Shown piece by piece: positions 1-64,000 of a stretch of 64,000 nt of DNA. The notes below the pieces were generated by a model. That model had not been told where the DNA came from. It saw only the letters and a program-made list of their open reading frames with translations, and searched no databases. The position numbers were made by a program, and so were the translations under genes. The number at the start of each line of letters is the position of its first letter. Position 1 is the stretch's first letter. This stretch comes from Aliarcobacter sp. Lineage in GTDB: Bacteria; Campylobacterota; Campylobacteria; Campylobacterales; Arcobacteraceae. The stretch covers positions 124,001-188,000 of the forward strand of contig JAQTXB010000002.1 in assembly GCA_028688995.1 (NCBI GenBank), read 5' to 3'.

Positions 1-64
1 AATCACATCTAATAAAAACTTTTTTACCAGCAATATCAATGTTTTTAATTTCTTGTAGTTTCAA
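1..64 (-). CDS. pgk: Phosphoglycerate kinase, N-terminal fragment (cut by window edge)
   Basis: Only the first 21 codons are in the window. The start is TTG at 64-62, with AAGGA at 75-71 as ribosome binding site. The peptide begins MKLQEIKNIDIAGKKVF and continues IRCD, which matches the usual Pgk N-terminus (a KxVxxRxD strand leading into the 3-phosphoglycerate site). It follows gap by 19 bases on the same strand, the common gap-pgk glycolytic order, and this context supports the call strongly. The enzyme makes ATP and 3-phosphoglycerate from 1,3-bisphosphoglycerate. The rest of the gene lies to the left. Confidence 0.85.
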   Translation of the reverse strand, partial: MKLQEIKNIDIAGKKVFIRCD

Positions 65-83
65 ATTATTTCCTTAATTAATA

Positions 84-1079
84 TTATTTAGATCCAACGT
101 GGATACCCATTTCTACCAGTCTTGTAGAATATCCCCACTCATTGTCATACCAAGATAGAACTTTTACCATATTTCCTTCAATTACTTGAATTGTATCTAA
201 AGGAACAACTGTTGATAATGTTTCACCATTAAAATCAGAACTAACTCTATATTCTTCATCAATTCCTAAAATTCCTTTTAAATTACCAAGAGCTGAAGCT
301 TTAAATGCAGCAATTACTTCATCTTTAGTTACATCTTTTTTAAGTGTTACAGTTAAGTCTACTAAAGAAACATTTGGAGTTGGAACTCTAATTGCTTGAC
401 CGTTTAATTTACCTTTTAAATGTGGCATTACTAATCCAATTGCCTTAGCTGCACCTGTACTTGACGGAGTTAAATTAGTAGCTCCGGCTCTTCCTTTTCT
501 TGGATCTTTTTTATCTTTTGCATCTAAAATTGGTTGAGAACTTGTATATGAGTGAATTGTTGTCATTAAACCTTTTTCAATTCCAAATGCTTCATCAAGA
601 ACACGTGCAACTGGAGCTAATCCATTTGTAGTACAAGATGCATTTGAAATAATTGGTTGACCTACATATGTATTTTCATTTGCACCAATTACAAATGTTG
701 GAGTATCATCTTTAGCTGGTGCTGAAATAACTACTTTTTTAACACCGTTATCTATAAATGCTTGACAAGATTCTAAAGTTAAAAATGCACCTGTACACTC
801 TAATACTACATCTACACCATATGATGCGAAGTCTAATTTAGATGGATCTCTTTCACTTAATAATTTAGCTTTATCTTTTCCAATAAAAATATACCCATCT
901 TCAACTTTTACATCAAATTTAGGTCCGTGAACTGTGTCATATTTTAAATTATATTGAATCATCTCTTCACTACCACTTGCATTTACTGCAACTAATTCAA
1001 CATCATTTCTACTTGCAATGATTCTTGCAACACATCTACCAATTCTTCCTAAACCATTTATTGCAACTTTAATAGCCAT
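84..1079 (-). CDS. gap: Glyceraldehyde-3-phosphate dehydrogenase, type I
   Basis: This is a full-length 331-residue GAPDH. The N-terminal Rossmann motif NGLGRIGR (residues 8-15) binds NAD(P), and the catalytic cysteine is C149 in SNASCTTN. The C-terminal WYDNEWGYS signature is present. It oxidises glyceraldehyde 3-phosphate to 1,3-bisphosphoglycerate in the cytoplasm, in glycolysis or, as is common in Campylobacterota, mainly gluconeogenesis. The ATG at 1079 is preceded by AAAGGGAACA. It is the promoter-proximal gene of gap-pgk and is divergent from nadD across an 88-base gap. Confidence 0.98.
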   Translation of the reverse strand: MAIKVAINGLGRIGRCVARIIASRNDVELVAVNASGSEEMIQYNLKYDTVHGPKFDVKVEDGYIFIGKDKAKLLSERDPSKLDFASYGVDVVLECTGAFLTLESCQAFIDNGVKKVVISAPAKDDTPTFVIGANENTYVGQPIISNASCTTNGLAPVARVLDEAFGIEKGLMTTIHSYTSSQPILDAKDKKDPRKGRAGATNLTPSSTGAAKAIGLVMPHLKGKLNGQAIRVPTPNVSLVDLTVTLKKDVTKDEVIAAFKASALGNLKGILGIDEEYRVSSDFNGETLSTVVPLDTIQVIEGNMVKVLSWYDNEWGYSTRLVEMGIHVGSK

Positions 1080-1167
1080 TTGTTCCCTTTAAATAAATCT
1101 AATTGTAGATATTTTATCTAAAAATTGCTATAATAATATTTAAGTATATTACAAAGGTTTTAATTAG

Positions 1168-1719
1168 GTGCGAATTGCAATATTTGGTGGAAGTTTTGAC
1201 CCAATACATACAGCACATGTTGTAGTTGTAAAAGAGGCATTAAAAGAACTTCATATTGATATGGTAATTGTTGTTCCAACATACTTAAATCCTTTCAAGA
1301 GTAGCTTTTACTTAGATCCAGAAACTAGATTTAAACTACTAGAAAAAGTTTTTAAAGACTTTGATAAAGTTCAAATTTGTGATTATGAAATAAATCAACA
1401 AAAAACTAGCTATTCAATTGATACTGTGAATTATTTAAGAAATTTATATAATCCTTCAAAAATTTATTTTATAATTGGTGAAGATAATTTAAAAACTTTA
1501 GATAAATGGCATGAGATTGATAAACTAAAAGAACTTGTAGAATTTGTAGTTGCCTCAAGAAAAGGTTTTGAAAGTAAAGAAGCAAAAAAGTTTAAAAATT
1601 TGGATGTAAACATAAATATCAGTTCTAGCTCATTAAGAGATAAAATTGATTTAAATTACATTCCAAAAGAAATTAAAGATGATATATTAAATCTTCAAGA
1701 AAAAGGTAAAAGTTTTTGA
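1168..1719 (+). CDS. nadD: Nicotinate-nucleotide adenylyltransferase
   Basis: The protein has 183 residues and transfers AMP from ATP to nicotinate mononucleotide in NAD synthesis. It starts with the nucleotidyltransferase motif GGSFDPIHTAH (the HxxH nucleotide site) and carries the late SSSSLRD motif that corresponds to ISSTxIR. The start codon is GTG at 1168, giving MRIAIFGGSFDP; no ATG lies nearby in frame. A TATAAT box at 1129-1134 is a reasonable -10 element. It overlaps rsfS by four bases (TTGA), so the two are translationally coupled. A nadD-rsfS pair is common in bacteria. Confidence 0.96.
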   Translation: MRIAIFGGSFDPIHTAHVVVVKEALKELHIDMVIVVPTYLNPFKSSFYLDPETRFKLLEKVFKDFDKVQICDYEINQQKTSYSIDTVNYLRNLYNPSKIYFIIGEDNLKTLDKWHEIDKLKELVEFVVASRKGFESKEAKKFKNLDVNINISSSSLRDKIDLNYIPKEIKDDILNLQEKGKSF

Positions 1720-2039
1720 ATACTAGATTAGAAAACATAAGAAAAATATTAGATGACAAAAAAGCAGAAAATATAGAAATAATTGATTTAACATCAAAAG
1801 ACTATATAGTTGATTATGTTGTAATTGCTACAACATTAAATCCAAAACATGGATTTGCATTATTAAATTACTTAAGAACAGATTTAAAACCAACAGGTGA
1901 AGAGTTTTTAAGAGTTGATGAAGATGACGAATGGACAATAATTGATTTAGGTGATATGTTTATTCACTTAATGAGTGAAAAATATAGAAATAAATACTCT
2001 TTAGAAGAGTTTTTATCTGAAATAGCAACTAAACAATAG
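1716..2039 (+). CDS. rsfS: Ribosomal silencing factor RsfS
   Basis: The protein has 107 residues and belongs to the RsfS/Iojap family, which binds ribosomal protein L14 and blocks joining of the subunits when nutrients are short. The core IEIIDLTSKDYIVDYVVIAT and the DEWTIIDLGDMFIHLM segment are family hallmarks. The start is TTG at 1716, inside the stop of nadD. The last two codons, CAA TAG, form part of the left arm of the terminator hairpin at 2034-2059. Confidence 0.95.
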   Translation: MNTRLENIRKILDDKKAENIEIIDLTSKDYIVDYVVIATTLNPKHGFALLNYLRTDLKPTGEEFLRVDEDDEWTIIDLGDMFIHLMSEKYRNKYSLEEFLSEIATKQ

Positions 2040-2059
2040 AATTTTTTTAAATTCTATTG
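2034..2059. terminator. Bidirectional hairpin containing the stop codons of both convergent genes
   Basis: The arms CAATAGAATTT (2034-2044) and AAATTCTATTG (2049-2059) pair perfectly over 11 bp around a TTTT loop. The left arm contains CAA TAG of rsfS. The right arm, read on minus, contains CAA TAG of the 39-codon membrane peptide. Both genes therefore end in Gln-stop through the same palindrome. There is no long T tract outside the stem, so efficient intrinsic termination is inferred rather than shown. Confidence 0.7.
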
Positions 2060-2173
2060 TCCAGGTCTTAAGATTTTATTGTAATTTCCTGCTGCATCTC
2101 TTGCACCACCCATATTATTAGTATATATTGCATATCCAACAATAATAATTAATATCGTGATAATCCATTTCAT
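2054..2173 (-). CDS. Small single-span membrane peptide (39 residues), unknown function
   Basis: A short ORF directly follows argS; its ATG (2173-2171) shares the A of the argS TAA stop, a TAATG junction that suggests coupled translation. The peptide starts MKWIITILIIIVGYAIYTNN, giving one hydrophobic segment at about residues 3-17, then a polar tail rich in G, A, D and N that ends RPGQ. A positive residue before the span and the short tail fit an inner-membrane small protein. No family is recognised. The coupling and clean membrane segment argue that it is translated, but conservation was not tested. Confidence 0.55.
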   Translation of the reverse strand: MKWIITILIIIVGYAIYTNNMGGARDAAGNYNKILRPGQ

Positions 2174-3762
2174 TACATCTGTTCCTTAGCTTTAATTCCC
2201 AAAAGTCCCAATCCAACATTAATACTTAATGCTGCCATTGCCAAAACTTTTAAATATACATTTTGCTCATCACTTCCTATAACTTTATGTTCATTGTAAA
2301 ATTTGTGTACACTTGAAGCCAATGAATATAAATATTCTGTAATTTTTTGCATATCTCTTTTTGAAAATGCTTCACTTAATATTGATTCCAATAAAAGTGA
2401 TTCATAAACTAAATTTAATCCATCTTGATTTAAAGTTGAGAAATCAATATCTTTTATATCTTCTAAGTTAATTCCTGCTTTTTTAAATACTTGATTTATT
2501 CTTGCATGTGCATAATTTATATAAAAAATTGGATTTGATGAATCTTGATTTTTTAACATGTCAATATCAAATTCTAAATGAGTATCACTCTTTCTTGTTA
2601 AGAAAATAAATCTTAATGCATCTGGACCTATTTCTTCAGTAATATCAGACATTAAAATTACATTTCCAGCTCTTTTACTCATTTTGTAAGGTTCACCACC
2701 TTTTAGTAATTGAACCATTTGAGATAAAATAACTTCTAATTTTGAAGAATCGTTTCCTAAAAATTCGATAGCTGCTTTTACTCTTGGAATATATCCATGG
2801 TGATCTGCACCCCAAATATTAATATATTTATCATAATTTCTATCATATTTATCTTTATGATAAATTATATCTCCAGCTAAGTAAGTTGGTATACCATTAT
2901 CTCTTACAACAACTCTATCTGAATCATCACCATATTGAGTAGATTTTAAATAAATTTTCTCATTTTTTTCATACAATGAACCATTCTTTTCAAGAAGTTT
3001 TCTTGTTTCATCCCATGCATAATATAAAGATTTCTCAGAAACAAAATTTTCAAATTCAATACCTAAATCTTTTAAATCTTTAATGATGATTTTCATCACT
3101 TCATCTTTACCAAATCTAGCCATTTCTTTAAATCTTGATTCATCATAGAATATTTCATTTCCATGTGTTTCTTGGATTTGTTTAGCAATATCAATTAGAT
3201 ATTCACCTCTATAGTAAGTTTCAGGATATTCTACATCTTCATTTAATAAAAAATCTCTTGCAGCTAAAGAAATAGATAATCCTAACATATCCATTTGTGC
3301 ACCAGCATCATTTATATAATATTCAGTGGTAATATCATAACCTAAATATCTTCCTACACGAGCTAGAGAATCTCCAGCAATTGCACCTCTTGCATGACCT
3401 ATATGTAAAGGACCGGTAGGATTTGCTGAAACATATTCTAATAAAATTTTTTCATTTTTTGATGTTTGTTTTGCAAACTCTTCTTTTTTATTTAATGCAT
3501 TATTTACTAATGATTCCAAAAAAGATGATGATAGTTTAAAGTTTATAAAACCTTTTACAGCCTCAACTTTTTCAAACATATCAGAATCTGCTAAACTTAA
3601 AGCTAATTCATCTGCGATGGCCATTGGTGATTTTTTAAGTTCTTTTGCTAGAGAAAAAGCAACAGGAGTTGCATAATGACCAAAAGAGATATCTTTTGGC
3701 TTTTCTAATACAACATTCGTATTTAATTTTTTTTCAATAAATTCTTTAACTAAATTTTGCAA
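2173..3762 (-). CDS. argS: Arginyl-tRNA synthetase
   Basis: This 529-residue class Ia synthetase charges tRNA-Arg. The HIGH motif appears as GPLHIGHARGA near residue 117 and the KMSK motif as YKMSKRAGN near residue 358. The C-terminal DALR-type anticodon-binding region is present (YAHARINQVFKKAG onward). The length is normal for bacterial ArgRS of this group. It lies 9 bases downstream of tatA and is coupled to the small membrane peptide that follows. Confidence 0.97.
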   Translation of the reverse strand: MQNLVKEFIEKKLNTNVVLEKPKDISFGHYATPVAFSLAKELKKSPMAIADELALSLADSDMFEKVEAVKGFINFKLSSSFLESLVNNALNKKEEFAKQTSKNEKILLEYVSANPTGPLHIGHARGAIAGDSLARVGRYLGYDITTEYYINDAGAQMDMLGLSISLAARDFLLNEDVEYPETYYRGEYLIDIAKQIQETHGNEIFYDESRFKEMARFGKDEVMKIIIKDLKDLGIEFENFVSEKSLYYAWDETRKLLEKNGSLYEKNEKIYLKSTQYGDDSDRVVVRDNGIPTYLAGDIIYHKDKYDRNYDKYINIWGADHHGYIPRVKAAIEFLGNDSSKLEVILSQMVQLLKGGEPYKMSKRAGNVILMSDITEEIGPDALRFIFLTRKSDTHLEFDIDMLKNQDSSNPIFYINYAHARINQVFKKAGINLEDIKDIDFSTLNQDGLNLVYESLLLESILSEAFSKRDMQKITEYLYSLASSVHKFYNEHKVIGSDEQNVYLKVLAMAALSINVGLGLLGIKAKEQM

Positions 3763-3771
3763 TAGTATCTC

Positions 3772-4002
3772 TTATACTTGTTTTGTTTCATTTTTATCAG
3801 ATGAAGACATTCCAGATTTTTTCTCAATCTCATCTGCTTTAGCATTTTGTGCTATTTCATCTTCATCATCTTTAATTGCTTTTTTAAAGTTTCTGATTCC
3901 TGAACCTAAACCTTTTGCTAATTCTGGTATTTTTTTACCCCCGAATAACAATAATACAACTAATGCTATTAATAACCATTCAGTACCACCTGGCATACTC
4001 AT
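3772..4002 (-). CDS. tatA: Sec-independent protein translocase subunit TatA/TatE
   Basis: The 76-residue protein has the TatA architecture: a short periplasmic N-terminus, one transmembrane segment ([19 protein letters not shown], about residues 8-26), the conserved hinge [14 protein letters not shown], an amphipathic helix and an acidic, charged tail. TatA oligomers form the passage for folded proteins in the twin-arginine pathway. It is a stand-alone gene here without tatBC, as is common in Campylobacterota, and sits between crcB and argS. Confidence 0.93.
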
Positions 4003-4065
4003 GATATATCCTTTTATTGATTTTGTATTATTATAACTACATAATGCTTAAAAAAATTTGTGTGT

Positions 4066-4452
4066 TTACTTTAAAAAGAAATGCATTAATTTGAATCCAC
4101 CACCAGCAGCTGCAATAGTTCCAATAAGATTTAATGCAATATTTGTTAAAGCTAAATAAATTGAAGTACCAAATAATAAATATGACTCTATTGCAAAAGT
4201 TGAGTAAGTTGTTAATGCACCTAAAAAGCCTGTTGTTAAAAATGCTTTTAAATTTACAGAAACTGTATAATGTGAGAAATAAGCAAATAATATACCAATA
4301 ATAAATGAGCCTATTAAATTAACTAATAATATTCCAAGAGGAAATTCTAAAGGGAAAAACTTATTTGTAAAATGTACAGCATATGCCCTTGCAATTGCAC
4401 CTAAAAATCCTCCAAGTCCAATTGCTAAGACCATAGACCAATTAAGAGACAT
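4066..4452 (-). CDS. crcB: Fluoride ion channel CrcB/Fluc
   Basis: This is a small four-helix membrane protein that exports fluoride as an antiparallel dimer. Family motifs are GGFLGAIARAY near the start, the second-helix segment GILLVNLIGSFIIG (conserved Asn), and TTGFLGALTTYSTFAIE, which holds the Thr/Ser track and phenylalanine box. The open frame extends 10 codons upstream to 4482. I chose ATG 4452 (MSLNWSMVLAIG) because family members begin just before the first helix; this start still overlaps the acyltransferase gene by 11 bases. No fluoride riboswitch is expected inside this operon and none was seen. Confidence 0.9.
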   Translation of the reverse strand: MSLNWSMVLAIGLGGFLGAIARAYAVHFTNKFFPLEFPLGILLVNLIGSFIIGILFAYFSHYTVSVNLKAFLTTGFLGALTTYSTFAIESYLLFGTSIYLALTNIALNLIGTIAAAGGGFKLMHFFLK

Positions 4453-5128
4453 AGTTTTTTGACTCTTTATTGAAAGCTTCATTCATTTTTTCTTCAATTT
4501 TTTCAAACCAATCTGTATTTTTATCAGCTTGAACTGGTTCTAAATAAACAACTTTTACTATACCTGGCGTTGCTAATAATTTTTTTGAATCAACTATATT
4601 TCTTGTATTAAATAATACAATTGGTTGTACTCTTAAATTATATTTATTAGCAACCATTTTAGCACCTGGTTTAAAACTTAACATTGATTTACCATTACTT
4701 CTTGTTCCTTCTGGAAACATAGCAATTGGTCTTCCTTTATCTAATCTATCTTTTGCTTCTTTTAAAAGATTGATGATTCCAGCTTTATTTTCTCTGTCAA
4801 TACTAATCATTTTTGGTGCTTTTATTATATGACCAAAAAAGAATAAATCTGTAATCTCTTTTTTTGCCACCCATGCTAAGTCTCTTGAATGTATATACTC
4901 CATAACTATAATATCAAGTAATGATTGATGATTCATCAAAATCATGTCACACGATTCATCTAGTTTTCCTTGAGTTTCTAATTTAATTCCAAGAACAAAC
5001 ATTTGGAAAGTCATCCAAACTTTTATTACTTTATGGGTATGTTTTTTGAATATATACATCAAAACAACAGTAATTGCAACCGTAATTGAAAATTGTATTA
5101 AAAGTATAATTCCTCTAATTCTCGCCAA
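4442..5128 (-). CDS. plsC: 1-acyl-sn-glycerol-3-phosphate acyltransferase (PlsC family)
   Basis: The 228-residue membrane-associated enzyme would acylate lysophosphatidic acid at the sn-2 position to give phosphatidic acid. The N-terminus is hydrophobic. The catalytic block reads NHQSLLD (HX4D type; H and D four residues apart) and the acceptor-binding block is FPEGTRS. The start is TTG at 5128 with an AAGGAAG box upstream, and the gene overlaps the SH3 gene by 14 bases, so the two are likely co-translated. Family membership is clear; the exact acyl acceptor is inferred. Confidence 0.88.
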   Translation of the reverse strand: MARIRGIILLIQFSITVAITVVLMYIFKKHTHKVIKVWMTFQMFVLGIKLETQGKLDESCDMILMNHQSLLDIIVMEYIHSRDLAWVAKKEITDLFFFGHIIKAPKMISIDRENKAGIINLLKEAKDRLDKGRPIAMFPEGTRSNGKSMLSFKPGAKMVANKYNLRVQPIVLFNTRNIVDSKKLLATPGIVKVVYLEPVQADKNTDWFEKIEEKMNEAFNKESKNYVS

Positions 5129-6185
5129 AACTCTCTTCCTTTATCCAACCTATAAAATCACTATCACTACCTAAAACTTTTAAGAATCCATTCTTTTTCT
5201 CTAAAACTTCGACTTTTTGTTCATTTTCTATTTTGAAAAATACCGTAGAATTTTTTGTAGGTAAAATATATACAAAAGAGTCTTTTTTTACTATTCCTTT
5301 TGGATTAGGTAAAAGATAAATTATTGATATAATAAGAAATATTACTGATAATATCAAAAGGATTCTTTTTCTTTTCCAAATAAATAATAAAAAGAATATA
5401 ACAAAAAAAGTAACTGCAGCTACTTTTTTATATTGTTCAAAACTTGAATCATTTGGATTTAAATCAGTTTGAGTACTTACAAGTTCATTTTGTAATAATA
5501 ATGGAATTATCACATCTTTAAAGCTTTTAGTTTTAGTGTTGTAGTATGTAATGACTAATTTCTTTTTATATATTGGTGTAACAAAATAGTAAACTAAATT
5601 TTCTTTCTCATTATAATCTTTTATACTAGAGATAGCTTGATCTTCAATATCTTTTAATTTAAAATCTTCTAAATTAGAATTAATAGCATCAACATCAATT
5701 ATTGTTAAAGCTTCTTTATTGTTATATTGTTTAGTTTTATAAGCTTTCAAAAAGAAATCATCAGCAATAACACCTGAAAATCTCTCATCGCCTTTTGCAA
5801 TATCCGAATACTTAATCGTTGGTGCTGCTAGCTCCGTAGAATCTATCATTGTTCCACTGTTCATTAGTACAACACTAATATCTGGGAATTTAAAATTTCC
5901 TTGTTTTACCTTAAAGTAATAACTGTTTTCATAGGTATCATCTGATATTTTTTTCCAAGGATTTTTTGGATTTAAAATTGTAATATTTGAAGAATTTGTA
6001 AAAGTTGTTGATAGCTCATCAAAATTATTAGTAGTAATTAAAGCTTTAACTACAACTTCAAACTTTTGATTTTTATAAACATTTGTAGGTATTTTATTAT
6101 ATGAAATATATAAGTTTTTAGCTGCAAAAAGATTAATACATAAAAACATATTTAATAAAATTGCAAATTTTAATATTTTTTTCAT
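5115..6185 (-). CDS. Membrane-anchored protein with C-terminal SH3-like domain, unknown role
   Basis: The 356-residue protein has a cleavable-looking signal peptide (residues 1-21, ending LFAA), a beta-rich periplasmic region of about 230 residues that resembles BatD-type Ig-like domains, then two hydrophobic segments around residues 252-268 and 274-292. The last 60 residues look like a bacterial SH3 domain: a FVYILPTKNSTVF start, a KVEVLEKKNGFLKV centre and a closing GWIKEES. Such domains often bind peptidoglycan or proteins in the envelope. It sits between purQ and plsC in a mixed operon. I do not recognise a named gene. Confidence 0.6.
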   Translation of the reverse strand: MKKILKFAILLNMFLCINLFAAKNLYISYNKIPTNVYKNQKFEVVVKALITTNNFDELSTTFTNSSNITILNPKNPWKKISDDTYENSYYFKVKQGNFKFPDISVVLMNSGTMIDSTELAAPTIKYSDIAKGDERFSGVIADDFFLKAYKTKQYNNKEALTIIDVDAINSNLEDFKLKDIEDQAISSIKDYNEKENLVYYFVTPIYKKKLVITYYNTKTKSFKDVIIPLLLQNELVSTQTDLNPNDSSFEQYKKVAAVTFFVIFFLLFIWKRKRILLILSVIFLIISIIYLLPNPKGIVKKDSFVYILPTKNSTVFFKIENEQKVEVLEKKNGFLKVLGSDSDFIGWIKEESFGEN

Positions 6186-6214
6186 TTTAGTTTTTACAAT
6201 AAGGGATTAATTCC

Positions 6215-6886
6215 TTATTGTAAAAAACCCTTTAACATATTTACACCATCAATAGAACCTAAAAGTTCTTCAATAGCTCTTTCTGGATGAGGCATTAAAC
6301 CAAAAACATTTTTCTCTTTGTTACAAATACCAGCAATATTTAATACAGAACCATTCATATTTACTAAATTTCCATCTTTATCACAATATTTTAAAAGAAT
6401 TTGATTATTATCTTCTAACTCTTTTAATCCATTTGCATCAATATAATAATTTCCATCATGGTGTGCAACTGGAATATTAACAACTTGATCTTTTTCCATT
6501 AAAGATAAAAATTTATTATCTGTATTAATTACTTTTAAAGTATGATATTTTGAAATAAAATGTAAAGAATCATTTCTTTTCATTGCACCTGGTAATAATC
6601 CAGCTTCAAGTAAAATTTGGAATCCATTACAAATTCCTAAAACTTTTCCACCTTTTGCTGCATATGATTGAACAGATTCCATAATATTTGCAAATCTTGC
6701 AATTGCTCCACTTCTTAAATAATCTCCATATGAAAATCCACCTGGGATTACAAGTAAATCAGTATCTGCAGGAATATTTTTTTCTTTATGCCAAATAATC
6801 TCTACTTCGCAACCTAATTGTTCAAATGCATATTTTGTATCATATTCACAGTTTGTTCCAGGAAATTGTAATACTGAAATTTTCAT
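6215..6886 (-). CDS. purQ: Phosphoribosylformylglycinamidine synthase, glutaminase subunit
   Basis: This 223-residue class I glutamine amidotransferase subunit supplies ammonia to PurL for FGAR to FGAM in purine synthesis. The nucleophile elbow is LGICNGFQIL (cysteine near residue 86) and the His/Glu of the triad lie in MPHPERAIEE near the end. It starts one base after the stop of purS. The presence of separate PurS and PurQ shows the three-part enzyme, so the large subunit PurL must be encoded elsewhere. Confidence 0.97.
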   Translation of the reverse strand: MKISVLQFPGTNCEYDTKYAFEQLGCEVEIIWHKEKNIPADTDLLVIPGGFSYGDYLRSGAIARFANIMESVQSYAAKGGKVLGICNGFQILLEAGLLPGAMKRNDSLHFISKYHTLKVINTDNKFLSLMEKDQVVNIPVAHHDGNYYIDANGLKELEDNNQILLKYCDKDGNLVNMNGSVLNIAGICNKEKNVFGLMPHPERAIEELLGSIDGVNMLKGFLQ

Positions 6887-6887
6887 A

Positions 6888-7133
6888 TTAACCTACTATT
6901 TCTATATCGTAATCTTCAATAACTGTATTAGCCAATAATTTTTGACACATTTTTGTAACTTCTTCTTTTGCTGATACTTCATCAGTTGAATTTAATTCAA
7001 TGATAATTTGTTTACCAATTCTTACATTTTTAACTAAATCTTTGAATCCTAATGTATCTAGTGCATGATGAGTTGCTTTACCTTGGTCATCAAGAACACC
7101 TTGTTTTAATCCTACATTTACAATTGCTTTCAT
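6888..7133 (-). CDS. purS: Phosphoribosylformylglycinamidine synthase subunit PurS
   Basis: The 81-residue PurS bridges PurQ and PurL in the FGAM synthase complex. The N-terminus MKAIVNVGLKQGVLDDQGKA and the central RIGKQIIIEL strand are typical of the family. It is immediately followed by purQ (one-base gap) and preceded by purC at 89 bases, a gap that holds a small hairpin at 7195-7217. Confidence 0.95.
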   Translation of the reverse strand: MKAIVNVGLKQGVLDDQGKATHHALDTLGFKDLVKNVRIGKQIIIELNSTDEVSAKEEVTKMCQKLLANTVIEDYDIEIVG

Positions 7134-7194
7134 TTATCACCTTCAATTTATATTTTTGCGATTATATCTAAAACTGCCTTATAGCAATTTAGAG

Positions 7195-7217
7195 ATGAAG
7201 AGCGAGATGCTCTTCAT
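7195..7217. other. Hairpin between purC and purS
   Basis: ATGAAGAGC (7195-7203) and GCTCTTCAT (7209-7217) pair perfectly over 9 bp around a GAGAT loop. It is 5 bases beyond the purC stop. No T tract follows on minus, so it is more likely a weak attenuator or an RNA stability element than a full terminator, and the operon probably reads through to purS. Confidence 0.45.
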
Positions 7218-7222
7218 TAAAA

Positions 7223-8176
7223 CTATTTACTTAATCTATTAAGAATAGTTGTATATCCATCTAAGATTTTATCTTTGATAGATTGAGGAACATCAACCTC
7301 TAACTTTTCACCAGCTTTTAAACTTTTAGATTTTTCTTTCCAATTATTTGCTTTTCCGAAATCTCTAAGAATTTGTTTATCCATTGAGATATAATTAGCT
7401 GAATCAAAATCTTCTTTTGAAATAAATCTTGAACTCTCAGGTGTTAAAACTTCATCACCTAAAACCCATTCACCTTTAGAATTTACAAATATTTCAAACT
7501 TAGTATCAACAACTATAATACCTCTATCCTCTGCAAATTTAGTAAAATCTTTAAATAATTTTTCAAGACTTGAAATAATTTCAGGAAATAATTCTCTAAC
7601 TTTTTGAGAATTTAAAGGTTCATCTTTGATACCTTTTGTTGTTGGTGTAAAAATTGGAGTTTCAAATTTATGCCATTGTTTTAAACCAGCAGGTAAATTT
7701 AAACCATAAGGATCTAAACCATTTTGACAAGCATCAAAAAGTGATCCAGTTAAATAATTTCTAAAGATTAATTCGAATTGAACTGTATCACCATCAATTT
7801 GAGCTTCTAAAGGTTTACATAATTCCATAAGTTGACATCTTGGAGCAATTGCTAAAGATGAATCAACTGTTTCTGATAAAATTGCTGTTCTAATTCCAGA
7901 TTCTTTAGCAAACATTGCTCCATTGTTAGAAATTGCTGTTTGAGAAACACCTTTTCCTTCAATTAAAAGATTTAATGGAATATCAAATACTGAACATCTA
8001 TCACTTCTTACAAGTAATACTTTTGCATCATCTCCTGCACAAGTATAAAGATCTGCATTTTTACCAATATAAAATAGGTTATATCCTAACTCTTCAAGTT
8101 CAGGAATACCCTTTTGAGTTGTAGTTTTCTTTGATTCAGGCCAAAGTCCAAGTGCTACGATTTCACTTATTTTCAT
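7223..8176 (-). CDS. purC: Phosphoribosylaminoimidazole-succinocarboxamide (SAICAR) synthase
   Basis: The 317-residue enzyme joins aspartate to CAIR using ATP in purine synthesis. Recognisable SAICAR synthase segments include LLVRSDRCSVFDIPL (the substrate-binding SD motif), the ELIFRNYLTGSL block, the VDTKFEIFV strand and GDEVLTPESSRF with the conserved Asp and Glu. At about 317 residues it is of the longer PurC type rather than the 240-residue E. coli type. It lies 14 bases downstream of ctpA, so the two are likely co-transcribed. Confidence 0.95.
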   Translation of the reverse strand: MKISEIVALGLWPESKKTTTQKGIPELEELGYNLFYIGKNADLYTCAGDDAKVLLVRSDRCSVFDIPLNLLIEGKGVSQTAISNNGAMFAKESGIRTAILSETVDSSLAIAPRCQLMELCKPLEAQIDGDTVQFELIFRNYLTGSLFDACQNGLDPYGLNLPAGLKQWHKFETPIFTPTTKGIKDEPLNSQKVRELFPEIISSLEKLFKDFTKFAEDRGIIVVDTKFEIFVNSKGEWVLGDEVLTPESSRFISKEDFDSANYISMDKQILRDFGKANNWKEKSKSLKAGEKLEVDVPQSIKDKILDGYTTILNRLSK

Positions 8177-8190
8177 TTAGTCTCCTACTT

Positions 8191-9483
8191 TTATTTATTC
8201 ATAATTATTAAACTTTTTAAAATTGCAATAGAAGTATTTAATTGATTATCTCCTAGTACATCTTCACCTGTGATTACTTTTTTTGTTTCATCTGCAATAA
8301 CTTTTCCTTCTTTTTTTACATCATTTACTTTTTCAAGTTCTCCTTCAAGATGTTTTTTTAAGTCTGCTTCTTTTATTTTAAATTTATCATCTTCAGCTTG
8401 TGTAACTTTTCCAGCAGTTACAACAACATCTGGTGTAACTCCAACAGCTTGAATAGTTCTTCCACTTGGCAAATAATATTTAGCAATTGTTAATTTTATA
8501 TTTTCACTTCTATCATTTTCAATTGGTAAAACAGCTTGAACTGAACCTTTACCAAAAGTTTTTTCTCCAACTATTACTGCTCTTTTATGATCTTGTAAAG
8601 AACCACTTACAATTTCAGATGCAGATGCTGAACCTTCATTTACAAGAACAACTAATGGTAGTTTTGTTTTAGTTTTTAATAAACTTGCTTCAAATTTCTC
8701 TTCATCTTCAGCATTTCTTCCTTTTTGAGAAACAATTACTCCACTATCAACAAATAAATCAACTACTCCAATAGCTTGAGAAAGTAAACCACCTGGGTTA
8801 TTTCTTAAATCTAAAATATAACCTTTTGCAGTTTTGTTAGCTGTTATAATTTTTTCTAAATCTTCTGTAACTTTTGTATCAAAACTTGAAACTCTTAAAT
8901 ATAATAAATCTTCGTTTTCAATTGTTTTTGCAAAAACAGATTGAATTTTAATTATATCTCTCTTCATTTTTATTTCTAAAGGTTTTAATTCACCTTTTCT
9001 CACAAGAGTTAATGTAATATCTGTTTGAGGATTTCCTCTCATTAAATTAACAGCTTCATCTAAAGTCATACCTATCGTTGAAGTATTATTAATTTTTAGA
9101 ATAATATCTGAAGCTTTCACACCTGCTTTAAATGCTGGTGTATCATCAATTGGTGAAATTACAGTTAAAGCACCATCTCTCATACCTACAGTAATTCCTA
9201 ATCCCCCAAACTCACCTTGAGTTTGAATCGCCATCTCTTTAGATGCTTTTTTATCCAAATAAGATGAATGGGCATCTAATTCTTGCATCAAACCTTTTAA
9301 TGCCTTGTCAACTATCTCTTGTAGTTTAATGTCATCAACATAATATTTTTCAACAGTTCCAATAACTTTTGTAAGTTTTGATAAAGACTCAAATCTTGTT
9401 TGTTCAGAAGCCACTTCCTCTTTTGCAAGAAGATTTTGTGATATAACCAATGTAAGTGCAGAAGCTAGCAATAATCTCTTCAT
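8191..9483 (-). CDS. ctpA: C-terminal processing peptidase (S41 family)
   Basis: The 430-residue periplasmic protease has a signal peptide (MKRLLLASALTLVISQNLLA), a PDZ domain beginning at GLGITVGMRDGAL near residue 95, and the S41 catalytic core. The core has LVNEGSASASEIVSG with the nucleophile serine and KTFGKGSVQ with the general-base lysine. Such enzymes trim or degrade exported proteins from the C-terminus. It heads the long minus-strand run that includes purCSQ and is divergent from the YfgM-like gene. Confidence 0.94.
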   Translation of the reverse strand: MKRLLLASALTLVISQNLLAKEEVASEQTRFESLSKLTKVIGTVEKYYVDDIKLQEIVDKALKGLMQELDAHSSYLDKKASKEMAIQTQGEFGGLGITVGMRDGALTVISPIDDTPAFKAGVKASDIILKINNTSTIGMTLDEAVNLMRGNPQTDITLTLVRKGELKPLEIKMKRDIIKIQSVFAKTIENEDLLYLRVSSFDTKVTEDLEKIITANKTAKGYILDLRNNPGGLLSQAIGVVDLFVDSGVIVSQKGRNAEDEEKFEASLLKTKTKLPLVVLVNEGSASASEIVSGSLQDHKRAVIVGEKTFGKGSVQAVLPIENDRSENIKLTIAKYYLPSGRTIQAVGVTPDVVVTAGKVTQAEDDKFKIKEADLKKHLEGELEKVNDVKKEGKVIADETKKVITGEDVLGDNQLNTSIAILKSLIIMNK

Positions 9484-9597
9484 ATTTTTAGTAACCTTAT
9501 AAATTTATAGAGAATTATTATACAAAAAGTTAGATAAAAGTAAGATTTTATCAAAAATTTTGTACCATATCAACTACTTTTCAAAAAGGTTATAAAA

Positions 9598-10179
9598 ATG
9601 AGTATAAAAGAAAATGTTGATTATGTTAAAACAGAGCTAAGTAGCGAAGAGAAATTTTTAGAAAATTTCGTAAAAGGTGAAAGGTTTTTTAAAAAATATA
9701 AAACATTAATCTTTGCATTTGTTGCAATTTTATTAATAGTAATTATTGCTTATTTTATTAAAAATAGTCTTGCACAATCAAATAAAATTGAAGCTAATAT
9801 TGCATTTAACAAAGTTCTTGAAAATGGCAATGATGCACAAGCACTTGCAAATTTAAAAGAAAGAAATCCACAGCTTTATGATGTAGCTTTATTTTTACAA
9901 GCAAAAAAAGATGATAAATCTGCTGATGTAAATGTTCCTTTATTAAAAGAGCTATCAAAATATCAAATTGCATTAGCTAATAAAAATATATCTGAATTAG
10001 ATAATTTATCAATGCAAAATGATTTTTTACTAAAAGATTTTGCAATTTTCAACAAGGCGCTTTTTCTAACGAACGAAGGAAAATTTAATGAAGCAAAAAC
10101 AACTTTGGCATTGATTCCACAAACTTCAAAAGCCTATGAATTAGCTAAATTACTAAATCACTATCTACTTACAAAATAA
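9598..10179 (+). CDS. YfgM-like membrane-anchored periplasmic protein
   Basis: The 193-residue protein has an N-terminal cytoplasmic stretch, one membrane span (about residues 37-59, LIFAFVAILLIVIIAYFI) and an alpha-helical periplasmic part that resembles a degenerate TPR domain. That layout matches YfgM/AncA of gammaproteobacteria, which works with the periplasmic chaperone network around the Sec translocon. It is followed 9 bases later by a BamB-like lipoprotein, the same pairing as yfgM-bamB in E. coli. The name is based on architecture and synteny, since residue identity is low. Confidence 0.6.
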   Translation: MSIKENVDYVKTELSSEEKFLENFVKGERFFKKYKTLIFAFVAILLIVIIAYFIKNSLAQSNKIEANIAFNKVLENGNDAQALANLKERNPQLYDVALFLQAKKDDKSADVNVPLLKELSKYQIALANKNISELDNLSMQNDFLLKDFAIFNKALFLTNEGKFNEAKTTLALIPQTSKAYELAKLLNHYLLTK

Positions 10180-10188
10180 GGAAAAACC

Positions 10189-11172
10189 ATGAAATATCTT
10201 TTAATTTCATTATCTGCAATATTTTTATTTACAGCTTGTTCAGGAAAAAAATATTTTGAACCACAAGATGTTAGCAGTAATATAGAATTAAATAAAGAAT
10301 CTATGTCTTCATCTATTGAATCGATGAATAAAATTGGCGCAACATTAGAAAATAAACAAATTATCACGGATAAGGGAATTTCATCTTTTGAATTACCAGA
10401 AAATTTCGAATTTTTAAATGTAAGTTCAGATGGTAAAATAATTGCAACAAATTATATTAATAAAATATTAATTGGTGATGAAGAAAGAGTTGTAAAAGAT
10501 GTTGTAGTTGCTGCATCAGTAAAAGATAATAAACTTGCACTTGTTTATTCAAATAATACAATTGAATTAATTGATATAAAAACAAACAAAACTTTATATA
10601 AAGAGTATTTACCAATTTCACTTGCAAATGATACTAGAATCACTAATCCATATTTCATGGGTGGTTTAATTCTTTTCCCTACATTAAATGGAAAAGTAGT
10701 AATTGTATCTGCTGCTACAAATGAATCAGTAAAAAATATTTCTGTTGACCCAGATAGTGAATTTAACAATATTATTTCATTGAATGTTGTTGAAAGTACA
10801 CAAACTCTAATTGTTGCAAGCCCAAATAAAGTTGTATCTATCTCACCAAAAGAGATAATTGCAAAAAATTATGAAGTTAGAGATATTATTGTAAAAAATA
10901 ATGATGTTTATGTAGCTACTATTGATGGTCAAATTATTAAATTAACTCCTAGTTTAGTTGAAGTTGCTAAGAAAAAATATAAATATGCAAAAATTCATGC
11001 ATTGGCATTTTCTGATTCATTATATGCTGTTGAATCACAAGGTTTCTTAATAAATTTAAATCAAGATTTCACTGATGATAGAATTTATAAATTTAGCTTT
11101 GATAATGAAGACCGAATGATTGCAATTGGAAATAAAATATATTATGGTTCAAAATATATAACTCTTCCATAA
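10189..11172 (+). CDS. Beta-propeller-type lipoprotein, BamB-like
   Basis: This is a 327-residue lipoprotein. The signal sequence ends in the lipobox FTAC, with the lipidated cysteine at residue 17. After a polar linker, the mature part alternates short beta strands in repeats of about 40 residues (for example SSDGKIIATNY, DNKLALVYSNNTIELIDI, LNGKVVIVSAAT), as in PQQ/WD-type propellers such as BamB, the Bam complex scaffold. Its place after a YfgM-like gene supports that reading. The propeller repeats are weak, so another envelope role is possible. Confidence 0.6.
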   Translation: MKYLLISLSAIFLFTACSGKKYFEPQDVSSNIELNKESMSSSIESMNKIGATLENKQIITDKGISSFELPENFEFLNVSSDGKIIATNYINKILIGDEERVVKDVVVAASVKDNKLALVYSNNTIELIDIKTNKTLYKEYLPISLANDTRITNPYFMGGLILFPTLNGKVVIVSAATNESVKNISVDPDSEFNNIISLNVVESTQTLIVASPNKVVSISPKEIIAKNYEVRDIIVKNNDVYVATIDGQIIKLTPSLVEVAKKKYKYAKIHALAFSDSLYAVESQGFLINLNQDFTDDRIYKFSFDNEDRMIAIGNKIYYGSKYITLP

Positions 11173-11190
11173 TCGAAATTATAAAACTAA

Positions 11191-11227
11191 AAAAGGCTAT
11201 TTGGATTTTCCAAATAGCCCTTTTTTT
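11191..11227. terminator. Strong bidirectional Rho-independent terminator
   Basis: GGCTATTTGG (11195-11204) pairs perfectly with CCAAATAGCC (11210-11219) around ATTTT. On plus it is followed by CTTTTTTT, and on minus by TTTTT from the preceding A run, so it can stop both the lipoprotein transcript and truD. Confidence 0.93.
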
Positions 11228-11243
11228 ATGCCTAAATATAATT

Positions 11244-12242
11244 CTAAGAGAAATTCCTATTTGCCAAATATTCAACTAAAACTGTTGCATATGAACCTTT
11301 AGGAAGAATAAAATCTAAATTACATATCTTTTTAGCTGCATCATATTTACAACTTATATCTCTTGGAAATACAATAGCTTCTCTTCTATAACCTTTTTCT
11401 TGAATATATAAATCATCATACTTCTGTTCGATTACAGCAGCCTCACCAACAGCTTTGAATACTTTTCTACCTGGTAACAACCCAGTAGGAGTAATTTTAA
11501 AATTATTGAAATCATTTATTATATTTGCAGTTATAACTTTTGGAGTAAAAAGTTTATCTTTTTGTAAATCTAAAAAAACATCTCCATCTAAAAGTTTAAA
11601 TTCTTCATTTGATAACTTTAATCTTTCCACTAACCAAGCATTAAAAAAACTACTTTGATAAGCAGAAATTAGCATTTTTGATAATTTTTTATCTTTTACA
11701 ATCTCTTCACCATAAACTACGTCTTTAGCTTTTGCTAGATTATCAACGACTTCTTTACCAAATCTTTGATAACCAAAATAGTTTGGCATTCCTTCTTTGA
11801 TTATAAGTTTTATGATTTTTTGAATATGATTTATATCAGTAACTTCAACATTATGAAGATTTATTATAAATCTATTCCCTTCTAAATCACCAATATTTAA
11901 CTTTTCATTATGTAAAAAAGTATCAAGAATTTCAATCTTTTTATTTCTAAAAAGTTTGATTTCTTTTGAGTATTTTTTTGGAATAGTGATATATTGTGTA
12001 GTTGTAGCTCGTTTATCTTTTAAACCTGCATATCCAATCTCATTTGAATATACATTTAGAAATTTCGCTAATCTATCAATTAACTCCCAAGTATCGCAGT
12101 TCTCTTTTTTTATTTTTAATACTAAAAAACTACCTGCTCCAGAAAATTTTATAGGCTGTTCTTCAACTATAAAATCCTCTTCATTTTGGACAAATTTAAA
12201 ATTTAAAGTTTTATCATTCTTCGGATAAAATCTTTTTATCAA
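11244..12242 (-). CDS. truD: tRNA pseudouridine(13) synthase
   Basis: The 332-residue TruD isomerises U13 of tRNA-Glu. The signature GYAGLKDKRATT carries the catalytic aspartate D76, and the second conserved block NYFGYQRFG is near residue 150. The gene overlaps dksA by four bases at its start and ends just before the bidirectional terminator. The length fits the compact epsilon-type TruD. Confidence 0.96.
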   Translation of the reverse strand: MIKRFYPKNDKTLNFKFVQNEEDFIVEEQPIKFSGAGSFLVLKIKKENCDTWELIDRLAKFLNVYSNEIGYAGLKDKRATTTQYITIPKKYSKEIKLFRNKKIEILDTFLHNEKLNIGDLEGNRFIINLHNVEVTDINHIQKIIKLIIKEGMPNYFGYQRFGKEVVDNLAKAKDVVYGEEIVKDKKLSKMLISAYQSSFFNAWLVERLKLSNEEFKLLDGDVFLDLQKDKLFTPKVITANIINDFNNFKITPTGLLPGRKVFKAVGEAAVIEQKYDDLYIQEKGYRREAIVFPRDISCKYDAAKKICNLDFILPKGSYATVLVEYLANRNFS

Positions 12243-12610
12243 TTTTTAGCTCTTTTTACAAACTCATTTTCATAAACAGTTCTACACTCTGTACAAAATT
12301 TAGCAAATGGTTTAGCTTTTAATCTACCAAGAGGAATAACAACTCCACACATGTCGCAAATTCCATAAGTACCTGCTTCTATTTTTTTAAGAGAGTCTTC
12401 AATTTGTTTTAACTCTTCAACTTGATGATTTGCAATCATTCCTTCTGTAAAAGAATCACTTACAAGTTCAGCATAATCTAATTCATCATTAATTTCTTGT
12501 TCTTTTAATTGATCAATATTTGCTCTACTATTATTTATGTTTGATAAAATATTCTCTTTTCTTTCAAGTAAAATTACTCTTAACTCATCAATTTGCTGTT
12601 TATTTGGCAT
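12239..12610 (-). CDS. dksA: DksA/TraR-type RNA polymerase regulator
   Basis: The 123-residue protein has a coiled-coil N-terminal half and a C4 zinc finger (CDMC and CTEC, residues ~89-115). The coiled-coil tip contains acidic residues (DELDYAELVSD), similar to the DxxD tip that reaches into the RNA polymerase secondary channel. It would adjust transcription with ppGpp. It forms an operon with truD (4-base overlap), with GGAGAAAC as RBS before ATG 12610. Which DksA subfamily it belongs to was not tested. Confidence 0.9.
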   Translation of the reverse strand: MPNKQQIDELRVILLERKENILSNINNSRANIDQLKEQEINDELDYAELVSDSFTEGMIANHQVEELKQIEDSLKKIEAGTYGICDMCGVVIPLGRLKAKPFAKFCTECRTVYENEFVKRAKN

Positions 12611-12713
12611 AGTTTCTCCTTAAATATTCGCGCAATTATATACTTTTTAATATATATTATTACTTAAATAAGACTTAATTGCCTATTTTAAGGGCTTTTT
12701 ATCAATAAAAATA

Positions 12714-12730
12714 ATCATTAATGATATAAT
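12714..12730 (+). promoter_or_regulatory. Palindrome abutting a TATAAT box upstream of the ABC cassette
   Basis: ATCATTAATGAT (12714-12725) is a perfect 12-bp palindrome that touches a consensus -10 hexamer, TATAAT at 12725-12730. The arrangement is what a repressor operator over a promoter looks like. It lies in the 202-base divergent region between dksA and the cassette, about 83 bases before the first ORF. In DNA this AT-rich a 12-bp palindrome can arise by chance, and no regulator is identified. Confidence 0.35.
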
Positions 12731-12812
12731 AAAATTACTTTCTTTTATTTTTTGTTTAACTGTTAATTAACTAAAAAAAGATAAAATACTTGAGTTTTTA
12801 CAGGAGTTTATT

Positions 12813-13070
12813 ATTACTACTTTATCGAAAAGATTTATTTTTTTTATTACTCTTTTTATTTTTACCTTTATTTTTTTTATTTTTTTTCATAAAAAGCTTA
12901 ATGAAAGAATCAATTATTCAGCAAAAATAAGCGCTATTACAAAACTTCCAAATTTAAGTTATTCAAACAATATTTATGAGCCAAGAATAAATGAATATAA
13001 AGATTTTTCAAATAAACTTTTCCCTATGAATTTGCAAATTAGTTATAAAGATTTTGTTTATGAAAAATAG
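12813..13070 (+). CDS. Small membrane protein at the head of an ABC cassette, probable ATT start
   Basis: An 85-codon open frame begins at ATT 12813, 6 bases after a strong AGGAG (12802-12806). It has no ATG, GTG or TTG between the in-frame stop at 12768 and residue 72, so a non-canonical start is needed. The N-terminus is a very hydrophobic, phenylalanine-rich span (about residues 7-26) encoded by three T8 runs. The rest is polar, probably periplasmic (SYSNNIYEPRINEY, KLFPMNLQISYKDF). It overlaps the permease start by 11 bases. A competing frame from TTG 12790 runs about 41 codons through the same region, so the start or frame is uncertain. No family is recognised. Confidence 0.5.
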   Translation: MTTLSKRFIFFITLFIFTFIFFIFFHKKLNERINYSAKISAITKLPNLSYSNNIYEPRINEYKDFSNKLFPMNLQISYKDFVYEK

Positions 13071-14232
13071 TGTTTTTTTTAATTTCTTATTTCTTTTACT
13101 TTTAAAACATAAATCAAAACACATTGCTATTTTTATTATCTCAATTTTAATTGTTTTTTTAATTTCTAGTGTTTTATTTATTTCTAATAGTTTAAAAAAA
13201 GAAGTTTTTTTTACTTTAGAGAATCAAAGTGATTTTGTAATTCAAAAAATAAATAGTGGGAAAACCTTAGATATTCCAACTTCTTGGATTGACGATTTTT
13301 CTTCAATAAATGGAGTTACAAATACTCAGGCTAGAGTTTATGGTTCATACTATTTTATGCCAGAAAATGTTTATTTTACAATTATAGGAATTGATTTATT
13401 TGAAGAAAATACAAACCTAAAAGAACTTCTAAAAACTCTAAATATTTCTGAATTCTTACAAAGTGATTCTATGATTATTGGAAATGGAATAAAAAAAATA
13501 TTTGATAAATATCACTATTTTAATTCATATGATTTTAAACTTTTTAACAATGAAACAACAAATGTGAAAATATTCAAAGATTTACCAAAAGAGTCAAACT
13601 TAGTTGCAAATGATTTGATTATTATGGATATAAATCTTGCAAAAAAGATTTTAAATATTAAAGAAGATGAAGCAAGTGATATTATTTTAAATGTTCCAAA
13701 TAATCTTGAAAGACAAAACATAAAAGAACAACTTATTTTAAGACACCCCAATATTAGAATTTTACAAAAAGAAAATCTAAAAAAAGAGTATGAAAATATG
13801 TTCAACTATAAAGGTGGGATTTTTTTAGTTCTATTTATTGTTGTAATATTTACTTTTATTTTGATTTTATATCAAAGATATTCGATGATTAGTTCAAGTG
13901 ATAAAAAAGAGATTGGTATTTTAAAAGCAGTTGGTTGGAGTATAAAAGATATTATAAAACTAAAAATTATTGAAAACTTTATTGTGGGATTTATGGCTTT
14001 TATTATTGGAGTTATAATTTCATATATTTTTGTATTTATTTTAAATGCTCCAATATTAAAAAATATTTTTATTGGTTTTTCAAATATTCAAAATGATTTT
14101 GTATTAAATCCAAGTGTTGATTTTACGACTATTGTGACACTCTTTTTATTTTTTATAATTCCTTTTTTAAGTGCTGTTTTAATTCCTGTTTGGAAAATTT
14201 CTGTAATTGATGCAAATGAGAGCATGAAATGA
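13060..14232 (+). CDS. ABC transporter permease, FtsX/MacB fold
   Basis: The 390-residue protein (ATG 13060; the frame opens at TTG 13054) has one N-terminal span (about residues 19-42), a periplasmic domain of about 200 residues, then three C-terminal spans starting near residue 252. Between the last spans is the loop EIGILKAVGWSIKDI, the hallmark coupling segment of FtsX-like permeases that contacts the ATPase. MacB/LolCE-type systems of this fold are mechanotransmitters or extract lipoproteins and do not import solutes. The stop overlaps the ATPase gene by four bases. The substrate is unknown. Confidence 0.8.
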   Translation: MKNSVFFNFLFLLLLKHKSKHIAIFIISILIVFLISSVLFISNSLKKEVFFTLENQSDFVIQKINSGKTLDIPTSWIDDFSSINGVTNTQARVYGSYYFMPENVYFTIIGIDLFEENTNLKELLKTLNISEFLQSDSMIIGNGIKKIFDKYHYFNSYDFKLFNNETTNVKIFKDLPKESNLVANDLIIMDINLAKKILNIKEDEASDIILNVPNNLERQNIKEQLILRHPNIRILQKENLKKEYENMFNYKGGIFLVLFIVVIFTFILILYQRYSMISSSDKKEIGILKAVGWSIKDIIKLKIIENFIVGFMAFIIGVIISYIFVFILNAPILKNIFIGFSNIQNDFVLNPSVDFTTIVTLFLFFIIPFLSAVLIPVWKISVIDANESMK

Positions 14233-14900
14233 TAAAAATCACAAATCTAAATAAAATATTTAATGAAAATACAAAAAGAGAATTTCACGCTTTAAAAAAT
14301 ATCAACTTAGAAATAAAAAACTCATCTTGTGTTATTTTAAAAGGAATAAGTGGAAGTGGAAAATCTACACTTTTATCAATAATAGGAACTTTATCAAAAC
14401 CTACAAGTGGAAGTATTAAAGTTGAAAATGAGAACATTGCAAAACTTCCAGATTTGCACGCTTCAAATTTTAGAGCAAAAAAACTTGGTTTTATTTTCCA
14501 ATCATATAATTTATTTGACACCTTAAGTGTAAAAGATAATGTTTCTATTGCTTTAATTCCTCTAGGATTTAATCAAAAACAAATAGATGAAATGGTTTTA
14601 GAAGCTTTGGAATTAGCAAATATTCAACATAAAAAAGATGAGTTGATTTATAATCTTTCAGGTGGTGAAAAACAAAGATGCGCAATTGCTAGAGCAATTG
14701 TAAATAATCCAGAAATTATTCTTTGTGATGAACCCACTGCAAATTTAGATTATGATAACTCTCTTATTTTTATTGAAAGTCTAAAAACTCTAAAAAGTCT
14801 TAATAAAACAATAATTGTGGCAACCCACGACCCAATATTTGACAATCTTGATTTTATAGATAAAATAATAAATATAAACAATGGAACAATTTGTGAGTGA
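14229..14900 (+). CDS. ABC transporter ATP-binding protein, LolD/MacB type
   Basis: The 223-residue ATPase has Walker A GISGSGKS (about residues 39-46), Q-loop FIFQSYNLFDTLS, signature LSGGEKQR, Walker B IILCDEPTANLD and the H-loop VATHD. The short length and FQSYNL segment are typical of the LolD/MacB subfamily that pairs with FtsX-fold permeases. It overlaps both neighbours (4 bases with the permease, 20 bases with the membrane protein), so the three should be made together. Confidence 0.9.
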   Translation: MIKITNLNKIFNENTKREFHALKNINLEIKNSSCVILKGISGSGKSTLLSIIGTLSKPTSGSIKVENENIAKLPDLHASNFRAKKLGFIFQSYNLFDTLSVKDNVSIALIPLGFNQKQIDEMVLEALELANIQHKKDELIYNLSGGEKQRCAIARAIVNNPEIILCDEPTANLDYDNSLIFIESLKTLKSLNKTIIVATHDPIFDNLDFIDKIININNGTICE

Positions 14901-15861
14901 AATACTTTTATCAAATGAAATAATTATCTATTTATTTACCCAAATTATTCTATTTATTCTTCTTTTTATAGCCTTTTATTTTTCTATTTTTATAATCAAA
15001 AAATGGGATTATGAAAAAACAACATCAGCCCAATATAAACTTGAAAAAACTTCATATTTAGTAATACTTATAATATTTTTTACATTAGTTGTAAAAATAT
15101 TTTTAATGCCCTACTTTGCCTATAGTTTAGATAATTTATCACATATAATTCCAGGTGCAATGTGTGCAGCTGGTGTTGTAAAAGCCAATAATTACGGTGA
15201 AATCTTATTAGCTTTAAAATTAATCATTTTATTTTGTATTGGAGTTTGGTTAATAATTAATAGTTTAGATTTAAAAGAGAAAACCTATCCTTACACAAAA
15301 AAGAAATTTGTTTTTTATATTTTTATTTTTTCTTTGATTTTAATTGAAACAACCCTTGATATATTATATTTATCAAATATCTCAACTAAAGAGCCTGTAA
15401 TGTGTTGTTCTGTAATTTTTGGAGCTAATTCTATAGGAACTAAAATACCTTTTGATTTATCAATTCCAATGCTTGTAGGGCTATTTTATTTACTTTATTT
15501 ATTAACAATCTTTACAAATATCCAAAAACAAAAAACTTTAAACTTTGTAGTAAATTTATTTTTCTTATATATCTCTTATTATGCTGTTACATATTTTTTC
15601 TCAACATATATTTATCAACTTCCAACCCACCAATGTCCGTTTTGTATGCTTCAAAAAGAGTATTATTTTATAGGATATTTTATCTGGTCAACACTATTTT
15701 TAGGAACTTTTTTTGCAATTGCAAGTTTTGTAGTACCAAAATTTATAAATAAAAATTTAGATTATAGTTTTAAGTATTCGATTTTATTTAATTCTATTTT
15801 TGTATTTTTGTGTTCTTTTTATTTACTTAGATATTATTTTGTAAATGGAGTTCTTTTATAA
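14881..15861 (+). CDS. Polytopic membrane protein with cysteine pairs, unknown (cassette partner)
   Basis: The 326-residue protein has about eight hydrophobic segments. Cysteines sit at likely membrane boundaries: C95 in GAMCAAGV, C175-C176 in VMCCSVIF, and C252/C255 in THQCPFCMLQKEY just before a span. The last motif resembles the CxxC-plus-helix arrangement in DsbB-type thiol oxidoreductases, which suggests (inference only) thiol or metal chemistry. The gene starts inside the end of the ATPase gene. I cannot assign a family. Its strict coupling to an FtsX-type ABC pair implies a joint envelope function. Confidence 0.55.
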   Translation: MEQFVSEILLSNEIIIYLFTQIILFILLFIAFYFSIFIIKKWDYEKTTSAQYKLEKTSYLVILIIFFTLVVKIFLMPYFAYSLDNLSHIIPGAMCAAGVVKANNYGEILLALKLIILFCIGVWLIINSLDLKEKTYPYTKKKFVFYIFIFSLILIETTLDILYLSNISTKEPVMCCSVIFGANSIGTKIPFDLSIPMLVGLFYLLYLLTIFTNIQKQKTLNFVVNLFFLYISYYAVTYFFSTYIYQLPTHQCPFCMLQKEYYFIGYFIWSTLFLGTFFAIASFVVPKFINKNLDYSFKYSILFNSIFVFLCSFYLLRYYFVNGVLL

Positions 15862-15863
15862 AA

Positions 15864-15896
15864 ATTCCGTGATAATTTCATAAATTACCACGGAAT
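15864..15896 (-). terminator. Long hairpin terminator between convergent genes
   Basis: The 15-base arms ATTCCGTGATAATTT (15864-15878) and its partner (15882-15896) pair around a three-base loop. One position is A/C on plus but a G-U pair on minus, so the RNA hairpin is perfect only when read on minus. There it is followed by TTTTATA. It therefore mainly terminates the small lipoprotein gene. Confidence 0.8.
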
Positions 15897-15903
15897 AGTA
15901 AAA

Positions 15904-16080
15904 TTATTTTGTTTCTTCTTTTTTTACTTCTTCAGTTGCTTGAGTTTGGGCTGGTGTTGTTGTAGCTTCAACTTTTTTTACTTCTTGTGTAGCTTGTGTT
16001 TCAGCAGGTGCTTTTTTCTCTTCTGTACATCCTGTTAATAATAGTAATGTTACAGCTGTTCCTAATAAAATTTTTTTCAT
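15904..16080 (-). CDS. Small lipoprotein with internal repeat (58 residues)
   Basis: The ORF encodes MKKILLGTAVTLLLLTGC followed by a low-complexity tail. The lipobox LLTGC puts the lipidated cysteine at residue 18. The tail contains a tandem duplication, TQATQEVKKVEA then TQATEEVKKEE, so it is a short flexible chain rich in T, E, K and A. It has an RBS (AAAAGGACGC) and a terminator of its own, which favours a real monocistronic gene. Function is unknown; short lipoproteins can anchor or space the envelope. Confidence 0.75.
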   Translation of the reverse strand: MKKILLGTAVTLLLLTGCTEEKKAPAETQATQEVKKVEATTTPAQTQATEEVKKEETK

Positions 16081-16232
16081 GGATTGCGTCCTTTTTATTT
16101 ATAAAAAATTTTGTTTTCTAAAAAACAATGTGGAATAATATCAAAAGCATTGTAGAAAAATTGTGTTAAAAAGAGTTATTTAGCTTATTATCGATACTAT
16201 TCCAATAAAATTAATAGAACTAGGATTAAACA

Positions 16233-17336
16233 ATGGTTGAACAAAAACAGAAATCAACGTTAAGTTATTTCAATACATTTTTTGTATTTTTTGGTATATC
16301 AGTAATTATCGAATTCTTTTATATGGGTCTTTTAGGTATTGTTCAAGGATCAACACTTACTATTTTAGAACTAAGTTTATCATTTGATAATGCTGTTGTA
16401 AATGCCCTTATATTAGTAAATATGCCTCCTCTTTGGAGAAGAAGATTCCTTACGTGGGGTATGGTAATTGCCGTATTTGGAGTAAGATTAATTTTCCCTA
16501 TTTTAATTGTTTTTGCTACAACTGACTTAAGTTTAGTAGAATCATTTAGTTTAGCATTTAATAATCCAGTTGAATATGAAAAAGTTATTATGGCATCTCA
16601 TCATATAGTTATGGCCTTTGGTGGAATGTTTTTATTAATGATATTTTTGTCGTTTTTATTCAATGAAAACAAAGATGTTTACTGGATTGCATTTATTGAG
16701 AAATATGCTTCAAGATGGTCAAGTATTGGAGATTTAAAGATTTTAATTGCTATTTTAACAATTGCAATTATTGGAATTTACGCACCAACTCAAATATTAG
16801 TTGAAGAAGTATTAAAAGATATTGATAAAAGTGATATTGTGCTTCCTATGATTTATGGTATTTTATTATATCTTTGTATAGAGTTTCTAAGAGGTATTCT
16901 TGAAGATGATGGACAAAAACATGATTTAGATAATATGGAAACTGAAAGAGAAAAAATTGAACATATTGCAAACTCAAAACTTGCAAAAGGTGGATTAGCT
17001 TCATTTATTTATTTAGAACTTATTGATATGTCTTTCTCTTTTGATGGAGTTTTAGGAGCATTTGCTGTTAGTCAAAATATCATAATTATTATGCTAGGTT
17101 TAGGTGCTGGTGCATTTGCAGTTAGAAATCTTACAATATTAATGGTTGATAGAGGAATTGTTGCTGAATATAAATATTTAGAACATGGAGCAATGTGGTC
17201 AGTTGGACTTCTATCAATAAGTATGATTATTCAGATTTTTGTTCATTTACCTCATGGTTTAATAATAGCATTTGCAATCATTCCAATAGCTGTAGCATTT
17301 ATTCAATCTATTAAAGAAAATAAATTAAATTTATAA
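16233..17336 (+). CDS. TerC/DUF475-family integral membrane protein
   Basis: The 367-residue protein has about nine membrane spans. Two inverted family motifs hold the conserved acidic residues: ELSLSFDNAVVNA near residue 47 and ELIDMSFSFDGVLGA near residue 262. This doubling is characteristic of the TerC/DUF475 group, linked to metal (manganese, calcium) handling or tellurite resistance in other bacteria. There are no ter neighbours, so a metal ion efflux role is the better guess. It is divergent from the small lipoprotein and convergent with glnK. Confidence 0.82.
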   Translation: MVEQKQKSTLSYFNTFFVFFGISVIIEFFYMGLLGIVQGSTLTILELSLSFDNAVVNALILVNMPPLWRRRFLTWGMVIAVFGVRLIFPILIVFATTDLSLVESFSLAFNNPVEYEKVIMASHHIVMAFGGMFLLMIFLSFLFNENKDVYWIAFIEKYASRWSSIGDLKILIAILTIAIIGIYAPTQILVEEVLKDIDKSDIVLPMIYGILLYLCIEFLRGILEDDGQKHDLDNMETEREKIEHIANSKLAKGGLASFIYLELIDMSFSFDGVLGAFAVSQNIIIIMLGLGAGAFAVRNLTILMVDRGIVAEYKYLEHGAMWSVGLLSISMIIQIFVHLPHGLIIAFAIIPIAVAFIQSIKENKLNL

Positions 17337-17384
17337 AAAAGTTTGGATTAATTAAATTAAGAAGTTTTAAAAATTATTTAAGAG

Positions 17385-17409
17385 AAATGGAGAGTTGAAC
17401 TCTCCATTT
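17385..17409. terminator. Hairpin between convergent TerC-type gene and glnK
   Basis: AAATGGAGAGTT (17385-17396) and AACTCTCCATTT (17398-17409) are a near-perfect palindrome that folds with about 10 paired bases. On minus it is followed by a T-rich stretch. It lies 12 bases from the glnK stop, so it most likely ends amtB-glnK transcripts and may also stop readthrough from the other side. Confidence 0.75.
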
Positions 17410-17421
17410 ATGAAGTCTGTA

Positions 17422-17763
<342 letters not shown>

Positions 17764-17782
17764 TTACCCTCTTTAGCTATTT

Positions 17783-19102
17783 TTATAGATTAAAGCCACG
17801 TTCACCGTGAACTGATTCATCCAAACCTTGACTCTCTTCTTCTTCACTAACTCTTGATCCACCAGTTAATAGTGATGCAATATAATAAACAACTACTGTT
17901 CCAACTAATGTGTAAATACCTACTATTAAAGCAGACTCACATTGAACAAATATTTGTCCTAATCTGTCATCATCAGCTTTTAGTGGTCCATCCCATAAAA
18001 GAGCTTTTTCATTAAGAGCGAATATACCTGTTGCAATTGCTCCCCATAAACCAGCAAGGAAGTGAATTCCAAATGCATCTAAACTATCATCATAACCAAG
18101 TTTTTTCTTAAGTACAGCAACACCAAAGAATGCAACAATAGCTCCAACAATACCGATAACTAAAGCACCACCAACACTAACAAACCCTGCAGCTGGAGTA
18201 ATTGCAACTAAACCAGCAATAGCACCAGAAGCAGCACCTAATAATGTAGGTTTTTTATACACTAATGCTTCAATTGCTAACCATGCAAGTGTAGCAACAG
18301 ATGCAGCAACAGTTGTTGTAAGGAATGCAACACCAGCAATAGCATTAGCACCAAATGCAGAACCTGCATTAAATCCATACCATCCAAACCATAAAAGACC
18401 AGCACCAATAGCTGTTAAAATAATACTTGCAGGTTTCATTGCTACTTTATTATAACCAGCTCTTTTACCAACAAGAATAGCAAGAACTAAACCAGCTAAA
18501 CCACCATTCATATGTACAACTGTACCACCTGCGAAGTCAAGTGCACCTTCGTTGAAAAGGTATCCACCACCCCAAACCATGTGTGCAATTGGAGCATATA
18601 CTACGATTGTCCAAATAGCCGCAAAAATCATCCATGTTGAGAATTTCATTCTTTCAATTACTGCACCAGATGCAATAGCAATTGTAATTGCAGCAAAAGT
18701 ACCCTGGAAAGCTACGAAGATAAATTTAGGATATAATTGCCCTAAATCAACACTAGCGAACTCAGTCCAGCTAATACCATCAAGCATTACATTACCAAAA
18801 CCACCCATAAATTGGTTCATAGAACCTTCAACTGTACCGAATGCAACAGAGAAACCTGCTACAACCCATGCAATGATTGCAATTGCAAAAGCACCAAATA
18901 CCATTGAAAATGTATTTAAGATATTTTTTGATCTCGTCATCCCACCATAAAATAGTGCTAACCCAATTGGTGTCATTAACATTACAAGTGCTGTTGACAT
19001 CATCATCCATGCTGTATCACCTGCATTAAGTACAGGTTCAGCCGCTTCTTCTGCAAATGCTAAAGTGCTAAGTAACGAAGTTGTTAAAAGCCATTTTTTC
19101 AT
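17783..19102 (-). CDS. amtB: Ammonium transporter Amt
   Basis: The 439-residue, 11-span ammonium channel has a signal peptide-like N-terminus (MKKWLLTTSLLSTLAFA). Conserved pore elements are present: DTAWMMMSTALVMLMTP, the GLALFYGGM segment, FAGGTVVHMNGG with the first pore histidine, and DAFGIHFLAGLWG with the second. The open frame extends 14 codons further to 19144. I chose ATG 19102 because AAGGAGAACAA precedes it and a signal peptide follows. It is operonic with glnK. Confidence 0.96.
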   Translation of the reverse strand: MKKWLLTTSLLSTLAFAEEAAEPVLNAGDTAWMMMSTALVMLMTPIGLALFYGGMTRSKNILNTFSMVFGAFAIAIIAWVVAGFSVAFGTVEGSMNQFMGGFGNVMLDGISWTEFASVDLGQLYPKFIFVAFQGTFAAITIAIASGAVIERMKFSTWMIFAAIWTIVVYAPIAHMVWGGGYLFNEGALDFAGGTVVHMNGGLAGLVLAILVGKRAGYNKVAMKPASIILTAIGAGLLWFGWYGFNAGSAFGANAIAGVAFLTTTVAASVATLAWLAIEALVYKKPTLLGAASGAIAGLVAITPAAGFVSVGGALVIGIVGAIVAFFGVAVLKKKLGYDDSLDAFGIHFLAGLWGAIATGIFALNEKALLWDGPLKADDDRLGQIFVQCESALIVGIYTLVGTVVVYYIASLLTGGSRVSEEEESQGLDESVHGERGFNL

Positions 19103-19285
19103 TTGTTCTCCTTTGATTTTTTTTATACAAGAGAATTGTAACACTAGATTAGATAAAAATCACCATTTATATTGATTAAAAAGTATACAGTATGAAATAA
19201 TATTATATTATCCTACATTTTTATACATTATAAGGATAAAAAAATATAAAATTTTCTTTCTTAGTATCTTTATTTAATTATTACT

Positions 19286-20587
19286 TTATACAATTTCATT
19301 TAATTGTTTTAATATTTGTTTAAATGTCGGTCGTTCTTTATGCTCTTCATTTAGACATAATATTTGCAATTGGAATAAAGTTTCTCTAATATTTACATTT
19401 TGATTATCATGTGAGCAAAGACATAATAACTCTTCAATTAAACATCCAAATGCTCTTACTTCTAATTTTTCTAAATTGTTACATATTTTTGGTTCTTCTG
19501 ATTCATAATATGATGCACCACCAAAATCACCTAAAATGCTATTATGATTTTCATCTATCATAATATTGTGTGCGTAAAAGTCCCCATGCATAATGCCTCT
19601 TTCATGCATATGAACAGCAGCATTTACCATTCCTTTTAATATTTTTAAACTTACTTGTGTTGAAAGTTTAAAATTAATTGGATAAACATCCCTAGTGCAA
19701 CTATCTAAACTTGGTGGTAAGCCTAAATTAAAAAAAGAAGAAGGAATTAATTCCAACATTAAGACATCTTTTCCTTCAGGATGCTCCAATACTTGAGCTA
19801 AAACATCAATTAAATTTTCATGCACACCCATAGAAATATTAATATCCATCTCTTCTTGTGGCAGTCCATCCGATGTCATTTCACCTTTAAATACTTTTAT
19901 AGCAACTTCCTTTTCATTGTATATTGCTTTATAAATATTTCCAGATGCTCCTTCTCCTAGCAATTCTTTAATTGCAAGTTCATTCCATTTTACTGTTTGT
20001 AATTTCGTCTTAGAATCTGGATGTTTTTGACAAAAAGGATTGCCACTATAAGCAAGCCATGAAAGTTTTGGTAGTGATAAAAGAGTTGTTGGAAAAGATG
20101 TAAGTTTATTTGCTGCAATTCTTAAGAGTTCTAAATTAAAACATTTATTTATTGATTCAGGTAAAAAGCTTAATTTATTACCAGAAAGCATACATTTCTG
20201 AAGTAACTTCAAATCTCCAATAGATTGGGGTAATGATGTCAATTCATTATCTGTAAGTATTAACCATCTAGTACTTAATGGTAAGGCATTTTCTTCAAAT
20301 ATTTTGATTTTATTATTACGCATTCCAATCATTGATAAAACAGGAAGTTTAGCTAATACTTTTGGAACATGATTAAATTGATTATTAGATAAAAAAATTC
20401 TCTTTAGTTTTTTAAATCTATAAAAATCATCGGGAAGAGTTGACAAATTATTATCAGTTAAATCTAAAACTTCCAACGTATCTACCAACGTATATAACTC
20501 TTTAGGAAAGATTTCAAGTCCAGCTGCAATTTTAATGTAGCTTGAATTTTCTAAATTACCGGATTTTAATTTCTTTAATGTTTCCAT
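19286..20587 (-). CDS. Leucine-rich repeat protein with C-terminal protein kinase domain
   Basis: In this 433-residue fusion, residues ~20-185 form about seven leucine-rich repeats of 22-24 residues (LxxLxLxxNxLxxLP type, e.g. EVLDLTDNNLSTLP). Residues ~205-433 form a eukaryote-like kinase: glycine loop GEGASGNIYKA (211-221), VAIK lysine K231, catalytic loop HGDFYAHN (334-341) in place of HRDxKxxN, and metal-binding DFG at 354-356. The catalytic Asp, Asn and DFG are present, while the loop Arg and Lys are replaced. No signal peptide or span is seen, so it is cytoplasmic. It stands alone. Its substrate is unknown. Confidence 0.85.
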   Translation of the reverse strand: METLKKLKSGNLENSSYIKIAAGLEIFPKELYTLVDTLEVLDLTDNNLSTLPDDFYRFKKLKRIFLSNNQFNHVPKVLAKLPVLSMIGMRNNKIKIFEENALPLSTRWLILTDNELTSLPQSIGDLKLLQKCMLSGNKLSFLPESINKCFNLELLRIAANKLTSFPTTLLSLPKLSWLAYSGNPFCQKHPDSKTKLQTVKWNELAIKELLGEGASGNIYKAIYNEKEVAIKVFKGEMTSDGLPQEEMDINISMGVHENLIDVLAQVLEHPEGKDVLMLELIPSSFFNLGLPPSLDSCTRDVYPINFKLSTQVSLKILKGMVNAAVHMHERGIMHGDFYAHNIMIDENHNSILGDFGGASYYESEEPKICNNLEKLEVRAFGCLIEELLCLCSHDNQNVNIRETLFQLQILCLNEEHKERPTFKQILKQLNEIV

Positions 20588-20729
20588 TTTCTGTAATATT
20601 CCTAAAATTTATTTTTTAATTATACTTTGAAAAGAACTCAGGAATGATTCTTTTTTAATTTTTTTAAAAACTAAAAGTTAGAATGGAAAATTAACACTAA
20701 ACTTATTTGGATTATTTTAGATTAAAAAG

Positions 20730-20805
20730 TGGAGGAGGTAGTCGGACTCGAACCAACGCATGTCGGATTTGCAATCCGAGGCATTACCAGCTTTGCTATA
20801 CCTCC
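20730..20805 (-). tRNA. tRNA-Cys (GCA)
   Basis: Read on minus, GGAGGTA pairs with TACCTCC at the acceptor, followed by discriminator T and an encoded CCA. The anticodon arm CGGATTGCAAATCCG gives anticodon GCA, and the T arm contains GGTTCGAGTCC. It is the last of three tRNA genes read on minus, with a short T run after its 3' end. Confidence 0.96.
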
Positions 20806-20878
20806 AACAGAAATGTATAGTCTATTTTATAAATCATTTAAAATTGAAAAAGTTTAGATGATTATTTTTTAGTTATAG

Positions 20879-20967
20879 TGGCAGAGAGCAAGGGATTCGA
20901 ACCCTCGGAGGCTTTCACCTCGCCGGTTTTCAAAACCGGTACAATCGACCAACTCTGTCAACTCTCT
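20879..20967 (-). tRNA. tRNA-Ser (UGA)
   Basis: This is an 89-base type II tRNA. The acceptor AGAGAGT pairs with GCTCTCT (one G-U), followed by discriminator G and CCA. The anticodon arm CCGGTTTTGAAAACCGG gives UGA, and a long variable arm (GAGGTGAAAGCCTC) is present, as expected for serine. Confidence 0.96.
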
Positions 20968-20979
20968 ACACATATATAA

Positions 20980-21066
20980 TGGTGCGAATGGTGAGAATCG
21001 AACTCACACTCCGAAACCGGAACGGGATTTTAAGTCCCGCGCGTCTACCTATTCCGCCACACTCGC
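20980..21066 (-). tRNA. tRNA-Leu (UAA)
   Basis: This is an 87-base type II tRNA. GCGAGTG pairs with CATTCGC (one G-U), then A and CCA. The anticodon arm CGGGACTTAAAATCCCG gives UAA. It is the promoter-proximal gene of the tRNA cluster, with only 12 bases separating it from tRNA-Ser. Confidence 0.96.
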
Positions 21067-21114
21067 ACATTTGGTAAGTCAATTTTAAGTATGTTCTACT
21101 TAAATTGGACTGGA

Positions 21115-21143
21115 ATTATAATAGGTTTTTTTTTATTTGTCAA
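21115..21143 (-). promoter_or_regulatory. Consensus sigma-70 promoter of the tRNA cluster
   Basis: On minus, TTGACA (21143-21138) and TATAAT (21120-21115) are separated by exactly 17 bases, a perfect vegetative promoter. The -10 box ends 48 bases before the first base of tRNA-Leu. It is a strong constitutive promoter, as expected for stable RNA genes. Confidence 0.88.
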
Positions 21144-21256
21144 GATATTTTTAAGAAAATTTTGAAATTTTAATAAAATTATATATTTAATAAAAATTGA
21201 ACTGCAAAAAATGTATAATCTAGACATATAATTTATGCATATTTAAAGGATTAAAA

Positions 21257-22945
21257 TTGAGAAGTGATGAAGTAAAAAAAGGCTTTGACAGAACACCACA
21301 TAGATCATTATTAAGAGCAACTGGACTTAAAGATGAAGATTTTGAAAAACCATTTATAGGTGTTGCAAACTCTTTTATTGAATTAATTCCTGGACACTTT
21401 TTCTTAGATAAAGTAAGTGCCATAATAAAAGAAGAAATTAGAGCAAATGGTTGTGTACCATTTGAATTTAATACAATTGGTGTTGATGACGGAATTGCAA
21501 TGGGACATGATGGGATGTTATTTTCACTTCCTTCAAGGGAATTAATTGCAAACTCTATTGAAACAGTTATGAATGCACATAAACTTGATGCAATGATTGC
21601 TATTCCAAACTGTGATAAAATCGTACCAGGTATGATTATGGGTGCTTTAAGAGTAAATGTTCCAACAATTTTTGTAAGTGGTGGACCAATGGAAAAAGGT
21701 TACACAAAAGATGGAACTCCTATTGACTTAGCTACTGCATTTGAAGCTGTTGGAAAACATGAAGCTGGACAAATGAGTGATGAAGAGTTAAAAGATATCG
21801 AATGTAATGCATGTCCAAGTGGTGGTTCATGTTCAGGGATGTTTACAGCTAACTCTATGAATACACTTATGGAAGCAATGGGAATTGCACTTCCTGGAAA
21901 TGGAACTATTTTAGCTTTAACTCCGGAAAGAGAAGAGTTATATAGAAAAGCAGCTAGAAGAATTTGTGAAATTGCACTTGATGCGTCATCAAGAGAAAAA
22001 TATAAATTAAAAAATATTTTAAATGAAAATGCTGTTAAAAATGCTTTTGCTGTTGATATGGCAATGGGTGGAAGTTCAAATACAGTTTTACATATGTTAG
22101 CAATTGCAAAAGAAGCAAATGTAAACTTTAATCTTGAAGATATTAATAAAATTTCTAAAAGAGTTTCTCATATTGCAAAAATTTCTCCATCTTTATCAAC
22201 TGTTCATATGGAAGATATTAACAAAGCTGGTGGTGTAAATGCAGTTATGAAAGAGATGACAAAAAGAGGTGATGATATTTTATTAGATAACCTTACAATC
22301 TCTGGTGAAACTGTATTAGAAAAAATCAAAGATGCATATATTAAAGATACAAATATTATTCATACTATTGATAATCCTTATTCACAAGTTGGTGGATTAG
22401 CGATTCTTTATGGTAACTTAGCTGAACAAGGTGCAGTTATTAAAACAGCTGGAATTACTGGTTCAAGAGTTTTCACAGGGAAAGCTGTTTGTTTTGATGG
22501 ACAACCTGAAGCTATCAAAGGAATCGTTAGTGGTAAAGTAAAAGCTGGTGATGTTGTAGTTATCAGATATGAAGGTCCAAAAGGAGGACCAGGAATGCAA
22601 GAAATGTTAGCACCAACTTCTTTAATCATGGGAATGGGTCTAGGAGACAAAGTTGCACTTATCACTGATGGAAGATTCTCAGGAGCTACAAGAGGAGCTT
22701 CTATTGGTCATGTTTCACCAGAAGCTGCTGAAGGTGGAATGATTGGATTATTAAGAGATGGTGATGAAATTCATATTGATGTTGACCAATATATTTTAAG
22801 TGTAAATCTTACATTTGAAGAAATTGCTCAAAGAAGAGATGAGTTTGTTCCACTTAAAAAACCACTTAACTCTTCTTGGTTAGGACAATATAGAGCACTA
22901 GTAACAAATGCAAGTTCTGGAGCTGTTCTAAAAACTGATTTATAA
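21257..22945 (+). CDS. ilvD: Dihydroxy-acid dehydratase
   Basis: The 562-residue iron-sulfur enzyme dehydrates 2,3-dihydroxy-isovalerate and -methylvalerate in valine and isoleucine synthesis. Cluster-binding cysteines sit in [11 protein letters not shown] (near 121) and [13 protein letters not shown] (near 190). The C-terminal GRFSGATRG loop is present. The start is TTG 21257, with AAAGGA 7 bases upstream, giving [16 protein letters not shown], the usual N-terminus. It is monocistronic, with a hairpin after the stop. Confidence 0.97.
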
Positions 22946-22972
22946 TAAATAGGCCTAAAAAGCCTATTTATT
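22944..22972 (+). terminator. Hairpin after ilvD
   Basis: AATAAATAGGC (22944-22954) pairs with GCCTATTTATT (22962-22972) around CTAAAAA. The stem is perfect over 11 bp, and the left arm begins at the last bases of the ilvD stop. No T tract follows, so terminator strength is uncertain. Confidence 0.6.
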
Positions 22973-23058
22973 AACTAAACATTAACTTTTGATTGAAAAA
23001 CAGTTTACGCTTATACTTCATAATGTCACTATAAAAAAATAAAAAGAGGATATACAAA

Positions 23059-24489
23059 GTGAAGAAAAAACTTCTACTTATTTCTACATTAATTGCTACT
23101 CAACTGTTTTCTAAAACAATTGATTTCGAAATGATGGATTCAAATCCTACAAGAACTTCTCCAAATTCTACAAATGAAATTTTATCTTTTAATAACAGTA
23201 TAAAAGATTCTATACACTCGATTGTTAATATTTCAGCTAAAAAACATGTAAATGATGGTGTTGAGAATATTCCTCTACAAATGTTTGATGACCCATTTTT
23301 TAAAAGATTTTTTGGGAATCAATTTGGAAACCAATTTAAACAAAATAGAGTACAAAGATCTCTTGGTTCTGGTGTGATTATTTCAAAGGATGGATATATT
23401 GTTACAAATAACCATGTAATTGAAAATGCTGAAGAGATTACAGTAACTATTGGAGATGAAACAACTGAATATAATGCAAAACTTATAGGTCGTGATGCTG
23501 ATAGTGATATTGCAGTTATAAAAATTGATCCCAAAGCACCTCTTCAACCTATAAAAATTGCAGACTCTAACTCTTTATTGGTTGGAGATGTGATTTTTGC
23601 TATTGGTAATCCCTTTGGTATTGGAAGCACTATAACTCAAGGAATAATTTCAGCACTTAATAAAAATAAAGTTGGAATAAATAGATATGAAAACTATATT
23701 CAAACAGATGCTTCTATAAATCCAGGAAATTCTGGTGGTGCATTAGTTGATTCAAGGGGTGCATTAATTGGTATAAACACAGCAATAATCACAAAAAGCG
23801 GTGGAAATAATGGAATTGGTTTTGCAATTCCTGTTGCTATGGTTAAAGATGTTGTTGAAAAACTAGTGGCAGATGGAAAAGTAACAAGAGGTTATTTGGG
23901 TGTTGCAATATCTGATATAGACATTGAATTAGCAAAAGTTTACAAACGAAATGAAGGAGCTTTAGTTTTAGATATTTCAGCAGATACTCCAGCTGCAAGA
24001 GGTGGACTAAAACGAGGTGACTTAATATATGCAATTAATGGTAAACTTGTAAAAGATAAAACCACTTTACAAAATACAATTGCTGCTTTTAAACCTAATG
24101 AAAAAGTTAAAATTCAAGTTGAAAGAGATGGAAAAGATATTGAATTAAATATTATTTTAGGGGATAGAGCTACTTTATTAGATACTACTCCTGCACAAAT
24201 AAATAACAATATTTTCCTTGGTGGATTAAAACTTAGCACTATAGATAGTGAAACACAAAAACAATTTAGATTAACTTCTGATGTAACAGGAATATTAATT
24301 TCAGATGTTGAAGTAAAATCAAAAGCTGAAAAAGCTGGCTTCCAAGCGGGTGATATTATTGTTCAAATAGAAGATGTTGAAATTAAAAACTTTGCAAATG
24401 TTGAAGTAGCATTAAAAAAATATGATAATAAATATAAAAGAGTATATGTAAATAGATATGGTCAAACTATTCTATTTATCATTCAATAA
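23059..24489 (+). CDS. htrA: Do-family periplasmic serine protease/chaperone HtrA
   Basis: The 476-residue protein has a signal peptide (residues 1-19, ending LFSK) and a trypsin-like domain with catalytic H119 (TNNHV), D150 (DADSDIAV) and S225 (NPGNSGGA). Two PDZ domains follow, from about residue 285 (RGYLGVAISDI) and about residue 385. The start is GTG 23059 with AAAGAGGA upstream. It degrades or refolds misfolded periplasmic proteins. It is followed 10 bases later by a two-component pair, the same order as htrA-cprR-cprS in Campylobacter jejuni. Confidence 0.95.
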   Translation: MKKKLLLISTLIATQLFSKTIDFEMMDSNPTRTSPNSTNEILSFNNSIKDSIHSIVNISAKKHVNDGVENIPLQMFDDPFFKRFFGNQFGNQFKQNRVQRSLGSGVIISKDGYIVTNNHVIENAEEITVTIGDETTEYNAKLIGRDADSDIAVIKIDPKAPLQPIKIADSNSLLVGDVIFAIGNPFGIGSTITQGIISALNKNKVGINRYENYIQTDASINPGNSGGALVDSRGALIGINTAIITKSGGNNGIGFAIPVAMVKDVVEKLVADGKVTRGYLGVAISDIDIELAKVYKRNEGALVLDISADTPAARGGLKRGDLIYAINGKLVKDKTTLQNTIAAFKPNEKVKIQVERDGKDIELNIILGDRATLLDTTPAQINNNIFLGGLKLSTIDSETQKQFRLTSDVTGILISDVEVKSKAEKAGFQAGDIIVQIEDVEIKNFANVEVALKKYDNKYKRVYVNRYGQTILFIIQ

Positions 24490-24499
24490 AGGATAACCA

Positions 24500-25177
24500 A
24501 TTATTAAAGTACTTATGATAGAAGATGATTTAGAATTAGCTCAAATCATCACCGATTATTTAAAATCGTTTGACATTGAAGTAATAAACACTGATAGTCC
24601 ATATAATGGTCTATCAATGCTTAGTGTTCATAAAGATTATCAACTAATTATTTTAGATTTGACTCTTCCTGAAATTGATGGTTTAGAGTTAATTCCAAAA
24701 ATTAGAGAAAAATCTGATATTCCAATAATTATAAGCTCTGCAAGAGATGATATTTTGGACAAAGTTATGGGCTTAGAGCGAGGAGCTGATGATTATCTTC
24801 CAAAACCTTATAATCCAAGGGAACTTCAAGCTAGAATCAAAACTATTTTAAAAAGAGTTGATTCAAGTAATGAACCAAAGAAAACAGAGCAGAACTCACT
24901 TTTTGAAGTAAGAGAAGATGATATGCAAATCTTATTTCAAGGTGTAGCATTAACTTTAACACTTGCAGAATATGATATTTTAAAACTATTAATTCAAAGA
25001 AATCATGGAGTTGTGGCAAGGGAAGATTTTATTTATGCAAGTGATAATATTGAAGATGATTCATCATTAAAAAATATTGATGTAATTATTTCAAGAATCA
25101 GAACAAAACTAGCAAAAATAGATGAAGACAACTCTCATATTAAATCAGTAAGAGGTATTGGGTATCAGTTAATATGA
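24500..25177 (+). CDS. cprR: OmpR-family response regulator, CprR-like, probable ATT start
   Basis: The regulator has a receiver domain (phospho-acceptor D48 when counted from ATG 24515, in LIILDLTLPEIDG) and a C-terminal winged helix (DVIISRIRTKL, SVRGIGYQLI). The only ATG (24515) would remove the first beta strand, since receivers normally begin KVLMIEDD. In-frame codons upstream are ATT 24500, ATT 24503, AAA, GTA and CTT, with a stop at 24494. AAGGA ends 6 bases before ATT 24500. I therefore set the start at ATT 24500, although 24503 is equally possible. Gene order after htrA supports CprR. It overlaps the kinase gene by 4 bases. Confidence 0.82.
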   Translation: MIKVLMIEDDLELAQIITDYLKSFDIEVINTDSPYNGLSMLSVHKDYQLIILDLTLPEIDGLELIPKIREKSDIPIIISSARDDILDKVMGLERGADDYLPKPYNPRELQARIKTILKRVDSSNEPKKTEQNSLFEVREDDMQILFQGVALTLTLAEYDILKLLIQRNHGVVAREDFIYASDNIEDDSSLKNIDVIISRIRTKLAKIDEDNSHIKSVRGIGYQLI

Positions 25178-26397
25178 TAAAAAATATCTCTATTTCTACA
25201 TTTGTAAATATTATATTTTCACTGGCTTTTGTCTCTATTTTTATTACATTTGCTATGTTTTTAAATTATGACCAAGAGAAACATGAAATATCATTACAAA
25301 ATAGATATGAGTTAGTTGCTGAAAACTTTTTGAGCACTTTACAAAATCAACCAACTACTGAATCTCTAATTGCCCTTTTTAAAAAGTTTAAAGTTAAACC
25401 TTTAGAAGAGAGAGAAGAAAAATTAGCGATTATAAAAAATGCACAAGAATTAACTATAACTCAAAACTATTTAGGAACTTATAGGGTTTATAAATATAAT
25501 GACGATTATTTTATCTACGTTCAACAACATGGTTACAATCTTATGCTAAAAGATGCAGACCATCATAACTATAGTATTGCCTTTATTATTGCTGGATTTA
25601 TGGCATCAATCTTAACTTTTTTATTTTTATATGAAATTTTAAAAAGAAAATTAAAACCCCTTAAACTTTTAAACAAACAGCTAATTGAGTTTTCAAATGG
25701 AAATAAAGATATTAAACTAAATTATACAAGTACTGATGAAGTAGGAACTATTGCAAAAAGTTTTAATGAAGCTATAAATATCATAAATAATCAATCTAAA
25801 TCAAAAGATCTGTTTATGAGAAATATGATGCACGAATTAAAAACTCCTATAACAAAAGCTATGTTTATTGCTGAGAGTTTAAATGATGAAAATAAAAGAG
25901 ATACTTTACAAAGAGCTTTCAAAAGAATGGATGATATTATAAAAGAGTTAGCAACTGTTGAAAAACTAACTTCTAAAAATACAATGATTTATAAAGAAGA
26001 GAACTCTTTTTCAAATATTTATAATAGAACTTTAGAAATCATGATGATAAATCCAGTTAATTTAACAACGCAAATTGAAGATTTTGATTTTAAAGTTGAT
26101 AACTCTATGATGCCTATTGCTCTAAAAAATTTAATTGATAATGGAATTAAATTCTCACCAAATAAAAAAGCAATAATCAAAGCAAATAAAGAAAAAATAG
26201 AGATTATTTCTATGGGTGAACAACTAAAACACGAACTTTCATATTACACAGAAGCTTTTTCACAGGAAGAAAAAAGAAGCGATGGTTTTGGTTTGGGACT
26301 TTATATCGTAAAAACAATTGTAAATTTACATGGATATAAACTAGAATATAAATACGAAGAGGGGAAAAACTACTTCATCATAAACATGATGAAATAG
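25174..26397 (+). CDS. cprS: Membrane sensor histidine kinase, CprS-like
   Basis: The 407-residue kinase has spans at about residues 9-30 and 134-153 flanking a periplasmic sensor of about 100 residues, then HAMP (KPLKLLNKQL onward), the phospho-acceptor H220 in MMHELKTPITK, and an ATPase domain with N box LKNLIDNGIKFSP and G box GFGLGLYIV. It pairs with the regulator just upstream. In C. jejuni CprRS controls envelope and biofilm genes, including htrA. Applying that here is inference from synteny. Confidence 0.85.
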   Translation: MIKNISISTFVNIIFSLAFVSIFITFAMFLNYDQEKHEISLQNRYELVAENFLSTLQNQPTTESLIALFKKFKVKPLEEREEKLAIIKNAQELTITQNYLGTYRVYKYNDDYFIYVQQHGYNLMLKDADHHNYSIAFIIAGFMASILTFLFLYEILKRKLKPLKLLNKQLIEFSNGNKDIKLNYTSTDEVGTIAKSFNEAINIINNQSKSKDLFMRNMMHELKTPITKAMFIAESLNDENKRDTLQRAFKRMDDIIKELATVEKLTSKNTMIYKEENSFSNIYNRTLEIMMINPVNLTTQIEDFDFKVDNSMMPIALKNLIDNGIKFSPNKKAIIKANKEKIEIISMGEQLKHELSYYTEAFSQEEKRSDGFGLGLYIVKTIVNLHGYKLEYKYEEGKNYFIINMMK

Positions 26398-26405
26398 TTT
26401 TTTAT

Positions 26406-26831
26406 TTAAGACCTAACATCTTTCATAACTTCAAACCAATTTCTATTAAAATTCTTTTTAATATATTTAGCTCTATGTGGCACTATACAGCCTGAACAAT
26501 TTTGGTGAATATAATCTTCACCAATATATTGTGCTCCATCACGTGATTTGATATTACAAACTGAAAATAGAGTTTTTCCATCGGGCGTTTTCTCAAATCC
26601 TTCCATTTTAAATCTGAAATTTGGACAAGCACATAAATAACAATTCAAATCTTCCATATCATGGCATTTTTTATTATCTTTATATAATGGGCAAAAATCT
26701 GGCTCATTTTTTACCATATTCTCAAATTTAAAATATTCTATTACCTCATCAACTGATTTGTCAGTTAATTTTTTCATTACATTTGCATGAAGATTACCCT
26801 GTTGGATAAACCACTCTTCATAAGTCATCAT
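26406..26831 (-). CDS. Cysteine-rich protein downstream of cbiB, possible metal-binding domain
   Basis: The 141-residue cytoplasmic protein has nine or more cysteines, including FCPLY, KKCHD, the cluster NCYLCACPNF, SVC, QNCSGC. The CxxCxCP core resembles the small cysteine-rich domain found next to cobalamin genes in other bacteria (COG2158/PF04071-like), a tentative reading. Its ATG overlaps the cbiB stop (ATGA), so it is co-translated with cbiB. No enzyme motif is seen. A role in cobalamin synthesis or metal handling is possible by context only. Confidence 0.6.
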   Translation of the reverse strand: MMTYEEWFIQQGNLHANVMKKLTDKSVDEVIEYFKFENMVKNEPDFCPLYKDNKKCHDMEDLNCYLCACPNFRFKMEGFEKTPDGKTLFSVCNIKSRDGAQYIGEDYIHQNCSGCIVPHRAKYIKKNFNRNWFEVMKDVRS

Positions 26832-27715
26832 AAAACTCCTAAAATTAATACAATTATTATAAAAATATCTAAGGTGTATTTAAAACTTACAGCTTTTAAA
26901 ACATCACTATTTTCGATATTTTCTTTTCCATCTCCAAAAAAAGGTTTATTTTTTATTTTTCCAAAATATGAAGTAGGACCGCCAAGTTTAACATTTAAAG
27001 CCAATGCAAAAGCTGATATTGGAAGTCCTGCATTAAAACTTTCATGTTTTTTTCCATATTTATAAAACTCTAAAAATACTTTTTTACTAAAAAACAGAAG
27101 TGCAATTATTAAAGCTGTAATTCGAGATGGAATATAATTAACCACATCATCAAGTCTTGCACTAAACTTTCCAAACTTCTCATACTTATCATTTCTATAT
27201 CCAACCATAGAATCAAGAGTGTTTATAGCTTTATATAAATAAGCCCCAACAAGCCCAAAACACAAAAGATAAAATAGTGGAGCAATAACTCCATCACTTA
27301 AGTTCTCAGCATAGGTTTCAATTGCTGCTTTGTTTACATCACTATTTGAAAGAGTCGAAGTATCGCGGCTAACTAACATAGAGATTTTATATCTTTTATC
27401 TTCAATGTTCTCATTTGCTATTACATCTTTTACTGCATCATAAAGCATTTTTGAAGACAAAGTAAAAGAAGCCAATAATCCTTGAATAAAAATATTATCA
27501 ATCAATGAAATAATAGAGACAATAATATAAACCACAAAAAGCAAAGAAATAGTCAAAAGAAAACCTCTAAAAACAGAATCCTTATAAAACTTCTTTTCAA
27601 ACCAAGAGATATATTCTCCCATAAAAATTATTGGATGTTTAAAATATTTGAATTTTTGGAATTCAGAAAAAATCATATCTACAATATATGCTATCAAAGC
27701 TACTTCAAAAAACAT
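26828..27715 (-). CDS. cbiB: Adenosylcobinamide-phosphate synthase (CbiB/CobD)
   Basis: The 295-residue membrane enzyme attaches aminopropanol phosphate to adenosylcobyric acid. It begins with a hydrophobic segment and contains the family motifs HPIIFMGEYI near residue 27 and the SRDTSTLSNSDVNKAAIETYAEN block (about residues 113-135) that defines CbiB. A later conserved region reads NAGLPISAFALALNVKLGG. It is coupled to the cysteine-rich gene downstream. The rest of the late pathway lies at 29-38 kb. Confidence 0.94.
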   Translation of the reverse strand: MFFEVALIAYIVDMIFSEFQKFKYFKHPIIFMGEYISWFEKKFYKDSVFRGFLLTISLLFVVYIIVSIISLIDNIFIQGLLASFTLSSKMLYDAVKDVIANENIEDKRYKISMLVSRDTSTLSNSDVNKAAIETYAENLSDGVIAPLFYLLCFGLVGAYLYKAINTLDSMVGYRNDKYEKFGKFSARLDDVVNYIPSRITALIIALLFFSKKVFLEFYKYGKKHESFNAGLPISAFALALNVKLGGPTSYFGKIKNKPFFGDGKENIENSDVLKAVSFKYTLDIFIIIVLILGVL

Positions 27716-27805
27716 GAACTGACAATTTCCCTATTTTTAAATTTTTAATTAGTGCTATAATTAATTTATCGCAATAGTAACATTAGTTTATTAAAAGGAG
27801 TCAAA

Positions 27806-29227
27806 ATGAAAGTTCTACTTACAGGTTCTACTGGATATATTGGTAGAAGACTGAAAAAAAGATTACTAGAAGATAAAAATATAGATTTAAGGCTCTTAGT
27901 TAGAAATAAAAGTAGTTTATCAAATGAAATAAAAGATAAATTAGAAATAGTTCAAGGGGACACTTTTGATTTAGAATCACTAAAAATTGCCCTAAAAGAT
28001 GTGGATGTAGCTTATTATTTAATTCACTCTTTAAACAAAGATAATTACAGAGACTTGGATAAATTATCAGCTCAAAACTTTTTAGAAGTGGCTACTTTTT
28101 GTAAGGTAAAAAGAGTTATATATCTGGGTGGTTTGGGTATTAAAAATAGTGATACAAGTGAACATCTTTTAAGTCGTATAGAAACGGGAGAAATTCTTAG
28201 TTCAAATAAAAATGTGCAAACTATTTGGGTTCGAGCAGGAGTTATAATTGGTTCAGGAAGTTCAAGTTTTGAGATTATTAGAAATATAACAGAAAAACTT
28301 CCAATAATGACAACTCCAAAATGGGTAACTACAAAAGCACAACCAATAGCCGTTGAAGATGTTTTATCGTATCTGCATAACTCAATATATTTAAAAGAAG
28401 AAGAAAATTTAATAGTAGATATTGGCAGTGAACAATTAAGTTATAAAAGTATGATGTTAAAAACTGCAAAGGTTTTAGGCTTAAAAAGAATTATTATTCC
28501 ACTTCCTTTTATGTCTATAAATATCTCATCATATTGGTTAAACCTTTTTACTCCTGTTCCTTTTAGTGTGGCAAAAGCTTTGATTGAGGGACTAAAATCA
28601 GAAGTTGTAATTCAAAATGACAATGCAAAAAAATATTTCCCTGAGATTACTCCAATTTCCTATGAAGATGCAGTATCAAATGCAATAAAAGAGATAGAAA
28701 ACGACCAAGTAATAAGTAGATGGAATGACAATTCAAATAATATTTGGGAAAAAGATGCACAAAATGAAATCTCAAAAGCTGTTTTTATAGATAGAAAAGA
28801 GATAGATATTTCAAATCTCGATGCTTCAAAAGTTTATCAATCATTTATAAGTATTGGTGGAACAAATGGCTGGTTTGATTTTGATTTCTTATGGGAAATA
28901 AGAGGAATAATTGACAAAATGATTGGTGGCGTTGGATTAAAAAGAGGAAGAAGAAGCCAATGTGATTTAAGAATTAGTGATTGTTTAGATTTTTGGAAAG
29001 TTGTAGATTTAAAAGAGAATGAAAGACTTTTATTATTTGCCCAAATGAAACTTCCAGGAATGGCTTGGCTTGAGTTCAAAATCAAAGATAATAAACTAAT
29101 CCAATCAGCTTACTTCTATCCAAAAGGTCTATTGGGAAGATTGTATTGGTATATTTTAGTTCCCCTACACTATTTTGTATTTAATAATATGGTAAAAAGT
29201 ATAATCAAAAAGGCTAAAAGCCTTTAA
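27806..29227 (+). CDS. Two-domain NAD(P)-binding SDR protein with C-terminal DUF2867
   Basis: The 473-residue protein begins with an atypical SDR/NmrA-type Rossmann fold (LTGSTGYIGRRL, residues 5-16) and keeps YLIHSLNK and LGGLGI segments typical of extended SDRs. From about residue 320 a second domain follows with FDFLWEIRGIIDKMIGGVGLKRGRR split over residues 358-382, which fits DUF2867. This pair occurs as one gene in many proteobacteria, but the substrate is unknown. It converges with cobQ and their stops overlap by 4 bases. Confidence 0.8.
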   Translation: MKVLLTGSTGYIGRRLKKRLLEDKNIDLRLLVRNKSSLSNEIKDKLEIVQGDTFDLESLKIALKDVDVAYYLIHSLNKDNYRDLDKLSAQNFLEVATFCKVKRVIYLGGLGIKNSDTSEHLLSRIETGEILSSNKNVQTIWVRAGVIIGSGSSSFEIIRNITEKLPIMTTPKWVTTKAQPIAVEDVLSYLHNSIYLKEEENLIVDIGSEQLSYKSMMLKTAKVLGLKRIIIPLPFMSINISSYWLNLFTPVPFSVAKALIEGLKSEVVIQNDNAKKYFPEITPISYEDAVSNAIKEIENDQVISRWNDNSNNIWEKDAQNEISKAVFIDRKEIDISNLDASKVYQSFISIGGTNGWFDFDFLWEIRGIIDKMIGGVGLKRGRRSQCDLRISDCLDFWKVVDLKENERLLLFAQMKLPGMAWLEFKIKDNKLIQSAYFYPKGLLGRLYWYILVPLHYFVFNNMVKSIIKKAKSL

Positions 29228-30624
29228 CTTATACTTTTTAAAATATATTCCACATCTAGTTTTTCTTTTAGTGTTCCTATAAAATTATCAAGAGTTTGTT
29301 TTTTGTACTCTTGAAAATCAAAACCTACATAATTTGCTTTTATTAATTTAAAATATTTTGTTCTAAACTCATTATTATCAAAAATCTGATGTACAAAAGT
29401 TCCTTTAAAATTTTGTTTTTCATAAGATAGAGGATAATTTTTGCATATACCATGATGTATTTCAAAACCAGCTATTTTTTCACCAAATAAATCATAAGTT
29501 TTTTTCTCTAAAATTTTCTCTTTTTCAAAAATAATATTATCAGGAATAAAAGCAAAACCCTCTTCTTTTAATGCTTCTTCATTTTCTAAAGCATAAATAT
29601 CTTCAAGATTTTCAAACATCATTTCATATCCACCACAAATGGCACAAATATCTTTTTTATAGTTTTTTATTTGTTCAAAAAGTCCACTCTCTTTTAACCA
29701 CTTCAAATCTTTTATCACAAGTTTGCTTCCTGGTAAAATCACTAAATCAAACTTTTCAAGGGAAATATTGGAACTCACAAACTCCACAAAAACCTCATCA
29801 TCTGCAATCAATGGTTCAAAATCATTGTAATTACTCATATATGGATAAGCAATTACAGCAATATCTAGTTTTTTATTTCGTGGTTGTTGAACAAAATTTG
29901 TCAAAGATGCACTATCTTCAAATCCAAGATTAAAAGACAAATATGGCAACACTCCTAAAACTGGGATTTTAAAATCCTCTTCTATAATTCTAATTCCCTC
30001 ATCAAAAAGTGATAAATCACCTCTGAATTTATTTACTATTACACCTATTACATTTTTTCGTAACTTTTCTGGCAAGAGATTGTAAACTCCCCAAATAGAA
30101 GCAAAAACTCCACCTTTTTCTATGTCTGCTACTAAAATAATTTTTGTGTTGTATTCTGTGGCCATAAAAATATTTGATAAATCCTTATCCATTAGATTTA
30201 ACTCAACGGGACTTCCTGCACCTTCACAAACAACACAATCATACTTTGCATCCAAATAATCAAAACATCGCTTCACAGCTGGTTTTAGTAAGTCTAAATC
30301 CCTATAATATTCCCTAACATCTTTGTTTGTAACAACTTTTCCTTCAACAATAAGTGAAGCAGAGTTTCCTCGCCCTGATTTTAGTAAAACTGGATTTAGA
30401 TGATATGAAGTTTCCACACCCAAAACCTCAGCTTGAAAATATTGAGCAATAGCAATTTCACTTCCATCATCACAAACATGAGAATTGTTTGATACATTTT
30501 GTGCTTTAAAAGGAGCAACTGAAAAACCTAAATCTTGAAGTATTTTTGCTATTACAAAAGTTATTGTTGATTTTCCAGCATCTGAGCTTGTGCCAAAAAT
30601 TGAGATGTTATTCATTTTATTCAT
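29224..30624 (-). CDS. cobQ: Cobyric acid synthase
   Basis: The 466-residue glutamine-dependent enzyme amidates adenosylcobyrinate side chains to cobyric acid. The N-terminal ATP-binding domain has IFGTSSDAGKST, the centre has a dethiobiotin-synthetase-like fold (CEGAGSPVELN, DIEKGGVFAS), and the C-terminal glutaminase has AICGGYEMM with the nucleophile cysteine and EIHHG. ATG is at 30624, and a second ATG at 30615 (MNNISIFG) is also possible. It is a lone minus-strand gene between two plus-strand genes. Confidence 0.95.
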   Translation of the reverse strand: MNKMNNISIFGTSSDAGKSTITFVIAKILQDLGFSVAPFKAQNVSNNSHVCDDGSEIAIAQYFQAEVLGVETSYHLNPVLLKSGRGNSASLIVEGKVVTNKDVREYYRDLDLLKPAVKRCFDYLDAKYDCVVCEGAGSPVELNLMDKDLSNIFMATEYNTKIILVADIEKGGVFASIWGVYNLLPEKLRKNVIGVIVNKFRGDLSLFDEGIRIIEEDFKIPVLGVLPYLSFNLGFEDSASLTNFVQQPRNKKLDIAVIAYPYMSNYNDFEPLIADDEVFVEFVSSNISLEKFDLVILPGSKLVIKDLKWLKESGLFEQIKNYKKDICAICGGYEMMFENLEDIYALENEEALKEEGFAFIPDNIIFEKEKILEKKTYDLFGEKIAGFEIHHGICKNYPLSYEKQNFKGTFVHQIFDNNEFRTKYFKLIKANYVGFDFQEYKKQTLDNFIGTLKEKLDVEYILKSIS

Positions 30625-30764
30625 ACACTACTTTCTTCCATTTAATTACAATTAGATTACTAATTCTATATTATCTATACAATTCATTTATTATTCTTTA
30701 TTTTTAAAAGATATAATATTAGAACCGAAGTATATGTATTAATACTTAAAATAAAGAATAACAA

Positions 30765-32132
30765 ATGAAAAATTTAAACCTTAAATTTATTTACTTTATA
30801 GTTTTTTTATCACTTATTAGTTGGGCTTTTTTTGCATATTTTACTATGAATACTCAAATTCACAATCAAGAAATATATGCAGAAATCATTAATCTAAGTG
30901 GAAAACAAAGAATGCTTTCCCAAAAAACAACACTTATTTCAAAAAGATATTATGAATCAAAAGATGAAAATTTAAAAATCCATTTAAAAGAATTAATTGA
31001 TTTAATGACTAAAGACCATAGCTACATTAGTAGTAATTTAACATCAAAAGAGATTTATGATATATATTTTTCTAAAGAGCTTAATTTAAATGAAAAAGTT
31101 AAAAATTTTCTTAAAACAATTACTCTTTTTTATGAAACTAATAATCCTAATTTATTAAAACAAATCGAACAAAATTCATTTGAATTACTACCTCTCTTAG
31201 ATAAAGCAGTTTCAACTTTTCAAAAAGAAAGTGATGAAAAAACGGCTGAATTATTAAAAAGAGAACAATTTATCTTATTCGGTACTCTTCTAACTTTATT
31301 TTTAGAAGCAATATTTATTGTAATTCCTGCAATAAGAATTTCAGAGAAAAAAGAAAAAGAATTACTTGAACTAAATGAATCTCTCACAATAAAAATAAGA
31401 AATGCTGTCAAAGAAAATTTAAAAAAAGAAGAACGAATTCAACAACAATTTCATTTAGCACAAATGGAAGAGATGATTATAAATGTTTCTCATCAATGGA
31501 GACAACCTTTATCTGTAATATCAACTGTTGCAAGTAGTATTGAAATTGAAAATGAATTAAAGCAACTTACAAATGAGGAATTATCACAAAAAATTAATAT
31601 TATTATGTCAAAAGTTGATTATCTATCAAATACTATAAATAATTTTAATGAATTTTTAAATATCGATGATATTTTAGAAAATATAAATTTACACCAAACT
31701 ATTGAAAAAACCCTTTTTATTGTAGATTCAAGTTTCAAAGAGAGTGATATAAAAATCAGTAAAGATTTTCCTAAAGCAAATATTTTTATCAAAGGAAGTA
31801 GTTTAAAACTATCTCAATCATTATTGAGTATTCTTAATAATGCAAGAGATTTTTTGACTATAAAACGAAGTAAAAATAGACAATTATTTATAAAAACTTA
31901 CCAAAAAAATAGTTTTGTTTATATTGAAATCGAAGATAATGCAGGTGGAATAAAAGAAGAAAATCTAAAAAAAATTTTTGATATATATTTCACAACAAAA
32001 CATCAAAGTCAAGGAACTGGCCTTGGATTATATATCTCATATTATATTATCAAGAACTGTTTTAAAGGAACAATTAAAGCAGAAAACACTAACTTAGGAG
32101 CAAAATTTATTATAAAATTACCTTTAAGTTAG
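30765..32132 (+). CDS. Orphan sensor histidine kinase with PilJ/NarX-type sensor
   Basis: The 455-residue kinase has a first span (residues 8-28), a periplasmic domain that starts NLSGKQRMLSQKT (residues 43-55), matching the type IV pili methyl-accepting (PilJ/NarX) family, and a second span (~169-190). Then come a coiled segment and VSHQWRQPLSV with phospho-acceptor H243. The ATPase domain ends with GTGLGLYISYYII. No response regulator is adjacent, so its partner must be elsewhere. The HQWRQP H-box is typical of Campylobacterota kinases. Confidence 0.88.
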   Translation: MKNLNLKFIYFIVFLSLISWAFFAYFTMNTQIHNQEIYAEIINLSGKQRMLSQKTTLISKRYYESKDENLKIHLKELIDLMTKDHSYISSNLTSKEIYDIYFSKELNLNEKVKNFLKTITLFYETNNPNLLKQIEQNSFELLPLLDKAVSTFQKESDEKTAELLKREQFILFGTLLTLFLEAIFIVIPAIRISEKKEKELLELNESLTIKIRNAVKENLKKEERIQQQFHLAQMEEMIINVSHQWRQPLSVISTVASSIEIENELKQLTNEELSQKINIIMSKVDYLSNTINNFNEFLNIDDILENINLHQTIEKTLFIVDSSFKESDIKISKDFPKANIFIKGSSLKLSQSLLSILNNARDFLTIKRSKNRQLFIKTYQKNSFVYIEIEDNAGGIKEENLKKIFDIYFTTKHQSQGTGLGLYISYYIIKNCFKGTIKAENTNLGAKFIIKLPLS

Positions 32133-32153
32133 TTAATTCTTTAGTATTAAATA

Positions 32154-32840
32154 TTAAACATAAATCATCTTCTTAGTCATTCCACCATCTATTACAAAAT
32201 CACTTCCAGTTATAAAACCTCTATTTTTTAGTAAAAATTTAACAGCATCTACAATATCTTCAGGAGTTCCAACTCTTCCGCTTGGATGTTGGAAATTATC
32301 ATTTTTTGTAGGAAGATAATTTTCATCTGTATTTATCCAACCAGGAGTTATTGAGTTTACTTTTACTTCAGGACTTAATGACATTGATAGAGCATGAGTT
32401 AAAGATGAGATTCCACCTTTTGAAGCACTATAAGCTTCTGTTCCTACTTCACTCATTAAAGCTCTTGTTGAAGAGATATTTATGATATGTCCTTGCGATT
32501 CTCTTAAGAAATTTGCAAACTCTTTTGAGAGAATATATGGAGCTGTTAGATTTACACTTATAATATTTTCCCACTCTTCAAAGGTTTGTTTTTCTAGAAT
32601 TTTATGTGAAAAAATTGCTGCGTTATTTATAAGTGCATAAAGTGAATCAACATTTGATTTTATCTTTTCAATAGTTCTTAGAAGTTGACTTTTATCAGAT
32701 ATATCACATTTATAAAAATCAACTCCATCCATTTTATTTTCAACTATATCTATATTTATAATATGATATTTTTTTCTTAAACTCTTAGCTATAACTCTAC
32801 CTATTCCTTTTGAGGCACCTGTTATTATTATATTTTTCAT
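32154..32840 (-). CDS. Short-chain dehydrogenase/reductase
   Basis: The 228-residue classical SDR has the cofactor motif TGASKGIGR (residues 6-14), NNAA (residues 71-74), the catalytic serine in INISSTRA, and YSASK (Tyr and Lys, near residue 136). A C-terminal GRVGTPEDIVDAVKFLL and GSDFVIDGG match the family. It is the last gene of the cobT-to-SDR minus-strand run and overlaps the transglutaminase-like gene by 4 bases. The substrate is not deducible; a role in cobalamin metabolism is not implied by family alone. Confidence 0.88.
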   Translation of the reverse strand: MKNIIITGASKGIGRVIAKSLRKKYHIINIDIVENKMDGVDFYKCDISDKSQLLRTIEKIKSNVDSLYALINNAAIFSHKILEKQTFEEWENIISVNLTAPYILSKEFANFLRESQGHIINISSTRALMSEVGTEAYSASKGGISSLTHALSMSLSPEVKVNSITPGWINTDENYLPTKNDNFQHPSGRVGTPEDIVDAVKFLLKNRGFITGSDFVIDGGMTKKMIYV

Positions 32841-33442
32841 CTATACTCCAATTTGTTTATTACTAATTTTTTATTATTAAAGGGATCAACTATTGCTTCT
32901 ATTTCATTAAAACTATATTTCAAAGGAAAAGCTATTTTTGAATTTCTTGCTGTGCTTTCTAAAATATAAAATCTTTTATCATTTACATATAAAGCTTTTG
33001 AATTTTGCAGTTTTTGTTCCATATTTACAATCACAAAAATATGTTTTGGCACTAAAACAAAATATGCTTCATATCCTTTTACTTTTAACATTGAAATCAA
33101 AAGATTTGATTTATCATCACAATCTCCAAAATTTTGTTCAACTACTTGTTTTGCACTTCTTGCAATACTTTCATTTATTTTATAGGGAATTGTTGTAACA
33201 AAATCTAGCATTGATTGGACTTCACAAACTTTATTTGAAGCGCAATCTTTTGTTAGATAATCTGCTAGTTTTATTGTGTATTCATCTGTTCGTACTTGAT
33301 TTACATAGGTTGCATCACCAATATCTATGAACTGATTTTTTACTATAAAAAAAGAGGAAAGAATCAGATAAATCACATAAGATATAAATATTGCTGAGAT
33401 TAAAAAAGAGAGATATTTTAAAAATCTATTTTCTATTAACAT
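32837..33442 (-). CDS. Transglutaminase-like membrane-anchored protein
   Basis: The 201-residue protein has one N-terminal span (about residues 12-33) and an external papain-like fold. The motif FGDCDDKSNLL near residue 111 gives the nucleophile cysteine, and VPKHIFVIV near residue 136 gives the histidine. Transglutaminase-like proteins of this kind act as proteases or scaffolds in the envelope. It overlaps the aminotransferase by 7 bases and the SDR by 4, so it is in the cobalamin operon without an evident cobalamin role. Confidence 0.75.
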   Translation of the reverse strand: MLIENRFLKYLSFLISAIFISYVIYLILSSFFIVKNQFIDIGDATYVNQVRTDEYTIKLADYLTKDCASNKVCEVQSMLDFVTTIPYKINESIARSAKQVVEQNFGDCDDKSNLLISMLKVKGYEAYFVLVPKHIFVIVNMEQKLQNSKALYVNDKRFYILESTARNSKIAFPLKYSFNEIEAIVDPFNNKKLVINKLEYR

Positions 33443-34449
33443 ATCTCTTTTAAAGCCCTTTGTAAAATCTCATTTACACTTGAACTCTTAACTGCAATTC
33501 GTACAAATCTTTCATCTAAATAGTCAAAATTTGAGCAATCTCTAACCATTATTTTATATGGTTTTAGTTTTTCTTGGAACTCTTTTGCATTTAAATTTGC
33601 TAGTTTCACAAGTAAATAATTTGCACTACTTTCAAAAATCTCTTCAATTAAAGCTGACTCTTTTAAGATATTTTCTAACTCAATTTTATTTTTTATATTT
33701 ATTGCTTTTGAAATATTTTTGAAAAGTTTATCATCTAAGGCACTTTGTAAATAGTTTGAGTCAAATTGTGATAGTTTCCACATTGGCTCAAATCTTTTTA
33801 GTTTTTCAATATTTTGTTTTGTTGAAACTATTGTCCCAACTCGTATTCCTGCACTTGAATAAAACTTTGTCATTGATTTTAAAATATACAATTTATCGTA
33901 ACTTTCTAGGTATTTTATAGCAGAGGGTTTATCACAAAAATCTAAAAAACTCTCATCTATTAAAATCGTACAAGAGTTCTCAATCCAAATTTGCATCAAC
34001 TCTTCTAAGTCATAATATTTTCCATCAGGAGTTGAGGGATTTACGAATATTACTAAAGAATTTTCTTTTACTTTTTCATTTATATCTTCAAATCTGTTTA
34101 TTGTATTTAACTCATAACCAAAATTTAAAGAGGCTTTTTTATACTCTAAATATGCAGGTGAATAAATGGTGCAAGAGTTTAAATTTAGATGTCTGAATAG
34201 AGTAAAAATCGCACTACTTCCACCATTAAAAAGCTCAATTTGTGAGCTTTTAACACCATAATTTGAAGATATTTTTTCGTATAACTTATCATAAGTTGGA
34301 TATGAAGAAATATCTAAAGTGTTGAAATCAATATTAATTTGGGGTTTTACAAAATTTATATTTGAAGATAAATCAATTATCTCAGCTACACTACAGCCTA
34401 AATCAAAGGCAAATTTTTCTATTTGTCCACCGTGTTCAAATGTTTTCAT
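33436..34449 (-). CDS. Threonine-phosphate decarboxylase-type aminotransferase (CobD/CobC family)
   Basis: The 337-residue PLP enzyme of fold type I begins KTFEHGGQIEKFA, the HGG N-terminus seen in L-threonine-O-3-phosphate decarboxylases of the cobalamin pathway. The PLP lysine lies in KSMTKFYSSAGIRVG and the phosphate-binding arginine in FVRIAVKSS. The product, aminopropanol phosphate, would feed CbiB. It overlaps cobS and the transglutaminase-like gene. The related histidinol-phosphate aminotransferase is the alternative, made unlikely by context. Confidence 0.88.
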   Translation of the reverse strand: MKTFEHGGQIEKFAFDLGCSVAEIIDLSSNINFVKPQINIDFNTLDISSYPTYDKLYEKISSNYGVKSSQIELFNGGSSAIFTLFRHLNLNSCTIYSPAYLEYKKASLNFGYELNTINRFEDINEKVKENSLVIFVNPSTPDGKYYDLEELMQIWIENSCTILIDESFLDFCDKPSAIKYLESYDKLYILKSMTKFYSSAGIRVGTIVSTKQNIEKLKRFEPMWKLSQFDSNYLQSALDDKLFKNISKAINIKNKIELENILKESALIEEIFESSANYLLVKLANLNAKEFQEKLKPYKIMVRDCSNFDYLDERFVRIAVKSSSVNEILQRALKEIC

Positions 34450-35192
34450 AATATTATCGCTAGTCCTATATTTAAAAGTATTAATTCTGTGTGTTCAAGG
34501 GTAAAACCTAAACAATCTCCATTTACAAAGCCAAATTTGTTGTTTAAGATTTTCAAAATAAAATAAAAACTCAAAAGTGATATTCCAAATAAAACTAAAA
34601 CATTTGAGCCAATTATAAATGCAACTATCACATAAAATAAAGCAAAGATTTTTAACTGAAATATTCCAGAGTTTGCAAAAGCTAAAGATAAAAAACTATC
34701 TTTGCTAAATTTAAAATATCCAAGTAAATAAATCAAATTCAGTCTTGAAAAAACACAAACAATCAAAAATAAAACATACTGTTTTTCATACAAAACATAA
34801 GTTAAGATTCCCACTTTTAATAAAACAAAAGCCACACCATATAAAGCACCAATTGCTCCAATAGTTGATTCTTTCATGATTTTATAGGCATCTTTTCCGC
34901 TATATGAAGCAAACCAAGCATCAACCACATCAATGATTGCTTCTGTGTGAATAAATCCATAAAGTGCTAGATATACAACTGCACAAACAAAAGCTGAATA
35001 TAAAGGATTAAAAAACTCATTTAAACCAAGATTTAATCCAATAACAAGTGAAGCTAAAATTGCTCCAATAAGTGGTAATAAAGCTAAAGTATATTTATAA
35101 GTTTCGTTGTTTATTTCCATATTTTTCACAAATACGGGAATTATAGAAAAATACGAAAGTGCAAAGAAAAAGGCATTTAATATCTGTTTCAT
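34446..35192 (-). CDS. cobS: Adenosylcobinamide-GDP ribazoletransferase
   Basis: The 248-residue membrane enzyme joins alpha-ribazole to adenosylcobinamide-GDP, the last step of cobalamin synthesis. It has six or more spans, and the signature EAIIDVVDAWFAS (residues ~93-105) supplies the aspartates of the phosphotransferase site; GDCLGFTLEHTE near the end is also typical. It overlaps cobU and the aminotransferase by 4 bases each (ATGA). Confidence 0.94.
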   Translation of the reverse strand: MKQILNAFFFALSYFSIIPVFVKNMEINNETYKYTLALLPLIGAILASLVIGLNLGLNEFFNPLYSAFVCAVVYLALYGFIHTEAIIDVVDAWFASYSGKDAYKIMKESTIGAIGALYGVAFVLLKVGILTYVLYEKQYVLFLIVCVFSRLNLIYLLGYFKFSKDSFLSLAFANSGIFQLKIFALFYVIVAFIIGSNVLVLFGISLLSFYFILKILNNKFGFVNGDCLGFTLEHTELILLNIGLAIIL

Positions 35193-35686
35193 TTTAATCT
35201 TCTTTCAATTCCATATTTTACTTCGTAAACTTCATTACAAAGTTTTGTCAATTCTTGTCCAATGAGTCCAGAAAAATCTACAAATCTTCTTGATTCTTTA
35301 TCTAAAGGAATTATTCCACAAGAGACATCATTTAAAATAAAAATTATATTTGCGTCCATTTGGCAAATCTTTTGCAGTTGAATTTTTAAAGCTTCTTCAC
35401 TATTTGAAAGATTATTAAAAAGCCACATAGAGACACAATCTATCAAATATGTTTTATTTGATTCTACAATTTTTACTAAATCTTTTGGCTCTTCGATTGT
35501 ATAAAAATTTTCTTCTCTTTCATTTATATGTTTATTGATTCTGTCTTGCATAGAATCATCACCAAAAGAGTTATCATAAGTTGCCACATAATATGGTTTT
35601 TCATCTTTTGATAATTCTAAAGCTTTTTTTATTCCAGCTTTTGTTTTTCCTGATTTTTGTCCACCAAAATAAAATACTTTCATCAT
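35189..35686 (-). CDS. cobU: Adenosylcobinamide kinase/guanylyltransferase
   Basis: The 165-residue bifunctional enzyme phosphorylates adenosylcobinamide and adds GMP. The P-loop is FGGQKSGKT (residues 7-15) with YYVATYD and the INKHINEREENF segment, the histidine-containing GMP-acceptor region. It ends LTKLCNEVYEVKYGIERRLK, a variant of the family C-terminus. Its ATG overlaps the stop of the MarC gene. Confidence 0.93.
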   Translation of the reverse strand: MMKVFYFGGQKSGKTKAGIKKALELSKDEKPYYVATYDNSFGDDSMQDRINKHINEREENFYTIEEPKDLVKIVESNKTYLIDCVSMWLFNNLSNSEEALKIQLQKICQMDANIIFILNDVSCGIIPLDKESRRFVDFSGLIGQELTKLCNEVYEVKYGIERRLK

Positions 35687-36282
35687 AAGGCCAAAAAGTT
35701 TTTAATACCAGTAAATACGATTTGAGCTGAAAGTGCAGCTAAAATAAGTCCAGTAATTTTTGATATAACTTGAAGTCCATGTTTTCCAATAATTTTTTCT
35801 AAAAAACTTGAGGTATATAACATTAAACCAATTGATAAAACTGCTAAAAGTAAAGACAAACTTCCCATAAACATAGAAGATGTATTATCAAAAGTCGCAC
35901 CCATTACAAGTAAAATACCTGTTGTTCCAGGTCCAATTATCATAGGAATTGATAAAGGTACAACTGCCACTTGGGAAATATCTTTATGTCCTACTTTTGA
36001 ACTGTGTTCAGTTCCTTTTACTAAATCAACTGCTGTTAAAAATAGTAAAGCACCAGCTCCTATTCTAAATGCATCTAAAGTTATTCCAAAAATTGAGAAA
36101 ATGTATTTGCCAAAAAAAAGCAAAATCAAACTTATAATAGTTACTGAAATTGTAACTTTTATAGCTAAGGCTTTTCTTTGTCCTACCGTTGCATCTTGTG
36201 TAATTGTTAAAAACATTGTTAAGACAAAAAATGGTGTCATTAAGAAAAATATTTTTAAAAATGTTGAAATAAAAATTTCCAT
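35683..36282 (-). CDS. MarC-family integral membrane protein
   Basis: The 199-residue, six-span membrane protein belongs to the MarC/UPF0056 family. Typical features are the FLMTPFFVLTMFLTI first helix, a DAFRIGAGALLFLTAVDLV block and the AVVPLSIPMIIGPG core. The function of the family is unsettled; the old link to antibiotic resistance was not confirmed. It is translationally coupled to cobU, an unusual place for MarC, and might hint at vitamin or metal transport (inference only). Confidence 0.88.
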   Translation of the reverse strand: MEIFISTFLKIFFLMTPFFVLTMFLTITQDATVGQRKALAIKVTISVTIISLILLFFGKYIFSIFGITLDAFRIGAGALLFLTAVDLVKGTEHSSKVGHKDISQVAVVPLSIPMIIGPGTTGILLVMGATFDNTSSMFMGSLSLLLAVLSIGLMLYTSSFLEKIIGKHGLQVISKITGLILAALSAQIVFTGIKNFLAL

Positions 36283-36295
36283 AAACTATCCTATT

Positions 36296-36916
36296 CTAAA
36301 AATATTTTTTAATTGTTTGCGTCCAAAGTTTATAAGCTCTTCCATTTAAATGTAGTTCATCATAAGAAAACTCATTTTTTAGAATTTTATTTGGTGCTAA
36401 TATCTTATTTAAATCTATAAAAGTTAAACTATTTTCTTTTGCATAACTTTTTAATTTTTCATTTAAAACTTCAACTTTTTCATTGTATTTTGAAGGTTTA
36501 CCCTCTCCCACAAAAAGTGTTGATTGAATATAAACTTTTATGCCTTTTTGTTGTAAGTTTTCAATGATTTTTAGGTAATTTGAAAAAACATAATCAACAG
36601 ATTTTTCTTGAAAAAAATCATTTATTCCTATCATTATAAAAGCTTTTTCAAGATTTTTATTTACACTATTTAATCTATCTATTACACCATCTGTTGTATC
36701 TCCAGCGATTCCTCTATTTTGTATTAAACTATTGTTTAATAACTCATTCCATAAACCACCATCAGTTATGGAATCTCCTATCATCACTGTATTATATTTA
36801 TCATTTTGTTCTAACATTTCAAATTGACTCTTTTTATGTAAATAATATGGATCTAAATTGGCAGTTGCAAATGCAAAACTTGCTAATAAAGATAAACTAA
36901 TAATTATATTTTTCAA
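36296..36916 (-). CDS. SGNH/GDSL-family hydrolase with signal peptide
   Basis: The 206-residue exported esterase-type protein has a signal peptide (MKNIIISLSLLASFAFA) and the GDSL motif VMIGDSITDGG (nucleophile serine near residue 48). Block II is RGIAGDTTDG (conserved Gly), block III has IMIGINDF (Asn), and block V is DELHLNGRAY with the Asp-x-x-His pair. The acyl substrate in the periplasm is not known. It lies between cobT and marC, 16 bases from each neighbour or less, so it is operonic. Confidence 0.87.
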   Translation of the reverse strand: MKNIIISLSLLASFAFATANLDPYYLHKKSQFEMLEQNDKYNTVMIGDSITDGGLWNELLNNSLIQNRGIAGDTTDGVIDRLNSVNKNLEKAFIMIGINDFFQEKSVDYVFSNYLKIIENLQQKGIKVYIQSTLFVGEGKPSKYNEKVEVLNEKLKSYAKENSLTFIDLNKILAPNKILKNEFSYDELHLNGRAYKLWTQTIKKYF

Positions 36917-36932
36917 GGTTTTCTCCTATAAA

Positions 36933-37997
36933 TTATCCTAAAAAACTCTCTATTTTATTTGTAACTTGCTCTTTAGTTAAACCATTAATTGCTGCATAAC
37001 ATAAAGCGCCACCACAACCAACACCTTCTTTTGCTTCACCTTGATCATAAAGTTTAAGTGCAGGATGATTTGAAAGTGAAAAATCAAAATCACTCGCATA
37101 AGCATTTATAGGAAAATCAAGTTGCTCTAAAAGTGCTTTGATATTTGAGTTTTCATCTTTATTTATCCATTTTGTGGTACTTAGTGCAAGATTTGAAGAA
37201 TCAATTTCACCCTCCATACTTCTTAAAACAGAATTTACAACAAGTAAAACAGCAGCCATTTGAGTTCCACCTGCAAGGATAATTTTCAGATTATTTACCC
37301 TACTTCCAAGTATAAATCCTGCATTAAAAATAATCATATTATCACTTACACTTGAAAGAATTTCAAATAAATCACCAGTTAAATCAACTCTTTTTAAAGC
37401 TTTTTCGATTGTTTGATTTTTTATATCACTTGGATTATCTTTATATGAACTTGAAAAATATCCCTCACATTCATAAGATAGAGCTAAAGCAGTTGCATTT
37501 GCTGTTGTAGTTCCAGCTGGAATTGATTCAGATAAAATTACATAATCATCAGAAGTTTGAAAATTTTGACCAAACTCAATACCTTTTTGGAAAACTTCTA
37601 ATGCTGGGATTTTTGCACCATCATCAATTCTATTACTTGGCTTAATTGCAAAATTATGAATTTTAAAATAATCAATTTGAGGAATAACATCTAAACCTAA
37701 ATTTAAAATTTCTATATTTGAATATGGATTTAATTCATGAACTGCTCTTGTTATTAGTGCTGGTGTTGGTACACCCTTTGGTGTTTGAGCAATATCTGGC
37801 ATTGACCTTACTTCTTTTGTACATAAAAACTCAGCATCAAGTGTAGGCGTTAAATATAATTTACCAGGAATACCAGCTTGAGAAATATTTGGAATCTCAC
37901 AAGTTTTTGTTACACTTGCACTTAATAAAAATGTAGCTTTTTTACCTCTTAAAAATTCTAAAAAATCTACTTTTCCTAAAATTGTTTCAAAGTTCAT
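36933..37997 (-). CDS. cobT: Nicotinate mononucleotide:dimethylbenzimidazole phosphoribosyltransferase-type protein (archaeal/cyanobacterial CobT form)
   Basis: The 354-residue protein belongs to the CobT superfamily, in the long TIGR00303-like branch. The segment SESIPAGTTTANATALAL near residue 158 and the glycine-rich site GEAKEGVGCGGALCY near residue 327, with the likely catalytic Glu, are diagnostic. It would activate the lower ligand for alpha-ribazole formation used by CobS. It is the first gene of the minus-strand run that continues to the SDR at 32154. The exact base used is unknown. Confidence 0.85.
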   Translation of the reverse strand: MNFETILGKVDFLEFLRGKKATFLLSASVTKTCEIPNISQAGIPGKLYLTPTLDAEFLCTKEVRSMPDIAQTPKGVPTPALITRAVHELNPYSNIEILNLGLDVIPQIDYFKIHNFAIKPSNRIDDGAKIPALEVFQKGIEFGQNFQTSDDYVILSESIPAGTTTANATALALSYECEGYFSSSYKDNPSDIKNQTIEKALKRVDLTGDLFEILSSVSDNMIIFNAGFILGSRVNNLKIILAGGTQMAAVLLVVNSVLRSMEGEIDSSNLALSTTKWINKDENSNIKALLEQLDFPINAYASDFDFSLSNHPALKLYDQGEAKEGVGCGGALCYAAINGLTKEQVTNKIESFLG

Positions 37998-38181
37998 TTG
38001 AACCCTTTTTTAATAATTTTTGGGAAGTATATCAAATGTTAGATAAATGCCTATTTTATAGTAAATGATTAAAATGTAATATCTTTATTAAAAATAGTGA
38101 ATAATTATTCATTTTAAAATATTTTAAACCTTATTGTAACCTAAAAATAATATAATATAAAAAATTCATTAGGAGGATTTT

Positions 38182-39588
38182 ATGTCTAGTCAAAAAATTA
38201 AAATGATTATACCTATTTTGGTAATATTAATTTTATGGTTTATTCCTGCACCTGAGGGTTTAACAGCTAATGCTTGGCATTTCTTAGCAATATTTTTTGC
38301 CGTTGTAGTTGGTCTAATTCTTGAGCCAGTTCCAGCAGCACTTGTTGGATTTACAGGTATTTCATTAGTTGCCCTTTTAGGGTTAATGGGAAGCCCAAAA
38401 GATGGTATCACTTGGGCATTATCAGGGTTTTCAAATAGTGTTATTTGGTTAATCTTTGCAGCATTTATGTTTGCACTTGGATATAGAAAAACAGGTCTTG
38501 GTAAAAGAGTATCTTTACTTATGATTAAATATATGGGTAAAAGTTCACTTGGTCTTGGTTATGCAGTTGCATTTTCAGATTTAATATTAGCACCATTTAT
38601 GCCATCAAATACAGCAAGAAGTGGTGGTTCAGTTTTCCCAGTTGCTATCAATATTCCACATATTTTTGATTCGTGGCCAGATAAGGACCCAAGAAAACTT
38701 GGTGCTTATATTAGTTGGGTAGCAATTGCAACTACTTGTATTACAAGTTCAATGTTTTTAACTGCTCTTGCTCCAAATCTTTTAGCAGTTGATTTAATCA
38801 CTAAAAGTTCAGGACATGCTATCACTTGGGTTGAATGGGCATCAGTTATGTTACCTCTTATGATTCCACTTTTTTTACTAACTCCTTGGTTAACTTATGT
38901 TGTTTATCCACCAACTCAAAAACAATCTCCTGAAGCTCCAGCTTGGGCAGCAGAAGAACTTAAAACATTAGGTGCAGTTACTTTTAAAGAGTATTTAATG
39001 GCTGGACTTGCAACTGTTGCACTTATTTTATGGATATTTGGAAAAGAGTTTGGTGTTGATTCAACAACAGTAGCTATTTCAATTGTTGCAGTTATGGTTT
39101 TAACAAATGTTATTACTTGGGATGATTTAATTTCAAATAAAGCAGCATTTGACGTATTAATTTGGTTCTCATCATTAGTTGCTATGGCATCTGGACTTCA
39201 AAAAGTTGGTGTTTTAGCTTGGATTGGAACAAATACACAAGCAATGTTATCAGGGATGGCTCCGACAACTCTTATTATTTCATTACTTGTTTTATTTTTC
39301 ATATTACACTACTTTTTTGCAAGTGTTACAGCACATGTTACTGCATTAGTTCCTATATTTATGACAATTGCAGTTAGTCTTTTAACTCCTGAACAAGTAA
39401 TTCCATTTACTATTATTTTAGCGGGAAGCCTTGGTGTTATGGGAATTATCACTCCTTATGGAACTGGACCTTCTCCAATTTGGTATGGTGCTGGATATAT
39501 TTCTCAAGCTAGATGGTGGGCTTTAGGAGCGATATTTGGTGGTTTATATCTAGGTGTTATGATTTTAGGTGCATTTATATTTATTTAG
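38182..39588 (+). CDS. DASS-family divalent anion:sodium symporter
   Basis: The 468-residue carrier has about 11-12 spans. Two conserved Ser-Asn-Thr-type clamp loops of the DASS family are seen as MPSNTARSGG (near residue 144) and ITPYGTGPSP (near residue 424). Related proteins move C4-dicarboxylates, 2-oxoglutarate, tartrate or citrate. AGGAGG (38171-38176) before ATG 38182 is a strong ribosome site, with a TATAAT-like box near 38150. It is monocistronic with a hairpin after the stop. The substrate cannot be fixed from sequence alone. Confidence 0.88.
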   Translation: MSSQKIKMIIPILVILILWFIPAPEGLTANAWHFLAIFFAVVVGLILEPVPAALVGFTGISLVALLGLMGSPKDGITWALSGFSNSVIWLIFAAFMFALGYRKTGLGKRVSLLMIKYMGKSSLGLGYAVAFSDLILAPFMPSNTARSGGSVFPVAINIPHIFDSWPDKDPRKLGAYISWVAIATTCITSSMFLTALAPNLLAVDLITKSSGHAITWVEWASVMLPLMIPLFLLTPWLTYVVYPPTQKQSPEAPAWAAEELKTLGAVTFKEYLMAGLATVALILWIFGKEFGVDSTTVAISIVAVMVLTNVITWDDLISNKAAFDVLIWFSSLVAMASGLQKVGVLAWIGTNTQAMLSGMAPTTLIISLLVLFFILHYFFASVTAHVTALVPIFMTIAVSLLTPEQVIPFTIILAGSLGVMGIITPYGTGPSPIWYGAGYISQARWWALGAIFGGLYLGVMILGAFIFI

Positions 39589-39593
39589 AAAAA

Positions 39594-39622
39594 AAGGTTT
39601 TCTCTAAATTAGAGAAAACCTT
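39594..39622. terminator. Hairpin terminator between convergent genes
   Basis: AAGGTTTTCTCTAA (39594-39607) and TTAGAGAAAACCTT (39609-39622) form a near-perfect palindrome with at least 11 pairable bases. The right arm holds the first two bases of the complement of the alarmone synthetase stop. An A run precedes it, so minus readthrough ends in a T run, which favours termination of both genes. Confidence 0.85.
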
Positions 39623-40667
39623 AAATATTAATTTCTGAATATACCTTTTCTAATTCAGTTAAAAATTCATCTGATATATAAAAATTATTCATATAAGATT
39701 GTTTTGCCTCTAAATCATTCAGTTCTAAAAATAAAACATTACATAAATAATAATAGGATACCCCTTTTGGGAAAATATCTGTTTTACTCTTCAATAAAAA
39801 TGCTTTTGCAAATTTCTCAATAGTTGATTTTTTAGATATAAGTAATTCTTTTAATTTCTTTATTGTTTTTATATTAAAGAATAATAATCTATCCAAATTC
39901 AAAGACAAACCATCAATATTAATTTCTGTATATAAACTAGATTTTGAAATAAAATTATCTAATTCATGTACATTTCTACTTTCTTCTGTAAATAATATTA
40001 AACTATTAAGATTTAAATCTGTTTGAAATAATTCTTCTTTATTACTTTTTATTTTTGCTTCGTATTCATTTATAGATCTTTTAATTTCACAAAAGCTTTC
40101 ATCTGCTGTTTCTAATAAACCAGCAATCCTAGAAAACTTTCTTTTTAATTCTTTTGGAATTTCAAATGAGCTTTTATATCCTATATCATGTTCTATTTCT
40201 GCCCAAGCATGTTGTAATATACTTCTAATCTGTATTTCAAATTTTATATTCTCATATTTTTTATATTCAGGTAAAGATAATCTATTTGAAGAAATACTAC
40301 ACACAAGATGATAAGATGAATAACCAAATTTATCTGATTCTAAAATTGCTTTTTTATTTATAGAATTTTCTTCATCTATATCAAACTCTTTTCTTATGAT
40401 TTCAACAATTTTCTGAACATCATCTTCAAAATATGAGATTATTCTACAACCAATAATATCAGTTATTTCACTTATGCTTGAATATTTTCCATCTTTATTA
40501 TTGATTTTTTTTTCAAGACTATTTTGTTCTTTTACTCTGCTAGAAATATCATGATAATTTACATTTGATAGAAGTAACTCTTTTATTAAAACAACTATTT
40601 TATTTTGTAAATTATTATACAATTCTTTATTTTCATTATATTTTTTTAAAATCTCAACTTTACTCAT
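39621..40667 (-). CDS. RelA/SpoT-type alarmone synthetase with unassigned C-terminal half
   Basis: The 348-residue protein has an intact (p)ppGpp synthetase fold at residues ~15-200 and no HD hydrolase. Key residues are R44-x-K46-xxx-S50-xxx-K54, D70IIGCR75, the substrate loop GYSSYH (116-121) and ExQxR at E144-R148, followed by HAWAEIEHD. The C-terminal ~150 residues are helical and do not look like TGS or ACT domains of long Rel proteins. It stands alone. It may be a housekeeping small synthetase or a toxic synthetase (toxSAS-like), though no antitoxin gene overlaps it. Confidence 0.85.
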   Translation of the reverse strand: MSKVEILKKYNENKELYNNLQNKIVVLIKELLLSNVNYHDISSRVKEQNSLEKKINNKDGKYSSISEITDIIGCRIISYFEDDVQKIVEIIRKEFDIDEENSINKKAILESDKFGYSSYHLVCSISSNRLSLPEYKKYENIKFEIQIRSILQHAWAEIEHDIGYKSSFEIPKELKRKFSRIAGLLETADESFCEIKRSINEYEAKIKSNKEELFQTDLNLNSLILFTEESRNVHELDNFISKSSLYTEINIDGLSLNLDRLLFFNIKTIKKLKELLISKKSTIEKFAKAFLLKSKTDIFPKGVSYYYLCNVLFLELNDLEAKQSYMNNFYISDEFLTELEKVYSEINI

Positions 40668-40772
40668 ATTCTTAATTCCATTTTAATAATTAATAACTAT
40701 CCCAAGATTATAACGAATAAATATATATTTTTATTAATATCATTATCCAGATAGAAATTTTATTTCTCTCTT

Positions 40773-41519
40773 TTAAATAATTGTTTGATAAATCAAAACA
40801 TTCGCTATTAAAAACAATACTATTTTTACAACTTTTCTATAACTCTCTTGTGGAATTTTATTTTTTAATTTAAGTCCTATAAACATTGCAAATACTACAA
40901 CTATCAAACTACTAAATGAAGTAGTTAATAACTCTAGATTAAATGAACCATGAAGTGTAAATAAAACTATTTGAATTACTTTTCCAAATAAAAAACATAA
41001 GTTTGTTGATTGGATTATCTCTTTTTTTGTATGTTTTGATTCAAGGCAATAGATTATTAGAATTGAAGCCATAACATTTGTTAAACCTCCAATTATTCCA
41101 GCAATCAAACCAAATATAATCATTGACAAAGTTTTCTTTTCTCTAATCCAAACCATCTCTATTTTAAATTTTTGAATAAATAGATATAAGAATATTGAAA
41201 GAGCTAATAATACTTTAAAAAATTCTGAACTACTATATATTAATATCTGAGTACCAATTGCACTTCCTATCATGCCAATAATTGCTAAGGGATAAAATCT
41301 TTTTATAGCTTGTAAAAAATTTCCCTCACTATATATGCTAATTAAATTAATTAAAAGTGTTGGAATTGCAATATATAAAATAGCAGTTTTCATGTCTGTA
41401 ACCATTACTAAAAGAGGAGTAGCAATCATTGGAAAACCAAAACCAACAGTTCCATGAACTAAAGAAGAAATAAAAATTATACTTGAAAGAGCGATTAAAA
41501 AATCTGTGTTTATATCCAT
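40773..41519 (-). CDS. TauE/SafE-family sulfite/organosulfonate exporter
   Basis: The 248-residue protein has about eight spans and two internal repeats, each with the family glycine motif: SLVHGTVGFGFPMIATPLL near residue 20 and IAGIIGGLTNVMASILI near residue 138. Members export sulfite, sulfoacetate or related anions. It lies alone on minus between the alarmone synthetase and dsbD. The substrate is not defined by context. Confidence 0.86.
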   Translation of the reverse strand: MDINTDFLIALSSIIFISSLVHGTVGFGFPMIATPLLVMVTDMKTAILYIAIPTLLINLISIYSEGNFLQAIKRFYPLAIIGMIGSAIGTQILIYSSSEFFKVLLALSIFLYLFIQKFKIEMVWIREKKTLSMIIFGLIAGIIGGLTNVMASILIIYCLESKHTKKEIIQSTNLCFLFGKVIQIVLFTLHGSFNLELLTTSFSSLIVVVFAMFIGLKLKNKIPQESYRKVVKIVLFLIANVLIYQTII

Positions 41520-41580
41520 AATAAATCCTAAAAGATTTATTATAGGTAAATTTGTTTTAAGTTAAGAAAAAAAATCTTTT

Positions 41581-43320
41581 TTAAAAATCTTTATTTATGA
41601 TTTCTAAAAAATCTTTTGGATTTTTATATCCAACAATTTTTGACGATTTTACTTCATTTTTGTTTTTGTCCCAAAAGATAATTCCAGGAGGTCCAACTAT
41701 TCCAAACATCTTTTGTAAAGCTTTATCTTCATCATCATTTAAAGTCACATCAGCTTGTAAAAGCGTAAAGTTTTGAAGTTTTTTAATAACTTCCTCATCT
41801 TTAAATGTTATCTCTTCAAACTCTTTACAAGCCACACACCAAGAAGCCCAAAAATCTAAAAGTACAGGTTTATCTGACTCTTTAATTGCTTGATTTAACT
41901 CTTCAATATTTTTAATTTTTTTAAAAACCAATCTTTCACTTGAAGATTGAACAGTTGTTGATGAAGTAAATTTTTCCAAAGGATTTAAAGGATTTGTAGC
42001 ACCACTTACGGCTCCCACAAATAAAATCACACCTAAAAGAAAAATCACAACTGTAATTAATTGAGCAAGAATATGTTTATAAATTTTTAAATAAACTGCA
42101 CTTCCAAGAAGTAAAATAGCCCATAAATAGATAATTACTCTTGCATCTAAAACTCTATCAAGAAGCCAAATAGCAACTCCTAACATTACAATTCCAAAGA
42201 TTCTAGTGATTCCTTCCATCCAACCACCAGGTTTTGGCATAAATTTACCAGCACCAAGTCCTATAAGTAATAAAGGAACTCCCATTCCTAAACTCATTAC
42301 AAATAAAGCCAATCCACCTAAAAGTGCATTACCTGTTTGACCAATATAAACTAAAGCACCTGCAAGTGGTGGAGCAACACAAGGTCCAACAATTAAAGCT
42401 GATAAAAATCCCATAATTGCAATTCCTGCTATTCCTTGTTTCTCTTTTCCATCTGTAGTTTTATTTAATCTTGTTTGTAAACTTTGAGGAAGTTTTATCT
42501 CAAAATAACCAAACATTGAAAATGCAAGTGCTACAAAGATAAGAGCAAAAGCTACTAAAACATAAGGATTTTGAAGTGCCACTTGTAAGTTTGCTCCAAA
42601 AACTCCTGCAATTACTCCTGCAATTGTATAAGCCACACTCATTGAAAGTACATACACTAAAGATAAAAAGAATCCACGACTAGCGGTCATACTCTCTTTT
42701 TGCGATGCTCCTACAATAATAGAAGATAAAATTGGAATCATAGGGAAAACACAAGGAGTTAAAGATAATAATAATCCAAATCCAAAAAATGTGATTAAAA
42801 CAAATAAGAGATTTCCATCTTTTAAACTAGATGCAATTGAATCTGTTTCATTTAATGAAACTGTTTTCCCCTCTTCTTTTTTAACTTCAACTTTTGAAGT
42901 TTTTGTTTCAAGAGTTAATAAATATTTTTCACTAATAGGAGCATAACAAAGGCCTAGTTTTGAACAACCTTGAAATTTTACTTCTATTTCATACTGCGTT
43001 GATTCAACTTTTGATTTTAATAGTTCATAAGGAATAGTTAAATTCAAATCATCGAAATGAACAATAAACTCTTCATACGCAACTGGTTTTGGAACATTTA
43101 ACTCTTTTGTTATCTCAATTTTTTCAGGTTTAGTGATAAAAACTTTTAATTTATCATCATATAAATAAATATCTTTCCCAAGTTTTAATTTAAAATCTAA
43201 ACTATCTTGATTTTTTGTAAAAATTGGGATAAAAGCTTCATTTGGTTCTAAAAACGATTGATTTAATCCAGCAGAAAATGAATATATAAAAATAGCTAAT
43301 AGTAGTAAAATCTTTTTCAT
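41581..43320 (-). CDS. dsbD: Thiol:disulfide interchange protein DsbD
   Basis: The 579-residue three-domain protein passes electrons from cytoplasmic thioredoxin to the periplasm. A signal peptide (1-18) and a periplasmic alpha domain with the redox pair in GCSKLGLCYAP (near residue 118) lead to a membrane domain of about eight spans with the cysteines TPCVFP and GPCVAPP. A C-terminal thioredoxin-like domain has WCVAC (C495, C498). It sits 3 bases downstream of a periplasmic thioredoxin gene, likely its partner. It may feed cytochrome c or disulfide repair. Confidence 0.95.
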   Translation of the reverse strand: MKKILLLLAIFIYSFSAGLNQSFLEPNEAFIPIFTKNQDSLDFKLKLGKDIYLYDDKLKVFITKPEKIEITKELNVPKPVAYEEFIVHFDDLNLTIPYELLKSKVESTQYEIEVKFQGCSKLGLCYAPISEKYLLTLETKTSKVEVKKEEGKTVSLNETDSIASSLKDGNLLFVLITFFGFGLLLSLTPCVFPMIPILSSIIVGASQKESMTASRGFFLSLVYVLSMSVAYTIAGVIAGVFGANLQVALQNPYVLVAFALIFVALAFSMFGYFEIKLPQSLQTRLNKTTDGKEKQGIAGIAIMGFLSALIVGPCVAPPLAGALVYIGQTGNALLGGLALFVMSLGMGVPLLLIGLGAGKFMPKPGGWMEGITRIFGIVMLGVAIWLLDRVLDARVIIYLWAILLLGSAVYLKIYKHILAQLITVVIFLLGVILFVGAVSGATNPLNPLEKFTSSTTVQSSSERLVFKKIKNIEELNQAIKESDKPVLLDFWASWCVACKEFEEITFKDEEVIKKLQNFTLLQADVTLNDDEDKALQKMFGIVGPPGIIFWDKNKNEVKSSKIVGYKNPKDFLEIINKDF

Positions 43321-43323
43321 TTA

Positions 43324-43692
43324 TTATCTTAATTTAAAATTTTCTTTAGATGCTTCAAGTAACTCTTCAGAAGTTAAAACCCCAACATAATCTTTTACTA
43401 CTTTACCATTTTTAAAATATATTATAGTTGGTAATCTAGAAACTCCATATTTTTTTGCAAGAGTTGATTCATCATCAACATTCACTTTATAAACTTGAAC
43501 ATTATCTGGTTTTGTAATATCAAAATCCTCAAAATTATTTGCAACAATTTTACAAGGAGGACACCATGGGGCATAAAAATCCACTATTACATTTTTATCT
43601 TTTATTTTATCTTCAAAATTATTTATATTTAACTCTTCATATGCGAAAAGTGTCATTACACTAACTAAAAACACTAAAAATATCTTTTTCAT
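43324..43692 (-). CDS. Periplasmic thioredoxin-family protein
   Basis: The 122-residue protein has a signal peptide (MKKIFLVFLVSVMTLFA) and one thioredoxin domain. The active site is APWCPPC (C44, C47), with cis-proline segment RLPTIIYF. Its export and its position 3 bases before dsbD suggest that it is reduced by DsbD. The CPPC dipeptide differs from CGPC of cytoplasmic Trx, which makes a specialised reductant role more likely. Confidence 0.92.
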   Translation of the reverse strand: MKKIFLVFLVSVMTLFAYEELNINNFEDKIKDKNVIVDFYAPWCPPCKIVANNFEDFDITKPDNVQVYKVNVDDESTLAKKYGVSRLPTIIYFKNGKVVKDYVGVLTSEELLEASKENFKLR

Positions 43693-43836
43693 TATTTACC
43701 TTTTAATTTTTTTTATTATATTTAATATTTGTAAAGAGTTTGTTTACATTAATTTTTATAATTATATGTTTGTTTAAATATATAAGATTTTATTATAGAT
43801 TATATGTTAATATTCAATTTTATTAAAAGGAATTAT

Positions 43837-44193
43837 ATGAATAATTTAGTTGATTTACAGCCTAAAATAGTTGAAAAAATGATAGAAGATAATATTGTAA
43901 TGATTGATGTGAGAAGAGAAGATGAATTCAAAAGAACGGGTGTTATTAAAAATGCTCATCTTATAACTTTTTTTGATGAATTTGGAGATTATGATATTGA
44001 AAAATGGATGAGTGAATTTGAAAAACTTGTAACTTCAAAAGATCAAACTTTTGTTTTAATTTGTGCTCATGCAAATAGAACTAGAAATATTGGAAATTTT
44101 TTAATAGAGCAAGGTTACAAAAATACAGCTCATCTATATGGTGGTATGGCTTTATGGGCCCAAGAGTTAAGAGAAACTATCCCTTATAAATAG
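43837..44193 (+). CDS. Rhodanese-like sulfurtransferase domain protein
   Basis: The 118-residue single-domain rhodanese has the N-terminal strand MIDVRREDEF and the active-site loop ICAHANRTRNIGNFL, with catalytic cysteine followed by an Arg. The frame opens at ATG 43804, but I chose ATG 43837 (MNNLVDLQPK) because AAAGGAA precedes it. It would transfer sulfane sulfur to thiol acceptors. It is convergent with the aspartoacylase-family gene. Confidence 0.87.
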   Translation: MNNLVDLQPKIVEKMIEDNIVMIDVRREDEFKRTGVIKNAHLITFFDEFGDYDIEKWMSEFEKLVTSKDQTFVLICAHANRTRNIGNFLIEQGYKNTAHLYGGMALWAQELRETIPYK

Positions 44194-44215
44194 AGTAAAA
44201 TATCTTTACTCTATT
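44189..44215. terminator. Hairpin overlapping both convergent stop codons
   Basis: AATAGAGTAAA (44189-44199) and TTTACTCTATT (44205-44215) pair perfectly over 11 bp around ATATC. The left arm includes the rhodanese stop TAG (44191-44193), and the right arm on minus includes the aspartoacylase-family stop TAA (44208-44206). It is the same design as 2034-2059. Confidence 0.8.
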
Positions 44216-45252
44216 ATCTCTTCATTATATAACTCATAAAACTCACTTTGTTCAATTGCATTTTCGTTAAAATATTCTAGTTTTGTCTCCGCACTCTCAA
44301 GATTCTTTAACTTTGCAATATGAAAAATTGCATCTCCCTCTTGAACAAGAGGAATTTCTGTTTTTCCAATAATTACTCCGTCAAATAAAGCTTTTATTTC
44401 AAAACTTTCATCACCCATAGGTTCATCAATAAATGCAATTATTTCATCTTTTTTAACCGTATCTCCTAAAGCTTTTATAGTTCGTAACATTCCACTTTCA
44501 CTTGAACGAATCCAATTACTATATCTTGCAACTATTGGAGATTTAAAATCTTTTTTTCTAGCAACAAGTGGAAGCATGTTCATCTCTCTAAGAACATTTA
44601 TTATTCCCTTTACACCTATTCGAATAGAAATCTCATGAAACCTTAAAGCTTCACCTGCTTCATAAAGTAAAATAGGAACACCACTATCTTGGGCAACTGC
44701 TCTTAATGAACCATCTCTTAGTTCTGAATGTAAAACAACTGGTGCTTGAAAAGATTTTGCTAGATTAAAAGTGTATTCATCATCTATATTTGTTCTTAGT
44801 TGGGGAAGATTTGATTTATGGATTGAGGCTGTATGTAAATCAATTCCTAAATCACATTTACATACTATTTCATCAAAAAATATTTTTGCAACTCTACTTG
44901 CAAGTGAGCCTTTTATGCTTCCTGGAAAACTTCTATTTAAGTCTCTTCTATCTGGTAAATATCGAGAAAGATTCATAATTCCATAAACATTTACAATTGG
45001 AACTAAAATCAATGTTCCTTTTAGTTTATTTAGAATACTAAGTTTTCTTAATCTTCTAATTATTTCAATTCCATTTAATTCATCCCCATGAATTGCAGCA
45101 CTTACAAAAACAACAGGCCCCTCCTTTTTTCCTCTTATTATATTAATAGGAAGATTTGTAGGAGTATTATAAAGCTTTGGTAATTCTAGATTTATTGTTG
45201 TTCTAGTACCTTTTGGAATCTCTGTGCCTGCAATTGTTAATTTTAGGGGCAT
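44206..45252 (-). CDS. Succinylglutamate desuccinylase/aspartoacylase-family zinc hydrolase
   Basis: The 348-residue zinc carboxypeptidase-like protein has zinc ligands in AAIHGDELNGIE (His-x-x-Glu near residue 54) and the substrate segment IDLHTASI near residue 137. The C-terminal ~70 residues look like a barrel-type biotinyl/lipoyl-like domain (LGDTVKKDEIIAFID). In many bacteria this gene accompanies rimK and the retropepsin-like protease. A role in removing or processing RimK-added glutamate residues is an inference from that context. It ends in a hairpin with its stop codon. Confidence 0.85.
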   Translation of the reverse strand: MPLKLTIAGTEIPKGTRTTINLELPKLYNTPTNLPINIIRGKKEGPVVFVSAAIHGDELNGIEIIRRLRKLSILNKLKGTLILVPIVNVYGIMNLSRYLPDRRDLNRSFPGSIKGSLASRVAKIFFDEIVCKCDLGIDLHTASIHKSNLPQLRTNIDDEYTFNLAKSFQAPVVLHSELRDGSLRAVAQDSGVPILLYEAGEALRFHEISIRIGVKGIINVLREMNMLPLVARKKDFKSPIVARYSNWIRSSESGMLRTIKALGDTVKKDEIIAFIDEPMGDESFEIKALFDGVIIGKTEIPLVQEGDAIFHIAKLKNLESAETKLEYFNENAIEQSEFYELYNEEIIE

Positions 45253-45258
45253 TTTATT

Positions 45259-46191
45259 TTATGCTCCAATATTATCTTTTTTTATTTTTCTTTTTTGTGG
45301 ATTTATTGGACATTTAGGTTTCACACTTTGTTCAATAAAATCCATAATTCTTTCTGCAATATTTATATTTGTAGATTTCTCAATTCCCTCTAAACCTGGA
45401 CTTGAATTAACTTCCATTACAAGTGGACCTCTTTTTGAAGGAATCATATCAACACCACAAACTCCAAGTCCCATAGCTTTAGCTGCTGCAATTGCTGTTG
45501 CTTTTTCTTTTCTATTAAGTTTGTAAGCAACTGCACTTCCACCTTGATGTAAGTTTGATCTAAAATCTCCTTCAGCACCTTGTCTTTTCATTGCACCTAC
45601 TACTTCATTATTTACAACAAATGCTCTAATATCAGCTCCACCTGCTTCTTCAATAAATTCTTGAACAAGTAAATTTACATCCATTCCATAAAAAGCATCA
45701 AGAACTGATTTTGCAGCTTTTTCACTATCAACTAAAACAACTCCAACACCTTGAGTTCCTTCTAAAATTTTTAGAACTAATGGAGCACCACCACTTAATG
45801 CAATAACATCTTTTGCATTTGATTTATTAGAAGCAAAAACTGTTCTTGGCATATCAACACCATTTCTTGATAGAACTTGTAAGCTTCTTAATTTATCTCT
45901 ACTTCTTGTAAGTGCTAAATTTCCAGTTGTACTAAACACATCTAACATTTCAAAGTGTCTCACCATTGCAGCACCATAAAAAGTTCTACTTGCTCCAATT
46001 CTTGGAATTATTGCATCTGGTGTTGGTAAAACTTTACCTTCATAATTTACAACTAATTCATTTTTCATAATTTCAATTGTACATTTTAAATAATCTATTA
46101 CTCTAACTTCCCAATCTTTAGCCTTTGCTTCTTCAACTAATCTTCTAGTTGAATATAAATCTTTATTTCTAGATAAAATATAAATTCTCAT
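45259..46191 (-). CDS. rimK: RimK-type alpha-L-glutamate ligase
   Basis: The 310-residue ATP-grasp ligase adds glutamate to a C-terminus, classically of ribosomal protein S6, and can make poly-glutamate. The N-terminus MRIYILSRNKDLYSTRRLVE, the glycine-rich ATP loop EGTQGVGVVLV (near residue 145) and the metal-binding VMEVNSSPGLEGIE (near residue 260) define the family. It lies between the retropepsin-like and aspartoacylase-family genes (11 and 6 bases), an operon seen widely in bacteria. Confidence 0.94.
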   Translation of the reverse strand: MRIYILSRNKDLYSTRRLVEEAKAKDWEVRVIDYLKCTIEIMKNELVVNYEGKVLPTPDAIIPRIGASRTFYGAAMVRHFEMLDVFSTTGNLALTRSRDKLRSLQVLSRNGVDMPRTVFASNKSNAKDVIALSGGAPLVLKILEGTQGVGVVLVDSEKAAKSVLDAFYGMDVNLLVQEFIEEAGGADIRAFVVNNEVVGAMKRQGAEGDFRSNLHQGGSAVAYKLNRKEKATAIAAAKAMGLGVCGVDMIPSKRGPLVMEVNSSPGLEGIEKSTNINIAERIMDFIEQSVKPKCPINPQKRKIKKDNIGA

Positions 46192-46202
46192 TTTAACCTC
46201 TT

Positions 46203-46625
46203 CTATTTGGCTTTTGTAAGATATTCTTGCGAAACATCAACTAAAAAACGATCTGTTAAAAACTTTCTTCCTATTAACATTGGATATTTCATATCGGAAC
46301 GATTTGTCAGTGAAACTACAGTTTTATACTTTTTACCGAAAAAAAGTATATCAACTTTTATTGAAGCTCTTGATTGCACAACACCATTGGAACTTTTTAC
46401 TCTTTTGAGTTTATATAATGGCATTTTCATTTTTTTACCATGGTAAGCGGGATGAATTTCATCTAATAATGTAAAATGTACAAATTTTTCATCATCAATA
46501 AAAATATCATCACAATGTAGTGAATTAGAATCTGCTCCAGTATCAACTTTTGCATCTAAATCGAATAGTTCTAAATCTAAAATAGATATTATTTCTCTTC
46601 TACCAATAATTTTTTTTTGTGACAT
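46203..46625 (-). CDS. RimB/COG4067-type retropepsin-like aspartic protease
   Basis: The 140-residue single-domain protein of the ATP-dependent zinc protease family (COG4067) has the active motif KVDTGADSNSLH near residue 26, whose DTGA is the retropepsin signature, and the later MLIGRKFL strand. It is not a typical zinc protease; the name is historical. It precedes rimK by 11 bases. In pseudomonads the related RimB acts with RimK and RimA, so a linked role in RimK control is plausible. Confidence 0.86.
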   Translation of the reverse strand: MSQKKIIGRREIISILDLELFDLDAKVDTGADSNSLHCDDIFIDDEKFVHFTLLDEIHPAYHGKKMKMPLYKLKRVKSSNGVVQSRASIKVDILFFGKKYKTVVSLTNRSDMKYPMLIGRKFLTDRFLVDVSQEYLTKAK

Positions 46626-46684
46626 AATAAACCTCTTTAAAAGGGTATTATATCACAAAACTATTTCATAAAAATCTATGAAAT

Positions 46685-46909
46685 TTATTTTTTATTATCT
46701 AATGCTTTTTGTAATATTGCTATTACATCTTCTAAATTTTCATAAGGAATATGTGACTTCCATTGAACGTCTTGACCATTTAATGAAATACCAATACTTA
46801 CAATATCTGATGTATCTTTTCCATAAGGTTCAGTTACATTTGAAATTGAGATTTTTCCTTTTTTAGTACCAGCTAAATCTAATGTTCCTAATTCTGTAAT
46901 AGTTGACAT
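46685..46909 (-). CDS. Conserved-looking small cytoplasmic protein (74 residues), unknown
   Basis: The 74-residue soluble protein, starting MSTITELGTLDLAGTKKGK, has alternating beta strands and a C-terminal helix (ENLEDVIAILQKALDNKK). It has no cysteine and no membrane span. ATG 46909 has AAAAGGATTAAAA upstream, so it is translated well. It lies between the cyclic-di-GMP gene and rimB with gaps of 57 and 59 bases. I do not recognise a family. Its regular fold and RBS make it a real gene. Confidence 0.7.
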   Translation of the reverse strand: MSTITELGTLDLAGTKKGKISISNVTEPYGKDTSDIVSIGISLNGQDVQWKSHIPYENLEDVIAILQKALDNKK

Positions 46910-46966
46910 TTTTAATCCTTTTCTTTTCTTTTAATTCTACAACAATAAACTTTTGTTTAATTAAAA

Positions 46967-49021
46967 TTAAAAAATATCAGTTGCTGGTTCTGCTAAATAA
47001 AAACCTTGGAATTCATCAACACCTAACTCTAAAGCAATATTAAATACCTCTTCCGAGTGTATAAATTCTGCAATTGTTCTTATATTTAAAGCTTTAGAAA
47101 ATTCAATAACTGATTTCACCATTTCATATGAATTTTTATCAGAATTAAGATTTTTAATTAATGAACCATCAATTTTTATATAGTTTGGTCTAATTTTTAG
47201 AATATGAGCAAAATTAGAATATCCTGTTCCAAAATCATCAATTGCTATTTTTATACCTTGATTTCTATATTTAATAATAAAATCTTCTAATAATGTATAA
47301 TCTGAAATATAATCACTCTCTAAAATTTCAAATACTATTCTTGATTTATCATCACTATAGATTTTGTCTAAATTCTTATCTAAATATTCAATAAAATCAC
47401 TATCTAATATATCTTTAAAACTTAAATTTATAGATATTTGTTTATCTGTTTTCATTAAATCAACTAAAGCTTTTGATATTACTTGATGTGATAATTGTAA
47501 ATATTGTTTTGTTTTAACTGAAATATCAAGAAATAGATATGGACTTATATAAATGGTTTCACCATTTTCATTTGTATCTTTGATTCTCATCAAAGTTTCA
47601 TATTTAACTATATTTTTATCTCTATCAAAAATTGCTTGATAAAATGGAGTAACTCTACTCTCTTCAATTGCTATTTTTAATTTTTCTCGCCAATACATAG
47701 ATTTTTTGATAATATCTTTTGTATCAATATCATTGTTATAAACAAAATAAGGCATATTACTTTTTTTGGCTTTTTTAAGAGCAATTCCTGCTGTTTTTAT
47801 TGGTTCTTCTTGGGCAATTGAAACACCAACAGTAATATTAATAAAAATATCAATTTGTAGTTCTTCAATAAAAATAGGTCTATTTTTAAAAAGTTTTACT
47901 AGTTCAGTAATAAATTCATTATACTTTGAAAATCCCATCATTTTTTTATCAGCTAAACAATATACATTTCCATATATTCTATAAATTCCAACACTAAATT
48001 TTGAAGAAAAATCACTTAAGATTTTCCCAACTTCAATTAAAACTAAATTTCCTGTTGAAAATCCATAAAGTTCATTAATATCATCAAAAGAATCAATATC
48101 TATTAAGGCAATTGAAACAAAATCATCATCTTTTATATCATCTTCTAAAGCATATCTATTTTTTAAATTTGTTAATTCATCATAATATAATTTATCTTGA
48201 ATCTCTTTTGTTTTTACTTGTACCTGATCTTCAAATGTTTTTCTATTTGTTTCAACTTGGTCAAGTAAAGTATTAAATTGAGTAGCTAAAAATCCTATTT
48301 CATCTTTTGATTGAGTTGTATTATCAGAATTTTCTGAATTACCACTGGCTTTTTGCACTTCTTCATACATTCTATTAATTGGCGCGATAACTTTTACGGT
48401 AATAAACGTTCCAATTATTGCTAAAACACCAAATAAAAGCATTGAGATATTTAAAATTAAAGAGTTAATACCTTGAACAAAAGAGCTAAAATCATCTTTA
48501 TAAATAGTCGAAACAATATAACAATCTAATCCTTTATCGTACTCTATCCAAGATATTTTTTTGTACTTGTAGTTAAATTGATCATAAACTCTATTCCAAT
48601 TATATTCAAGAGTTTCTCTTTTATCATAAGCTATATGTAGTTCATCTATTAATTTTTTTCCTGTTTGAGGTAATATAGTATTTAATAGTTGTTGATTTTG
48701 AAACTCACCACTTGGATCAAAAATAATTTTTCCAAAGCTATCAACCAAATAAATATATCCCGTTTTCCCCAAAGTAAAACTCGTTAATAATAACTCAAGT
48801 TCTTTTTTTAACTCATCTTTATTTTCAATAGTTCTTGATTTATTATTTATTACAGAAACAACTTTATTAAATTGCGTTCTTGAACTCTCTATTTCTGTTT
48901 GTGTTAAATAATCATTTATTCTTGGTGATAAGAAAAATACAACAAAAAATAAATACAGTAATAAGCTAATGATAAATAACCAACCAATTTTCAGAAATAT
49001 TTTATTATTCACTCTGCCCAA
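46967..49021 (-). CDS. Membrane cyclic-di-GMP protein: Cache sensor, degenerate GGDEF, intact EAL
   Basis: The 684-residue protein has a periplasmic Cache-type sensor between spans at about residues 11-33 and 185-205, HAMP, then a GGDEF-like domain whose active motif is lost (YGNVYCL in place of GGDEF). A C-terminal EAL domain keeps key residues: ETL, SINLS, FEILES, DDFG, the KIDGSL lysine, and AEF. It most likely degrades c-di-GMP, with the GGDEF part as regulator. The frame opens at TTG 49021, and GTG 49012 is an alternative start. Confidence 0.88.
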   Translation of the reverse strand: MGRVNNKIFLKIGWLFIISLLLYLFFVVFFLSPRINDYLTQTEIESSRTQFNKVVSVINNKSRTIENKDELKKELELLLTSFTLGKTGYIYLVDSFGKIIFDPSGEFQNQQLLNTILPQTGKKLIDELHIAYDKRETLEYNWNRVYDQFNYKYKKISWIEYDKGLDCYIVSTIYKDDFSSFVQGINSLILNISMLLFGVLAIIGTFITVKVIAPINRMYEEVQKASGNSENSDNTTQSKDEIGFLATQFNTLLDQVETNRKTFEDQVQVKTKEIQDKLYYDELTNLKNRYALEDDIKDDDFVSIALIDIDSFDDINELYGFSTGNLVLIEVGKILSDFSSKFSVGIYRIYGNVYCLADKKMMGFSKYNEFITELVKLFKNRPIFIEELQIDIFINITVGVSIAQEEPIKTAGIALKKAKKSNMPYFVYNNDIDTKDIIKKSMYWREKLKIAIEESRVTPFYQAIFDRDKNIVKYETLMRIKDTNENGETIYISPYLFLDISVKTKQYLQLSHQVISKALVDLMKTDKQISINLSFKDILDSDFIEYLDKNLDKIYSDDKSRIVFEILESDYISDYTLLEDFIIKYRNQGIKIAIDDFGTGYSNFAHILKIRPNYIKIDGSLIKNLNSDKNSYEMVKSVIEFSKALNIRTIAEFIHSEEVFNIALELGVDEFQGFYLAEPATDIF

Positions 49022-49034
49022 CTTTAAAATTAAA

Positions 49035-49841
49035 TTATAATACTCTCGCTATTTTTTGTCCAAATCTTACATCTTTATTTAATAAATCTTCAAGTTCCAC
49101 CATTGATTCTTCCCAAAGCATAACTACAGTTGAACCCATTTTGAAATAACCTAAACACTCACCTTTTGTTATTTCAATATTTTCATAAGTATATACTTTC
49201 ATCTCTTTTGCATCAATATTTGTTTCAACTCTATCTTCAAATTCAAATACCATTTGTCCAACATTTAATGCACCAACAAAAACCATAAAAAAGATTTTTC
49301 CATTTCTTTCACACTCTAAAATAACCCTTTCATTTTGAACAAAAAGTTCGAATTCTTTGTTTAGATATTTTAAATTTACTGGATAAAGTTTCCCTGGAAC
49401 ATGTATTAATTTTAATAATTTAAAGTCACAAGGAGCATGGTATCTGTGATAATCTTTTGGTGATAGGTAAAAATTCATAAAAGAACCATTTTTTACTTTT
49501 TCAAAATTTGAAGTACAATAATAAGTTAATAACTCTTCAACACTATATTCCATACCCTTTATTTGTAGAGCCATATCATCTTTAATTTGCCCACATTGTG
49601 TGATTAAACTATCTGTTGGTGAAATAATTACATCTTCATTTAAATCTATCTCTCTTTTGATGATTAACTCTCTTGTGAATAAATCATTTAAAGATTTATA
49701 ATATCTAGCATTTTTAAATTCACTCATATTTAAACCCATAAGTTTTACATAACTTGCATTTATGAATTTTTGAATAAATGATGGGAACTCTTTTTTAGCG
49801 AATTTTCCAAAATTTAAAGAGATTAGATTTGTAATATGCAT
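49035..49841 (-). CDS. psd: Phosphatidylserine decarboxylase
   Basis: This 268-residue proenzyme makes phosphatidylethanolamine. Self-cleavage occurs at the LGST-type site, here MGSTVVML near the C-terminus, giving a pyruvoyl serine. The catalytic histidine segment SPKDYHRYHAPCDF lies near residue 125. The open frame begins at 49862, but AAGGAAAATA before ATG 49841 (MHITNLISLN) makes that start better. It is followed by the c-di-GMP protein 13 bases later. Confidence 0.94.
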   Translation of the reverse strand: MHITNLISLNFGKFAKKEFPSFIQKFINASYVKLMGLNMSEFKNARYYKSLNDLFTRELIIKREIDLNEDVIISPTDSLITQCGQIKDDMALQIKGMEYSVEELLTYYCTSNFEKVKNGSFMNFYLSPKDYHRYHAPCDFKLLKLIHVPGKLYPVNLKYLNKEFELFVQNERVILECERNGKIFFMVFVGALNVGQMVFEFEDRVETNIDAKEMKVYTYENIEITKGECLGYFKMGSTVVMLWEESMVELEDLLNKDVRFGQKIARVL

Positions 49842-49961
49842 TATTTTCCTTTTTTTAATCAATTAAGGCATTATTTTATCTGTTTTTACTTCTTAAATTG
49901 CTTTAATAAAAATTTAGCTACTCTTTCACCTATAATTTATCAAATTTTTAAGGATTTTTTT

Positions 49962-50201
49962 ATGTACAAAATAGTTGTAGCAAATCAATGTGGATGTTTT
50001 AAAAATAGCAATTTAGAGAATAATTTAACTTTTGAATCAAAAGACGAAGCATTAAGTAAAGCAATAGAGATGAAGAATTTTATGAATAAAGAATTTTGTA
50101 AAAAACATGAATTTGAACTTCAAGAGATGTTCAATAATTTTGTAATTTCATTTTATACTGAAGCAAGAGATAATTGCTGTGGAAATGGTTGTTGCATGTA
50201 A
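49962..50201 (+). CDS. Small cysteine-tailed protein (79 residues), unknown
   Basis: The 79-residue protein begins MYKIVVANQCGCFKNS and ends DNCCGNGCCM. ATG 49962 has AAGGA 7 bases upstream. The frame opens earlier at 49836, but that stretch overlaps the psd start and lacks a good RBS. A paired CGC near the N-terminus and CCGNGCC at the C-terminus suggest metal or thiol chemistry. The middle is helical (DEALSKAIEMKNFMNKEFC). It is convergent with mltA. No family recognised. Confidence 0.72.
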   Translation: MYKIVVANQCGCFKNSNLENNLTFESKDEALSKAIEMKNFMNKEFCKKHEFELQEMFNNFVISFYTEARDNCCGNGCCM

Positions 50202-50209
50202 GCAACAAC
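50188..50209 (+). terminator. Hairpin overlapping stops of small cysteine protein and mltA
   Basis: GTTGTTGC (50188-50195) pairs with GCAACAAC (50202-50209) around ATGTAA, which holds the stop TAA. The right arm touches the mltA stop at 50209. It is followed on plus by TATTCTTTT, which favours termination. Confidence 0.75.
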
Positions 50210-51330
50210 TATTCTTTTGGCATTAAAATATACATTTTCCCTTTTTCTTTCATTTTTCCAGCATATGCAAAAGCATCTTCTCCATATCCCCAAAAAAAAT
50301 CGGCCCGAATATTACCTTTTATAGCTCCACCAACATCAGCAGCAACCATTAATTGATTTATAGGTTTTTTATCCACAGGATTTTTTGTACTAAGAAAAAC
50401 TGGCATCCCAAGAGGAATAACCTTTCTATCAACGGCTAAATTTCTTTTTGCAGTAAGAGGTGTTCCTAAACTTCCAGTTGCACCTTGATTAGATTTATGA
50501 AAAAATATATAACTCTCATTTTGATTTAATATTTCATCTGCTTTTTCTGGATTCTTATCTATGAACTTTTTCATACCTTGGGCTGATAATTCATCTTTAC
50601 TTATATAACCTTTTTCAAGCATATAAGTTCCAAGTCCTTTAAATTTTCTTCCATTTTGTTCAGCATAACCAACATTAATTAATTCACCATTATTTAACAA
50701 TACTTTTCCTGAACCTTGAACATGAAGTAAAAACAAATCAAATTTATTATCAACATAAGCTATAACTTCAAGATTTTTATTTGGATTATTCTCAATTTGG
50801 GCTCTTGTGTCATAAGGAACAAGCATATTATTAACTAATTTTCCCCTTAATTTATATGTTTTAATCTCTGGATCATCAGATGCATAATCAATAATTACCA
50901 TATCTTTTGGAGTTTTATATATAGGATATTTATATCTATTATTCTTTTTTAAACTTCCATAAAGAAGTGGTTCATAATAACCTGTGATTATCCCTTCATC
51001 TAAAGAGTCTTCATCTAAAAGTTTAAATGGCTGAAAGTTTACTGTAAAAAATTTTGCTCCATCCGTTTCATATTCTGCTTTTTGACAAACATTTTTAAAC
51101 AATTCATTCTTTTTAGATTTTTTACAATCTTTTTTAAAAACATCAAGTGCATGGGTTAAATCATCTCTATAAAAACCATCTATTTCATTAAAACCTACAG
51201 GCTTCATATTAGGTTTTGGTTCATTTGATTCAGGTGTTATTGGTAATTGTTCAGGAATAAGCTCTTTTTTTGCAGAACATCCAGAAAAGAATAAAACAAT
51301 TATTATGAATAAAAATATAACTGATTTCAT
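50209..51330 (-). CDS. mltA: Membrane-bound lytic murein transglycosylase A
   Basis: The 373-residue lipoprotein cleaves peptidoglycan, giving 1,6-anhydromuramyl ends. ATG 51330 (MKSVIFLFIIIVLFFSGC, lipobox FFSGC) overlaps the stop of the upstream gene as ATGA; the frame opens further upstream at 51384. The MltA domain has ITGYYEPLLYGS near residue 95, and the 3D-type C-terminal region with VAADVGGAIKGNIRADFFWG carries the catalytic aspartate. It recycles or remodels the cell wall. Confidence 0.93.
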   Translation of the reverse strand: MKSVIFLFIIIVLFFSGCSAKKELIPEQLPITPESNEPKPNMKPVGFNEIDGFYRDDLTHALDVFKKDCKKSKKNELFKNVCQKAEYETDGAKFFTVNFQPFKLLDEDSLDEGIITGYYEPLLYGSLKKNNRYKYPIYKTPKDMVIIDYASDDPEIKTYKLRGKLVNNMLVPYDTRAQIENNPNKNLEVIAYVDNKFDLFLLHVQGSGKVLLNNGELINVGYAEQNGRKFKGLGTYMLEKGYISKDELSAQGMKKFIDKNPEKADEILNQNESYIFFHKSNQGATGSLGTPLTAKRNLAVDRKVIPLGMPVFLSTKNPVDKKPINQLMVAADVGGAIKGNIRADFFWGYGEDAFAYAGKMKEKGKMYILMPKE

Positions 51331-51632
51331 AGGCCACAAGAAGATGGTAATAAATTTGTAGAATGTACTTCTTTTAATCCACAAGAATCACAAGTAAACT
51401 CAACATCTTTTACCCCTGAACATCCATGGCTTTGAAGAATTCTTGATTTTATAATTTCTGATTTAAAAGTAGTTTGTGTTTTTTCATTAAAAAAAGTTCT
51501 CGTTTTTTCTCCACAAGTGGGACACTCACCAGAAACTAATTTCTCAATTCTTGATGTTTTTGTTTTAAAATATAGAAGGACAGAAAATATTGTGATTAAA
51601 AATAGAATAAGTATTAAAATAAGAGTTTGCAT
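51327..51632 (-). CDS. Small membrane protein with zinc-ribbon-like cysteines
   Basis: The 101-residue protein has an N-terminal span (residues 4-23) and a soluble tail with two CxxC knuckles: ECPTCGEKT near residue 38 and TCDSCGLKE near residue 81. There is also a C in CSGVKD and at the very end (SCGL). The knuckles suggest a zinc ribbon on the cytoplasmic or periplasmic face, depending on topology. It overlaps mltA by 4 bases and follows dnaK by 11 bases. Function is unknown. Confidence 0.72.
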   Translation of the reverse strand: MQTLILILILFLITIFSVLLYFKTKTSRIEKLVSGECPTCGEKTRTFFNEKTQTTFKSEIIKSRILQSHGCSGVKDVEFTCDSCGLKEVHSTNLLPSSCGL

Positions 51633-51643
51633 GAAGCAGAGAT

Positions 51644-53527
51644 TTACTCTACTTCAGCGTCGATAACGTCATCATCATCTTTTTTTGCTTTTTGGTTTGG
51701 TTGAGCACCAGCTTCTCCACCCTCTTTTTTATACATTGCTTCTGCTAATTTATGAGATTTTTCAGTTAAAGCTTTTAATTTAGCTTCAATATCTTCTTTT
51801 GTAGCATTGTCATTTTTTAAAGTCTCTTCTAAATCAGCTGCTGCATCAATAATAGCTTTTTTCTCATCTTCGCTAACTGCATTTTCGTTTTCTTCTAAAG
51901 TTTTTTTAGTTGAGTGTAATAAAGCATCTGCTTGATTTCTAACTTCAATTACAGCTTTTTTCTTAGCATCAGTCTCTTTATTTGCTTCTGCTTCTTGAAC
52001 CATTTTTTCAATTTCTGCATCACTTAATCCAGATGAACCAGAGATAGTAATCTTATTCTCTTTACCAGTTCCTTTATCTTTTGCAGATACATTTAAAACA
52101 CCATTTGCATCAATATCAAATGTTACTTCAATTTGAGGAACACCTCTTGGAGCTGCTGGAATATCTGATAATTCAAACATACCTAATGATTTATTATCTC
52201 TTGCAAATTCTCTTTCACCTTGTGAAACGTGAATAGAAACAGCTGGTTGATTATCATCAGCAGTTGAGAACACTTGAGATTTTTTAACAGGAATTGTAGT
52301 TCCTTTGTCAATTAATTTAGTCATAACTCCACCAAGAGTTTCAATTCCAAGTGATAAAGGAGTAACATCTAATAATAATACATCTTTAACATCACCTTTT
52401 AAAACTCCAGCTTGAACAGCGGCACCAGCAGCAACTACTTCATCAGGATTTACACCTTTATTTAAATCTTTTCCAAAGAAATCTCTAACAACTTTATTTG
52501 CTTTTGGTAATCTTGTAGATCCACCAACCATAATAATTTCTTGAATTTCATCTTTTTTCAATCCAGCATCTTTAAGTGCAGTTTTGATGTGCTCTAAAGT
52601 TTCATTGATTAAATCTTCAGTCATAGACTCAAATTTTGCTCTTGTTAATGATTTAACTAAGTGAACAGGACCTGCACTTCCCATAGAGATAAATGGTAAA
52701 TTGATTTCTGTTGATTCAGCTGATGATAACTCTTTTTTAGCATTTTCAGCAGCATCTTTTAATCTTTGTAATGCCATTTTGTCATTTTTAACATCAAAAC
52801 CATTTTCGTCTTTGAACTCTTTTGCTAACCAATCAATAATTCTATTATCGAAGTCATCTCCACCTAAGAATGCATTTCCATCAGTTGAAAGTACTTCAAA
52901 TGTACCATCACCAATTTCTAAAACAGTAACGTCAAATGTTCCTCCACCTAAATCGTAAACAAGAACTTTTTCTTCACCTTTTTTATCTAAACCATAAGCT
53001 AATGAAGCAGCTGTTGGCTCATTGATGATTCTTAATACATTAAGACCAGCAATTGTTCCAGCTTCTTGAGTTGCTTTTCTTTGTGCATCATTGAAGTATG
53101 CAGGAACTGTAATAACAGCATCAGTAACAGCTGTTCCTAAATACTCTTCAGCATCTGCTTTTAATTTTGATAAAATTTTTGCAGAAATTTCTTGTGGAGT
53201 ATAAACTTTTCCACCAATTTCAACAGCTGCAGCACCATTTCTATCAACAATTTTATATCCAACTTTTGATTGAGCAGCTTTTGCATTTGGCTCATCCATC
53301 ATTAGACCCATAATTCTTTTGATTGAATAAATAGTTTTTTCTGGATTTGTAATCGCTTGTCTTTTTGCTGGATCTCCAACTAAAACTTCACCTTTATCTG
53401 TGAATGCAACGATTGAAGGAGTTGTATTTTTTCCTTCTTTATTAGGGATAATTTTAGCTTCCCCACCTTCATAAACTGCTATACAAGAGTTTGTTGTTCC
53501 TAAATCTATTCCAATTACTTTACTCAT
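51644..53527 (-). CDS. dnaK: Chaperone DnaK (Hsp70)
   Basis: This is a 627-residue Hsp70. The ATPase domain begins [16 protein letters not shown] and has the phosphate motif [17 protein letters not shown] split over residues 192-208. The substrate domain ends with the conserved linker [16 protein letters not shown] region and lid, and the tail ends [10 protein letters not shown]. It refolds proteins with GrpE and a DnaJ encoded elsewhere. It is third in hrcA-grpE-dnaK and is therefore expected to be under CIRCE control. Confidence 0.98.
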
Positions 53528-53613
53528 TTTATATCCTTATCAAGTTTTAATTTTTTTATTTAATTTATATCTTTTCAAATCTATCTAGTTTTATGACATC
53601 ACGGTCAAATTAT

Positions 53614-54174
53614 CTATTTCTTACAGATTGAAACCATTGCTGGTCTTAATAATCTATCTTTTAATAAATAACCTTTTTGAAGCTCTTGAACAATTGCACC
53701 ATCTTCATGATCAGCACTATCAACTTGCATTACAGCATTATGTACATTTGGATCAAACTCACCATCTGTTTCAATTTTTGTAATGTTATGTTTCTCAAAT
53801 GTTGTATTGAAGTTTTTGATTGTTAAAGAGATTCCCTCTTTTACTTTTTCAAGCAATTCATGTGCATCCAATTGTGTATTTGTAGATGATAATGCTAACT
53901 CTAAAGTATCAATTGGAGTTAATAAATCTTTTGCAAATTTTTCACTTGCATAATCAATTGCTTGATATTTTTCTCTCTCTAATCTTTTTTTGATATTTTC
54001 AAAATCAGCATGAACTCTCAAATATTTATCTTCACTATCTTTTAATTGTTGCTCTAATCTTGCAACTTTTTCTTCTAACGTTTCTTCTTTTGTTGTTTCT
54101 TCCACAACTTCACCTTGAACTTCTTGTTCAGCTGTCTCTTCTTTTATTAATTCTTCTTTTGTTTCTTCACTCAC
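53614..54174 (-). CDS. grpE: Nucleotide exchange factor GrpE
   Basis: The 186-residue dimeric cofactor drives ADP release from DnaK. A long acidic N-terminus (rich in E and T) leads to the coiled coil VARLEQQLKDSEDKYLRVHADF and then the beta-wing domain with the segment FDPNVHNAVMQVDSADH near residue 142. It lies between hrcA (9 bases) and dnaK (86 bases) on minus. Confidence 0.95.
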   Translation of the reverse strand: MSEETKEELIKEETAEQEVQGEVVEETTKEETLEEKVARLEQQLKDSEDKYLRVHADFENIKKRLEREKYQAIDYASEKFAKDLLTPIDTLELALSSTNTQLDAHELLEKVKEGISLTIKNFNTTFEKHNITKIETDGEFDPNVHNAVMQVDSADHEDGAIVQELQKGYLLKDRLLRPAMVSICKK

Positions 54175-54183
54175 ATTTATCTC

Positions 54184-54975
54184 CTAAAAAGTTGTAATTT
54201 TTTCATAAAAATATTCATAATCTTTTGGTAGTTCACCAATAACTAACATTTTAACATCTTCGTTATTGATTTTACAATAATTACAAATTCCAATATAATT
54301 TGATGGTAAAAACTTATCAAAATATAAACCCTCTTTTAACTCATCTAAAATTTGACCTTTTAAAAAACTGTTTATTGTATATTCATCAAAATCATAATTC
54401 AAAGCTAGATTTAGAAACTCTTTATAATTAAAAATCTGAAAGTCTGAAGTTTGTAGGGTTTGATTTATAGACTCATAAACCTCATAAGCACCCACATCTT
54501 TAGAAACCTTCGTAATATCTTTTAAATCTAAACCTATCATATCATTTAAAAATCTGTAAAGTGCATCTGAATATTTTACACTAATAGCAAATGAAGAAAA
54601 TTCTAATATCATATATCTATTTTCAACATTTAATATATCTTTTAATATATCAGATTTCTCTTTTTTTATAAAAACAGACAGCCCTATATTTGAAGCAAAA
54701 TACTCTAATGCTCGTAAATTTACACCTTTTAGTTTAAAATTAAGTTTAGTCTGCCAATATTGTTTTAAAGCTTCCGTAGTTGGAGTTCTTCCACTACTTA
54801 TATGCTCTTGGGCAAGATAACCCTCATCACCTAACTTTTTAAAGTATCCTCTAATAGTCGCTGGTGAATAAGTAATATCATACATAGATTTTAATTGAGT
54901 TGAACCAATTGGTTCTAAGTGCTCAATATAAGCTTTAATAATTGACTGTAATAAAAACTCTTTTTTATCTATCAT
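54184..54975 (-). CDS. hrcA: Heat-inducible transcription repressor HrcA
   Basis: The 263-residue repressor has an N-terminal winged helix (EPIGSTQLKSMYDITYSPATIR split, residues ~17-38; GYLAQEHISSGRTPT) and a GAF-like dimer domain. The length is shorter than the ~340 residues of Bacillus HrcA and fits the Campylobacterota form. It binds the CIRCE operator that lies 23 bases upstream of its own ATG, so it should repress its own operon. The ATG is at 54975. Confidence 0.94.
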   Translation of the reverse strand: MIDKKEFLLQSIIKAYIEHLEPIGSTQLKSMYDITYSPATIRGYFKKLGDEGYLAQEHISSGRTPTTEALKQYWQTKLNFKLKGVNLRALEYFASNIGLSVFIKKEKSDILKDILNVENRYMILEFSSFAISVKYSDALYRFLNDMIGLDLKDITKVSKDVGAYEVYESINQTLQTSDFQIFNYKEFLNLALNYDFDEYTINSFLKGQILDELKEGLYFDKFLPSNYIGICNYCKINNEDVKMLVIGELPKDYEYFYEKITTF

Positions 54976-54997
54976 GGATTACGACCATTTTCATAAT

Positions 54998-55024
54998 TTA
55001 GCACTCAGTATCTTAAACTGCTAA
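54998..55024 (-). promoter_or_regulatory. CIRCE operator of the hrcA operon
   Basis: On minus, the arms are TTAGCAGTT (55024-55016) and GAGTGCTAA (55006-54998), separated by 9 bases. The distal arm is a perfect CIRCE half. The proximal arm matches TTAGCACTC at seven of nine bases. It lies directly after the -10 box of the promoter at 55028-55057, where HrcA binding would block RNA polymerase. Confidence 0.92.
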
Positions 55025-55027
55025 AGA

Positions 55028-55057
55028 ATTATAACCTATTGAGTCTTTATTTGTCAA
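55028..55057 (-). promoter_or_regulatory. Consensus sigma-70 promoter of hrcA-grpE-dnaK
   Basis: On minus, TTGACA (55057-55052) and TATAAT (55033-55028) are separated by 18 bases. Both hexamers are perfect consensus. The CIRCE element starts 3 bases downstream, covering the expected start site, so the promoter is strong but repressed by HrcA at normal temperature. Confidence 0.9.
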
Positions 55058-55294
55058 GTATTTTATTTTAAATTTTTAAAATTTTTAAATTTACAAAATG
55101 TGTAAAATTTATACTCTAAATATTTTAGTTTAAATATTATTTAAGTAAACATAAATTTATTCTATGTTAAATTTTAATTTGTAATTAATATATAATTTTT
55201 GCATAATTAATCAGTTTATTTGTATTGTATTAAGATTAATTTATTGATATAATTATTTGGCTAGTGATTATGTAATTAAAACTAAGGAGAAAAA
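55058..55294 (+). promoter_or_regulatory. AT-rich upstream region of the TRAP operon
   Basis: This is the remainder of the 319-base gap between hrcA and the TRAP gene. The bases up to about 55240 are extremely AT-rich and show no open frame of note. A TATAAT box at 55248-55253 is the likely -10 for the TRAP operon, with AAGGAG at 55284-55289 before ATG 55295. No -35 hexamer or operator palindrome is clear. Confidence 0.55.
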
Positions 55295-56266
55295 ATGACA
55301 AGATCTAAAGAAATCCCAATGGGTAAAAAAATTGCAACTGCTGCATTAATTGGTATGTTATCAGTTCCAGCATTTGCTGCTGAGTTTGTTACTATTGGAA
55401 CAGGTGGAGTTACAGGAACTTATTATCCAACAGGTGGAGCTATTTGTAGATTAGTTAATCAATATAAAAAAGAGACAAAAATTAGATGTTCTGTAGAATC
55501 AACTGGAGGTTCTGTTTATAATGTAAATACTATCAAAAATGGTGAACTTGATTTTGGTATTGTTCAATCTGACATTGTTTATCAAGCAAGCAGAGGTGAG
55601 GGAGCATTCAAAGATGCTGCAATTCCTAAATTAAAATCTGTAATGGCAATTTATCCTGAATTATTAACTTTAGTTACTAGAAAAGATGCAAATATCAATT
55701 CTTTACTAGATGTAAAAGGAAAAAGAATTAATCTTGGAAATCCAGGAAGTGGAAATGAAGCAACTGCTTTAACTCTATTTGATGAAAGTGGAATTAAAAA
55801 AGAAGATTTAAAATTTGCAGGTGCACTAAAAGCTTCTGAAATGCCAGATGCATTAAGAGATAATAAAATAGATGGATATTTTTATATGGTTGGACATCCA
55901 ACAGCAAATATTCAAGATGCTGCAAATTCAGTTGATGTAAAAATTGTTCCAATTGAAGGAGCTAATGTTGATACTTTAATTAAAAAATATCCATATTTTG
56001 CAAAAGCAAATGTTCCTGGTTCAATTTATAAAGGAAATGATGCTGATATACCAACATTTGGGGTAAAAGCAGTACTTGTAACAAGTGATGATGTTAGTGT
56101 TGATGCAGTTTATACAGTTGTTAAAGCTATTTTAGAAAACTTTGATGAATTTAAACAATTACACCCAGCATATAGTCAAATTACAAAAAAATCTCTACTT
56201 GATGGATTATCAGCTCCTTTACATGAGGGTGCAAAAAAATATTTCCAAGAAGCTGGATTATTATAA
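55295..56266 (+). CDS. TAXI-family TRAP transporter solute-binding protein
   Basis: The 323-residue periplasmic receptor has a signal peptide (AALIGMLSVPAFAA, cleavage near residue 29) and begins EFVTIGTGGVTGTYYPTGG, the defining TAXI motif. A later QSDIVYQASRG segment is also typical. It would deliver an anion such as glutamate or another dicarboxylate-like ligand to the permease downstream. ATG 55295 has AAGGAG upstream, and a second ATG at residue 9 is possible. A hairpin follows the stop. Confidence 0.93.
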   Translation: MTRSKEIPMGKKIATAALIGMLSVPAFAAEFVTIGTGGVTGTYYPTGGAICRLVNQYKKETKIRCSVESTGGSVYNVNTIKNGELDFGIVQSDIVYQASRGEGAFKDAAIPKLKSVMAIYPELLTLVTRKDANINSLLDVKGKRINLGNPGSGNEATALTLFDESGIKKEDLKFAGALKASEMPDALRDNKIDGYFYMVGHPTANIQDAANSVDVKIVPIEGANVDTLIKKYPYFAKANVPGSIYKGNDADIPTFGVKAVLVTSDDVSVDAVYTVVKAILENFDEFKQLHPAYSQITKKSLLDGLSAPLHEGAKKYFQEAGLL

Positions 56267-56272
56267 ATACAA

Positions 56273-56299
56273 TTATCTAAGGATTAAATCCTTAGATAA
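56273..56299 (+). terminator. Hairpin between TAXI receptor and permease
   Basis: TTATCTAAGGAT (56273-56284) pairs perfectly with ATCCTTAGATAA (56288-56299) around a TAA loop, followed by CTCTTATTTTC. It could end most receptor transcripts or protect their 3' end, so the receptor is made in excess over the permease, a known need of binding-protein systems. Confidence 0.7.
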
Positions 56300-56382
56300 C
56301 TCTTATTTTCATACTTCATTTAAAATATATATTTGGATGAAGTATGGGAACAAAATTTCACCTATTATAAAAAGGATTTACT

Positions 56383-58491
56383 ATGGCAATTTATGAAGAA
56401 AAACCTCATAAAATTTCCCAACTCGAAGTTGAACAAATGCATGAAACTGAAGCCGTTATTAATGAGCTTGAGGGACAAAGAGTTTTTGGTTCACAACACT
56501 ATGAATTTTGGCTAATATCAATAATTGCACTTGCGTGGTCATTATTTCAATTATATATTGTAATTGAACCAACAAATTCAACAATTTCTCGATCAATTCA
56601 CTTATCATTTGGTATTGTTCTAGCATTTTTTATTTACCCAATGATGAGAAGACCTTATTTTTTAAAAAAAATTAGATGGTTTGGATATACCTTTGCTGCT
56701 ATTGGATTAGCAACTGCTTCATATATTGCACTATTTTATAATGAAATCTCATTAAGGCCTGGGGATTACACAAATGTAGATATTATTATTGCAATAATTG
56801 GAGTTATAATTTTACTTGAAGCAGGAAGAAGAGTATTAGGATTTGTATTAAGTTTAATTGCAGTTATATTTTTAGCATATGACTTTTTAGGTCCTTATAT
56901 GCCTGAATTAATTATTCATAAAGGTGCTAGTTTAAATAAACTTGCAGGTCACATGTTTTTAACAACAGAGGGAATTTTTGGCGTTCCCCTTGGAGTTTCA
57001 GCTGGATTTGTATTTTTATTTGTACTTTTTGGTTCTTTATTAGATAAAGCTGGAGCTGGTGAATATTTCATAAATTTAGCATTCTCATTACTTGGAAAAT
57101 ATAGAGGTGGTTCAGCAAAAGCATCTGTAATTGCATCTGGATTTGCAGGTATCATTAGTGGTTCATCTATAGCAAATACAGTTACAACTGGAACATTTAC
57201 TATTCCACTTATGAAAAGAACAGGATTTAGACCAGAACAAGCAGCAGCTGTTGAAGTTTCATCTTCATCAAATGGACAATTAATGCCACCAGTTATGGGA
57301 GCTGCTGCATTTATTATTGCAGAGTTTTTAGGAATGTCTTATACTGATGTTGTTGTTACTGCATTTATTCCAGCATTTGTGTCATACTTTGGTCTTTTTT
57401 ATATTGTACATTTAGAATCTCTTAAATTAGGACTTAAGGGAATGAATAAAGAAGATATTCCTCCTAAATTTGAAACATTTATGAAAGGTATTCACTATTT
57501 AATTCCTATTTTGTTTTTATTATTCACACTTATGATATTAAGAGAGAGTGCTGCAAGTGCTGCTTTTAATGCAATTATGCTGTTAATGTTATTAATGGTT
57601 GTACAACATCCATTTAGGGCATATTTAGCAAAAGAAAAAATTACAAAAGATATATGGTTAAGTGGATTTGTTGATATTTTAGCAGGAATGATAAGTGGTG
57701 CTAAAAATATGGTTCCTATTGCAATTGCAACAGCGATTGCTGGAATTATTGTAGGTTCAATTACACTAACGGGTCTTGGTCAAGTTTTATTAGAAGTTGT
57801 AGAGACTTTATCTAATGGAAATATTTTTGCTATATTAATTCTTGCAGCTATTATTTCATTGATTTTAGGAATGGGATTACCAACAACTGCAAATTATATT
57901 GTAATGGCTTCATTAACTGCACCTGTTATTTTAACACTAGCTGCTGATAATGGATTTTTAATTCCTGCAATTGCAGCTCACTTGTTTGTATTTTATTTTG
58001 GTATTTTAGCAGATGTTACTCCACCAGTTGGACTAGCAGCCTATGCAGCTGCTGGAATTGCAAAAGCAGACCCAATTAAAGTAGGAATTCAAGGATTCAA
58101 ATATGATATTAGAACAGCAATTTTGCCATTTATGTTCTTTTTTAACTCAGAGTTATTATTAATTTCAGGAGTGGATCCATTAAATCCTGCAAATCCTGCT
58201 GGTTGGATTTGGATTACAAATCCTATGGAAATAGCAGTAATATTCTGTACAGCATTTGTAGGTATGATGGCATTCTCTTGTTTTACACAGGGATATTTTA
58301 TTACAAAAACAACTATTTTAGAAAGATTTATATTTTTAGGTGTTGTTCCATTTATGTTTTTACCAAAAATAATGGCAACTCATTTACATTTACCAAGTCA
58401 TTTTATTTCATATTTGATTGGTATTTCTATAATGATAGCAATTTATCTTATCCAAAAAGCAAGAGTAAAAGCTCAAGTAGTTACTGCATAA
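56383..58491 (+). CDS. TRAP transporter fused permease (small plus large subunits)
   Basis: The 702-residue protein carries both TRAP membrane parts. An N-terminal four-span region (from about residue 45) corresponds to the small Q subunit, and the large M subunit of about 12 spans follows, with family motifs GLPTTANYIVMASLTAPVI near residue 500 and the SAGFVFLFVLFGSLLDKAG segment near 209. Transport uses the sodium gradient. It follows the TAXI receptor by 116 bases. The first 20 residues are polar and cytoplasmic. Confidence 0.93.
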   Translation: MAIYEEKPHKISQLEVEQMHETEAVINELEGQRVFGSQHYEFWLISIIALAWSLFQLYIVIEPTNSTISRSIHLSFGIVLAFFIYPMMRRPYFLKKIRWFGYTFAAIGLATASYIALFYNEISLRPGDYTNVDIIIAIIGVIILLEAGRRVLGFVLSLIAVIFLAYDFLGPYMPELIIHKGASLNKLAGHMFLTTEGIFGVPLGVSAGFVFLFVLFGSLLDKAGAGEYFINLAFSLLGKYRGGSAKASVIASGFAGIISGSSIANTVTTGTFTIPLMKRTGFRPEQAAAVEVSSSSNGQLMPPVMGAAAFIIAEFLGMSYTDVVVTAFIPAFVSYFGLFYIVHLESLKLGLKGMNKEDIPPKFETFMKGIHYLIPILFLLFTLMILRESAASAAFNAIMLLMLLMVVQHPFRAYLAKEKITKDIWLSGFVDILAGMISGAKNMVPIAIATAIAGIIVGSITLTGLGQVLLEVVETLSNGNIFAILILAAIISLILGMGLPTTANYIVMASLTAPVILTLAADNGFLIPAIAAHLFVFYFGILADVTPPVGLAAYAAAGIAKADPIKVGIQGFKYDIRTAILPFMFFFNSELLLISGVDPLNPANPAGWIWITNPMEIAVIFCTAFVGMMAFSCFTQGYFITKTTILERFIFLGVVPFMFLPKIMATHLHLPSHFISYLIGISIMIAIYLIQKARVKAQVVTA

Positions 58492-58522
58492 AAGATATAA
58501 GAGGTTTTGCCTCTTATATCTT
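58492..58522. terminator. Bidirectional hairpin between TRAP permease and response regulator
   Basis: AAGATATAAGAGG (58492-58504) pairs perfectly with CCTCTTATATCTT (58510-58522) around TTTTG. It starts just after the permease stop and its right arm includes part of the response regulator stop at 58521. It is followed by ATTTAGTT on plus. Confidence 0.82.
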
Positions 58523-59240
58523 ATTTAGTTAAAACCTTTTCAATTATATATCCATAACCTTTATGGGAAATAATAAAATCATCATCTTTAATTTTATCTT
58601 TTAATCTTTTCATTACTGTTCTCAAAGATGAATCATTAATATTAATATTATCCCAAACCTCTTCTTTAAATCTTTCAATAGGAATTACAACACCTAAATT
58701 TTTTATAAGTACATCTAAAATTTCCGACTCTTTTTTTGAAAGTTTCACTATTAGATTTTTATGATAAAGCTTATTATTTGTCAAATCAAAAGTATAGCTA
58801 TTGTTTAAAGGAATTAAATTGTTAGTTTTAATTATTGGCTGTTTATCTAAGATTACTTCTTCTTTAGCCTTTTGTAACATCTCCATCATATTATCTATAT
58901 TTAAAGGTTTAACAAAATATCCACAAACTCGTAAATTAATAAGCTTTAATAAATCCTCTTCATTTTTGTGAGCACTTACAATTATAAATCTTTGATTTGG
59001 AGAAAATTTTAAAATCTCATCAATCATCTGCATACCATTTACATTTGGCATATTTAAATCTGTTAATATTAAATCAAAGTTTTTATTATTCTGTTCATTC
59101 TCTTTTATGATTAAAAGTGCTTCTTCCCCATCACAAGCTAAAATTACTTCATCAAAAATTGTATTCAAATAAAAAGCTAAAGTTTTTCTTGCAAGTTCTT
59201 CATCTTCAACTAACAAAACTCTTGTTTTAAAATTTTGCAT
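58521..59240 (-). CDS. OmpR-family response regulator
   Basis: The 239-residue regulator has a receiver domain with acidic pocket VEDEE and phospho-acceptor D61 (LTDLNMPNVNG), then a C-terminal winged helix (LSKKESEILDVLI, GYGYIIE). ATG 59240 has AGAGAAAA upstream. It follows the kinase gene by 46 bases and faces the TRAP operon, so control of that transporter is the best guess. The receiver-to-effector linker is long (about 30 residues). Confidence 0.9.
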   Translation of the reverse strand: MQNFKTRVLLVEDEELARKTLAFYLNTIFDEVILACDGEEALLIIKENEQNNKNFDLILTDLNMPNVNGMQMIDEILKFSPNQRFIIVSAHKNEEDLLKLINLRVCGYFVKPLNIDNMMEMLQKAKEEVILDKQPIIKTNNLIPLNNSYTFDLTNNKLYHKNLIVKLSKKESEILDVLIKNLGVVIPIERFKEEVWDNININDSSLRTVMKRLKDKIKDDDFIISHKGYGYIIEKVLTK

Positions 59241-59286
59241 ATTTTCTCTCTTAAATATATATTCTTAGATTATAGCAAAAGTTATT

Positions 59287-61812
59287 TTAACCATTTAATT
59301 TTATTAGGAACTCTACACCATCATCTTTATTTATGGCCTCAATTTTCCCATTCATATTTTTTTCTATAATCACTTTTGTCATATATAAACCAATTCCCGT
59401 ACCTTGATTTTCAAACTTTGTTGTAAAGTACGGTTCAAAGATTCTTTCGATTATTTTTTCATCTATATTTCCACAATTATTAAAAATTGAGATAAAAAAA
59501 GTTTTATCCTCTTTATAAACTTTTATTTCAATTAGAGCTTTAAATTTAATGATTTTATCTTTTAATATTTTTGCATCTATTGCATTATTTAATATGTTTA
59601 CGATTACTTGTTCAAACTCATTTTCATAACTATCAATCAGCAAATCTAAAGCTTCAATCTTTAATTCAATTGAGTTTCTTTCTAAAGAGGATTTAACTAT
59701 TTTAGAACTTTGAATAATTGACTCTTTTATATTAAATAGTTTTTTTTCTTTTGATGGTTTATAAAAATTTCTAAAATCATCAATTGTTTGAGACATAAAA
59801 TCAATTTGTAATTTTGCATTTTTTATAGTTTCATTTAACTCTTCTTTTGGAAGTTTTCCATATGAATCTCTAATATAATAGATTAATAAATTGATATTAT
59901 TTAAAGGTTGTCTCCATTGGTGAGCAATATTTCCTAACATTTCACCCATAGATGCTAACTTGTTTTGTTGAACTAATAATCTATCTTTTTCTAGATTTTT
60001 TTCAACTTCAAGTTCAACCCTTTGTTTTAACTCTTCTTCATTTATTTTAAGATTTGTTATATCATTTAAATATCCATAAAAACCAATAACATTTGCATAA
60101 TCATCTTTTATTAAAATAGCTCTTGTATAAACCCATTTTATCTCTTTATTTTTATCTATAACCCTATAGATACAATTAAAAGAGTCAGCATCTTCCAATA
60201 TTGCTGCGCTTATCACATTTCTTAACTGTTCTAAATCGTCTTTGTGTACAAAATCAAAGAAATTACTTTTGTTTTCAAAATCCTTTACTTCATATCCATA
60301 AGTGCTAATACTTTTTGATACAAATTTAACACTTAAATTTTTATCATTTTCCCATCTAAAAACAACAATTCTTCCAAACTCAGTTAATAACTCAACATCC
60401 CTTAACTCTTTTATTAATTTAACTCTATCATCAATGTTCATTGACATCATTAAAATTCTATTTGAATTAAACTCTTTACCTCGAACTAATATCCACTTAT
60501 AATTGTTCCATTTATCTTTTAATCTATATTCACAAATAAAATGTTCACTCTTTTTATTAATATGATTTTCATACTCTTGGATAACCTTTTGTTTATCATC
60601 TTTATGAACTAACGCTAACCATTCATCAAAGGTCTGAATCTCATTTCTTTTATAACCAAACATTTCAAGCCATCTATTTGAGAAAAATATTTCCTTTGAT
60701 TTTAAGTCCATATCCCATAAACCATCATTTGAAGCGATAATTGCTAATTCATATCTCTCTTTCCATTTTTTAAATAAGAGATTTCTTCTTTGCAATCTTT
60801 TATCATATCTATTAAAAATAGTATTTATGAATCTTCCAAAAAAAACAGCAGAAACGATTAATAATAAAGCTATAAAAACTACCAATAAAAAAAATGTTAC
60901 AAGTTTAGTTTGATATTCACTTTTTATCTTTTTTATCCCTTTATTTGAGAGATTAGTTTTTATAAAAATTTTATATTGATATTTTTGGAAAGTATATGAA
61001 GAGTCATTTTTACTCTCTTCATGAAAATTTGCAATATCTTTTAAATCTTGAACTTTTCCATCCATATTATAATTTAGTACTTTATTTTCCATTACATCAT
61101 AAAAATATAAATATGAATTATTTAAAGTTTTACTTTTATCAACTATAGAGTCTAGAATTGCCTTTTTTGTTAAAACTTTCATGTCATCTATTCTTGAATA
61201 TGCCCCAATAAATAGATTTAAAAATTCAATATTTTTAATATAACTCAATTGGATAATACTTTTTTGATTATCAATGTTGTACATAAGATTATTATCACCA
61301 ATATGTTCAATATTTCTTAACATATGTTGTTTAAATTGGTCTGTTTTATTTTCTGAATTTGTAAGTTCAATTAGATTATTAAGAATCTCTTCACCATATA
61401 AAACATTATAATGAAGATTATCAAAAATCAAAAACTTTATTTCTTCTTTTGTTTCTATCTCTTGTAAATATGGTTTTAAAAGATTTATATTAAACTCTTT
61501 TTGATTCATCTCTTTTGCTTTTATGTAACCAATTATTTCATAAATATAGTTACTTAAATCATTTTCAATATCATCAAACCCAGTACTTGTGTTGTATTTT
61601 ATACTAGAAATATATGTTCTTAGAATTTCTTTTTTATAAAAATTCTCATTTTGTAGTAATCTCTCTATTTTACTTCTTTTTTCATACTCTAAAAAAAAGA
61701 AAATTGCTATAAAAGCAATTATTGATAATAAGAAAATAAATAATAAAGGCGTAAAAACTATCTGATTTTTTATGTCTAAGAGAGTATAAAATTTCTTCTT
61801 TTTTAAAAACAT
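59287..61812 (-). CDS. Sensor histidine kinase with periplasmic sensor and two PAS domains
   Basis: The 841-residue kinase has an N-terminal span (about residues 16-40), a long periplasmic region of about 260 residues, a second span (~304-328), then two PAS domains (DGLWDMDLKSKEIFFSNRW near 365 and VSKSISTYGYEVKDF near 490). The HisKA motif is GNIAHQWRQPLNN with H631, and the ATPase domain has GTGIGLYMTKVII. It is encoded 9 bases after truA and precedes its regulator. Its ligand may be the TRAP substrate. Confidence 0.9.
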   Translation of the reverse strand: MFLKKKKFYTLLDIKNQIVFTPLLFIFLLSIIAFIAIFFFLEYEKRSKIERLLQNENFYKKEILRTYISSIKYNTSTGFDDIENDLSNYIYEIIGYIKAKEMNQKEFNINLLKPYLQEIETKEEIKFLIFDNLHYNVLYGEEILNNLIELTNSENKTDQFKQHMLRNIEHIGDNNLMYNIDNQKSIIQLSYIKNIEFLNLFIGAYSRIDDMKVLTKKAILDSIVDKSKTLNNSYLYFYDVMENKVLNYNMDGKVQDLKDIANFHEESKNDSSYTFQKYQYKIFIKTNLSNKGIKKIKSEYQTKLVTFFLLVVFIALLLIVSAVFFGRFINTIFNRYDKRLQRRNLLFKKWKERYELAIIASNDGLWDMDLKSKEIFFSNRWLEMFGYKRNEIQTFDEWLALVHKDDKQKVIQEYENHINKKSEHFICEYRLKDKWNNYKWILVRGKEFNSNRILMMSMNIDDRVKLIKELRDVELLTEFGRIVVFRWENDKNLSVKFVSKSISTYGYEVKDFENKSNFFDFVHKDDLEQLRNVISAAILEDADSFNCIYRVIDKNKEIKWVYTRAILIKDDYANVIGFYGYLNDITNLKINEEELKQRVELEVEKNLEKDRLLVQQNKLASMGEMLGNIAHQWRQPLNNINLLIYYIRDSYGKLPKEELNETIKNAKLQIDFMSQTIDDFRNFYKPSKEKKLFNIKESIIQSSKIVKSSLERNSIELKIEALDLLIDSYENEFEQVIVNILNNAIDAKILKDKIIKFKALIEIKVYKEDKTFFISIFNNCGNIDEKIIERIFEPYFTTKFENQGTGIGLYMTKVIIEKNMNGKIEAINKDDGVEFLIKLNG

Positions 61813-61821
61813 TTTAAACCT

Positions 61822-62544
61822 TTAATATTTTATTTTTGCTAGATATAATCCATTTGCCTTTACTGGTGTTTTAAAAATATTTTTTTCTAATCTTAACTGT
61901 TTTTTTAAATCTTCTATAGTTAATTTTTTATCATTGATTGCTAATAAAAATCCAACCATTAATCTAATCTGAGAACGTAAATACGAATTTGCAGTAAATT
62001 TAAAAATATAAATATCTTTATACTTATAAAAACTTGTATTATAAATCTCTCTTACTGTTATATCTTTATCACTTCCTGTTTTATGAAAATATTTAAAATC
62101 ATAAACTCCTATAAACTCTTTTATTGCTAGTTTTAATAACTCTTCATCAACAAAAGGAACATAAGTAATAAATTTATCATTAAAAGGAGTCGTTGGTTTT
62201 GAAGTAATTATATACCTATAATCTCTTTTTTTTGCATGAAATCTTGAGTGAAAATCATCTTTTACTTTTGAGATTTTTAGTATTTTAATCGAAGTTGGCA
62301 GATTTCTATTTAAAACCTCTTTTAGCTTAAAAAAATCACTCCAAAAATCAGGAACAATACAGTTAAAAACTTGTCCAGTTGCATGAACTTCTTTGTCAGT
62401 TCTACCACTTAAAACTATATTTGTTTCAATATTTATTTTTCTAAAAGCAAATAAAAGTTTATCTTCGATAGTCAAACCATTTGGTTGTTTTTGACTTCCT
62501 TGATACAAACTTCCATCATAAGAGATTACAAATTTTAGATTCAT
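61822..62544 (-). CDS. truA: tRNA pseudouridine(38-40) synthase TruA
   Basis: The 240-residue enzyme modifies U38-U40 in the tRNA anticodon arm. The active motif GRTDKEVHATGQV holds catalytic D50, and the RDYRYII and TANSYLRSQIRLMVGFLL segments are typical. It follows the LptF/G-type gene by 7 bases and precedes the kinase gene by 9, so RNA modification, envelope assembly and sensing genes share one transcript. Confidence 0.95.
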   Translation of the reverse strand: MNLKFVISYDGSLYQGSQKQPNGLTIEDKLLFAFRKINIETNIVLSGRTDKEVHATGQVFNCIVPDFWSDFFKLKEVLNRNLPTSIKILKISKVKDDFHSRFHAKKRDYRYIITSKPTTPFNDKFITYVPFVDEELLKLAIKEFIGVYDFKYFHKTGSDKDITVREIYNTSFYKYKDIYIFKFTANSYLRSQIRLMVGFLLAINDKKLTIEDLKKQLRLEKNIFKTPVKANGLYLAKIKY

Positions 62545-62551
62545 TTATTGT

Positions 62552-63568
62552 TTAATACTCTTTTTGTATTGTTCTTGAATACAAAATGTATGTTCCAATA
62601 ATCCAAATAGTTGGTACTATATATAAAGCATGTAGTAAAATCTTATCTCCAACTAATTTTATTAAAACATAATATAAAACAACTGTTAGCAAAGAGTAAA
62701 AAACTGCCCTATTTTTCTCATATCTTGGGTTAAAATATCCAAAAGTAATTACTAAAAACAGTGATATTAATGGGAACAATGCAGTTAATACATAAAATGT
62801 CAAATCATCAATATCAACATTATTTTTTATATTCTCTTTCCAAAAAGAGTAAGAATCTGTAAAAATTCCCAACTTACTATCAGCAATAGAGTCATTAATA
62901 TACATTGATTTAAAATCAATTTGGTTAAACTCTTTTTCATCAATAATAAAAGCTTTTCCATCTATTAATCTAAAACTCAAAGAACCATTTTCATTGTCTA
63001 AAATTGCCGTTTGACTAACAATAAACTGATCCTCATTTTTTTCTGTTTTAAAAAGTTTTACTTGATCGTATACCTTATCATCTTTACCATCTATATAAAT
63101 TAACCAATCTCCAAACTTTTGTCCAAATTGACTTGGTTTTATATTAAAATTTGCCTCTTTTTTCTTTTTATCTAAAAATTGTTTTGTTAAAAACTTAGTT
63201 TTAGGAATTAAGCCCACAGAAATAACAAGTAACATTGCAGATAAAAGTAAAGTAACTGGGGCAAATATTTTTAAGATATTTACAGGATTTAAACCAAAAG
63301 AGGTAATTACCGTAAGTTCATATTCAGCTGCTAATTTAGCAAGACAAATAACCAACGATAAAAAAAATGAAATAGGCATAGTAAAAAATACAATTTGAGG
63401 AATAGCATAAGTAAATAATGTAAATAATTCTGCGAAATTAAGGGTTATTATTGAAGTTAGTGCTGCGATCTTAACTAAAAATATAACTGAAGTTATAAAA
63501 AAAAGTCCTAAAAATATAGGGAAAAATGTAATTGCTAATTGAGAGTGTAAATATTGTTTTAATTTCAA
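62552..63568 (-). CDS. LptF/LptG-family lipopolysaccharide export permease
   Basis: The 338-residue protein has the YjgP/YjgQ layout: spans at about residues 13-33, 50-73 and 99-120, a large periplasmic beta-jellyroll domain, and three C-terminal spans (from about 262). It would be one half of the LptBFG ABC extractor that loads LPS to LptC. LptF and LptG cannot be told apart here. It overlaps the prepilin peptidase gene by 4 bases. Confidence 0.85.
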   Translation of the reverse strand: MKLKQYLHSQLAITFFPIFLGLFFITSVIFLVKIAALTSIITLNFAELFTLFTYAIPQIVFFTMPISFFLSLVICLAKLAAEYELTVITSFGLNPVNILKIFAPVTLLLSAMLLVISVGLIPKTKFLTKQFLDKKKKEANFNIKPSQFGQKFGDWLIYIDGKDDKVYDQVKLFKTEKNEDQFIVSQTAILDNENGSLSFRLIDGKAFIIDEKEFNQIDFKSMYINDSIADSKLGIFTDSYSFWKENIKNNVDIDDLTFYVLTALFPLISLFLVITFGYFNPRYEKNRAVFYSLLTVVLYYVLIKLVGDKILLHALYIVPTIWIIGTYILYSRTIQKEY

Positions 63569-64000
63569 TAAAAGGCCTTTATAATTGTTTCTAAATCAAA
63601 AAAGTATTCAGTAAAAAAGCCTAAAACTAAATAGGGAATAAATGGAGTTTGAATATCTTTTTTTACAAAATTTGAATAGATTGATGGTATTATAGCAAAA
63701 AAAGCAGCTAAAAATATAGCAAATACTCCACCACTTACTCCAAGTATAATTCCTAACATTGCAATTATTGGAATATCTCCCTCACCCAAAGCTTCCTGAT
63801 TTTTTAAACTTTCATCTTTGAGAAGCTTTGATTTTACATTTTGTATATAAAATGTAATTACAAAATTTAATAAAACAAAAGCACCTGCAAATAAAAATGC
63901 ATTTTTAAAAGATTCTATTATAGAAAAATTTGTAGCAAAAAAAGAGAGTATAAAAACTATCAAAAGTAGATAATCTGGTACTGCTTTATATTTTAAATCT
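63565..64000 (-). CDS. Prepilin peptidase (A24 family), 5' end outside window
   Basis: The frame continues to the right edge with no stop, so the gene is cut. The visible part begins DLKYKAVPDYLLL, the first catalytic-aspartate motif of type IV prepilin peptidases, and later has LGEGDIPIIAMLG, the second GxGD motif. Several hydrophobic spans follow. A TTG at 63963 could look like a start, but the upstream motif shows it is internal. It would cleave and methylate pilin-like precursors or act as a competence/secretion peptidase. Confidence 0.86.
   Translation of the reverse strand, partial: DLKYKAVPDYLLLIVFILSFFATNFSIIESFKNAFLFAGAFVLLNFVITFYIQNVKSKLLKDESLKNQEALGEGDIPIIAMLGIILGVSGGVFAIFLAAFFAIIPSIYSNFVKKDIQTPFIPYLVLGFFTEYFFDLETIIKAFY

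Follow-up and report, generated by a model that had tools for sequence, protein, structure and literature searches.

The gene under study lies on the minus strand at 19286..20587 of the window (the whole 64,000-nucleotide stretch of DNA that was analyzed), at the coordinates given in the original prediction. Including the stop codon, this open reading frame translates into a protein of 433 aa, in which a leucine-rich repeat (LRR) region is followed by a protein kinase domain. The LRR region covers residues 1–190 (20018..20587, minus strand), as judged from Pfam LRR_8/LRR_14 matches, AlphaFold2 pLDDT values of 83–98 and the repeat count. Residues 195–433 (19289..20005, minus strand) form the kinase domain. 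LRR_8 (3.6e-17) and Pkinase (7.2e-18) both exceeded their Pfam cut-offs, Pkinase scoring 65.4 bits against a gathering score of 31.7. No membrane helix was found in the 433-aa protein, the maximal 19-residue Kyte-Doolittle mean being 1.08, at residue 275. The protein had been described as soluble and stand-alone, and indeed LRR and kinase share one chain without a membrane segment. Key kinase residues are the Gly-rich loop GEGASG (211–216), the VAIK Lys231, the alpha-C Glu246, the catalytic loop HGDFYAHN (334–341; 19565..19588, minus strand) and DFG (354–356). Comparison of the window gene with four orthologues gave dN/dS values of 0.12–0.26, similar for the LRR and kinase halves. Since these values hold in both halves and the catalytic loop is invariant in 63 sequences (see below), chance or decay can be dismissed; by its sequence, the LRR-kinase is a genuine, maintained gene under purifying selection on both halves.

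In the window, the kinase gene is flanked by tRNA genes and ilvD on one side and by amtB-glnK on the other. A cluster of tRNA-Leu(taa), tRNA-Ser(tga) and tRNA-Cys(gca), identified with ARAGORN (20730..21066, minus strand), lies upstream on the same strand, the kinase gene starting 142 bp downstream of it. Ahead of the cluster, a TTGACA-17-TATAAT promoter at 21143-21115 (minus strand) matches the sigma-70 consensus at 12/12 positions, and read-through from the tRNA cluster is a possible source of kinase transcription. The Leu/Ser/Cys gene order is kept in one homologous locus (L075). AmtB and GlnK were considered as functional partners and rejected: their genes are co-directional in the window and in L001, but lie away from the locus in L002, L003 and L009. 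Integration at tRNA genes was also discarded, as no direct repeats surround the kinase gene, only 4 of 58 homologous loci have a tRNA gene closer than 1.5 kb, and the GC content of the gene is 28.4% versus 27.2% for the window. No phosphatase is encoded beside the kinase, and the sole PP2C found in the genome, on contig 18, was rejected as the cognate phosphatase because the reading frame of a different kinase overlaps it. This PP2C belongs to a 542-aa frame at C18:80475-81893 (L014, L175) that reads PP2C_2 then Pkinase, an apparent phosphatase-kinase fusion.

Full-length homologues range from 87% identity (an Aliarcobacter MAG) down to 39% (Roseomonas, Vitreoscilla) and carry the annotation name 'leucine-rich repeat-containing protein kinase family protein'. 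Members have the LRR followed by the kinase in one chain of about 415–460 aa that can be aligned end to end. Besides Arcobacteraceae and Sulfurovaceae, the family occurs in another campylobacterial family (f7) and in alpha-, beta- and gamma-Pseudomonadota. Its presence is patchy: it was found in 12 of 104 Arcobacteraceae genomes (our own included), 17 of 175 Sulfurovaceae and 55 of 200 f7 genomes. In a quick tree, which has long branches in Pseudomonadota, Arcobacteraceae copies occupy two positions with good support and Sulfurovaceae copies several, making transfer of the gene between families likely. BEI72309.1 (Paraburkholderia) and WP_089418300.1 (Vitreoscilla), at 39–44% identity to the window protein, show the same domain order in an end-to-end alignment and share the HGD[FL]Y[AG]HN, TSDG and PPS..C[TS]RD motifs; their N-terminal and some loop lengths, as well as their genome location, differ. 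A 2005 survey lists a P. aeruginosa LRR Ser/Thr/Tyr kinase, gi|9948555 (PMC1262709), which also joins an LRR to a kinase domain and is proteobacterial like relatives of the window protein; it is likened here by description only. No experimental study of the LRR-kinase family was found in the open-access literature, nor was any recorded function in Campylobacterota, for which the original prediction likewise named none. On sequence grounds, the window protein thus belongs to a named but unstudied family of many Gram-negative bacteria.

The catalytic residues were followed across the family in an alignment of 63 distinct sequences, which together represent several classes of bacteria. H334, G335, D336, Y338, H340 and N341 of the catalytic loop are identical in all 63, position 337 being Leu or Phe. 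The same holds for G211, G213 and G216 of the Gly-rich loop, for K231, E246, D354 and G356, and for His326 and His328. The stretch from Lys231 to the end of the FKG..TSDG motif (residues 231–241, between beta-3 and alpha-C; 19865..19897, minus strand) is similarly conserved, with K231, T238, D240 and G241 in 63/63 and F233, K234, G235 and S239 in 62/63. From this alignment, rather than from a curator, we defined the family signature H-G-D-[FL]-Y-[ASG]-H-N plus TSDG. Intactness of the VAIK Lys (K231), the catalytic Asp (D336), the Asn (N341) and DFG had been predicted correctly, as had the replacement of the HRD Arg by Gly (G335) and of the loop Lys by Tyr (Y338). These replacements are a family hallmark in 63/63 and no oddity of this one protein: the HGD/Tyr loop, as read from the alignment, is the fixed signature of the family and no degeneration.

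The original prediction did not mention two further features, a short activation segment without APE and a helix F Glu at the Asp220 position. The segment from DFG to helix F (EVRAFG, to Gly381; 19445..19528, minus strand) was located by alignment and model. Counted from DFG to the helix F Gly of R-A-F-G, it spans 22–28 residues in every one of the 63 sequences, and an APE-like motif was found in 0/63. Kannan et al. (2007, PMC1821047) list ten key residues for the protein-kinase-like superfamily. The equivalents of eight of them (G52, K72, E91, H158, H164, D166, N171 and D184) are conserved in 63/63; the P104 equivalent is variable, and that of D220 is Glu in 62/63. In the same work, the family-selective HRD arginine reads the extended activation loop of the ePK, pknB and HRK families, and is tied to families in which this loop is extended and phosphorylated. 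Loss of the HRD Arg is therefore coherent here, since the loop that it normally reads is also missing. The HRD Arg has also been lost in recognized non-RD kinases (PMC8463890). Compared with Hanks kinases, the window protein has the Pkinase score, and its family has the eight core residues and lacks the HRD Arg and an extended, APE-ending activation segment.

Structure models were obtained with AlphaFold2. In the full-length model (nine sequences), the LRR was confident, with pLDDT 83–98 per block over residues 1–180. The kinase N-lobe was of low confidence, and the kinase domain was therefore folded alone. This kinase-only model (pLDDT 74.6, pTM 0.75) was moderately confident, model residues 48–54, 101–112 and 166–168 being under pLDDT 50. 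It shows beta-1 to beta-5, alpha-C, alpha-E and the catalytic loop, with helix F directly after a short post-DFG strand. Foldseek and VIA-align matches were TKL and tyrosine kinases, including NFR5 (17.9), IRAK4 (17.5), RIP3, BRI1 and RAF; the top matches had Z 16.7–17.9 over about 210–227 residues, those within one Z unit counting as tied. According to the model, the kinase half has a TKL-like protein kinase fold, although a common fold alone says nothing of activity.

HGD-type loops without the HRD Arg or the loop Lys are also found in RIO, Bud32 and Kdo kinases, which have no extended activation loop (PMC1821047). In contrast to these, the window kinase has its C-terminal subdomains as far as the last helix, where the R-P motif lies, and its best fold matches are ePK/TKL. 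The RIO1 profile scored 17.3 bits against a cut-off of 22, and Kdo 22.3 against 21.3 but only over residues 310–349, the catalytic loop; with no RIO1 or Kdo match across the whole domain, such an identity was rejected. The TKL-like fold is held in common with plant LRR receptor kinases, EFR, NFR5 and animal IRAK4/RIPK. Plant LRR receptor kinases also join an LRR to a kinase, and EFR shares the non-RD loop. However, the window protein has neither an ectodomain nor a transmembrane segment between LRR and kinase, so that it is not of the plant receptor type; its LRR is directly N-terminal and would be cytosolic. Its activation segment is, moreover, much shorter than in plant LRR receptor kinases, IRAK4 or RIPK, and the likeness of the fusions is one of fold and order, not proven shared descent. 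An LRRK/ROCO identity was dismissed, as there is no Pfam match to a ROC-COR GTPase and no room for one in 433 aa.

Within the LRR region, five 23-residue repeats fit a strict pattern, which Pfam and the model extend. The best sequence matches among solved LRRs were Leptospira LIC12759 and SHOC2. Residues W108, T112 and W177 of the LRR are near-invariant, which points to a single conserved partner. Recognition of a protein partner, as originally proposed, is plausible, but a host or phage origin of this partner is not what the data favor: selection on the LRR is as purifying as on the kinase, unlike that on an arms-race receptor.

Across 57–58 homologous loci, neighbors are clade-specific and mostly housekeeping genes, and Pfam analysis of 115 representative neighbors (within two genes) revealed no repeated functional theme. 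The placement of the kinase gene varies by clade and the LRR-kinase architecture is constant, as expected of a self-contained module. In Sulfurovaceae, 9 of the 17 copies (L006, L007, L008, L018, L109, L110, L118, L119 and L120) have co-directional murein genes next to them, with gaps of -10 to 294 nt. An MR_MLE epimerase, for which family and context suggest L-Ala-D/L-Glu specificity, lies upstream of the kinase in seven loci, often overlapping by 1–10 bp. An NlpC/P60-SH3 protein stands beside the kinase in seven loci, and in L018 an SLT_2 lytic transglycosylase follows 2 bp downstream. NlpC/P60 is near-universal in Sulfurovaceae (149/175). Because epimerase and NlpC are directly adjacent in the kinase-less genomes L157, L162 and L171, the kinase was probably inserted between them. 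Two genus-57 copies, with NlpC upstream, sit in a different tree clade from the seven other murein-linked copies, which suggests that the tandem arose from two origins, although an insertion hot spot would look alike.

Taken together, we think it reasonably probable that the protein is a cytosolic, single-chain signaling kinase, catalytically competent, non-RD and without an activation loop, with an LRR that serves to dock a conserved partner in the cell. The invariant catalytic set, the TKL fold and the dN/dS values speak for this reading. Non-RD kinases are thought able to do without loop phosphorylation (PMC8463890), and as one of them the kinase would be active without it; control must then come from elsewhere, most simply from the LRR. 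By docking a conserved cellular protein, either substrate or regulator, the LRR would present it to, or hold it from, the active-site cleft. With the P+1/APE platform absent, substrate choice would be mostly through LRR docking, helped by the family-specific TSDG and PPS..C[TS]RD segments. The kinase appears to be catalytically competent, yet without the APE element it might phosphorylate protein substrates weakly or not at all, and a model of moderate confidence leaves room for an occluded ATP site, the feature that the original prediction named as a refuter. It is doubtful, but deserves weight, that the protein is instead a pseudokinase or scaffold, which binds ATP or nothing and acts through LRR-mediated binding alone. 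Such a role would agree with the non-RD loop, the lack of APE, the Glu for Asp220 and NFR5 as the top structural match, tied with others. Activity of non-RD kinases tends to be low, and the non-RD plant receptor EFR signals without catalysis (PMC8463890). However, identity of the Gly-rich loop, K231, E246, D336, N341, D354 and G356 throughout the family is not expected to be maintained once catalysis is lost.

The signaling kinase could also serve murein turnover as a regulator, acting with the epimerase, the NlpC/P60-SH3 endopeptidase or the lytic transglycosylase of the apparent Sulfurovaceae operons. Same-strand adjacency, the kinase-less arrangement and the two separate clades argue for such a link; we nevertheless regard it as unlikely, given that the other Sulfurovaceae copies and those of Arcobacteraceae and Pseudomonadota, the window included, sit elsewhere, that the tree unites L018 and L094 with weak support (72), and that a hot spot gives the same picture. 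That the family as a whole is a cytosolic LRR/non-RD-kinase system monitoring or controlling the cell's own murein turnover is very unlikely. A phage-sensing defense kinase whose LRR recognizes a phage product is a highly improbable reading. The patchy distribution, a Vitreoscilla plasmid locus beside restriction and RtcR-like genes and a resemblance to PD-T4-6 and MAD6 would fit, but the PD-T4-6 and MAD6 scores are at kinase level (MAD6 35.7 bits against an NCBIfam cut-off of 460) and the neighbors are not rich in defense genes. PADLOC revealed one clear restriction/RtcR locus among 57, on a Vitreoscilla plasmid, its assignment to the locus inferred from annotation, and UvrD-like matches were ordinary helicases; membership in defense islands was accordingly rejected. 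A search of 2.9 million viral contigs yielded no relative, and the one phage record that matched aligns to LRR residues 49–160 only, so that viral or phage cargo was rejected for want of full-length relatives. With mostly housekeeping neighbors, no viral relatives and an LRR that is not diversifying, defense and phage readings are weak, as is the original idea of a phage product as LRR partner. That the protein is secreted and acts as an effector on a eukaryotic host is exceedingly improbable. Type III LRR effectors do score on the LRR half, but XopAC reaches 75.3 bits against an NCBIfam cut-off of 450, with the LRR alone matching, and XopL 37.1 against 500. Our own genome has no T6SS sheath gene, and homologues occur in many environmental Sulfurovum genomes; effector identity was rejected on the scores and the absent sheath gene.

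The family name and the 2005 listing of the P. aeruginosa LRR kinase were already known; added here are a member and the rule for loop and activation segment. An apparent oddity becomes a family rule: throughout a whole family of bacterial LRR-kinases, the HRD Arg is missing together with the activation loop that it normally reads, and the family may offer a compact natural case for studying the control of a kinase that has no phospho-switch. The Sulfurovaceae operons supply murein enzymes as first candidate partners. If true, the murein reading would be a convergent functional parallel to the detection of murein peptides by LRR-plus-RIP-type-kinase systems in animals.

In three Poseidonibacter-type loci (L066, L068 and L069) a single strand carries the kinase gene flanked on one side by an AraC/Ada-type regulator, which bears a methylguanine methyltransferase DNA-binding domain, and on the other by a probable diguanylate cyclase. 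Our own genome also encodes a separate, kinase-less LRR protein of about 340 aa (C16:221532-222401), and many Campylobacterota genomes in the sample have similar frames of about 330–346 aa.
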